A stretch of 34,763 nucleotides of DNA, taken from positions 1 to 34,763 of IMG/VR virus record IMGVR_UViG_3300041415_000049, one strand, 5' to 3'. The first letter of the stretch is position 1. Every line of letters starts with the position of its first letter. The stretch comes from a virus. The notes beneath the pieces were generated by a model, which ran no database searches, was not told the DNA's origin, and was given only the letters and a program-made list of their open reading frames with translations. Below, piece by piece: positions 1 to 34,763 of the stretch. Made by a program: the position numbers and the translations under genes.

Positions 1-67
1 CCTCGACGCAAGTTGATGTCGAGTACCGGCAGGGCTTCCTGAGAGGTACGGTCCCGCATCTCCGGTA

Positions 68-1264
68 CTAGGAGACCGCGTTCTTCCGCGGCTTCTTGGT
101 CGTGATGGCCTCGACGGCTTCCGCCAGATGATCCGGATGATGGTGCCCGTAGGTCCGCTCAAGCACCTCGACGGTCATGCCGAGGTAGCCGGCGGCAGTC
201 CAAAGATTTACGCCCCGCTGCATCAGCCAAGTCGCCGCGGTGTGCCGTAACGTGTGAGGCGTGACGTTGCCGTCCGAGATTTCGATCTTGCCCAGCTTGA
301 CGACCTTCCTGAACGCCTTCTTGACCGACAGGACGGGCTTGCCGTTGTATTCGACGAAGTGCTCCTGGGCGATGCCGAGACGATCCCAGCGCCGCAGGTG
401 AGCCAGCAGGCGTGGCGGGATCGGAGCTGGCGGTTGCCGCTTGTTCGTCTGCTTCTTGCCGACTGGCTTGCGGTAATAGACCCCGTTCTCCAAATCGACG
501 AACGATTTTCCCGGGGCGCGCTTCTTGGCGGCCGAGGCAATTGCACCAGCCCGAGTTCCGGTATAGCAGCCGATCAACAAGAACCTGGCGACGTGCCGGA
601 GAGGTCGCCGATCGGTAATGACCTTCTGGCCCTTGTTCGGACCGACGTGGATGGTCTGGACCTCGCGATACCGGTAGGCCTTCCAGATCATCACGGCGGC
701 CTCGCTGCGCGTCAGCCAGCGGTCTCGGGCCTCGCCCTTCTCGGGCAGCCAGACGCTCACCTTGCCGTAGTGCAGGTTCTCAGCCGAGTGGTGGTTGATC
801 GCGGCGCGCAGGATCTCCAGGTCGCGGCGTGCGCCTCCAGGCCCAGGGCGCGTCTTCACGTAGCCCTTGCAGAGCTTGGTGTTGATCTCGCTCAGAACCT
901 TGCCGCCGAAGAAATCGTTGATCCGGCCAATCGTCTGTTCGAGGTGTCGCTCCTGAGATGTCTTGTCCTCGTCGGCCTTGTCAGGATCGATGTTGTCGTT
1001 GAGGTAGACCAGCAGCACGTCGGAGATGTCGATTTCCTTGATATCGTTTGACGTGTTCCGTGGATTGTATTTCCGGGAGATGTAATCCGCTAGGAAGCGC
1101 TGCGCTTCGACTGGAGCTTTTTGCTGAGTCGAGTTCGCAAGACATCCTGTGGAGATTTCGGACTTTCCGTCTCGGACGACCCAGGCGGATTTCTGGTAGA
1201 GCTTTCCGTCTTTGTATCGGGCCGCCCTTCGCCGGAGGTACGGACCTTGACCTGTACGCGACAT
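68..1264 (-). CDS. int: Tyrosine-type site-specific integrase
   Basis: A 398-residue tyrosine recombinase that would insert and excise the element through attachment sites. The catalytic C-terminal half shows Arg238 in a TGTR motif, the H337-x-x-R340-H341 box, and nucleophile Tyr372 in the segment ERTYGHH. The position that usually holds His or Trp after the LG pair is Met363, a variant I recall from rhizobial integrases. The N-terminal part, about residues 1-170, would be the arm- and core-binding region. The start has a GAGGGAG Shine-Dalgarno just upstream and lies inside the preceding gene. Only 67 bases remain to the left edge, so the attachment site could be there or outside; I see no tRNA in them. 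The family assignment is secure; the integration target is unknown. Confidence 0.95.
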   Translation of the reverse strand: MSRTGQGPYLRRRAARYKDGKLYQKSAWVVRDGKSEISTGCLANSTQQKAPVEAQRFLADYISRKYNPRNTSNDIKEIDISDVLLVYLNDNIDPDKADEDKTSQERHLEQTIGRINDFFGGKVLSEINTKLCKGYVKTRPGPGGARRDLEILRAAINHHSAENLHYGKVSVWLPEKGEARDRWLTRSEAAVMIWKAYRYREVQTIHVGPNKGQKVITDRRPLRHVARFLLIGCYTGTRAGAIASAAKKRAPGKSFVDLENGVYYRKPVGKKQTNKRQPPAPIPPRLLAHLRRWDRLGIAQEHFVEYNGKPVLSVKKAFRKVVKLGKIEISDGNVTPHTLRHTAATWLMQRGVNLWTAAGYLGMTVEVLERTYGHHHPDHLAEAVEAITTKKPRKNAVS

Positions 1265-1458
1265 AGCTCCCTCATTGCATCAATATCGGCCAGCGTCGTG
1301 TAGTGCTTGCCTGCGATCACTTCGTAGCCGAGCCGGCCACGAGAGATCTCGCGGCGCAGCCCCGCCAGCTTCATCGAGCCGTCTGGGAAAGCCAGCTTGG
1401 CCGCCGTCTCCAATCTGAGCGGAGTTTCTCGGGTAATGATGCCGACGTTAGAGTTCAT
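1090..1458 (-). CDS. Excisionase-like DNA-binding protein
   Basis: A 122-residue protein. Its first ~70 residues look like a MerR/excisionase-type winged helix: a helix with LETAAKLAFP, a second helix with GLRREISRGRL, then the wing-like stretch YEVIAGKHYTTLADIDAM. Such proteins bind attachment-site arms and direct recombination towards excision. The C-terminal ~50 residues are polar and probably disordered, and they are encoded within the 175 bp that overlap the integrase start in another frame. It also overlaps the gene upstream by one base. The long overlap implies that integrase and this protein are made from one message. A plain transcriptional regulator is the alternative. Confidence 0.7.
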   Translation of the reverse strand: MNSNVGIITRETPLRLETAAKLAFPDGSMKLAGLRREISRGRLGYEVIAGKHYTTLADIDAMRELCRVQVKVRTSGEGRPDTKTESSTRNPPGSSETESPKSPQDVLRTRLSKKLQSKRSAS

Positions 1459-1778
1459 TAGCGTTTTCCGAACACCGTCTCAACGGTGGGTTCCTGCATT
1501 TTGATGTCGTCGGAGCGGAACGCTTTGATCCCTCTCGTCGGTTTGTATCCCTGGGTCTGGAAGGTCTGGACGTTTCGAGCCCGATTCAGCCTCGTCACCA
1601 TCACGCGATATCCAGCCAGTTCCGCCTCAGCGGCGTCTCGAAAAACCCTGGGCTTTCCTTCAGGACCATTGACCCACAGCGGCGCCTCACCGGGTGTTGC
1701 GAATGAGGCCATGTAGCAACCTGGCATTTCCTTGTGCTCGATCGCCGTCGAATAAAACGACCGTGAGGGCTTCGTCAT
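1458..1778 (-). CDS. Small phage protein of unknown function
   Basis: A 106-residue soluble protein that I do not recognise. It has a mixed alpha/beta composition (FYSTAIEHKEMPGCYMASF, then VFRDAAEAELAGYRVMVTRL) and a basic C-terminal part (RGIKAFRSDD). The stop overlaps the start of the excisionase-like gene by one base, so it is probably co-transcribed and translationally coupled with excisionase and integrase. There is no signal peptide or membrane segment. The fit with coding frame and operon is good; the function is open. Confidence 0.65.
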   Translation of the reverse strand: MTKPSRSFYSTAIEHKEMPGCYMASFATPGEAPLWVNGPEGKPRVFRDAAEAELAGYRVMVTRLNRARNVQTFQTQGYKPTRGIKAFRSDDIKMQEPTVETVFGKR

Positions 1779-1851
1779 GAGATGGACTGCTTAATGATTT
1801 TTCGGTTCTGGACCAGCCAGCTCAACATTCTCGCCGCCACGGCCGCTCCCG

Positions 1852-4800
1852 TCAGGAGCATCCGGTTGTTTCCCCGCACGACTCGCACTTCAAGCAGGTG
1901 CCGTTACGCACCATGGTGAAGTTCGAGCAGGCGTGGCACGAATCTCCGGTGTAGCCGGACTGTCTCGCGATCGTCCGCTGGTCGGGCGCCACTGCATCAA
2001 CGACCTTCCTGGCGTTCGAGCCAGCAGCCGCATTCACCGCGGCCTCCTGGACGATATTCTGAACGTTGTCGTTGGCCGCCTCGCCGGCACCCACCACGTC
2101 GTGCCCGATTTCCTCGGGGTTGACGTGAGCCAGATCGTTGCGATCGAGGTAGTTGATCGCCAGATCGCGGAAGATGAAGTCCACGATGGAGGTCGCATTC
2201 CTGATCCGGTCGTGCGATTGCACGAGGCCCGAGGGCTCGAACCGGAAGAACGTGTAGGCGTCGACGAACTCCTCCAACGGCACGCCGTACTGCAGGCCGA
2301 TGCTGATCGCGATCGCGAACGCATTCATCACCGACCGGAAAGCGGCGCCCTCCTTGTGCATGTCGATGAAGAATTCGCCGAGACGGCCATCCTCGTACTC
2401 GCCGGTTCGCAGGTAGACCTTTTGGTCCCCGACGATCGCTTTCTGGGTGTAGCCCTTGCGCTTGTCCGGCATCCGTTCGCGCCTGCGGACGAGCTTCTCG
2501 ACCACCTGGACGACGCTCTTGACCGTTTCCGGCTCGTCGGCGGCATCCTGATCATCATTCAGGGCGGTATTCAGCGGCTGCGAAAGCTTCGAGCCATCGC
2601 GATAGATCGCGTTGGCCTTCAGCCCGAGCTTCCACGACATCATGTACGCCGCCTTCACGTCCTCGATCGAGGCGGACGACGGCATGTTGATGGTCTTGGA
2701 GATCGCGCCGGAGATGAATGGCTGCACCGCCGCCATCATCAGGATGTGACCTGCGGTCGAGATGAACCGCTTTCCGCGCGGACCGCAGGGGTTGGCGCAG
2801 TCGAACACCGCATAGTGCTCAGGCTTCAGGAAGGGGGCGCCTTCCAGGGTCATTGTACCGCAGCAGTGAAGGTTCGCGATATCGATCTGCTGATCATCGA
2901 AACCGAGAGCCTTCCAGTCCGCCAGGAAGCGGATGTCGAACGCGGTCCTGACCTGATCGTCGGTCAGCGTGGCTCCCGAGGCTCGCAATGCCAGATCGAA
3001 TGAAGGCGTCAGCTGACCTGAGCCAGTCGCGTACTTGACGATGGCATCGATCTCGTTATCCGCATACCCCAGCTTGCGCAGGGCGCCCGGAACCGCCTGG
3101 TTGATGATCTTGAAGTAGCCGCCGCCGGCCAGCTTCTTGAACTTCACCAGTGCGAAGTCAGGCTCAACACCCGTGGTGTCGCAGTCCATCACCAGGCCGA
3201 TCGTGCCGGTGGGCGCGATCACCGTGGTCTGGGCGTTGCGGTAGCCGTACCGCATGCCGTAATCCAGGACGTCAGCCCAGATCTCGGTGGCTTTCGCCGC
3301 GAGGCCTTGCTGCGGGATGTTGCTCCAGTCCAGCTTCACCACCTTGGTGTTCAGCCCCCTGAACTTCGTCGACCCGGCTTCCGCTGCCGCATAATGGTTG
3401 GCCATCACGCGGAGCATCTCGTCCTTGTTCTCGGCGAACTTGACGAAAGGACCCAGCTCCCGCGCCATCTCTGCCGACGTGCGGTAAGCAACGCCGGTCA
3501 TGATTGCGGAGAGAGCCCCAGCCAACGCACGACCGCCTTCGGAATCGTAGGCCAGACCCATCGACATCAGCAGGCCGCCGAGATTGGCGAAGCCGAGTCC
3601 GAGGGTGCGGTACTCGTAGGACAGCTGGGCGATTTCCTTGGACGGGAACTGCGCCATCGCCACCGAGATTTCGAGCACGATCGTGATCAGGCGATTGACG
3701 TGGATGTAGGCGTCCACATCAAAGCCGCGGCTGCTGTCGTAGAACTTCATCAGGTTGGTCGAAGCCAGGTTACAGGCCGTGTTGTCCAGGAACATGTATT
3801 CGGAACATGGATTGGAACCGCGGATGCGACCGCCGGCCGGGCAGGTGTGCCAGTCGTTCATGGTCGTGTTGAAGTGCAGGCCCGGATCGGCCGACGCCCA
3901 GGCGGCGCGAGCGATCTGGTCCCACAAATCACGAGCCTTCACGGTCTTGACCGCTTCGCCGGTCGTGCGTCCGAACAGATCCCAGTCGTAGCCCTTCTCG
4001 ACCGCTTCCAGGAATCGGTCGGTCACCGACACGGTGTTGTTCGAGTTCTGACCCGACACCGTCTCGTAGGCCTGCGACTGCCAATCCACATCGAATTCAG
4101 GGAAGCTGAAGGGCTCGCCCGACTCCGCCAGCTGCAGCACGCGCCTGATGCAGGCATCCGGAACGAAGGCCTTGCGGGCGTCGCGGATCGCCTTCTTCAC
4201 GCCGTCGCTGTGGTCGCCCTTGCCTTCCCACCGCGCGTCATAGACGGCAAGCAGGTGCTTTCGGCACGCCTTCGAACCGGCGACCAGGGCTGCCACCTTC
4301 TGCTCTTCCTCGACCTTCCAGTTGATGAACTGCTGGATGTCTGGATGATCGACATCCAGGATGACCATCTTGGCGGCGCGGCGTGTGGTGCCGCCCGACT
4401 TGATAGCGCCGGCAGCCCGATCACCGATTTTGAGGAACGACATCAGGCCCGACGAATTGCCCCCGCCCGACAGCTTCTCGCCAGTGCCGCGAAGCATCGA
4501 AAAGTTGGTGCCAGTGCCGGAACCGTACTTGAACAGGCGAGCCTCACGGACCCACAGGTCCATGATGCCGCCGTCCTGGATCAGGTTGTCGTCGATCGAC
4601 TGGATGAAGCAGGCGTGTGGCTGCGGGCGCTCGTAGGCAGATTGCGACAGCTCTGGGCCGTAACCGATGTCCGACAAATCGTCAGCCTCGCGCTCCGAGA
4701 CGAACCAGTGACCCTGGGCCGGACCGTCGATGCCGTAGGCCCAATGCAGCCCGGTGTTGAACCACTGCGGCGAGTTGGGCGCGAACATCTGGTTGGCCAG

Positions 4801-5253
4801 CATGAAGCGCAACTCGTCGTAGAAGGCGAGGGCGTTGGCATCGGCGTCAGCGATCTCATAGGTGCCGCCCATCTCGGTGCCGGGAGAGAAGTAGCTCTTC
4901 TTCCAGCCCCAATAGGTCCAGCAGCCGGCGAGGCGATCGAATACCTGTTTGGCTGAGGTCTCGGAGCCGAAGGTCGCGCCCTCGACAGCAACACGGCGCC
5001 ACAGCCAGGACGGCATGGTCATCTCGTCGTCGCCGCGAACAGCAACAATCTCGCTGGGAACGCCGGCCTTCCGGAAATACTTCTGCGCCAGGACGTCGAC
5101 AGCCACTTGCGACCAGTGCGCCGGCACCTCGATATTCTCCATCCGGAAAACGACGGTGCCATCCGGATCCTTGATCTCGCTGATAGCTTTGCGGAACTTG
5201 ATGTTGCTGTAGGGCGACATCCGCCCGGCCGTGAATAGTCGTTCAATTCTCAT
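1852..5253 (-). CDS. nrdJ: Adenosylcobalamin-dependent (class II) ribonucleoside-diphosphate reductase
   Basis: A 1133-residue class II ribonucleotide reductase that reduces ribonucleotides to deoxyribonucleotides with a B12-generated thiyl radical, needing neither oxygen nor a small radical subunit. Visible landmarks are the substrate-side cysteine C215 in PHACFIQS, the NPCSE box at 481-485 with the other reactive Cys and the Glu, the APTGTIG loop at 680-686, and a C-terminal cysteine-rich ribbon (CHAC...CLKCESCG, about 1106-1133) like the tail that regenerates the active-site disulfide. Length is normal for the long alphaproteobacterial NrdJ. The start has GGGAAATT just before the ATG. It lies between phage genes on the same strand, so it would supply dNTPs for phage replication. 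It looks intact, with no inteins or frameshifts. Confidence 0.95.
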
Positions 5254-5282
5254 AATTTCCCGGTCTCTTCGATTTCTGTGGC

Positions 5283-5612
5283 TCAGATGGCGGGGTGATG
5301 CGGATAGATCCTGGACCGATCGATGCGTGTCTCGCGCTTCACGGGCACGAACTTCACCGGCTGCTTACGCAGCGCCGTGATCAGTTGCTTGATGCGGTCG
5401 CTGTCGGACGCGGCTGCTGAATCCAGCGAGGCCAGATCCTTGACGAGCGCGGTAACGTCGGCGCGCTGCTGTTTCATCAGCCGCTTCGCAGCGTGGACTG
5501 CGCTGCCGGCCGGGGCGTAGCTGAACTTGGGCTTCGGCACCCGTCTTTTCGGCTGGGTGAGGAAGTGGAAGGCGCGCATCAAGCCTGTGAGCGTGTCGAC
5601 TGCGGGGTCCAT
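5283..5612 (-). CDS. Small basic phage protein, unknown function
   Basis: A 109-residue basic protein, mostly helical in composition ([26 protein letters not shown], written here only to show the heptad-like spacing of hydrophobics, spans about residues 38-62). I do not recognise it. A strong GAGGAGGGGG ribosome-binding site lies 3 bases before the ATG, and a TTTGC-N6-GCAA dyad lies 18 bases upstream, so the gene probably heads a short unit that runs into nrdJ 30 bp downstream. No membrane segment or signal peptide is seen. An accessory role to nucleotide metabolism is possible only by position. Confidence 0.6.
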
Positions 5613-5629
5613 TTACCCCCTCCTCGCTG

Positions 5630-5645
5630 TTTGCATTCAAGCAAG
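5630..5645. promoter_or_regulatory. Putative phage operator, TTTGCATTCAAGCAAG
   Basis: A 16-bp near-palindrome with arms TTTGC and GCAAG, 18 bp upstream of the ATG at 5612. It matches the dyad seen before other leftward units in this window. A repressor bound here would block polymerase or the ribosome-binding region of the small gene and nrdJ. No clear -10 box is present at the usual distance, so the promoter itself is not resolved. Confidence 0.55.
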
Positions 5646-5815
5646 CGTTGGGACAGCTAACGAATCCACTGTCGAATCTGTTGTTTGGTGGAGTTCGAGC
5701 AGTACGGAGTCCTGGGGGACGATGCGAAAGGAACGGAGAGCCACGTGTTCTTGACCTTGAAGCGGACCAGAAAGCGTCTTCTATTCCGATCGGGTTCCAA
5801 GTCCTCGATCTCCCA

Positions 5816-6319
5816 TCATCCATCAGCTGCTGCATCTCCTTCTTGATCTCTCGGACGTGAGCCCCCCTTTTTCCCCCTCCGTGCGAATGACCGCTTCGGC
5901 CATTGCTTCTTCGGGCGCTTCGGAGGCTCGAGCTCCGTTTCAGGGTCGAACTTCCGCAGCATCCGACGCCTGAAATCCCCGCTTTCTTTTGCTATTCGCC
6001 TGGTGCGGGCTATCTCGGTCACGTCGGCTCCGCGCTTCGACGCCTTCGATCCGAAGGTCTTGGCGGCATGGCAGTCGACGTGTTTTGCGAAGACGTAACC
6101 CTCGTCATTCGACGGGGGGATCGTGTCCCTCGCTTCTGGATCCCAAGAGCGCAGTTGCAGCGCGGGGAAGTGATCGAACTGGGTATCTTCCAGCGTGCCG
6201 AGCTTCTCGGAACAGGTAGCGCAGGCGCCGCCCTGTATGACCACCACCTTGAGCTTCACCTTGTCCGGTATGGCCTTGCGGAAGCCGGGTGGTGGGGCGA
6301 GGGCGGGTTCACTAAACAT
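5816..6319 (-). CDS. HNH family endonuclease
   Basis: A 167-residue protein with an HNH-type metal finger: CATC (C33, C36), the FDH segment at 48-50, and HVDCHAAK (H80, C83, H84), the usual CxxC...DH...H-x-x-CH arrangement. Phage HNH proteins nick or cut DNA, often together with terminase or in homing. The C-terminal ~60 residues are strongly basic (RPKKQWPKRSFARR) and could bind DNA. I chose the ATG at 6319 because a promoter with the -10 box ending 6 bases before it would give a nearly leaderless message. The frame stays open upstream, including a TTG at 6346, but that stretch contains the operator and a fossil of a repeat. Downstream lies a 203-bp gap with no convincing gene. Confidence 0.75.
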   Translation of the reverse strand: MFSEPALAPPPGFRKAIPDKVKLKVVVIQGGACATCSEKLGTLEDTQFDHFPALQLRSWDPEARDTIPPSNDEGYVFAKHVDCHAAKTFGSKASKRGADVTEIARTRRIAKESGDFRRRMLRKFDPETELEPPKRPKKQWPKRSFARRGKKGGSRPRDQEGDAAADG

Positions 6320-6325
6320 TCGCTT

Positions 6326-6354
6326 TTGATATTTGTATTCGTGCAAAAGGTCAA
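6326..6354 (-). promoter_or_regulatory. Promoter with operator in its spacer, before the HNH gene
   Basis: On the minus strand there is TTGACC (6349-6354), a 17-base spacer, and TATCAA (6326-6331). The spacer is almost exactly filled by the dyad TTTGTATTCGTGCAAA (6332-6347), which belongs to the operator family described elsewhere. Transcription would start around 6319, at or beside the ATG, giving a leaderless or nearly leaderless transcript. Repression by steric block is the simple reading. Confidence 0.6.
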
Positions 6355-6402
6355 GCGGATGTTCGGCGACGCCCCATCCGTTCGACGGATTAGTTAGTCC
6401 GC

Positions 6403-6461
6403 TTTGCTCAATGTCCGCAATCCCCGGACGGCGACCTGTGTTTGCATTGCAGCAAAATTTG
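6403..6461. repeat. Dispersed repeat, copy at left edge of TIR cargo
   Basis: The stretch aligns with 23918-23976 (shared TTGCTCAATGTCCGC, then GCGACC, then TTGC-TGC-GCA-AATTT with few changes). It marks the junction between the backbone HNH gene and the plus-strand TIR cargo. Read on the minus strand it encodes ADIEQ, the start of the small protein family whose pseudogene lies at 23699-23936. It also contains TTTGCATTGCAGCAAA, which by chance or design fits the operator pattern. Confidence 0.6.
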
Positions 6462-6607
6462 AGGCGAAGTCGTTCGCTCCTTTAGGCCATCATCCATATC
6501 TGGTATTCAAGTGGCAGTACCTGCCTGAAAATTGGTCGCGGCGTATCTCATTGGACGCGTTGCGCGCAACGCCTGTACTTTGCTCAGTCTTGACTGCGAG
6601 TTCAGCG

Positions 6608-7738
6608 ATGAACAAGTCCTCTGAACCTCATGTGTTCATCTCTTACGTTCGAGAGGATCGGCGTTTAGTGGAGACGCTGTGCGGGCAGCTTCGGCACAAC
6701 GACATAGCCGTGTGGCTCGACCGCGAAAAGATTCGTCCCGGTCAAAGATGGCAAATCGCAATCCGCCGAGCGATTGAGGAAGGAGCGTTCTTCATTGCAT
6801 GCTTTTCCAAATCCTATTCTCTTCGGGCGAAGTCATACATGAACGTCGAATTGAGTATTGCCGTCGAACAACTTCGCGCGAGGCCGACGGACCGCGCTTG
6901 GTTCATACCAATTCTCTTCGAAGGTGGCGCTGTGCCAGAAAGGCCTATCGGCGGCGGCGAGACGCTGCGGGATTTTCAATGGGTCGACCTTTCAGATGAA
7001 TGGAATAGCGGCGTCGAACGAATCCTCAGCGTACTCCGTCCAGAAGAACGCTTGGGGTCAGCACCGGCTCGGCGGGAAGATCGCACAGTCACAATCTTGG
7101 TAACTGACCTTGTTGGTTCGTCGTCGATAGCGGGCAGAACCGAATTTGAAGATTTCAGTCGACTGCTTCTTCGGGTCAATACCGAGCTACTTCAAATTGT
7201 GGCGGCCCACGAAGGTCACGCGACCAAGCTCATGGGCGATGGAATGATCGCAGAGTTCGAACTAGCATCAAATGCGATTGCTTGTGCCCTTGCAATTCAG
7301 GATCACATGAACGCGTCCAACGATCTACGTGAACTCAGGATGCGAATTGGACTTTCCGCAGGGGTTGTCCCTCAGGAGCGTGGTTCCGATATTGGGATCG
7401 CCGCTAACCTAGCTGTTCGGGTCTGTAGCGTCGCCAGAAGCGGGCAGATTCTTATGTCAGAAGCCGTCCGTCCACTCGGTGTGGGTGAAAGAATTCAACT
7501 ACGTGAACTGGGACCAACGAAGTTGAAGGGGTTCCCCGAGCGTGTGCTCATCTATGAAGTCCGCCGCGCAGCCGTGAGCGTCTGGACGCGGCTGGCGCAT
7601 GTCCCTATCGGCGCGTTGTTGCACCGCGCCACATTCCGCTGGAACGTCTTCTTTGGGTCATTGCGACCGGGTCGAGCCGAAACAGGTCAGGCCAAGTCCA
7701 TTATTCCGCCGAAAGCGAAAGGATATTCGGAGGATTAG
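6608..7738 (+). CDS. TIR domain fused to class III nucleotide cyclase
   Basis: A 376-residue two-domain protein. Residues 7-140 form a TIR domain (HVFISYVRED, WLDREKIRPGQRW, MNVELSIA with Glu81 at the catalytic position of NAD-cleaving TIRs). Residues 158-318 form a class III cyclase: metal Asp167 in TDLVGSS, K207 and Asp211 in KLMGDG, Asp261, Asn267 and Arg271 in the DIGIAANLAVRV segment, so the main catalytic positions appear present. The last ~27 residues from G350 are encoded by a dispersed repeat and are unlike the family. The ATG at 6608 opens directly onto the TIR domain; the frame is open upstream to 6404, but through repeat sequence. The Shine-Dalgarno is weak. A signalling or antiphage role is inferred from the TIR domain and the adjacent NLR-like gene. 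Whether ATP, GTP or another nucleotide is the substrate cannot be read. Confidence 0.85.
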   Translation: MNKSSEPHVFISYVREDRRLVETLCGQLRHNDIAVWLDREKIRPGQRWQIAIRRAIEEGAFFIACFSKSYSLRAKSYMNVELSIAVEQLRARPTDRAWFIPILFEGGAVPERPIGGGETLRDFQWVDLSDEWNSGVERILSVLRPEERLGSAPARREDRTVTILVTDLVGSSSIAGRTEFEDFSRLLLRVNTELLQIVAAHEGHATKLMGDGMIAEFELASNAIACALAIQDHMNASNDLRELRMRIGLSAGVVPQERGSDIGIAANLAVRVCSVARSGQILMSEAVRPLGVGERIQLRELGPTKLKGFPERVLIYEVRRAAVSVWTRLAHVPIGALLHRATFRWNVFFGSLRPGRAETGQAKSIIPPKAKGYSED

Positions 7739-7747
7739 CGGCTCCGC
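7652..7747. repeat. Dispersed repeat captured as 3' end of the TIR-cyclase gene
   Basis: This 96-bp stretch aligns along its length with 28948-29044: both run from TTTGGGTCA through GGGTCGA, GGTC-GGCCA-GTCC and CCGCCGAAAGCGAAAG to CGGCTCCGC. Here it lies inside the reading frame and supplies codons 350-376 and the stop of the TIR-cyclase. At 28948 it is intergenic. Confidence 0.8.
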
Positions 7748-7924
7748 GACAGTCCATTGCATACCGGTGGCGCCGCCATGGACTTGACTCAAGCTCCGAA
7801 ACTAGAGCCTCGAATCCTGCGCTGCGAACTTTTCCGGCAGCCGAAGCCAGGCGGCTGGTGGAGCGCTTCGAATGGCACTGTAATCCGAACCGATTGCTTG
7901 CTTCCCAAGCCACGCAAGTATCGG

Positions 7925-8034
7925 CTTGGGGTCATACGCGACCAGGCCGAGCAAGCAGCGATTTCGGCCATGTCCGTGATGCACCGATAGTGAATATTGC
8001 GTTGCAGCAAAATTTCGCGATGTGCCAGGAACGG
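7925..8034. repeat. Dispersed repeat between the two TIR genes
   Basis: About 110 bp that align with 26146-26259: both begin GGGTCAT-CGCGAC, continue through GAGC-AGCAGCGA and CGGCCA-GTC and end TTGCGTTGCAGCAAAATTTC with GATGTGCCAG. It separates the TIR-cyclase from the TIR-NB-ARC gene, so the two may have arrived separately. The 380 bp from 7739 to 8120 contain no other convincing gene. Confidence 0.8.
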
Positions 8035-8120
8035 ACTGTCCAAGGTGGTTGCACGCTCTCTCGCTCACGAGGATGATGGCCGGGCCCGAAATTCACCGAA
8101 CCGGCGCAGGGTCGTGAGGG

Positions 8121-10736
8121 ATGACCGACATCTTCATCAGCTATACGATCAGCGACCGCGACTGGGCATTCTGGATCGCTAACGAGTTGGAGGCGCTCGG
8201 CCATGCGCCGCTCGTCCACGAATGGGAGATCAAGCGCGGCGACGATATCTATGCCTGGATGGAGCAGCGCCACGACGCCGCCGACCACGTGCTGTGCGTG
8301 CTCTCAGATGAGTACCTCAAGGCACCGTACTCGACGCTCGAACGCAGCGCCGCCATCTGGCAGGCGGCGGCTAAGCGGCCGGGCTTCGTTCTGTTCGTTG
8401 CGGTCAAGCCGTGCCGGCTGCCGAGCCTAATCGACCACTACTGCCGCTGCGAGCTCTACGGCATCTCCGACGACGAGGCACGCCGTCGCTTCCGCGAGTT
8501 CATGCAGCGGCCCGCCACCTCGGCGCCGATCGCCTATCCGGGCGAGACTTTTGCGGTCTCCAATATCCCCATCCGAGTGCCGACGCATTTTTTCGGGCGC
8601 GAAGAGTCATTCGTCGCCATCGAGACGGCGCTCGCGCGCTACGAGGGCCGCGTCGCTATCACGGCGCTGCACGGACTGCGCGGCGTGGGCAAGACCACCC
8701 TGGCGGCCGCCTATGCCGAGCGCCATCGCGGCGACTACCGGGCAACATGGTGGATCCGGGCGCAGACCGACTTCACCATACGCGCCGACTTGGTCGGCCT
8801 TGGTGCCCGACTCGAATGGGCGACAGCCGACCAGAAGGAGGAGCCGGCGCTCGCGGCGGTGGCGGAACGCCTGCGTCACCAGGGCGAAGGCATCCTACTC
8901 ATCTACGACAGCGCGATCGATGCCACCTCGCTGGAGCCGTATTTGCCGCGCGGCGGACGTGCGCATGTGCTGGTGACATCCAATGCGTATGCATGGCGCG
9001 GGATTGCCGAACCGGTCGAACTGCGGGTGTGGCCGAAGGAGATCGGGGCCGACTACCTGATCGCCCGCACCGGCCGCGGTGCCGAGCGTACCGCCGCCGA
9101 GGCGCTGTCGGAGGTGCTCGGTGGCCTGCCGCTGGCGCACGAGCAGGCGGCGGCCTACTGCGAACGGCTCAATATCGCCATTGCCGAATACGCCAGACGG
9201 TTTCAGACCGCGCCGGCGCGACTGATGGATGACAGGCGCCATACGCCGGCCGCGTATCATGGTGGGTTGACTGTCGCAAAGACCTTCGGGCTCGCGATCG
9301 AGGAAGCCGCAAAGCTCCATCCTGCGGCCGAGCCGCTGATCGTGTACGCCGCGCTGCTGGCGCCCGAGCCGATACCACTCTACCTATTCTCCGAAGCGCG
9401 GGAGAAGCTTGGCGAGCCCCTCGCCACAGCGCTTGCGGACGACGGCCTAGACGAGGCGGTCGCTGCCCTGCGCGCCTTCGCGCTGGTCGACGCCCAGACG
9501 ATCGCAGATGAGCGCGACTCCGCGGTGACCGCCGACTGCATGCGGTTGCATCGGCTGGTTCGGCAAGTGGCGGCTGCGCGTCGCGACCGCGCGACGAGCG
9601 ACGAGGTGCGACGCGCGCTGATGGAGGCGGCCGCAACCGTGTATCCGGAGAACGTCTACCATGATCCGCAGACATGGCCGCGCGCGCGGAGGCTGGATGC
9701 GCTCGTGCTGGCATTGGCCCGCGACACGGTTGCGCCGGGCGGCGAAGCAAACGCCGCGTTCCTGCTCTATCAAGCGGGAGCGTATCGGTATTATGCGCTT
9801 GGCACTTACGCCGGGGCGCGGCCGCTCTATGAGCGCGCGCTGGCTGTCCGCGAGAAAGTGCTCGGCCCCGAGCACCCCGATACGGCAATAAGCCTCGGCG
9901 GCCTCGCCCTGCTGCTACACTCCCAGGGTGAGCTTGCGGCCGCGCGACCACTCCTTGCGCGCGCGCTGGCGATCTGCGAGAAAATACTTGGCCCTGAGCA
10001 TCCGCACACGTCGGCGACCCTCAATAACCTCGCCTTGCTGCTGGAGGACCAGGACGACCTTACGGCCGCGCGGCGGCTCTATGAGCGCGCGCTGGCGATC
10101 GACGAGAAAGTATTCGGCCCCGAGCATCCATTCACTGCGACGGTCATTAGCAACCTGGGATTGCTGCTGGCGACTCAGGGCGACCTTACCGCCGCGCGAC
10201 GGCTCCTAGAGCGTGCGCTCGTGATCCGCGAGAACGTGCTCGGCCCGAAGCACCCCGACACGGCGGCGAGCCTAAACAATCTCGCCTTGATACTAGAGGG
10301 CAACGCTGAGTTTGCCGCCGCGCGGCCGCTCTATGAGCGCGCGCTGGCGATCTGCGAGAAGATACTTGGCCCTGAGCATCCCCACACGGTGACGAGCCTC
10401 AAAAATCTTGCCCATCTGCTGCATGCCCAGGGCGATTATATGGCGGCGCGGCCGCTGTACGAGCGCGCGCTGGCGATCGACGAGAAGGTGCTTGGCCTAG
10501 AGCATCCCGAGACAAATCGCGCTCGGTGCAGTTTCGCGATATCGATGCTCGCTCTTGATAACGTCAGCGAAGCTCTTACGCTCGGCGAGGCAGCGCTCGC
10601 TGGCCACGACAAGGCGCTCGGCGGCGAGCACAACTGGACCAAGGACGCCGCCCGGGTTACCGCCGATGCGCTCGCGGCCCTCGGCCGCGCCGAGGAGGCG
10701 AAAGCACTACGCGAGAAGCACCGGATCGAGGGCTAA
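8121..10736 (+). CDS. TIR-NB-ARC-TPR protein (bacterial NLR-like)
   Basis: An 871-residue protein with three modules. TIR, residues 1-130: IFISYTISDRDWAFW, HEWEIKRGDDI, and Glu74 in YSTLERSAA at the catalytic position. NB-ARC/STAND NTPase, about 155-430: P-loop GLRGVGKTT at 185-193, Walker B LLIYDSA, a sensor-like VLVTSN, and GLPLAHEQAAAY near 335. TPRs of the kinesin-light-chain type fill about 560-830, in 42-residue units. In known bacterial STAND and TIR-NLR defences the repeats sense a phage product, the NTPase oligomerises and the TIR depletes NAD; that is family knowledge, not shown here. The ATG follows GTGAGGG directly. The gene ends 35 bp from a convergent backbone gene, so it looks like cargo in opposite orientation. 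Function inferred; architecture clear. Confidence 0.9.
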   Translation: MTDIFISYTISDRDWAFWIANELEALGHAPLVHEWEIKRGDDIYAWMEQRHDAADHVLCVLSDEYLKAPYSTLERSAAIWQAAAKRPGFVLFVAVKPCRLPSLIDHYCRCELYGISDDEARRRFREFMQRPATSAPIAYPGETFAVSNIPIRVPTHFFGREESFVAIETALARYEGRVAITALHGLRGVGKTTLAAAYAERHRGDYRATWWIRAQTDFTIRADLVGLGARLEWATADQKEEPALAAVAERLRHQGEGILLIYDSAIDATSLEPYLPRGGRAHVLVTSNAYAWRGIAEPVELRVWPKEIGADYLIARTGRGAERTAAEALSEVLGGLPLAHEQAAAYCERLNIAIAEYARRFQTAPARLMDDRRHTPAAYHGGLTVAKTFGLAIEEAAKLHPAAEPLIVYAALLAPEPIPLYLFSEAREKLGEPLATALADDGLDEAVAALRAFALVDAQTIADERDSAVTADCMRLHRLVRQVAAARRDRATSDEVRRALMEAAATVYPENVYHDPQTWPRARRLDALVLALARDTVAPGGEANAAFLLYQAGAYRYYALGTYAGARPLYERALAVREKVLGPEHPDTAISLGGLALLLHSQGELAAARPLLARALAICEKILGPEHPHTSATLNNLALLLEDQDDLTAARRLYERALAIDEKVFGPEHPFTATVISNLGLLLATQGDLTAARRLLERALVIRENVLGPKHPDTAASLNNLALILEGNAEFAAARPLYERALAICEKILGPEHPHTVTSLKNLAHLLHAQGDYMAARPLYERALAIDEKVLGLEHPETNRARCSFAISMLALDNVSEALTLGEAALAGHDKALGGEHNWTKDAARVTADALAALGRAEEAKALREKHRIEG
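9825..10580 (+). repeat. Six tandem 126-bp units encoding the TPR array
   Basis: Unit starts fall at 9825, 9951, 10077, 10203, 10329 and 10455, exactly 126 bp apart. Each opens with a version of CTC-TAT-GAGCGCGCGCTGGC and encodes a 42-residue TPR containing the conserved LGPEHP turn. Several units are nearly identical over tens of bases, which suggests recent expansion or gene conversion; the last unit is more divergent. This is a coding repeat, not a CRISPR array. Confidence 0.9.
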
Positions 10737-10737
10737 G

Positions 10738-10763
10738 CCGAATGGCCGCTTAGGGTCATTCGG
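10738..10763. terminator. Hairpin between convergent genes
   Basis: CCGAATG and CATTCGG form a perfect 7-bp stem around a 12-base loop, in the 35-bp gap between the stops of the TIR-NB-ARC gene and the leftward DUF1367-like gene. There is no T-run, so it is at best a weak bidirectional terminator. The GGGTCATTCG portion also resembles the dispersed repeat and may be its remnant at the right edge of the cargo. Confidence 0.35.
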
Positions 10764-10771
10764 GTCGAACC

Positions 10772-11233
10772 TCATGCCGCCTCCTTGTAGTGCGATTGAT
10801 GCCGCGCTTCCTTCAGCAGCAGACCGAGCTCGATGCCGGGGATGATGTGGGTCTGGATTTTCTCCATCGCATTATCGAAGTAGGCCTTGAACTCGTCCTC
10901 CGCCATGGCCTCGAAGGCGGTCGACGACGGGATCATGATGATCTCGCCGGCTGTCGTGAGGACCGGGCGTACCACGCCGCAGGACAGCAACAGCGTGTCG
11001 TGCAGTGCTTCCTCGGTCGAGAACAGCTCGGTGTTGTGGACGACGAGGCGCAGGATCACCCGGTACAGCCGATGGCGGGGACCGCTACGGGGTTGGGCGA
11101 ACTGGGCTCGAACGGGCACGTTGTCCGGGATCGACTCGAACATCTCGACGTCGTAAGGCGCGTGCGGAACCAGATGGCCCTCGACCTTGCGGACAAGGAT
11201 CCATTTGCTCCTGGATTTGTTGCTGGCGCTCAT
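10772..11233 (-). CDS. DUF1367-like phage protein
   Basis: A 153-residue protein. The opening WILVRKVEGHLVPHAP and the segment RAQFAQPRSGPRHRLYRVIL resemble the DUF1367 pattern found in lambdoid recombination/nin regions, where an arginine-rich RxRxxxxHR stretch precedes a helical half. No catalytic motif is visible. It is the last gene of the leftward recombination operon, 84 bp beyond the putative annealing protein. A GATGAG stretch serves as a weak ribosome-binding site. The family match is by memory of the pattern; the function is unknown. Confidence 0.5.
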   Translation of the reverse strand: MSASNKSRSKWILVRKVEGHLVPHAPYDVEMFESIPDNVPVRAQFAQPRSGPRHRLYRVILRLVVHNTELFSTEEALHDTLLLSCGVVRPVLTTAGEIIMIPSSTAFEAMAEDEFKAYFDNAMEKIQTHIIPGIELGLLLKEARHQSHYKEAA

Positions 11234-11317
11234 ATGTTTCTCATCGCGTTGCCTCAGATGGCGGATCGTTGCCGATGCGGCGCCGATCTTCTGGGTTGGT
11301 CCTGGGCCGGTGTCGCG

Positions 11318-12031
11318 TCAACCCTGTGCGGCATGGCGCTTGAGATCCTGCGAGCGGTCGCTCACAAGCTTCTTCAGATAGGCCTCGCCCTTCGAGCTGA
11401 GTACCGTGAGGTCGGCAACGAACTGCTTGGAGTCGGCAAGGTCCATGACCTGAGAAACCTTGTCGCACTTTGCGATCTCGCCTTCCCAATACAGGACGAT
11501 TTCCTGACCTTGTTCCTTGGGAACGGAAGCCTTGCGAGCTGGTGGCTCGTCGTTGCGCTCGTTCTTGCGGTTGTCATTGTTCGAACGCGGGCGATCATCG
11601 CGCTGATTACCGTCGTTGAAATCGTCAGCTTCCGCTTCGGAGTAGGCGTCACCATGCAGGTCGGCGAGCTTGAGGATGACGCGATCCTTGCCGCGCTTTT
11701 CGGCCATGGCGTACGGATACGCCGCCATCTTGCCCTTGACCTTGTAGTTTCCACCGGCTTCGCCTTCGCGGGCGATCAGCGCTTCGCCGATCGACCACTC
11801 CAGCTTGTCGCCCATCCTGCCAATGACCATGATCACGGCTTCGTCGCGCTCGGCACGGAGAACCTGGGGCTTCTCCCAGGCGATGCCCAGCGTGGCGCCA
11901 AGACGCTCGACGTCCTTGTGCTTGACGACCGGGGTTCCCTGGACTTCCCAGATGGAGTCCCGGTCGATCTCGACTTTGTGCTTGTCGAAGATCTCGTAGA
12001 TCTTGTCGAGCTTGGGGTTCTTGCGTGCCAT
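11318..12031 (-). CDS. Putative single-strand annealing recombination protein
   Basis: A 237-residue protein. The N-terminal ~140 residues have features of phage single-strand annealing proteins: a compact alpha/beta domain (WEVQGTPVVKHKDVERLG, VIMVIGRMGDKLEWSIGEA) followed by the helix YPYAMAEKRGKDRVILKLA, which resembles the AEtKAxgRA helix of the RecT/Erf/Rad52-type groups. A polar, Asn/Asp/Arg-rich linker (about 140-170) leads to a C-terminal helical domain. It sits 15 bp downstream of a YqaJ-type exonuclease, the usual partner of an annealing protein. The start has AGGAGAG seven bases upstream. The annealing role comes mainly from context and should be treated as inference. Confidence 0.5.
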   Translation of the reverse strand: MARKNPKLDKIYEIFDKHKVEIDRDSIWEVQGTPVVKHKDVERLGATLGIAWEKPQVLRAERDEAVIMVIGRMGDKLEWSIGEALIAREGEAGGNYKVKGKMAAYPYAMAEKRGKDRVILKLADLHGDAYSEAEADDFNDGNQRDDRPRSNNDNRKNERNDEPPARKASVPKEQGQEIVLYWEGEIAKCDKVSQVMDLADSKQFVADLTVLSSKGEAYLKKLVSDRSQDLKRHAAQG

Positions 12032-12046
12032 GGGTTGCTCTCCTGG

Positions 12047-13006
12047 TCAGGCCGCGTCGGCCTCGGCTTCTTCGTTGCTGTAAGCCGCTGCCTTCTTCGG
12101 CTTGCTGGCCTGCCTGGTTTTTTCGGGAGCCGGCGGGTTCATGCCGGAGGCCTTGTCGGCTTTCCTCACCTCGTCCTGGTCGATGACGAACAGCTGCTTG
12201 CCGTCCTTCGACAGGTTGACGGTGACGCCCTTGCCGGATGCCGACTTGGCGTCCTTCGGGAACAGTGCCTTGATGTCCTTCTTCGCCTTATCGTGCCGCT
12301 TGGCCGCAGTCGCGGTGCCGACGATGGTGGTAGCGAGAGCGCCCCATTCGTTGCTCTCGCTCATGTCGACGACCCTGATCCGCTCGAGCAGCGGGACGAC
12401 GATCTCGGGCGTGCCGGGAGTCCTTCCGGTCTCGACGCACTCCCAAAAGTCCTTCTCGGCCTTGAGTAGGTCGACCTGGTAGAAGATGTCGGCCTCGATC
12501 TCGACGACGATGTGCTGCGCGGCACCGGTCATGATCGACAAGTACGAGACCGGCAGACCCGTCACCATCATGTTGTGCTGGCACTGCGGGAAGTACTTCT
12601 CGATCGCCTTCTCCCAGTCGAAGCCGAACGGGAACATGAATTTGAACTCGACCATGCCAATCGGCTTGGAGTCGAGCGTCTCCCGCACCAGGCCGTCCAA
12701 CGTGGCATGGGCCTTCTCCCAGTCGGGATAGAAGACCTTCTGCTGTTCGTCGGTGACGTAGAGTTGCTGCTGAAACTCGAACCAGTCCGCGTTCAGCGCT
12801 TCGGTCACGTTGCCGAGCTGAACCAGCAGGATCTCGGACATGTCCTCCGGGACCTCTTCGCCGCGCTTCTCGTGCCAAAGCCGCTCGATGGCGCGCTGGT
12901 CGCCGGAAATAATGATCTTGGCATCCGATCCACCGAGCGAGGTCATGCGAGCCTTGCGGGCCTCATCGCTCATTCCGAGGTGGCGGGTACGACGCAGGAA
13001 TTGCAT
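12047..13006 (-). CDS. YqaJ/lambda-exonuclease-like recombination nuclease
   Basis: A 319-residue protein of the PD-(D/E)XK fold. Residue landmarks: GGSD at 25-28, GNVTEALN with Glu69, Asp104 in ATLDGLV, the E120-x-K122 pair in VEFKF, and the helix with Gln143 in YFPQCQHNMMVTG, matching the lambda exonuclease order. Such enzymes resect one strand of double-stranded DNA to prepare it for annealing. The C-terminal ~80 residues are Lys/Ala-rich and probably extended. I start it at 13006 because GGAGATC lies 8 bases upstream; a further in-frame ATG at 13024 lacks such a site. The partner annealing protein follows directly. Confidence 0.85.
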   Translation of the reverse strand: MQFLRRTRHLGMSDEARKARMTSLGGSDAKIIISGDQRAIERLWHEKRGEEVPEDMSEILLVQLGNVTEALNADWFEFQQQLYVTDEQQKVFYPDWEKAHATLDGLVRETLDSKPIGMVEFKFMFPFGFDWEKAIEKYFPQCQHNMMVTGLPVSYLSIMTGAAQHIVVEIEADIFYQVDLLKAEKDFWECVETGRTPGTPEIVVPLLERIRVVDMSESNEWGALATTIVGTATAAKRHDKAKKDIKALFPKDAKSASGKGVTVNLSKDGKQLFVIDQDEVRKADKASGMNPPAPEKTRQASKPKKAAAYSNEEAEADAA

Positions 13007-13069
13007 TTTCGATCTCCACTTCAAGCAAACGGTTAGGCATGGCTCCGCCGCACCCCGCCGTCGTCTCGG

Positions 13070-13774
13070 CTACGCGGCCTTGTTTTCGAGTAACTGTCCC
13101 CGGTAATCCAGCCAGATGGCCTTATCGCCGAGGTTTTGGATGAACGTCTGGTGAGCGGCTCGCTCTTCGGCGGTGATGGCCCGGACCAGAGGCACTGGCC
13201 TTTGCCGCGCACGGAATTTCAGTTCCTCAGATTTTGCCCGGTCTGGCTGAAACAGATCCAGCCCGATCTGGAGGCCGCCGAGCATTTCGACATAGACCTC
13301 GGACAGCAGCTCGGCGTCGAGCAGGGCGCCGTGAACGTCACGCCTGGAATTGTCGATGCCGTAGGCGCAGCAGAGCGCATCGAGCGTGTGCCGGCCGCGG
13401 GGGCGCTTCACCCTCGCCAGCGCCAGGGTGTCGACCACCTCGTTTTCCAGCGGAGGCATGCCGAGGCGATCCAGCTCCTCGTTGAGCATGCCCATGTCGA
13501 AGGGTGCGTTGTGGACCACCAGACTTGCGCCGTCGATGAAACGCAGGAACTTGTTTGCGATCCGTCGAAAGGTCGGCTTGGTCTTGAGGAAGTCGTTGTC
13601 CAGGCCGTGGATCTTGAAAGCATCCTTGTGAACTGGATAGGTAGGGTTGATGTATTGGTGGAAGGTCCGCCCAGTCGGAATGCGGTTTTCGATCTCGACG
13701 CACCCGATCTCAACCACTCGATCAACCCCGCGATCGAGGCCGGTCGTTTCGGTGTCGATGACGATCTCTCTCAA
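13070..13774 (-). CDS. dnaQ: DnaQ-like 3'-5' exonuclease (DNA polymerase III epsilon type)
   Basis: A 234-residue DEDDh exonuclease. All motifs are readable: ExoI with D7 and E9 in IDTETTG, ExoII with D93 in HNAPFD, ExoIII with H148 and D153 in VHGALLDAELL. Length and order match bacterial epsilon subunits. In the cell epsilon proofreads replication; a phage copy could give proofreading or act in recombination. The start overlaps the stop of the upstream small gene by 4 bases, which suggests translational coupling. It is intact. Confidence 0.9.
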   Translation of the reverse strand: MREIVIDTETTGLDRGVDRVVEIGCVEIENRIPTGRTFHQYINPTYPVHKDAFKIHGLDNDFLKTKPTFRRIANKFLRFIDGASLVVHNAPFDMGMLNEELDRLGMPPLENEVVDTLALARVKRPRGRHTLDALCCAYGIDNSRRDVHGALLDAELLSEVYVEMLGGLQIGLDLFQPDRAKSEELKFRARQRPVPLVRAITAEERAAHQTFIQNLGDKAIWLDYRGQLLENKAA

Positions 13775-14010
13775 AGAGGCCTCCGGGTAAACGGGTCAAT
13801 TCCGTTTTGTTCGAGCTGAGCGAACACCTGATCGCGCAGCCGATCGCCCAAGGCTTGCGATGAGTCGAGCAGGGCGTTCATTGCCAGCTCGACCTCACGG
13901 GGATCTCCCACGTAGTAGGCAGCCTGAAGACGGCAGAGGCAGGCCTCGTGGACCTGGCGTGCTGCCAGGAACCTCAGATGCGCGTCGGTGATCCCAGCGT
14001 TAAGCTGCAC
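13771..14010 (-). CDS. Small helical protein, unknown
   Basis: A 79-residue protein made mostly of helices (ARQVHEACLCRLQAAYYVGD and VELAMNALLDSSQALGDRL), ending DPFTRRPL. I do not recognise a family. It overlaps the gene upstream by 11 bases and the dnaQ-like gene downstream by 4, so it belongs to the leftward recombination operon. Confidence 0.6.
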   Translation of the reverse strand: MQLNAGITDAHLRFLAARQVHEACLCRLQAAYYVGDPREVELAMNALLDSSQALGDRLRDQVFAQLEQNGIDPFTRRPL

Positions 14011-14620
14011 TCGCCAGATCCTCTCGCCATGTCAGGCCATCAGCCGGCACGATCCGTAGATCGTTCTTCAGTCCGGTCATGATGAAGCCGATCGTTCGGG
14101 TCTTGATCTCGCCGATGTTCTGGCGGTTTGGCTTGCGCGTCGGGCAGTAAAGCCGATGCACAAGTTCCTGATCTCCCCCGCGAGCAAGCGCGACAGCTGC
14201 TTTTGTGAGGCGATCCGGCAGTCGTGCAGCGTTGCACCACCGCATCCATTCGAGGACGCCGAGGGCTCGCTCAACGTCGTTTCGCTGCGGGGCGTACGTT
14301 GCCTTCCCGTCATACGGCTTCATCGCGCTAAGCAGTCGGATCTTCTCGATCTCGACCAGGTCGGCACGGGTCATGCCGATCATGTTCCAACCGCTGGAAC
14401 GTTGGCCCGACGTGAGCCAGCGGCGCTCCCGATCGGGAGTCTTGTCGATCACCTCGACAGCTTCGACGAGAAGCTGCCAGATGACGTCGCTGTGCCTTGC
14501 CCGGTCAGCCTTCAGGGCTATAGCCAGCTCACCACCATGGGTGAGCCAGCCGAGTGCCTGGGTGCGAGCCTCAAGGGAAGACGAACTGATCATAGGGGAG
14601 TACCGAGGTTGACGAGCCAT
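14000..14620 (-). CDS. Phage protein of unknown function
   Basis: A protein of up to 206 residues that I do not recognise. The first half contains a helix-rich stretch with HSDVIWQLLVEAVEVIDKTP; the middle has VERALGVLEWMRWCNAARLP, and the end a basic NRQNIGEIKTRTIGFI that could be a helix-turn-helix. Neither start is well supported: ATG 14620 overlaps the upstream gene by 50 bases, while ATG 14593 overlaps by 23. A role as small DNA-binding regulator is possible but not shown. Confidence 0.55.
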   Translation of the reverse strand: MARQPRYSPMISSSSLEARTQALGWLTHGGELAIALKADRARHSDVIWQLLVEAVEVIDKTPDRERRWLTSGQRSSGWNMIGMTRADLVEIEKIRLLSAMKPYDGKATYAPQRNDVERALGVLEWMRWCNAARLPDRLTKAAVALARGGDQELVHRLYCPTRKPNRQNIGEIKTRTIGFIMTGLKNDLRIVPADGLTWREDLASAA

Positions 14621-14918
14621 AAGTCTGGCGACGACGGGTGGCGCGGTATTCGTAGACGCCTTCGGACAGCTTCTTCTGCGTGAGGCGCAGTTCGCCGGTC
14701 TTGCTGTCAGCGAGGATCCGGGAGGCCACCGCGTTCAACTGAGCGACATTGAGGTGGTCAGGAGGCCACAGCAGGTCGGTTTCGGAAGTGGCGACTTGCC
14801 GATCGAACCGCAGGTCGCCGGTCCAGTAGACCAGCCGATCGCCATCATTGGCGGCTTTCAGCCAGTCATAGTATTCGGCGAGGGCGCCGGGAGCCATATC
14901 GAGGCGGGTGATCTCCAT
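14571..14918 (-). CDS. Small phage protein of unknown function
   Basis: A 115-residue protein. It opens with an alpha/beta stretch (YYDWLKAANDGDRLVYWTGD) followed by a helix-turn-helix-like segment (LNAVASRILADSKTGELRL) and LSEGVYEYRATRR, which together look like a compact winged-helix fold. No catalytic residues stand out. One base separates the stop of the upstream gene from its ATG, and GAGGG lies within that upstream gene. The DNA-binding reading is an inference. Confidence 0.55.
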   Translation of the reverse strand: MEITRLDMAPGALAEYYDWLKAANDGDRLVYWTGDLRFDRQVATSETDLLWPPDHLNVAQLNAVASRILADSKTGELRLTQKKLSEGVYEYRATRRRQTYGSSTSVLPYDQFVFP

Positions 14919-14919
14919 C

Positions 14920-15282
14920 TCAGCCCTCGACCTTGTCCTGGAGCAGCGCCGTGTACATGCCGACGATGTGGACCATGTTGTCGATGATCTTGCCGAGGTG
15001 CTCGACCTGGACGCGGTTGTCCCGGCGCTCCAGCTCTTCCTCGCCCTCTTCGGTCACTTCGAAGCAGCCCGAATCGAAACCGGCAGCGCTGGCGCCCGTC
15101 TCGATCTCCTGCTCGGGCGTGATGTCGCCGATGGTCTCGACCACGAAGTCCGGATTACTGGGCGCCTCATCGTCGTTGAGCCCGAGGCAGGCGCCCGGAG
15201 CGCGATCGCAAGGGGACGACGCATCGGTGCCGCTGTGGTTCAAGCCGGCAGCAACGAAAACGGAAAGGTAGGGGTCTGTCAT
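14920..15282 (-). CDS. Acidic phage protein, head of leftward recombination operon
   Basis: A 120-residue acidic protein (ETIGDITPEQEIETG, EEGEEELERRDN), ending in a helix (HLGKIIDNMVHIVGMYTALL). I do not recognise it. The start at 15282 has GAGG seven bases upstream; the frame is open further up, but that region holds the operator and terminator hairpins. It is the first gene after the operator at 15294 and so would be the first translated gene of the unit that runs to 10772. Confidence 0.6.
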   Translation of the reverse strand: MTDPYLSVFVAAGLNHSGTDASSPCDRAPGACLGLNDDEAPSNPDFVVETIGDITPEQEIETGASAAGFDSGCFEVTEEGEEELERRDNRVQVEHLGKIIDNMVHIVGMYTALLQDKVEG

Positions 15283-15293
15283 GATAACCTCAG

Positions 15294-15309
15294 TTTGCTT
15301 TCGCGCAAA
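15294..15309. promoter_or_regulatory. Putative operator, TTTGCTTTCGCGCAAA
   Basis: A 16-bp dyad with perfect TTTGC and GCAAA arms, 12 bp upstream of the ATG at 15282 and just downstream of the terminator that closes the SSB unit. It would control the leftward recombination operon. The promoter boxes around it are not clear. Confidence 0.6.
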
Positions 15310-15321
15310 TTGTAGTGCGGC

Positions 15322-15385
15322 AAAAGGGGCGCCCCTGCACGCCAAACCAAAGGGGCGCCCCACAATTTCCCCGCTCGACGGGGAA
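15322..15385 (-). terminator. Double-hairpin terminator of the SSB/replication unit
   Basis: Read leftwards from the SSB stop, first comes a 7-bp stem TTCCCCG/CGGGGAA with a 5-base loop (15367-15385). Then two copies of the 10-bp palindrome GGGGCGCCCC (15352-15361 and 15326-15335) can pair with each other around a 16-base loop, followed by TTTT. The last part has the form of an intrinsic terminator and separates the replication unit from the recombination operon. Confidence 0.7.
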
Positions 15386-15423
15386 GCTCTTAAGATCTCA
15401 GCGCATCTCGCGGGTGATCCCGC

Positions 15424-16035
15424 TCAAAAGGGAATTTCGTCGTCCATGTCGCTGCCGCGACCACCGCCAGACACCGCGCGGCGAGGCGGTTCGCGACGGT
15501 CGTCGTTGCGATCATCATCGCGGCGTGAGCTGCCGCGGTTGGACGAACGGCTGTCACGATCATCGTCACGGCTGCGGCTGGACGAATGGCTCGACGAACG
15601 GGAACCGCGATCATCGCCATCGCCATCGCGATCATCGTCGCGGCCGCGGGAGTTGCCCCCACGGCCACCGCCACCATTGTCGTTATCGTAGGACAGCTTC
15701 TGCAGCGCCTCGATGCCGGCGAACTGCGGGATCACGATCTCGGTGGAGTAGCGATCCTTTCCGTCATTGTCCTGCCACTTGCGGGTCTGGATCTTACCCT
15801 CGATGTAGACCATGTCGCCCTTGGCGAGCCACTTCTCGATGAACTCGATCGTCTTCTCGTTCCAGACGACAATGTTGTGCCACTCGGTCTTCTCGACCAT
15901 CTCGCCGGAGCGTTTATCCCTGTACTTCTCGCCGGTCGCGACACTGAAGTTCGCAACCGCCGAGCCGTTGGTCAGGTTCTTGACCTCGGGGTCCTTGCCC
16001 AGGCGGCCGATCAGCGTAACCTTGTTCAATGACAT
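15424..16035 (-). CDS. ssb: Single-stranded DNA-binding protein
   Basis: A 203-residue SSB. The OB fold is clear at the N-terminus: MSLNKVTLIGRLGKDPEV, FSVATGEKYRDK, WHNIVVWNEKTIEFI, and YIEGKIQTRKWQDNDG. A long Gly/Arg/Asp/Ser-rich linker (about 115-195) leads to the acidic tip DDEIPF, which in SSBs recruits partner proteins. The linker is longer and more Arg/Asp-rich than in typical host SSB. Start chosen at 16035: GGAGAG lies 8 bases upstream and the canonical MSLNKV begins there; earlier ATGs lie in the promoter. It would coat single strands made by the nearby helicase and exonuclease. Confidence 0.95.
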   Translation of the reverse strand: MSLNKVTLIGRLGKDPEVKNLTNGSAVANFSVATGEKYRDKRSGEMVEKTEWHNIVVWNEKTIEFIEKWLAKGDMVYIEGKIQTRKWQDNDGKDRYSTEIVIPQFAGIEALQKLSYDNDNGGGGRGGNSRGRDDDRDGDGDDRGSRSSSHSSSRSRDDDRDSRSSNRGSSRRDDDRNDDRREPPRRAVSGGGRGSDMDDEIPF

Positions 16036-16055
16036 CCACGTCTCTCCGTTAGTTT

Positions 16056-16085
16056 GCATTAGCATCGTATTTGCATTCGGGCAAG
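16056..16085 (-). promoter_or_regulatory. Promoter and operator before ssb
   Basis: On the minus strand TTGCCC (16079-16084), a 17-base spacer and TAATGC (16056-16061) form a plausible promoter. The operator dyad TTTGCATTCGGGCAAG (16070-16085) covers the -35 box, and a second half-site TTTGCATT (16053-16060) covers the -10. This would let ssb be expressed separately from the helicase upstream. Confidence 0.55.
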
Positions 16086-16092
16086 TAAAAAA

Positions 16093-17649
16093 TCAAAATT
16101 CCAGCTTCACAAAGAGTCCGGTCTGTTCGTCGAAGCCCAGGTCGACCATGCCAGTGTTGCCGGCGATGCGCTTGAGGCGCACCTTGGGGATGATGATCGT
16201 CCTTTCGTTCGGCGCTTCATCCGGTCGGTTGGCGTGGACCACGATGCCGAGGTCCGGTTTGTTCGCCCAGTGCGCACTATCGGAAATGTTGTAGAGCCCT
16301 GGCACGGTCTTGCCTTCCAACTTGGTCGGATGCGCCACGACGCATACCGCACAGCCGAACTGGCTTCCGAACCGCTTCATTTTCTTGATCGCCTTGCCGA
16401 CGTACTCGGTCAGCGACAGCGAGTTGGGCCGGTTGTGCTCCAGCTCGTTCCAGGGGTCGATGATCAACATCTTGACACCATCGCGGAACACCGCGGTGGC
16501 AGCCTTATCGAGCACGAAGTCCAAGTCGATCTCGGTATCCGACGAGTCGTCGTAGTCGATGAACTGGTAGTAGCGCTCAACGAAGGCTTCGGCTCTCTGC
16601 CGCTCATCCAACGTCCATACCGCCCGTTCCTTACCGAGGAAGGCGGTCATCAATTCGTGCGCCAGGAAGGGCTTCACCGATTTCTCAGCGGAGAAGATCG
16701 CGATCGGCCACTTATGTCTCTTCGCCAACAGCACCGAGACCTGGTTGATGAAGGTCGACTTGCCGACGTTGGGAATGCCCGTCGCGACGATGAACTGTCC
16801 CTGATAGAACTTCATCTTCGCGTCAAGTTCCCTGGAGATGCCGATCTCCACCATCTCCGGGATCTCCAGCTCGGGATAGTCGGACAGGCGGAACAGCCCC
16901 TTCACCGGCCACGGCTTGGCGTTGTCGATCATCTCGCGCACCGCATCGGCGCCGAGGTATTGCTTCACCTCGTTGAGATCCTTGCACGCTCTAAGCTTGC
17001 CCGGTTTCTTCTTGTCGGGAACCACCTCGTCCCTGGGGTATTCGACCCAATAGCACTTGGCCGGACCGATGCGTCTGACCAGCTCCTTGGCCAATCGTCC
17101 ACCCGGTTCGTCGCCATCGGTCGCGATGATATGCTGCTTCACCTTCATGATCGGATCCATCAGCCGCGACATGAACGCGAACTTGTCATCGTCCTCCGGG
17201 TTGATGTCCCTGTCATCATCGGGCACCTCGATCAGCTTGCCGTTCCTGTCGCGTGCCGGCGGCGCACCATCTGGCACCGAGATCACGGAATAGAACCCGG
17301 ACTCCAGTCCAGCCTGGCAGTCGAACTCGCCCTCCGTCCATATCAGCGACTCCACGCCGGTCTCCAGACGAAGCAGGTTCTCCTCGTCGAGGAGAATATT
17401 GGCGTTGAACACCGTCTTGGCGGCGCCTTTGCGCTGCATGAACCGGCGCTGGCCATCCTCGGCCCACCGGTACTTGGTGTTCACTTCCTGGTCGTGCTCC
17501 ATATAGGGGAAGCAAAGGATCGGGCCGTCGATGTCAGCGACGACCGACCCATCGCGCAAGCGACGCCCGCTGTAGAGCCCGATATCCACCGCCTTCTCGA
17601 CGCTGAGGCCTCTCGCCTCGATCCCCTGTGCGTGCTTTTCGCTCAGCAT
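16093..17649 (-). CDS. Toprim primase-helicase (Twinkle/T7 gp4-like, without zinc domain)
   Basis: A 518-residue replicative primase-helicase. The Toprim domain shows TEGEFD at 105-110 and TDGDEPG from 177, the metal-binding positions of primases. The RecA-fold DnaB-type helicase domain has Walker A GIPNVGKST at 291-299 and Walker B LIIDPWNE at 395-402, then the H-motif segment CVVAHPTK. It begins directly at the Toprim-side region; the zinc finger normally found in front is in a separate overlapping frame (17534-17851). AGGA lies 7 bases before the ATG. It unwinds and perhaps primes at the phage fork, alongside SSB. Without the zinc ribbon, primase activity may be lost or need the small protein in trans. 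Confidence 0.9.
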   Translation of the reverse strand: MLSEKHAQGIEARGLSVEKAVDIGLYSGRRLRDGSVVADIDGPILCFPYMEHDQEVNTKYRWAEDGQRRFMQRKGAAKTVFNANILLDEENLLRLETGVESLIWTEGEFDCQAGLESGFYSVISVPDGAPPARDRNGKLIEVPDDDRDINPEDDDKFAFMSRLMDPIMKVKQHIIATDGDEPGGRLAKELVRRIGPAKCYWVEYPRDEVVPDKKKPGKLRACKDLNEVKQYLGADAVREMIDNAKPWPVKGLFRLSDYPELEIPEMVEIGISRELDAKMKFYQGQFIVATGIPNVGKSTFINQVSVLLAKRHKWPIAIFSAEKSVKPFLAHELMTAFLGKERAVWTLDERQRAEAFVERYYQFIDYDDSSDTEIDLDFVLDKAATAVFRDGVKMLIIDPWNELEHNRPNSLSLTEYVGKAIKKMKRFGSQFGCAVCVVAHPTKLEGKTVPGLYNISDSAHWANKPDLGIVVHANRPDEAPNERTIIIPKVRLKRIAGNTGMVDLGFDEQTGLFVKLEF

Positions 17650-17851
17650 TCTCAGATCCTACCCACCCGCAGTTCTTGCAGTTCCAACAAACCCCACTGG
17701 CGTCGATCAGGACGCTGAGGCACTTGATCTTCTTGTGCGCCCCCTTCCGCTGATGCGAACATTGCGGACAGAGGGCGTACTGATTTCCGAACTTGAGCGA
17801 TCGAACGTCGATCTTCTCCTTTCTCAAAGCCTTGGCGACATCGACCGTCAT
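17534..17851 (-). CDS. Zinc-ribbon protein, detached primase zinc domain
   Basis: A 105-residue protein whose first ~62 residues form a zinc ribbon like the N-terminal domain of T7 gp4-type primases: C28-x-x-C31 in LCPQCSH and C55-x-x-C58 (with C61) in CWNCKNCG, with an ordered strand (KCLSVLIDASG) between. After residue 62 the sequence becomes Arg/Gly-rich and unnatural, because it overlaps the helicase gene in another frame for 116 bases. A +1 shift near 17655 would join ribbon and Toprim parts, but the new frame has a TAG shortly before. It overlaps the upstream gene by one base. It is a real coding segment; whether it acts alone or is a split gene is open. Confidence 0.7.
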   Translation of the reverse strand: MTVDVAKALRKEKIDVRSLKFGNQYALCPQCSHQRKGAHKKIKCLSVLIDASGVCWNCKNCGWVGSENAERKARTGDRGERPQRREGGGYRALQRASLARWVGRR

Positions 17852-18624
17852 CAGATCGCCATCCGTCGTCTGGTTGGATCGGGCCGGCGGTCGTCCTCCC
17901 AGACGTCATCCCACCTGGCCTGGTTGAGGAATGTCGACGGGTTCAGCCACGGCCTTTCCTTGGGTTTGCACCGGATGTAGGTGCGCAGGCCAGCGATGAC
18001 GGTCTCGAAGTCGGCCTTGCCCTCGATCTTCCTCTCCCAGATGCCCTGGCAGTACTGTTTGCCTTTCTTGTCGGGATACAGCGACCAGAACTGCTCAAAC
18101 CCATCACCGGGAAACGAAGCGTTCCGTTTCCTTGTTGGTTTAGTTGATGGTTCAGTGATAGATTCGTCTGATAGGTTGGCAGGCAGGTCGTGCCGGTACC
18201 CACCGGCATCTCCTGCCGTACCCTCCGGCACCTCCTTCCGGTAGTCAGCGGAATCTCCCGCCGCTACCTCCGGCGTCTCCTGCCGCTGGGCGGGAAGAGG
18301 GCGCATTTTGCCACCGCTACCGGGGGCACCATGTGCCGGTGGATTGATGGTCGAGCCATCGCCCGGATCATTCATGCGCAGGTAGATCATGTCGGTCGTA
18401 TCCCGACGCTTGACGCGGCTGATGATGTTCATCTCTTCGAGATCCTTCAGGGCATCACGGACGGCGCGCTCGCTGAACTCGGTCTCGGCCGCAATCCGTT
18501 TCTGCGACGGCCAGCAGGCGCCGTCGGCGTCGTTCGCCCGGTTAGCGATCGACATCAGCACCGCCTTGCGGACCGGACTGCCGGTCACGATCTTTCTCGC
18601 CCAGGACTGTGCATCGAAGCTCAT
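17851..18624 (-). CDS. Phage replication-initiator-like protein with N-terminal winged helix
   Basis: A 257-residue protein. Residues ~15-85 form an HTH_36-type winged helix (VLMSIANRANDADG, CWPSQKRIAAETEFSERAV, LEEMNIISRV), seen in phage replication proteins. A Pro/Gly-rich linker with repeated GYRHD- and PEVAAGD-like segments (about 100-165) follows. The C-terminus has the pattern FEQFWSLYPDKKGK...W...WLNPSTFLNQARWDD found in replisome organisers that load helicase. Start at 18624 is supported by GAGGAAA eight bases upstream. It leads the leftward replication unit, next to the zinc ribbon and helicase. Confidence 0.75.
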   Translation of the reverse strand: MSFDAQSWARKIVTGSPVRKAVLMSIANRANDADGACWPSQKRIAAETEFSERAVRDALKDLEEMNIISRVKRRDTTDMIYLRMNDPGDGSTINPPAHGAPGSGGKMRPLPAQRQETPEVAAGDSADYRKEVPEGTAGDAGGYRHDLPANLSDESITEPSTKPTRKRNASFPGDGFEQFWSLYPDKKGKQYCQGIWERKIEGKADFETVIAGLRTYIRCKPKERPWLNPSTFLNQARWDDVWEDDRRPDPTRRRMAI

Positions 18625-18667
18625 GAATTGATTTCCTCGGATTTGACCGACTCGCCGGGATCGTGTA

Positions 18668-18683
18668 TTTGCATTAATGCAAA
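18668..18683. promoter_or_regulatory. Perfect 16-bp operator palindrome TTTGCATTAATGCAAA
   Basis: A perfect 16-bp palindrome between the leftward replication unit and the rightward RuvC-like gene. It is the best match in the window and defines the consensus TTTGC-N6-GCAAA. Bound protein could shut both directions. Further AT-rich sequence (CAAACAAACATGCAAG) flanks it. Core promoter boxes are not obvious on either side. Confidence 0.7.
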
Positions 18684-18741
18684 CAAACATGCAAGCCACG
18701 AGATTTCGTGGTGCTCTGTTCGGAGTCACACCAGAGGAATT

Positions 18742-19338
18742 ATGGGTTCCATCCTAGTGGCTGGTCTCGATCCGGCGATGGCGAATTTCGCGATCGCCAG
18801 AATGCATCTCGACCTGGGCACGCTTGGCCTCAGCCTCGAGCAGGTAAGGACCATTTCGACTGAGAAAATGGCTGGTAAAGGCAAGGTGGTGCGCCAGAAC
18901 AGCGACGACCTCCGCCGGGCACGTGAGCTTCACGAAGCATTTCATAAGGAAATTCAAGGGTGCAAGATTGCCTTCGGAGAGATCCCGTCCGGCGCCCAGC
19001 ACGCCCGGTCGGCACTCGGCTTCGGCGTTGCCCTCGGCGTCCTTGCTTCCTGTCCGATCCCGATCATTGAAGTCATGCCGGTCGAGACCAAGCTCGCCAG
19101 CGCCGGCTTCAAGACCGCGGAAAAGAAAGACATCATCGCCTGGGCCGCGAAGACCTATCCCCACATCGACTGGCGGGTCTATTGCAAGGACGTAATCGTG
19201 AAGAGGAAGCTCAAGCGGAGCAAGGGCGACCTTCACGAGGACAACGAGCACGACGCGGACGCAACGGCCGCGGTGCATGCCGGAATACGAACCGAGCAAT
19301 TCAAGCAACTGCTGGCCCTCAGGAAGTCCGCGCCCTAA
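18742..19338 (+). CDS. RuvC-like Holliday junction resolvase
   Basis: A 198-residue RNase H-fold resolvase. The first strand carries the catalytic Asp in AGLDPAMANF; the second acidic residue is in FGEIPSGAQHARSALG, a pattern typical of phage RuvC-like proteins; the C-terminal acid pair is in EDNEHDADATAAV. It would cut recombination or replication junctions, matching the exonuclease and annealing genes. The ATG at 18742 follows AGAGGAAT; earlier in-frame codons cross the operator. It is on the opposite strand to most backbone genes and ends in a strong terminator. Confidence 0.85.
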   Translation: MGSILVAGLDPAMANFAIARMHLDLGTLGLSLEQVRTISTEKMAGKGKVVRQNSDDLRRARELHEAFHKEIQGCKIAFGEIPSGAQHARSALGFGVALGVLASCPIPIIEVMPVETKLASAGFKTAEKKDIIAWAAKTYPHIDWRVYCKDVIVKRKLKRSKGDLHEDNEHDADATAAVHAGIRTEQFKQLLALRKSAP

Positions 19339-19364
19339 ATCCCGGTTGATCACCATGGTTGTCG

Positions 19365-19407
19365 AAAATGCGAGAAGGACTGGCCAATGGCCGTCTTCTC
19401 GCATTTT
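19365..19407. terminator. Strong intrinsic terminator after the resolvase gene
   Basis: A long stem: AAAATGCGAGAAGGAC (19365-19380) pairs with GTCTTCTCGCATTTT (19393-19407) with one bulged base, and an inner GGCC-AAT-GGCC closes the loop. The A/T ends make it work in both directions. It isolates the resolvase gene from the repressor unit. Confidence 0.85.
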
Positions 19408-19479
19408 GCATTTGCGCCGGAACATATATCGAACGAAAAATCATTTGCAAAGCCAGGCGACCTGCGCTAAGTGATCGCG

Positions 19480-19495
19480 TTAGCATCCCTGCAAA
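19480..19495. promoter_or_regulatory. Putative operator before the repressor gene, TTAGCATCCCTGCAAA
   Basis: Arms TTAGC and GCAAA differ from the consensus dyad at one arm base. It lies 132 bp before the repressor ATG, in a 220-bp intergenic region with no other gene. The location supports autoregulation by the repressor. Confidence 0.45.
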
Positions 19496-19627
19496 CGGAT
19501 GGAATTGGCATTGTGAAGACCAACCTTAGGCCTCAATTGCAGAGAGTTCCCAGACGAAATCCGTCTTCCATCAATACTTGCTGAGTCCCGTACTGCGAAA
19601 ACGTATGCTATTCAAAGGCCCGCCGAA

Positions 19628-20335
19628 ATGCGAACACCCGCGGCAGTTGAAATGAAAGGTCCAAAGAAAGCTGTGATTGAGTGGATCGATCACATCCTCG
19701 ATCGAAAGAAATGGGACGGCACGAGGCTAGCTCGCGAATCGAAGCTCGCACCCTCGACCATCCTACGACTGATCAACGATCCCGAACACCCGTTCGTGCC
19801 TTCTTTGAAGACCCTTCAGAAGATCGCCGAGGGTTCCGGCTACCCGATCCCCCGCAAGGTGACCGAAGCACTCGGCGCTCCGAAGATGGAAGCGCCCGAA
19901 CCAGGCGCCGACGATGACTTCAATGAAGGCCGCCGCGGTCGCACTCGCACCTCGACGGTTGAGCTCCGGCACGTGTCGTCGCTGCCGGCTGCGCTGCAGG
20001 CTGCCGCCAGCAGCAAGCGCGATGGCTATGTCGGGGCTCCTCCGCAGCTCGAAAGCGACGAGACTGCGTTCGCTTTCTATATGCCGGACGACAGCTACGA
20101 TCCGTGGCTCAAGTCGGGCAGCCTGATGTTCGCATCGAAGCGCCGCGATCCCGTCGCGGGTGACACCGTGATGCTCACGGATAAGGGCGACCGAACCAAG
20201 ATCCGGTTGCTGCTCGGCATCGACGAGAACGGCCTGCGTCTGTCCAAGACGATCCCGGCCAAGGAAGATGAAGTGATGGCGTTCGACGACATCAAGGAGA
20301 TCGCCGTCGTCGTTTGTTTTATGAAGGGGATATAG
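19628..20335 (+). CDS. LexA/CI-like phage repressor with S24 peptidase-like domain
   Basis: A 235-residue regulator. The N-terminal DNA-binding region has a helix-turn-helix around residues 30-66 (GTRLARESKLAPSTILRLI, then PSLKTLQKIAE). The C-terminal half matches the S24/LexA fold: MPDDSYDPW with Ser156, DPVAGDTVMLTD, and K191 in RTKIRLL as the likely Ser-Lys dyad. The GD usually seen after the serine segment reads GS here. An autocleavage Ala-Gly or Cys-Gly site is not obvious; VGAPP near 135-139 is a weak candidate. AAAGG lies ~9 bases before the ATG. As the only such protein here, it is the likely reader of the TTTGC-N6-GCAAA sites. The 288 bp that follow hold no convincing gene. Confidence 0.85.
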   Translation: MRTPAAVEMKGPKKAVIEWIDHILDRKKWDGTRLARESKLAPSTILRLINDPEHPFVPSLKTLQKIAEGSGYPIPRKVTEALGAPKMEAPEPGADDDFNEGRRGRTRTSTVELRHVSSLPAALQAAASSKRDGYVGAPPQLESDETAFAFYMPDDSYDPWLKSGSLMFASKRRDPVAGDTVMLTDKGDRTKIRLLLGIDENGLRLSKTIPAKEDEVMAFDDIKEIAVVVCFMKGI

Positions 20336-20623
20336 CGGGATAGCGCGAGGGGTTCAGTTCAGTCCCCTTCCTCGGCCGCGCCGACCGTTTAGAAGTGCCC
20401 CATTCATCGGATGCCTGATCAACGTGTTCGCCTTGAGCGGCCAACATTCGCAACGAGGCGAATTAAGAATGAGTATCTGTCGAACCGGACTCGCCCGGGT
20501 TTTAGCGGACGGTCACTCCCTAAGTGCTGAACTGGTCGTCGACCCCAGCCTTACACTGCCAAGGATGCTGGCTCATAAGGACATCGCGACTGTCTTCGCT
20601 CTGCCGAATAAGATACGCAACGA

Positions 20624-21115
20624 TTACGCAGATCCCGGCGAGTTTGCAGGCACACGCAATGCCTCACTATCTTGCTTGCCAGCCTTGCTCGCCGATGCCG
20701 TAGGCTGAACTCCAAAAAGGCGGTCAAAAACAATCCCAATTAAGGCGCCAAACGCCGTTTCGGATGCTCCTAACCACATCTTGAACTCGTTGACCTGATA
20801 GCTTGAGAAGAAGGCAAACTTGGCAACTACATAAAGCAAGCTCAAACAGAATACTACCACGACGAGATACATGGTTAGGGCGGCGAGCACATCGAACGGT
20901 TCGGAGGTGCCTGCGGGAGCGGGTGCGGCATTTGCGACCACGTATTTCAAGAACGAGCTGGCGTAGACCAGGGTGATTGGCGCGACGATTAAAATACTAC
21001 CAATCTGATCGCGAAAGTCCGTGAACCTTGTGGCGATCGCTATGCACACAATGGCAGCAACATGGGTGACCAGTACGGACAAACCGCATATGTAGCGGAA
21101 GACGCGAGCCTGCAT
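20624..21115 (-). CDS. Four-helix membrane protein, unknown
   Basis: A 163-residue inner-membrane protein with hydrophobic segments at about 8-26, 37-58, 78-102 and 120-136. The C-terminal tail is polar. I do not recognise it. It overlaps the upstream secreted-protein gene by one base (TAATG), so the two are a coupled pair. Both are lower in GC than the backbone around them and probably arrived together. Confidence 0.6.
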   Translation of the reverse strand: MQARVFRYICGLSVLVTHVAAIVCIAIATRFTDFRDQIGSILIVAPITLVYASSFLKYVVANAAPAPAGTSEPFDVLAALTMYLVVVVFCLSLLYVVAKFAFFSSYQVNEFKMWLGASETAFGALIGIVFDRLFGVQPTASASKAGKQDSEALRVPANSPGSA

Positions 21116-22023
21116 TATCGTTTGGCCTCCACAAAGGTTCGATTGGCGGCTTGTATGGCAGCAGAAATCGAGCTTTTGATGCTCTCTTGCAGCACCCGAA
21201 TTTCCGAGTCGTGTTCGAGGGCTATGTGCTCGAAGAGGTCGTTGCGCTCGGGCAAAAGCTCTGACGTCGTTCTGAGCATGGGCTCAAAGTCAACGACGAT
21301 GATCTGCGGCTCAAGGTTTGCATTGAAGCCTATAGAAACGTAAAAACGATGGCGTTCAACCCAATTAGCTGACTTTAGTGCGAGTTCTGAACTTTTGCCG
21401 AGAAGCTCGATCTCCAAAGTTTCGGCTACGCTGTCGGTGGTTGTCACCAGATAACTAACAGTCCTAGCACTATTCGTCATTCTCCCTTCGCAATTATTCT
21501 GATTCGCGCTGTCGTCGTAAAGGCGGCGAAGAGCCGAGCAGATGATCATCTCGACGTTTACATTTGTCAAAAACCGTCTGAAAGCTTTGGCATTCGCAAT
21601 ATCGGGCTCATCTAGGGTGCCTGTCGCCCCGATGGGGGCCACTGCCCCAAGCTGAGCAGACGGAATTCTGGCGGCAGACGGGAGAACATTGCATTCGGGG
21701 CGGCCGTTTGGGGCCACGGCGCAAACCATTGTTGGTATTCTGTCCGAACTCGGCGGTATCCTGTCCGAACTGGGCAGTGCGGGTATTGGCGGAGGCAAAC
21801 GATCCAACACAGGTGGTGGCGAAGGCAGGACAAGCAATCTGTCCGACACGGGGGGGGCCGCCCCCCCCGACGAAGCTGACCCGGCTGGCAAAGCTATTCG
21901 GCCCGCCGAAGGGACTGGCTCAGTAGGTTGGAAACGTCGCAAATCGAAATCTATCGAGATTGCCGGACCAACGCTTGCGCTAAACAAGATACCGGCGCCA
22001 AAAAAAGCTCTCCAAATATTCAT
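21115..22023 (-). CDS. Secreted protein with proline-rich N-terminal repeats, unknown
   Basis: A 302-residue protein. The first ~23 residues look like a signal peptide (IWRAFFGAGILFSASVGPAIS). Residues ~35-115 are Pro/Ser-rich with a recurring S-D/A-R-I/L motif (SAGRI, VSDRL, VLDRL, SSDRI, SSDRI, SAARI). The C-terminal 180 residues form a mixed domain with Cys pairs (EMIICSALRR, QNNCEGRM) and a helical end. Start at 22023 has GGGAGA 7 bases upstream. It is coupled to the membrane protein downstream. No family recognised; a periplasmic or envelope role is inferred. Confidence 0.6.
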   Translation of the reverse strand: MNIWRAFFGAGILFSASVGPAISIDFDLRRFQPTEPVPSAGRIALPAGSASSGGAAPPVSDRLLVLPSPPPVLDRLPPPIPALPSSDRIPPSSDRIPTMVCAVAPNGRPECNVLPSAARIPSAQLGAVAPIGATGTLDEPDIANAKAFRRFLTNVNVEMIICSALRRLYDDSANQNNCEGRMTNSARTVSYLVTTTDSVAETLEIELLGKSSELALKSANWVERHRFYVSIGFNANLEPQIIVVDFEPMLRTTSELLPERNDLFEHIALEHDSEIRVLQESIKSSISAAIQAANRTFVEAKR

Positions 22024-22359
22024 GCGCGTCTCCCAAAAAAGAGTCTCAGGCCGCGACCTAAAATCGAAACAACCCAGGATAGGCTTCTCCCTCCGTTGTG
22101 GCAATAGCGGAACGACATAGCGGAGACATAGCTGAACGATAAAATTTCGCTCCCAAATTGATAGCCGGAGCTGGGCACGGGGGAGAGCCTTTGCACTCCA
22201 CCCAGCCGTTGCCTAGACGAGATGTGGCATCGGCTTCGACTGGTGCCTCGGCGGCCTTTGAGAGTGGTCTAAATGCCCGCAAAGGCAAACAGCGGCCGAT
22301 CTCGTTGAGTGCTAACCAGACCACGTCCCTTCTGCCGGTGGCCGGGCGCGGATCGGGCG
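22024..22359. other. 336-bp gap without a supported gene
   Basis: This stretch holds short direct repeats around 22105-22135 (AGCGGAACGACATAGCGGAG, then AGCTGAACGAT) and reading frames with no recognisable protein. It precedes the IS3 remnant and probably consists of insertion debris. Confidence 0.5.
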
Positions 22360-22664
22360 CATTCGGCGAAGCTGCTGGCCGCCCGGCGCCGCATCGGTCG
22401 CAAGCGGGCGCTGGGAATGCGCTTGCCGATGGCCTTGCCACAAGGTCCGAACCAGCGGCGGTCGCTCGATTTCCTCAGCGACGCGCCGATAGGCGGCCGC
22501 CGCTTCCGTATCCTGGCGGTGGTGGATGACTTCACCCGCGAATGTGTGGCGCTCGTGGCTCATCGTCCAGGCCGCGCCGCGAACTCTGCGCCATCATCGC
22601 CCGGTGCGGCAGGCCAGTGTCGGTCGTCAGTAACAAGGACACCGAATTCAACAGCGTGACGACG
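22360..22664 (+). pseudogene. IS3-family transposase (OrfB) remnant
   Basis: A fragment of the rve-type transposase: RRRIGRKRALG, then APIGGRRFRILAVVDDFTREC, matches the OrfB core of rhizobial IS3 elements. Near 22563 the frame shifts, and the match continues in another frame as RELCAIIARCGRPVSVVSNK. The second catalytic Asp, normally in VSDNGTEF, reads VSNKDTEF, so the site is lost. Both ends are missing and there are no inverted terminal repeats. Confidence 0.8.
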
Positions 22665-23046
22665 CTGGGATCTCGAACGTCCGCTGGACCTTCTCCACCA
22701 TCGAACGCAGCATCTTGACCGAGGCGATCATCTTCTCGACGTCGAATTCATTGCGAAGATCGACCAGGCGCCGGAGCCAGTCCTCATCGGCCGCGACCTT
22801 CTGCACATCGACGACGGACGCCCACTTCTGCGTGCTGATATCGAGCTGCACTTTGCCGATCTCGAAATCCAGGTAGTCGACAAACTCCCGCAGCGGCACG
22901 GTCACATCTGCGATGATCGGATCCAATGTGAGGACGGCCTGGGAAATCTCCTCGAGCATGCCCTTCAGCCGGCTCTGAAACCTCGCGTTGACCGGCCGCG
23001 CGGGTTCAGGCGCCGGTAACTGTCGCGCTGTCTTCCGTTTCTTCAT
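22648..23046 (-). CDS. Unknown helical protein, possibly 3'-truncated by the IS remnant
   Basis: A 132-residue protein with a basic Pro-rich start (KKRKTARQLPAPEPARP), a helix-strand middle (EEISQAVLTLDPIIADVTVP, FVDYLDFEIGKVQLDI) and a helical end. The last ~10 residues run into the IS3 fragment (overlap 22648-22664), so the native C-terminus may be replaced. It overlaps the upstream regulator by 4 bases. No family recognised. Confidence 0.6.
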   Translation of the reverse strand: MKKRKTARQLPAPEPARPVNARFQSRLKGMLEEISQAVLTLDPIIADVTVPLREFVDYLDFEIGKVQLDISTQKWASVVDVQKVAADEDWLRRLVDLRNEFDVEKMIASVKMLRSMVEKVQRTFEIPASSRC

Positions 23047-23333
23047 CCATCCGCATCCTGTTTCTCACGCAGCTGCTTCATGCGAGAGTGCTGCTCGACC
23101 GCCTTGTAATCCTCGCGTGTCGGCCGGTATGGCTTCAGGCCGCGATCGATGGCGGCGAACGCGAGCGCAGTCGTCCTTGTCGCACCACGCTTCTCGTATT
23201 TGCCAACCGCCTGCGGCGTCAGACCAAGCCACCGCGCCAGTTCAGGCTGTGTGAGGTTGCGGGAGATACGCCACGCCTTGACCTCGAATCCCGTTAAGAA
23301 CTTCTCGGACGCATTACGACTTCCAATAGGCAT
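23043..23333 (-). CDS. XRE-type helix-turn-helix regulator
   Basis: A 96-residue protein with a clear helix-turn-helix: LTGFEVKAWRISRNLTQPEL, ARWLGLTPQAVGKYEKRGA, as in Cro/C1-type regulators. The tail ALAFAAIDRGLKPYRPTRED is often seen in phage and toxin-antitoxin regulators. I take ATG 23333, with GAGAGCGG upstream; ATG 23360 has no ribosome-binding site. It is translationally coupled to the unknown gene downstream, which makes an antitoxin/toxin or regulator/effector pair possible but unproven. Confidence 0.75.
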   Translation of the reverse strand: MPIGSRNASEKFLTGFEVKAWRISRNLTQPELARWLGLTPQAVGKYEKRGATRTTALAFAAIDRGLKPYRPTREDYKAVEQHSRMKQLREKQDADG

Positions 23334-23698
23334 TTCCGCTCTCAATTCTGGAGCCAGCATTTGCGCAGCTTCTGCCAGTTTTGTTTCCGTAATGCACCCC
23401 CAGTTTTGATGATAAAGGGCAAGAGGGAGTCAGGTTACGTATGCGATCTGCCTCCTTGATTCCGTCAAGCCGCCCTTGCTATTGGCCCCGGCCTGATTCG
23501 GGCCAGGTGTCCCTTCTTCCACTGGTCTCGGACGACAAGCACGGCCGACGATCGTACAATCGGATCACTGACTGCCTGCCATTTCATCGCGGGCCTGACG
23601 AGTGCCCAAACAACGACCAGCGCTGCAGGATTTGGTTTGCTTTTCCTCACATTGCCTCCGTTCAATTTCTACGCCGCAAGGCGATTGAGCCGTCCGTC
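23334..23698. other. 365-bp gap without a supported gene
   Basis: The sequence holds only open frames with no recognisable protein and a GGCCC...GGGCC inverted repeat near 23480. A minus-strand frame at 23465-23665 reads smoothly but lacks a ribosome-binding site and a family. Confidence 0.4.
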
Positions 23699-23936
23699 TC
23701 ATCGAAGACATTCACGATGCCCACGGCCGCCGTCCTTACGGAAGTAGAGGCGGTCTTCATCGCTCGAAAACACCGCAGCGAATGTGGCTTCGACGTCGGT
23801 GCTGTTCTTGATGGCCCATTCTTCGCTGTCGAACGCGTATCCAGCTGCAAAGAGCATCCTCGATCGCCTTTCGGACAATCTGACGCTCGATCTCTATCGT
23901 TGCGTTGTTGAGCGCGGCTTGCTCAATGTCCGCCAT
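23699..23936 (-). pseudogene. Frameshifted small protein gene (MADIEQ family)
   Basis: Starting at ATG 23936 the frame reads MADIEQAALNNATIEIERQI and on to KAIEDAL; there the coding signal jumps frame and goes on as AGYAFDSEEWAIKNSTDVEA and SSDEDRLYFRKDG to a TGA at 23699. One indel separates the halves. The joined product would be about 79 residues. The start region coincides with a dispersed repeat, of which 6403 is another partial copy. I recall similar small proteins in Bradyrhizobium-type genomes but cannot name a function. Confidence 0.6.
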
Positions 23937-23996
23937 GCCTCGACCGCGACCGATTGTTGCGCTGCGGCAGAATTTCGTGATGCGCCAAAATTCGAC
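23918..23996. repeat. Dispersed repeat before the ParA-like gene
   Basis: It shares TTGCTCAATGTCCGC with 6403 and the block TTGCGCTGCGGCAGAATTTC plus GATGCGCCA with 8000 and 26220 (TTGCGTTGCAGCAAAATTTC). It lies at the left side of the ParA/metallopeptidase module. Confidence 0.75.
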
Positions 23997-24229
23997 TTTG
24001 TAAAAATGCAAACTGGTGAGCGCCGCGCGCTCAGGGCAGTCTCCGAGTGGTGTTTTTTGTTCATCGGCAGAACTGAAACGCATACTCCGGGGCTAACGAG
24101 CGCATAGACCCGTGACCGTTCGCCTCGACTAACTCATCGAGGCGCGCTCACGACTCCCACGATCCGCCCCTCTTGCTTTCACCCGGTGGTTGCGCGTAAG
24201 TTGGGGTCCTTTAAGCGGAGCTATTTCCA

Positions 24230-25272
24230 ATGACCGATCAAGTGGCGCCCATCATAGCCTTTTTCAATCACAAAGGCGGAGTGAGCAAGACTACGACAAC
24301 TTTCAATCTCGGGTGGGCGCTTGCTGACTTAGGGAAAAAGGTGCTGATCGTCGATGGGGATCCGCAGTGCAATCTCACCGGTACGGTGCTTGGATTCGAC
24401 GGTGTAGATGACTTCGAGTCCTTCTATAAAAAGAACCCCAACTCAAATATAAGTGACGCGCTCGATCCCGTATTTAAAGGAACGGGCGCACCATTGAAAC
24501 CTGCGAATATAACAAAAACGCCGAACAAAAATCTCTTCTTGTTGGCCGGCAACATTGCCCTAGCCGAAAATGAAACCCAGATCGCGGTTGCCGTTTCAAC
24601 GAGCGCCGCCATTCCAGCGCTTCAAAACATTCCCGGATCGATAGGCGCGCTGTTGCGGATGACAGCCATCGCCGAAAAGATCGACGTTGTGCTGATCGAT
24701 ATGAGTCCGAGCGTCGGTGCTCTTAACCAATGCTTCCTGATGGGGTCAGACTTTTTCATAATTCCAACTTCGCCAGATTACTACTGCAACCAGGCGATAA
24801 CGTCACTGGCCCGCGTCGTTCCCAGATGGAACGCCGCGGTTGCCTCTTTCCGAGCCGGTGCTTTGCTCTACCCCTTTCCTCTTCAACCGCCTAAGTTTGC
24901 GGGATCATCTCGCAACGATACAGGCCGCGGCTGGGAAGCCCCGCTTCATCATTCCAGCAGTGGATCAACATCATCAAAAAGACGGTGCTGACCGAACTAA
25001 TTCCGGTGTTGCAAAAGGAAGCAATGGCAATCAGCTCCGCCGACTTCGTAAAAGCCAAGCCCGGCGATAGCCCGTACAATCTCGCCAACATTGCAGACTT
25101 TAATTCGCTGATTGCTCAATCACAAAAGTTCAATGTGCCTGTCTTTGCTTTGACGGACGCTCAGATCGAGCAAAAAGGGCAGGTTCTTCAGAATATGGCA
25201 GAGAGCGGAGATAACTTCAAAACGACTTTTAAGAACCTCGCTACATGCGTGCGGAGCTTGGTCGGGATCTAG
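24230..25272 (+). pseudogene. ParA/MinD-type ATPase, interrupted by a frameshift
   Basis: The frame starting at 24230 encodes a ParA ATPase: deviant Walker A HKGGVSKTTTTFNLG at ~14-28, VDGDPQCNLTG, and VVLIDMSPSVGAL (Walker A'/B). Near 24901, in the run TTTGCGGGATC, coding moves to another frame, which reads GIISQRYRPRLGSP and then QKEAMAISSADFVKA to a stop at 25272. The original frame instead ends at 24991 with a nonsense tail. One missing G in the GGG run would explain it and give a ~347-residue protein. GGAG lies 9 bases before the start. ParA proteins position DNA or protein cargo; no ParB or centromere is visible. A sequencing error is the main alternative. Confidence 0.8.
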
Positions 25273-25361
25273 GCAATTTCGGTTGCGCTACTGTGAGCGC
25301 ATTAGAATGAGGTGAAGTGCCAGAATCAGACGTGTGCGTAATTTGGAGTCTTCAGCCCGCT

Positions 25362-26030
25362 CTAGTGTTTCAGCACGCCATAGAGCCAAGCGCCGGAGCA
25401 CATACCGAACAGGATCAACCATCCCCAGCCTTGTCGGAGGAAGGTCAATGCTAGGTGTCTCAGCCGCAGATTTTGCGGGAGGAGAATTCGGCAGGCGGCA
25501 TTAAGCTCATCTCCAGTAAGGTATCCGATACGGGAGGTTTCATATATATTGCCAGGATACGCTCGGACAGCGTGTGCAGCCAGTCGGTAGGAATAGCTGA
25601 ACCCAAGCAACATTGCTGTCAGATCGATAGCCTTTTCTTCAGTCCGTAGCGGATGCCCAATCGATTCAAGGACGACGTGTGAGAATTCATGCGCGACTAC
25701 GACGAGGAATTCGTGGCAACGACTTTGATCCGCGAACGACTTAAGAATAAACATATCAAGCTTCAGGTCTTTAAATGCTTGGGTGCCATACTCCGGCATT
25801 TCGTTCGGCAGTCTGATCCAAGCCGGAGCTTGCCGGTTTGAAGACGAACTGTTCGTCCAGTGAAGCGTAATTCGTGCATCCACATTCATCATGCTGCGGA
25901 CAAGCCGAACAATACCGCCGAACTCACGTTTGCGATGGAGAGCCTTGAGCTGACGATCAAGAAGCGGGGGAACGTAAGGCAGTGATTGGCGTAGCTCGTC
26001 GATATATGCGTTGACGTCGATGTTGGCCAT
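25362..26030 (-). CDS. Membrane-anchored HExxH metallopeptidase-like protein
   Basis: A 222-residue protein. The zinc motif HEFSH lies at 114-118 in VVVAHEFSHVVLESIGH, and Glu131/Glu132 or Asp136 in TEEKAIDLTAMLL could be the third ligand, as in gluzincin and ImmA/IrrE-like proteins. A single hydrophobic segment at ~202-220 (GWGWLILFGMCSGAWLYGVL) would anchor the C-terminus in the inner membrane. GGGGGG precedes the ATG. It converges with the ParA-like gene, with 89 bp between stops. The substrate is unknown; peptidase activity is inferred from the motif only. Confidence 0.7.
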   Translation of the reverse strand: MANIDVNAYIDELRQSLPYVPPLLDRQLKALHRKREFGGIVRLVRSMMNVDARITLHWTNSSSSNRQAPAWIRLPNEMPEYGTQAFKDLKLDMFILKSFADQSRCHEFLVVVAHEFSHVVLESIGHPLRTEEKAIDLTAMLLGFSYSYRLAAHAVRAYPGNIYETSRIGYLTGDELNAACRILLPQNLRLRHLALTFLRQGWGWLILFGMCSGAWLYGVLKH

Positions 26031-26145
26031 AAGGGCCCCCCAAGCCCGTCCAAGGCGAACGCGCTAGGCATCGTAAGCCCGGCCCGCACTTCGTAAATTT
26101 GCTTAGTTGTATACCACGGAAAAACCCGGCACCGAAGGTCCGCGG

Positions 26146-26259
26146 TGTGGGTCATTCGCGACTAGGCGGAGCCAGCAGCGAGTCCGGCCAAGTCGGCGAC
26201 GCCCCGATACCGACTGAGTTTTGCGTTGCAGCAAAATTTCGTGATGTGCCAGAACCGGA
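26146..26259. repeat. Dispersed repeat between metallopeptidase and HEPN modules
   Basis: It is the full-length counterpart of 7925-8034, and its first ~50 bases also resemble 28948 onwards. The block TTTGCGTTGCAGCAAA at 26220-26235 resembles the operator dyad but belongs to the repeat. Confidence 0.8.
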
Positions 26260-26309
26260 TCTTGCAATTTATTGACTTTGCAGTCACGGGCTTAAAGAAA
26301 AGGGTTTAG

Positions 26310-27095
26310 TTACTCGCCGACGATCGAGAGCAGCGACGCCTGCGCCTCGGCATAGGCCTTGTCGCCGGGATGGCGTGGCTTGGCCGGCGGCGGATTGAAC
26401 GTCACATCCGGCAGCGGCAGCGGGTTGCGGCCGTTGAGGTAAAGTTCGATCAGGGCTTCATTGAGCCCGTGTAGGAACGCGAACATGCGCTTCATCTCGT
26501 CGATGTTGGTGCGCGCCAGCAGCGCGTCGAGTTCGTCCTTGGCGCCTTTGTTGTGCGCGAGGCGGTCGCGGACCTCACCGTAGACCGGCTCATAGATCTT
26601 ACGCCACTCGCGGACCTGCTTCCGCAGTTCGCGGACGTCATCGATCACGATGTCGTGCTTCTCCTTTACGTAGTCGGCGGCCTGCGCGGGGCTGATGAAT
26701 TCCTCCTTGCGCTTGCGCAGGGCCTCGCGGTCGAGCTCTGGCAGGTTCTGCTCGACGGCCTTCAGCAGCAAGCCGACGTTGTGCGCGGATTTCGTATCGA
26801 AGATGCGGCCGAGCCAGATGAACGTCGACACGAACAGCGCGTGGTTGGTCGTCAGCCAGAACATCGAATTCCTGTTAACGGCCGCGAGGACGTCTGGGCG
26901 CTTGGAGAGAAGATCGCGGATCCCGATGTAGGCGAAGAAGGTCTGCTGCGCGGACTCCTCCTCCTTCCGGAAGATCTCGATCTCCTCCTGGATGTCGGGA
27001 GGCGTCGGCGGGACGTAGGACTTCTTTTCGGGCATCTTCGGAGCGCACCATGCAAGGCCGAGCGACGCGAGGATCCTCGTCAGCCGGCGTCCCAT
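26310..27095 (-). CDS. AbiU2-like HEPN-domain protein
   Basis: A 261-residue, mostly helical protein. FVSTFIWLGRIFDTKSAHNV (89-108) and the later VREWRKIYEPVYGEVRDRLAHNKG match the HEPN domain of the AbiU2 group. R176 and H181 give an R-x4-H pair, the ribonuclease motif of HEPN proteins; R178 gives a second nearby Arg. AbiU2 is linked to abortive phage infection, but that role is family knowledge. I take ATG 27095, one base after the stop of the upstream gene, for translational coupling; ATG 27035 is the alternative. It is last of a three-gene operon with an unknown protein and a lipoprotein. Confidence 0.7.
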   Translation of the reverse strand: MGRRLTRILASLGLAWCAPKMPEKKSYVPPTPPDIQEEIEIFRKEEESAQQTFFAYIGIRDLLSKRPDVLAAVNRNSMFWLTTNHALFVSTFIWLGRIFDTKSAHNVGLLLKAVEQNLPELDREALRKRKEEFISPAQAADYVKEKHDIVIDDVRELRKQVREWRKIYEPVYGEVRDRLAHNKGAKDELDALLARTNIDEMKRMFAFLHGLNEALIELYLNGRNPLPLPDVTFNPPPAKPRHPGDKAYAEAQASLLSIVGE

Positions 27096-27096
27096 C

Positions 27097-27660
27097 TCAA
27101 TAGTCGTTTATAGGCGGCAGCGGCTGGCCCAGCAGCGTCAGCCAGGCGTCGAACACGTTCTGCATCACGGACGACAGCACGCGTTGCGAGCCGTCCTTGC
27201 GCTCGACGATGACCTGCTCGACGCCGCCCCACTTGCCTTCGCCGTATCTCAGCTTCCCCCAGCCCGTGCCTGTCATCACGATCGCGTCGGCGCCGTCGAC
27301 GGTGGCGTTCCTACGATCGAGCTTGTGGTGCTTGAAGGCGTCGGCCACGTCCCGCAGCAGGACCACGTCGTCGACGTACGGTGCCCTTGGTTCGCGCAGG
27401 AAGATCAGGTGTGACTGCACCGCGGCCCGTGCGCCGGCGAGATCCGGGAAGGTCGCGCCCGGTGCCGGATTGTTTACGACGAAGTCGGACAGGTGGTGGA
27501 GTTCGATCGCCGCCTGCCGTCCTGCCAGCATCGCGGCCGCCTTGGCCTCGTCGACGCCGGCACCGGCCTTCTGCGCTTCCATGAAGGCGCGGTCGGCCGC
27601 CACGTAACCGCGCAGGGCGGGCCGGACGACGTTTTTCAGGTGGTCAAGAATCGCCTGCAT
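27097..27660 (-). CDS. Unknown soluble protein in the HEPN operon
   Basis: A 187-residue protein. The first ~110 residues are helical (AILDHLKNVVRPALRGYVAA, then IELHHLSDFVV and VLLRDVADAFKHHKLDRR); the last ~60 form strands (GTGWGKLRYGEGKWGGVEQV) and end in a helix. The helical RDVADAFKHH resembles the HEPN active-site helix, but the Arg-His spacing is seven rather than four to six, so I do not call it HEPN. Start at 27660 overlaps the lipoprotein stop in TGATG; a longer frame upstream is only the lipoprotein gene read out of frame. I recall similar proteins in rhizobial genomes without function. Confidence 0.6.
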   Translation of the reverse strand: MQAILDHLKNVVRPALRGYVAADRAFMEAQKAGAGVDEAKAAAMLAGRQAAIELHHLSDFVVNNPAPGATFPDLAGARAAVQSHLIFLREPRAPYVDDVVLLRDVADAFKHHKLDRRNATVDGADAIVMTGTGWGKLRYGEGKWGGVEQVIVERKDGSQRVLSSVMQNVFDAWLTLLGQPLPPINDY

Positions 27661-27902
27661 CAGTTGCAGTTGGTGTAGATCGTGTTGCCGTTCACGTTCG
27701 AGATACAGTTGCGCGGGGCCGGCGCCGGCGCGGGTACCGGCATGTAGTACGGCTGCGGCGGCGGTGGCCGGTTCGCCTGCTGCGCCAGCAGATACTGGGC
27801 CGCGAAGGCCCTCTGCTCTGGCGTCATCGGCTCCGACGCGCATCCGGCCAAGCCGGCGGCGACACAGACGACCACAACCAACTTTCCCCTGAATCCGCCC
27901 AT
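27660..27902 (-). CDS. Small proline-rich lipoprotein
   Basis: An 80-residue protein with a lipoprotein signal: basic start GGFRGK, hydrophobic VVVVCVAAGLAG, and lipobox LAGC with Cys21. The mature part is Pro-rich (RPPPPQPYYMPVPAPAPAP) and ends with two Cys (CISNVNGNTIYTNC). It would be anchored in an envelope membrane. It is the first gene of the operon that runs into the HEPN protein. Confidence 0.7.
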   Translation of the reverse strand: MGGFRGKLVVVVCVAAGLAGCASEPMTPEQRAFAAQYLLAQQANRPPPPQPYYMPVPAPAPAPRNCISNVNGNTIYTNCN

Positions 27903-27962
27903 TACTCTCCCCCAAGTTGCGACTATAGTGGACGGGTCCGGGGCAGGAATCGAGGGGGATCG

Positions 27963-28484
27963 GTGAATAAATCCGTGTGTTGGGGTCTGCTGGCGGCCGG
28001 GTGGTCGGGCGCGGCCCAGGCCAACGCGTTCGACGACTGCGTCCTGAAGAACATGCAGGGAGCCACCTCGGACGTCGCGGCCAAATCGATCAAGGTCGCC
28101 TGCATCCGGAAGTCCTCAGTCACGCTCACGGACGACGACATCAAGCACCTGAAGGTCTCCAGCGGCTTCTACGGCACGTTCGGCATGACGCACACGCCCG
28201 GATTCACCGCCGAGGTCAAGAACGAGACCGGCTTCATCGTCACCGAGATCACGTTCTCGATCACGATCGGCGAGGGCCCCACCGAGATGTACCGCGTCGA
28301 CAACTTCAACTACCAGGAGCCAGGCGTGATCTATACCGGACTGAATCCGGATCCCACGTACGACCTCCGCATCGATCCCCTGAAGAGCAAGAAATTCCAG
28401 TTCTCTCTCGACCGGCCCGAGATCGACAAGAAGAAGAAATGGGGCTGGTCGATCGTCGGCGCCAAGGGCATCGTGTCGAACTGA
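27963..28484 (+). CDS. Secreted protein, unknown
   Basis: A 173-residue protein with GTG start, strong GAGGGGG upstream, and a signal peptide (KSVCWGLLAAGWSGAAQANA, cleavage after ANA). The mature protein is beta-rich with a Cys pair (DDCVLKNM, KVACIRKS) and a Lys-rich end. It runs divergently from the lipoprotein operon, sharing a 60-bp intergenic region, and 18 bp precede the membrane protein downstream. Confidence 0.65.
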   Translation: MNKSVCWGLLAAGWSGAAQANAFDDCVLKNMQGATSDVAAKSIKVACIRKSSVTLTDDDIKHLKVSSGFYGTFGMTHTPGFTAEVKNETGFIVTEITFSITIGEGPTEMYRVDNFNYQEPGVIYTGLNPDPTYDLRIDPLKSKKFQFSLDRPEIDKKKKWGWSIVGAKGIVSN

Positions 28485-28502
28485 TTTTTAAGGGGTGACA
28501 AC

Positions 28503-28916
28503 ATGACGATGACCGAACACGCTCTCGACGCCATCAGTCTCGTCCCGCGCGAGCGGGTGTGCGGGCACAACGAGACCGCCCAGGGCGACGACAAGATCAT
28601 TGATGTCGACGTCTTCGTCGCCGGCCGGAAGCGCGGCACGTGGCGCCGGGGCAGCAACGGCAAGAGCTACGGGATGTATCTCGAACTGCTGAAGCGCGAT
28701 GGCTCGATGGAATGGGCACTGCCGTACGGCAGCGGCTACTGCGACGACGCCGAGAACCTCAAGCCAGCGACCGCCCAGCTTCTCATGTCAGGAAAACTGC
28801 CGGACCGGCGGGATTACGTCGAGCGTCGCGCGGTCCACTTCCTGATCGACTACCGCTACGCAATCGTTGCCACGCCGATCGCGGTCGGGCTGTGCTACTG
28901 GCTGGTCGTGCGCTGA
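28503..28916 (+). CDS. Small protein with C-terminal membrane segment
   Basis: A 137-residue protein: a soluble, slightly acidic N-terminal ~110 residues (DVDVFVAGRKRGTWRRG) and a final hydrophobic segment (AIVATPIAVGLCYWLVV) that would anchor it in the inner membrane with the bulk in the cytoplasm. AAGGGG lies 8 bases before the ATG. It follows the secreted protein in one unit. No family recognised. Confidence 0.6.
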   Translation: MTMTEHALDAISLVPRERVCGHNETAQGDDKIIDVDVFVAGRKRGTWRRGSNGKSYGMYLELLKRDGSMEWALPYGSGYCDDAENLKPATAQLLMSGKLPDRRDYVERRAVHFLIDYRYAIVATPIAVGLCYWLVVR

Positions 28917-28947
28917 CCCGTTGCGAGCTTCGCGTCCGCATGTCGCC

Positions 28948-29044
28948 TTTGGGTCAATCGCGACTGGGTCGATCCGACGGCAGGTCCGGCCATGTCCGCT
29001 GTACCGCCGAAAGCGAAAGTATTTTCAGAGATTGGCGGCTCCGC
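28948..29044. repeat. Dispersed repeat at right edge of the accessory region
   Basis: A 97-bp counterpart of 7652-7747. It lies between the last accessory gene and the first backbone gene to the right, so it marks the right boundary of the inserted material. Confidence 0.8.
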
Positions 29045-29073
29045 ACCGGGCACGATGATCTGATGATCTCCGT

Positions 29074-29832
29074 TCAGGCGATTTGCCTGGCGCGTTCGAA
29101 GTGCTTGGCTCCAGCTCCGTGGACGATGAGGGTGATGTCGGCCTTGGCCTTGGACCGGGCTCCGCCGCAGAGCAGGCACTGGGCGCACTGCACTGTCTTG
29201 CCCATCTCCTTGGCGGCCGGGCAGTGACCTTCGCCCTTGAGCTTCGGCTCGTCGGCACCGCGGACACGAAAGGTCCGGAACCCGAGCGCCTTGGATTCCC
29301 TGCGGTCAGCTTCGCTGTCGCAGGAGGCCATGCAGAAGGCCGCGAGCAGCGGAAACTCGCGCCACAGGTGGGTGTAGCCGCAGAGTTCGGTCACCTTGTC
29401 GAGCGTCTGTTCCCAAACCGCCAGGGGCACCGCGGCCGGATCGCCATAGGATCCCAGCCGGACGATCCTGCGGGCCAGCAGCTTGCGCGCCTTGGCCAGA
29501 GCGACGTCTGGATAGATGCCGCGCTGAAATCCGTCCCAGACCACGCGAGGCCCGTGCATGAGGGTCACGTAGCAAGACCGCTCCACGTTCTTGCGAAGGC
29601 CGGTGACGGGGTCTGTCACGATCCGACCTCGGTGAGGGCAGTCACCGCAAATCGCAGTGTCGTCGCCGGTTTGCACGGCCCGGAGCGGGTTCATGTCCGC
29701 TCGCAGGATGTAGACCTGGACCATGTGGCCGGTCTTGGTGTTGGAGCCGCCGGTTTGGAGCCCGGTGGCAATGCAGATAATGGGCTGGCCGTCGATTTCA
29801 GATGGCCCACGGTAAAGAACAAACCCGTTCAT
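29074..29832 (-). CDS. DUF7227-like phage protein (replication-associated annotation)
   Basis: A 252-residue protein. The segments NTKTGHMVQVYILRADMNP, AICGDCPHRGRI and CYVTLMHGPRVVWDGF match a phage family (DUF7227, sometimes annotated as rolling-circle-replication-associated). Four cysteine pairs suggest metal binding: CGDC near 64, CPAA, CAQCLLCGG at ~224-232. I start at 29832, where GGGGAGAGG lies 4 bases before the ATG; ATG 29856 has no such site. An operator-like sequence, TTAGCATTCATGAAAG (29846-29861), is present but weak. The function is not established. Confidence 0.7.
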   Translation of the reverse strand: MNGFVLYRGPSEIDGQPIICIATGLQTGGSNTKTGHMVQVYILRADMNPLRAVQTGDDTAICGDCPHRGRIVTDPVTGLRKNVERSCYVTLMHGPRVVWDGFQRGIYPDVALAKARKLLARRIVRLGSYGDPAAVPLAVWEQTLDKVTELCGYTHLWREFPLLAAFCMASCDSEADRRESKALGFRTFRVRGADEPKLKGEGHCPAAKEMGKTVQCAQCLLCGGARSKAKADITLIVHGAGAKHFERARQIA

Positions 29833-29868
29833 CGGCCTCTCCCCGTTAGCATTCATGAAAGCCGCCGG

Positions 29869-29985
29869 TCACGGCTGTTCCGGAAGGGCGAAGAAGCGCC
29901 CGCATTGCCGGCACTCCACCGCCCGATCCGGTTCGTTGCCGGGGTGGGTGCTCTCGGTCGCCCGACCCCCACTCAGGACAGGCAC
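29869..29985 (-). CDS. Possible 38-residue protein with a CxxC motif
   Basis: A GTG-started frame reads MPVLSGGRATESTHPG and ends VECRQCGRFFALPEQP, with one CxxC pair like a half zinc ribbon. It fills the gap between the UvrD-like helicase and the DUF7227-like gene. The ribosome-binding site is weak and the start uncertain, so this is a tentative call. Confidence 0.3.
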   Translation of the reverse strand: MPVLSGGRATESTHPGNEPDRAVECRQCGRFFALPEQP

Positions 29986-30019
29986 GGTTGGTCCGTCGGC
30001 CGCTTCTTCGGCTTGGGTA

Positions 30020-31585
30020 TCAGGCCGCCTTTTCCGCGGCCGGCTGTTTGTTGTCGTTGACTGCCTGGGCCTTCGGCTGCGGCGGCAGCAGGTCGATCAG
30101 CTCGCCCATGGAACGGGTGGCTGCGACGTATTGGAGGTTCGCTTCCTGGATCTTCTCCCAGTCCTGGGTGGCGTAGCGCGACGGGCAGGTGTTGAACCGG
30201 TCGAGCCAGAACACCCGCTTCCATTCCCGGCCCTTCGATCGGTGGATCGTCGAGAGGGTGAGGATGCCGGCGACATTGTCGGCGAAGATGTTGTCGATGT
30301 AGGCGACCACGTCCGTGATCAGGTCACGCCTGTCCTCGCGGCATGCATCCATGATCACTTTGATGGTCTCGACCTTGTCCTCGGCCTCCTGGACCCTGGC
30401 CATCTTCTTCTTGGCGATCCACTTCGTGGACTCGGCATCGAGCCACTCTTCGAGCTTGTCTTCCAGCTCGGGGATCGTCGAGATCGACTGCCACCGGCTG
30501 ACCAGCTTCTTCAGCTGCTCGCCGATATCGCGACCTTCGATGCGGCAGGGCACTTTCTCCCGGATCAGGGCGAAGGCCGCAGTGACCAGCGGCCGGGTGC
30601 TGCGGCACAGGATCGCGGTATCGCCGTTCAATCGAGCGCGAGCCTGCAACATCTGCTCGAACGTTTCGAGCGAGACTGTGCCTTCAGGCGCCGAAGGGTG
30701 AGCCTCGATGTGGCTGACCCAGTTCTTGGCGAGCTGGACGACCTTCTTCGGGCACCGATAGGTCACCGTCAGCGGCATTTCCTTGCACTGGAAATGCGAC
30801 TTCAGGTTCTCCATGCTCTCATTGTCGGCACCCGTGAAGCCGTAGATCGCCTGCCTGGGATCGCCGACACCGAAGAACCGGCCATTATCCCTGAGCAGGG
30901 CATCGGCCAGCAGCTTGCGGGCAATGTTGGCGTCCTGCGCCTCGTCCATGACGACGTTGTCGTATTGGAAGAAGTTGATCCGGAAGAGCAGCGGCAGATA
31001 GATCATGTCGTCGAAGTCGATCACCACCCGCTCTTCGTTGGATTTTTTGAGCAGGTGGATCGCCATCTCGATAATGTCGTCACCCTTCTTCTGCAGCGGC
31101 TCCTCATCGAACAGATCGAAGTGACCGACGATGTCCTCCCAGATCGAGGCGTCGTCGATATCGCCGATGATGCCAACCGCGTTGGCCTTCGCCAGGGATA
31201 CCAGCTGACAGATCACGGAGGTGTGCGGCGCCAGTTCGGGGCCTATGAAGCCTGACTCGCAGAGCGCGGCGCAGATATCGCCGACCTTGGTGGCCCGGAC
31301 ATAGACGTTGGGGACAGCGCGCTTATAGTTCCGTAGACCGATCGAATGGGTGGTCGCGGCCTCGGCCTTCTTCCAGTCGACGCCGTCACGCTTCAGTTTG
31401 GCCTTGATCTCGTCGGCAATCTTCTTGTTGTAGGCCAGGATGACGGCATTGCCGCGTACCTGCTTGACGGCCTGCAGGATGGTGGTGGTCTTGCCGGCGC
31501 CGGCTACGGCGATCAGGACCACGGAACTGGTTCCGCTCCTGGCTTCTTCAATGAATGCCGCCTGCTGCGGCGAGGGTACGAACAT
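30020..31585 (-). CDS. UvrD/PcrA-like superfamily 1 helicase
   Basis: A 521-residue SF1A helicase. Motifs in order: Q-type SPQQAAFI, Walker A AGAGKTTT at 28-35, DFDDMIYLPLL, Walker B DEAQDANIA, GDPRQAIYGFTGAD, TVTYRCPKKV, TIHRSKGREW and YVAATRSM. It would unwind DNA 3' to 5' in replication or repair, or displace proteins. It is smaller than host UvrD, and the 1B/2B insertions look reduced. Start at 31585 has AAGGCGA upstream; the frame continues into the operator before it. It is transcribed from its own promoter at 31613-31641. Confidence 0.9.
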   Translation of the reverse strand: MFVPSPQQAAFIEEARSGTSSVVLIAVAGAGKTTTILQAVKQVRGNAVILAYNKKIADEIKAKLKRDGVDWKKAEAATTHSIGLRNYKRAVPNVYVRATKVGDICAALCESGFIGPELAPHTSVICQLVSLAKANAVGIIGDIDDASIWEDIVGHFDLFDEEPLQKKGDDIIEMAIHLLKKSNEERVVIDFDDMIYLPLLFRINFFQYDNVVMDEAQDANIARKLLADALLRDNGRFFGVGDPRQAIYGFTGADNESMENLKSHFQCKEMPLTVTYRCPKKVVQLAKNWVSHIEAHPSAPEGTVSLETFEQMLQARARLNGDTAILCRSTRPLVTAAFALIREKVPCRIEGRDIGEQLKKLVSRWQSISTIPELEDKLEEWLDAESTKWIAKKKMARVQEAEDKVETIKVIMDACREDRRDLITDVVAYIDNIFADNVAGILTLSTIHRSKGREWKRVFWLDRFNTCPSRYATQDWEKIQEANLQYVAATRSMGELIDLLPPQPKAQAVNDNKQPAAEKAA

Positions 31586-31612
31586 GGGTCGCCTTTCGAA
31601 TTGGGATGGTTT

Positions 31613-31642
31613 CCGATAGCAAGATATTTGCATTCAAGCAAA
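31613..31642 (-). promoter_or_regulatory. Promoter and operator before the helicase
   Basis: On the minus strand TTGCTT (31636-31641), a 17-base spacer and TATCGG (31613-31618) form a plausible promoter. The dyad TTTGCATTCAAGCAAA (31627-31642) covers the -35 box. It lies between the helicase ATG and the stop of the upstream gene. Confidence 0.6.
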
Positions 31643-31653
31643 TGATGGCGCAA

Positions 31654-32028
31654 TCAAGCGCGGCCTTCGCCCCGGGCGATGGCGTGCTCGACCACCTTTT
31701 TGTGATCGTCGGCGAGCTGATAATTCCTGGCGATCAATCGCAGGGCATCCAGCATGTCACCTGCAGCGAACTCGTTCACGCCGCTGATGTAGTCGGAGAT
31801 CACGTACTCTGTGGTTTCCTCGCCGCCTTCGATGCCGCGGGCTTCCGCTCCCTGGTAGCCATACTCCTCGTTGTAGGAGCAGTCTATTTCCTCGCGAGCC
31901 AGTTGGGCCGCGTGCTCGATGTCGCAGGCTCGGCCCGACCAGTGGTAGAGACCTTCATCTTCCTGGCCCCATTCCATGGTCAGGGTGAAGGGCTGCATTC
32001 CGTCGCCGGTCACGCTGCTTTCAGACAT
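31654..32028 (-). CDS. Acidic phage protein, unknown
   Basis: A 124-residue acidic protein (FTLTMEWGQEDEGLYHW, CDIEHAAQLAREEIDCSYNE), ending in a helix. The middle contains EEYGYQGAEARGIEGG. No family recognised. It overlaps the upstream gene by 19 bases and belongs to the right-hand leftward unit. Confidence 0.6.
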   Translation of the reverse strand: MSESSVTGDGMQPFTLTMEWGQEDEGLYHWSGRACDIEHAAQLAREEIDCSYNEEYGYQGAEARGIEGGEETTEYVISDYISGVNEFAAGDMLDALRLIARNYQLADDHKKVVEHAIARGEGRA

Positions 32029-32375
32029 TGCTCACTCTCCCTCAGGACTTTCAGGGCTTTGACGACGCGCTTCGCGTTGTCCTCGTTGTAGACCTTGGTG
32101 ATGTACTGGCTATCGTCGAAGATCAACCAGCCCTCACTGTGGAAGTTCTCGATCTTGAAGGTCCGCGGATTCTCGGCAAAGAAGATCCGCCTGATCTCGT
32201 CCGTCAGGTGGCGAGGCTGCACGCTGCCCCAGCAATCCGCCTTCAGCAGGCACCGCTCTCGCAGATTGTTGACTGAGTTCACCTCGCCGGCATTGCACCA
32301 GACGAATTGGGTGGAGCTGATCGTCAGTGTCTTGGCGACGATCCGCTCCTGCATTTTGGTCAGGGTCTTGGCCAT
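32010..32375 (-). CDS. Phage protein, unknown
   Basis: A 121-residue protein: a helical start (KTLTKMQERIVAKTLTIS), then strands and loops (FKIENFHSEGWLIFDDSQYI), and a final helix. GGAAG lies 6 bases before the ATG at 32375; the frame is open further upstream through the next gene but without a start signal. No family recognised. Confidence 0.6.
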   Translation of the reverse strand: MAKTLTKMQERIVAKTLTISSTQFVWCNAGEVNSVNNLRERCLLKADCWGSVQPRHLTDEIRRIFFAENPRTFKIENFHSEGWLIFDDSQYITKVYNEDNAKRVVKALKVLRESEQCLKAA

Positions 32376-32376
32376 C

Positions 32377-32937
32377 TTACTTCCATGGTCCGAAATCGAT
32401 GAGGCCGAGTTTCTCGCCGAGGGTCTTGATGAATGCGGCCGGATCTTCACCGGACTCGAAGCCGCGATCGGTATCCGGCGCGTTGTCATCGACCAGATCG
32501 CCGTACGCCCATTGCCTATTTGCTTCGCGCCGGCAATCCCGGACGAACGCCTCGCGCAGAACGCGGTGGGTGACGATCAAGGCGACCTTCTCGGGCGCCG
32601 GCAGATGCCGCTGGTAGATCGTCGGGCGACCATCACCGTCACAGGCGTAGTCCAGCATCATTGGGATCACTTCCCAATCGTAGGACAGCCCGTCGAAGAA
32701 ATCGCGGTCGCGCTCGACGCAGATGTCGAAGATCTCCAGGCACCACTTGCCGACCGCAATGGCCTGGTGTCGCATCTCGACCGAGCCGATGCCTTGGCGC
32801 AGCTCGATCCATTCCGGCCGACCTGGGCCGTCGATGTAATCGGCCAGCGTCCAGTCGTTGAGGCATTCCCACACGCAGAGGGCAGCCTCCATTTCGGGGT
32901 GGGTGTATACCTTGTCGGTCGATTGTGGTCCGGTCAT
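32377..32937 (-). CDS. Phage protein, unknown
   Basis: A 186-residue acidic, helix-rich protein (MEAALCVWECLNDWTLADYI, RHQAIAVGKWCLEIFDICVE, HRVLREAFVRDCRREANRQW). GGAAGG lies 8 bases before the ATG. Its stop is one base from the next ATG. No family, signal peptide or membrane segment seen. Confidence 0.65.
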   Translation of the reverse strand: MTGPQSTDKVYTHPEMEAALCVWECLNDWTLADYIDGPGRPEWIELRQGIGSVEMRHQAIAVGKWCLEIFDICVERDRDFFDGLSYDWEVIPMMLDYACDGDGRPTIYQRHLPAPEKVALIVTHRVLREAFVRDCRREANRQWAYGDLVDDNAPDTDRGFESGEDPAAFIKTLGEKLGLIDFGPWK

Positions 32938-33009
32938 CAGAATATCCTTCCGAAATAAGCTGAGCCTTCCGGCTGCTGTGGTGTTAGGGCCGGTGCAGCC
33001 GATGGCATG

Positions 33010-33477
33010 TCAGCGATCCCTCAGAATTTCGACGACCGAGCTGTTCTTGACGAAGCCGAAATACTCCTCGTCGGACTCGACGTAGACACGCCTGTCAGCG
33101 TCCGCGTTATCAACCTCGCCAACGGTGTAGATGCCGTCAGGGGCGTCTTCGTCGCCCTCGACACGGACCCGATCGCCTGACGACACCAGCAACACCTTCA
33201 TCGCTTCCGGTTCGGCGTGAGCCTTGTTCTCCCACGCCTGCGAAAGCTGCTCGCCGTTCAGGTACAGACCATCCTCGGTGAGGACAGCCGCACCCTCGGT
33301 TGCTGCCTCTACCGCGATGCGAACATCGGTGAGCTGAATGGCTCTGTCCGCATCGTCGCCGCCAGACTGCAGCAGCTCCTTGACCTTGCCGAAATGGGCG
33401 TGGTCTGATGCCAGCGTCCACGGACGGCCCCTGGCAATGAACGTAATAGAGGTGTCGGTGATGACACTCGGGATCAT
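33010..33477 (-). CDS. Phage protein, possibly rIIB-like
   Basis: A 155-residue protein. The opening SITFIARGRPWTLASDHAHF followed by a helix resembles the T4 rIIB segment in which a short beta pair precedes HxNF and a helix; the next part (VRIAVEAATEGAAVLTEDGL) also fits loosely. The C-terminal ~60 residues form a small beta domain (DRVRVEGDEDAPDGIYTVGE). GGAG lies 7 bases before the ATG. The rIIB link is a weak recollection of pattern, and the function is unknown. Confidence 0.5.
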   Translation of the reverse strand: MIPSVITDTSITFIARGRPWTLASDHAHFGKVKELLQSGGDDADRAIQLTDVRIAVEAATEGAAVLTEDGLYLNGEQLSQAWENKAHAEPEAMKVLLVSSGDRVRVEGDEDAPDGIYTVGEVDNADADRRVYVESDEEYFGFVKNSSVVEILRDR

Positions 33478-33491
33478 GGATCGCTCCGTTT

Positions 33492-34763
33492 TCAGGCTGC
33501 CTCGTCGAATGCCGCGGTATCGTCCACGACGTCTTGTTCGTCGAACTCGATCTCTTCCTCGGAATCGATCCCTGCTTCGGCGGCCAGAAGCTCGACCTCG
33601 GGCCGCGACAGCAGCTCGAAGTAGTGCCTGAGGTGTCGCTCGAGATGTTCGGGCCGGCCGTAGTAGCTGTTCGGCGGTGCGACGATCTGGCGCAGCAGCG
33701 CGTACTTCCTGCACAGCGCGTCGAAGCGATCGCTCATTGCCCGGAGAGGGCAGGCCACTTCCGGCTTGTCGATCCGCACACCGAGCTTCGTCAGGGCTGC
33801 ATGAGCCAGGTCGGTAGCGGTGGACGCGGTCGAGTTGTGCCGTAGCGATCGCGCCAGACGGTTGAGGTCTGTCTTGAACGACACGACATCCTGCGGGGCA
33901 TGCAGGAAGGTGAGCACGTCTGCTTCGGCCATGTGCTTGATGTGGTTTTCGAAGTTGTTGTAGGACTTCTTGTGAAGCCCGGTGAACTCGCTGACATCAA
34001 CCTTGGCCTTGAGGCCGGGGATGATGTCCTCACCGAGGAAGGTCCAGTTGTCACCGAGCGCGGGCTGATCGTAGCCCTTGATCAGGATGATCTGCCCGGT
34101 TTCAACCAGTCCAAACTGATGGGCGAGCGCGATCACTTCGTACAGATTGTGCGACTGGATCGAGCTACTGCCTTCCTGGATGCGGAACCAATCGTTGCCG
34201 TGGCGCCGCCGACCCAAACCAGCCGTTGAAGTCTCGATGAAGGTCCCGCCGTCCGCCATGTCGACGTCCTGCGTCACGCGCTGCGCCTTGCCGGCATCCA
34301 GGATCATTAGGGTCTTGCGACGACGGATGGTCTTGCTGACGCGCTTTTCGACCGGTACCTTGAAGCTATCGAGATCGACGACCTCGGGATTGCCGATGGC
34401 AGCCAGCACTTCGGCGCGATGGATGCGCTTGCAGCGGATCCACACCACTTTCTTGCCGAGCAGGCCGGCCATCGCGAGCCGGCCGAGCGAATAGTTCGGG
34501 TTGTGCTCGATGACGATGATCGCGTCGGCGGCGTAGACGCTGCGGACGGCCCGGTCCTCGAACTTTTCGAACTGCGCCCAGCCTTCGGAGAGCGTCATCA
34601 TCTTGGCGTTCTCTTTCGGCAGGAACTGGCGGGGGTGGTGCCCGTTCCAGAGTATGACCCGCCGCAGGGCTTCGGCGCGGGTCAGCCCAAGGCTTTCGGT
34701 TTCGTCCTCGAATATCTTGACCGCCTCGAACAGCGACTCGGCGACATCGACCTTGGCCTGCAG
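33492..34763 (-). CDS. Phage protein, N-terminus beyond the right edge
   Basis: At least 423 residues; the frame is open from the right edge (residues LQAKVDVAESLFEAVK...) so the ATG at 34601 is not the likely start. A Rossmann-like segment AADAIIVIEHNPNYSLGRLA, then AGLLGKKVVWI, recalls the fold of nucleotide-processing enzymes of the deoxyribosyltransferase/lysine-decarboxylase-like type, but no catalytic signature is certain. The C-terminal half is helical and ends acidic (EEEIEFDEQDVVDD). It lies just upstream of the possible rIIB-like gene. Identity is open. Confidence 0.6.
   Translation of the reverse strand: MQAKVDVAESLFEAVKIFEDETESLGLTRAEALRRVILWNGHHPRQFLPKENAKMMTLSEGWAQFEKFEDRAVRSVYAADAIIVIEHNPNYSLGRLAMAGLLGKKVVWIRCKRIHRAEVLAAIGNPEVVDLDSFKVPVEKRVSKTIRRRKTLMILDAGKAQRVTQDVDMADGGTFIETSTAGLGRRRHGNDWFRIQEGSSSIQSHNLYEVIALAHQFGLVETGQIILIKGYDQPALGDNWTFLGEDIIPGLKAKVDVSEFTGLHKKSYNNFENHIKHMAEADVLTFLHAPQDVVSFKTDLNRLARSLRHNSTASTATDLAHAALTKLGVRIDKPEVACPLRAMSDRFDALCRKYALLRQIVAPPNSYYGRPEHLERHLRHYFELLSRPEVELLAAEAGIDSEEEIEFDEQDVVDDTAAFDEAA

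What the first reader, a model, noticed from the sequence alone, without database searches (positions are those of the whole stretch)
8121..10736. TIR-NB-ARC-TPR (NLR-like) gene in opposite orientation to the phage operon
All three modules are intact, with P-loop at 185-193, GLPL near 335 and a TPR array. Its architecture mirrors plant and animal NLRs and known bacterial STAND antiphage proteins. It stands inside a prophage early region, head-to-tail with another TIR gene. The pair may form one defence island carried by the phage against rivals.
Basis: partly seen in the sequence, partly recalled or inferred. Interest (0 to 1): 0.65.

Follow-up and report, generated by a model that had tools for sequence, protein, structure and literature searches.

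The report
Phage-borne TIR–NB-ARC–TPR immune-type gene
A virus of soil Bradyrhizobium-type bacteria carries an intact bacterial relative of plant immune receptors, apparently picked up from rhizobial DNA, that probably kills the infected cell by destroying NAD+ when a rival phage enters; the type of gene is already known, but relatives show its killing domain has been swapped between two NAD-destroying families at least twice.

Summary
ORF 8121-10736 (+, 871 aa) is one intact TIR–NB-ARC–TPR protein: catalytic-type Glu74, P-loop 185, Walker B 259, GLPL 334, MHD-like LHRLV 476, and kinesin-light-chain-type TPRs. It lies in tandem with a TIR–class III cyclase gene. Both oppose the leftward early genes of a phage related to Bradyrhizobium phage BDU-MI-1.

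In 22 related phage loci the same slot (ninB to an HNH-like gene) is 1.4-2.3 kb of small phage genes, with no TIR gene. Here it is 4.4 kb, and the phage genes are replaced. Cassette edges carry ~100-nt repeats found in Bradyrhizobium chromosomes but not in the related phages: this is captured cargo. A second insert with the same repeats holds an AbiU2-type HEPN gene.

Close homologues are rare (3/265 Bradyrhizobium genomes) and sit on a small plasmid or at a variable tldD–coxB chromosomal spot. There the same NB-ARC/TPR chassis carries either TIR or DUF4062, a TIR-like NADase.

Best reading: a single-gene STAND NADase defence system of the TIR-NLR kind already validated on P4 satellites (Rousset 2022), carried as cargo. 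The claimed two-TIR-gene unit is not supported. New member of a known kind; the recurrent effector swap is the most useful part.

The parts
8121..10736 (+). TIR–NB-ARC–TPR protein, 871 aa (STAND NTPase, NLR-like)
8130..8459 (+). TIR_2 domain (residues 4-113)
   Evidence: Pfam E 2e-20; matches bacterial TIR/NADase structures
8340..8342 (+). codon of Glu74, the position of the TIR NADase catalytic glutamate (SDEYL..PYSTLE)
   Evidence: invariant in 8 homologues
8553..9575 (+). NB-ARC region (residues 145-485): P-loop 185, Walker B LLIYD 259, RNBS-B VLVTSN 283 (Asn where most have Arg), GGLPL 334, LHRLV 476
9753..10718 (+). TPR array, 42-residue kinesin-light-chain/NPHP3-type repeats; 126-bp repeats visible in DNA
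   Evidence: AF2 pLDDT about 90+
6608..7738 (+). TIR–class III nucleotidyl cyclase fusion, 376 aa (start at ATG 6608, not TTG 6404)
   Evidence: Pfam TIR_2 9e-26, Guanylate_cyc 3.5e-9; closest solved cyclase lipJ/1ybt E 3.5e-16; metal Asp and GDG, N/R motifs present
6368..6460 (.). dispersed repeat of Bradyrhizobium-chromosome type at the left edge of the cargo
7646..7747 (.). dispersed repeat (rhizobial type) over the end of the TIR-cyclase gene
7889..8035 (.). dispersed repeat (rhizobial type) between the two TIR genes
   Evidence: 81% identical to 26149-26259
5816..6346 (-). conserved phage gene (HNH-like CxxC protein): left edge of the slot
   Evidence: 54-74% identical homologues in relatives
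10772..11233 (-). NinB/Orf-family phage recombination gene: right edge of the slot
   Evidence: phrog_319 E 2e-21
26310..27095 (-). HEPN AbiU2-type protein in a second cargo insert (about 23.4-29.05 kb) with the same repeats
   Evidence: PF18734 E 5e-12; repeats 23882-24003, 26148-26267, 28916-29044

Best explanation
It is a single-gene STAND defence protein carried as cargo by a Bradyrhizobium-type temperate phage. Inferred mechanism: in the resting state the TPR array holds the ADP-bound NB-ARC closed. A protein of an incoming phage binds the TPR superhelix; the NB-ARC exchanges nucleotide and oligomerises, lining up the N-terminal TIR domains. These cleave NAD+ (Glu74) and the cell stops or dies before the intruder matures, which protects the resident lysogen and its siblings. 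Shown here: architecture, motifs, selection on the protein, cargo position, rarity, and repeated replacement of the TIR by DUF4062 on the same chassis. Inferred: NADase activity, oligomerisation, trigger, protection.
For: All STAND and TIR motifs are present. The same domain order, TIR–STAND–TPR, was shown to stop phages when taken from P4-like satellites (PMC9122126). On the Methylobacterium plasmid pVL1_5 two divergent paralogues share 96% of their NB-ARC but differ at the N-terminus: TIR in one, a DUF4062-like domain in the other (a sub-threshold Pfam match, E 3.5e-4); their TPRs are only 70% alike. At the Bradyrhizobium tldD–coxB spot the chassis has TIR in two genomes and DUF4062 in one. 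The NB-ARC tree puts both TIR/DUF4062 pairs together with 99-100% support, i.e. at least two swaps. DUF4062 is a TIR-like NADase that aborts phage infection (preprint PMC13174449). Patchy occurrence: 3 of 265 Bradyrhizobium genomes. A second probable Abi-type gene lies in the same phage.
Against: No close homologue lies in another phage. PADLOC gives only generic TIR-domain matches. The Bradyrhizobium homologues sit alone between housekeeping genes, not in a defence island. RNBS-B has Asn instead of the usual Arg. No promoter was recognised, though the scan covers only sigma-70-like sites. The TIR part of the AF2 model is of low confidence.
Confidence: 0.62

Rival explanations
1. Passive hitch-hiker: rhizobial chromosomal DNA recombined into the phage at dispersed repeats and replaced dispensable early genes. 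The gene may work in its old host but does nothing for this phage, which may be a decaying prophage.
For: Repeats at cargo edges match Bradyrhizobium chromosomes and not the related phages; conserved phage genes of the slot are lost; no related phage keeps the cargo; a ParA-like gene in the second insert looks frameshifted.
Against: Core phage genes are intact (RNR 1133 aa, primase-helicase, helicase, RIIB). Three conflict-type genes among the cargo (TIR-STAND, TIR-cyclase, AbiU2) is more than random host DNA would be expected to give. The protein shows purifying selection, although the branch inside the phage cannot be separated.
Confidence: 0.2
2. A non-defence STAND regulator, such as an AfsR-like signalling ATPase or the FxsT component of an FxSxx-COOH peptide system.
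For: NCBIfam FxSxx_TPR scores 379 bits, above its cut-off of 300; AfsR is the best solved NB-ARC match.
Against: No genuine FxSxx-COOH peptide: the two ORFs ending in FxSxx are antisense inside the repressor and RecE genes, and no peptide-processing genes were seen. AfsR has a DNA-binding N-terminus, here replaced by TIR or DUF4062. NCBI applies the same FxsT name to the DUF4062 paralogue, so the label tracks the chassis.
Confidence: 0.1
3. The two TIR genes form one system: the TIR-cyclase makes a cyclic nucleotide or NAD-derived signal that feeds the STAND protein, in the manner of Pycsar or Thoeris.
For: Adjacent and co-directional, 0.38 kb apart; the cyclase retains catalytic motifs; weak PycC matches (E 1e-5).
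Against: Each gene has its own flanking repeat; homologues of the STAND gene lack the cyclase; neither protein has a cyclic-nucleotide-binding domain.
Confidence: 0.06

Closest known systems
TIR-NLR of P4-like phage satellites (Rousset et al. 2022, PMC9122126)
   Same: TIR + STAND NTPase + C-terminal TPRs in one gene, carried by a phage-related element; the tested example stops phages including P2-like ones.
   Different: Carrier here is a roughly 120-kb-class alphaproteobacterial phage, inserted inside the early region rather than at a shared hotspot. Direct sequence comparison could not be made (its sequence was not at hand).
FxsT / TIR–AP-ATPase–TPR of FxSxx-COOH systems (NF040586; Kaur et al. 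2020, PMC7159879)
   Same: Passes the NCBIfam cut-off; same domain order.
   Different: No FxSxx peptide or peptide-processing partners here.
Swarozyc / DUF4062 TIR-like NADases (preprint PMC13174449, 2026)
   Same: DUF4062 occupies the effector position on the same NB-ARC–TPR chassis in the closest relatives.
   Different: The phage copy has a true TIR domain; KpSwz has a different auxiliary domain, not NB-ARC–TPR.
Plant TNP (XTNX) proteins, TIR-NBARC-TPR (PMC9806590)
   Same: Same order of modules; a maize TNP kills cells through its TIR catalytic site and P-loop.
   Different: That paper reports that bacterial and plant similarity lies in the nucleotide-binding domain, not in the TIR or TPR; RNBS-B is TTR in plants, TSN here.
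Human nephrocystin-3 and TEP1 (DUF4062–NACHT)
   Same: Pfam TPR_NPHP3 matches the TPRs (E 5e-45 phage, 2e-73 DUF4062 paralogue).
   Different: Likeness of architecture and repeat type only; TPR similarity is weak evidence of descent.

Membership tests
STAND NTPase with NB-ARC domain | P-loop, Walker B, GLPL and MHD-like motifs in order | tested here: met
   positions 185, 259, 334, 476; profile matches AfsR, Roq1, Apaf-1, 6j5t
STAND NTPase with NB-ARC domain | Arg in RNBS-B (TTR/TSR), usual but not universal | tested here: not met
   VLVTSN at 283-288, also VLVTSN in the Methylobacterium homologue; TSR in the Prosthecochloris homologue
TIR NADase | TIR fold with catalytic Glu | tested here: met
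   TIR_2 E 2e-20; AbTIR and other bacterial TIRs in profile search; Glu74 invariant
TIR NADase | NAD+ cleavage | not testable with these tools
   needs enzyme assay
TIR-NLR antiphage system (Rousset 2022) | single gene TIR–STAND–TPR on a phage-related element | tested here: met
TIR-NLR antiphage system (Rousset 2022) | sequence homology to the tested protein | not tested
   sequence not available; PADLOC 2.0.0 gave no TIR-NLR match, but it is not known whether that model is in the library
TIR-NLR antiphage system (Rousset 2022) | protection against phages | not testable with these tools
   needs plaque assays
FxsT of FxSxx-COOH systems (NF040586) | score above curated cut-off | tested here: met
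   379 bits against 300
FxsT of FxSxx-COOH systems (NF040586) | FxSxx-COOH peptide and peptide-processing genes nearby | tested here: not met
   only two FxSxx-ending ORFs, both antisense inside phage genes; no such genes among the annotated neighbours
Pycsar (for the TIR-cyclase neighbour) | cyclase plus effector with a cyclic-nucleotide-binding domain | tested here: not met
   no such domain in either protein by Pfam; PycC matches only E 1e-5 or weaker

The most novel reading that the evidence does not exclude
Alphaproteobacteria, their plasmids and a phage share one STAND sensor chassis whose NAD-destroying effector is swapped as a cassette between two distantly related NADase families (TIR and DUF4062) while the TPR sensor diversifies faster than the NB-ARC. 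The phage copy is a captured version that has replaced conserved early phage genes, next to a TIR–class III cyclase fusion that may be a further, undescribed defence type.
Probability: 0.3. Interest if true: 0.6.

Novelty: new member of a known kind. Interest (0 to 1): 0.42.

Why it matters
Phage-carried TIR-STAND proteins are known mainly from enterobacterial satellites; this extends them to a large alphaproteobacterial phage group in which relatives show what was replaced. The TIR and DUF4062-like paralogues with near-identical NB-ARC on one Methylobacterium plasmid, and the same alternatives at one chromosomal spot in Bradyrhizobium, are natural domain-swap experiments. They allow a direct test of whether a STAND sensor drives unrelated NADase effectors interchangeably, and whether specificity lies in the TPRs.

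Tried and rejected
A close phage homologue: none in viral contigs or in annotated phages beyond Wolbachia TPR proteins. The tRNA-Ala that ARAGORN calls at 6051-6140 as an integration site: no Rfam support, and it lies inside a conserved gene. TTGCN6GCAA operators controlling the TIR genes: the palindrome occurs 9 times against 0.48 expected and recurs upstream of phage genes in relatives, but the two copies before the TIR genes lie in host-type repeats, so control by the phage is not claimed. An exact motif scan of viral contigs and a stricter motif in 60 Bradyrhizobium genomes found nothing. Assembly chimera: rejected as main explanation because both sides of each insert continue into collinear phage genes. 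A conserved cargo slot in this phage group: rejected, 22 relatives carry ordinary genes there. Single-sequence AF2 of the TIR-cyclase: pLDDT 36, unusable. Fold search of the full model was filled by TPR proteins and did not test the NB-ARC; the profile search did. The genome-contig scan used only TIR patterns, so it undercounts homologues. In the whole-genome searches few candidates per genome were scored, so counts are lower bounds.

Full report
What is there. ORF 8121-10736 (+) encodes 871 residues. Residues 4-113 are a TIR_2 domain, 145-485 an NB-ARC-type STAND ATPase, and about 545-866 a TPR array. Pfam's NB-ARC match is below its cut-off. A profile from eight homologues settles it: AfsR E 6e-18, Roq1 9e-9, Apaf-1 5e-6, 6j5t (RPP13-like protein 4) 6e-6. 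The TIR profile matches bacterial TIRs including AbTIR. RNBS-B reads TSN rather than TTR/TSR. The TPRs are 42-residue kinesin-light-chain-type repeats, still visible as 126-bp DNA repeats. AF2 predicts the TPRs well (pLDDT about 90 or more) and the TIR poorly. Third codon positions differ twice as often as first and second against the nearest full-length homologue.

Where it is. The window is one complete linear IMG/VR record, collinear with a stretch of Bradyrhizobium phage BDU-MI-1 (KY940711, 121 kb) from the nrd gene through recombination and replication genes to rIIA/rIIB. Window and relative both have an integrase, and the window has a CI-type repressor. Several relatives of about 120 kb carry names of the kind IMG/VR gives to viruses found in isolate genomes (my reading of the naming). 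So the phage is probably temperate, but integration of this copy is not shown.

Cargo. Between the HNH-like gene (ends 6346) and ninB (starts 10772) relatives have 1.4-2.3 kb of small genes on the phage strand; 22 loci, some near-identical, were measured and none has either TIR gene. Here the interval is 4.4 kb, holds the two TIR genes on the opposite strand, and lacks those phage genes. Repeats of about 100 nt at 6368, 7646 and 7889, and at 23882, 26148 and 28916 around a second insert, are related to one another. They match Bradyrhizobium chromosomes (35 of 98 genomes for one of them; the others match those same loci) and rhizobial plasmids, but not BDU-MI-1 or the related phage contigs tested. 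Both inserts are therefore rhizobial-type DNA in a phage backbone. The second insert holds an AbiU2-type HEPN gene.

Relatives of the gene. The closest full-length one is on the 34-kb Methylobacterium indicum plasmid pVL1_5 (60% over 96%). It stands beside a paralogue in divergent orientation whose NB-ARC is 96% identical but whose N-terminus is DUF4062-like (E 3.5e-4, just below Pfam's cut-off) and whose TPRs are 70% identical. The plasmid also carries an 'abortive infection family protein', a HEPN protein and toxin-antitoxin genes. In Bradyrhizobium 3 of 265 genomes have a strong NB-ARC homologue, all between tldD and coxB. In 19 further genomes that interval is 1.1-4.8 kb and has no such gene, except that one holds another DUF4062 protein. 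Of the three, two carry TIR and one DUF4062 (E 6e-18). The tree groups L017 (TIR) with L034 (DUF4062) and the two M. indicum paralogues together, each with at least 99% support. The effector domain was thus exchanged at least twice. Because DUF4062 has been reported as a TIR-like NADase that aborts phage infection (preprint PMC13174449), the exchange supports an NAD-destroying function for the TIR.

How it likely works. By analogy with the tested TIR–STAND–TPR protein of P4-like satellites (PMC9122126), the TPRs would sense a phage product, the NB-ARC would oligomerise, and the TIR would consume NAD+. These steps are inferred. The protein should act alone: its homologues lack the TIR-cyclase, and neither of the two TIR proteins has a cyclic-nucleotide-binding domain.

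Names. By score it is 'FxsT' (NF040586), but the FxSxx peptide context is absent, and NCBI applies the same name to the DUF4062 paralogue. It works like, and has the architecture of, TIR-NLR; membership by sequence was not tested. Plant TNPs share the module order (PMC9806590).

Verdict. The reading as phage-carried defence is likely but untested, and the paired-gene idea is not supported. It is a new member of a known kind, with a useful natural experiment in effector swapping among its relatives.

Noticed in passing
window 6608-7738 (+): TIR fused to a class III nucleotidyl cyclase with intact catalytic motifs and no cyclic-nucleotide-binding domain; no full-length relative in viral contigs, plasmids, 146 Bradyrhizobium genomes or 397 genomes of the order at the thresholds used. 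Possibly more unusual than the finding itself.
   Followed up: partly
window 5631, 6442, 7997, 15295, 16071, 18669, 21242, 26221, 31628: Palindrome TTGCN6GCAA occurs 9 times (0.48 expected) and recurs just upstream of genes in related phages: a candidate distributed operator or promoter element of this phage group. Three of the nine lie in host-type repeats.
   Followed up: partly
window 26310-27095 (-): AbiU2-type HEPN protein in a second cargo insert flanked by the same rhizobial repeats.
   Followed up: partly
L017, L033, L034, L071-L089 (Bradyrhizobium tldD–coxB interval): A variable chromosomal spot, 1.1 to 6.2 kb between conserved genes, that holds TIR-STAND, DUF4062-STAND or other genes in different strains.
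   Followed up: partly
L015 17665-18186: A DUF4231 protein lies 40 bp upstream of the plasmid TIR–NB-ARC–TPR gene, possibly co-transcribed; absent in the phage.
   Followed up: no
window 24230-25272: ParA-like gene appears split by a frameshift (24230-24991 and 24985-25272).
   Followed up: no
window 6051-6140: ARAGORN tRNA-Ala call is a probable false positive inside a conserved coding gene; Rfam does not support it.
   Followed up: yes
L035 8001-11492: Another Bradyrhizobium protein with the same TIR type on a different 1163-aa body, next to a gene that looks like a DUF2235-type protein: the TIR is a mobile module.
   Followed up: no
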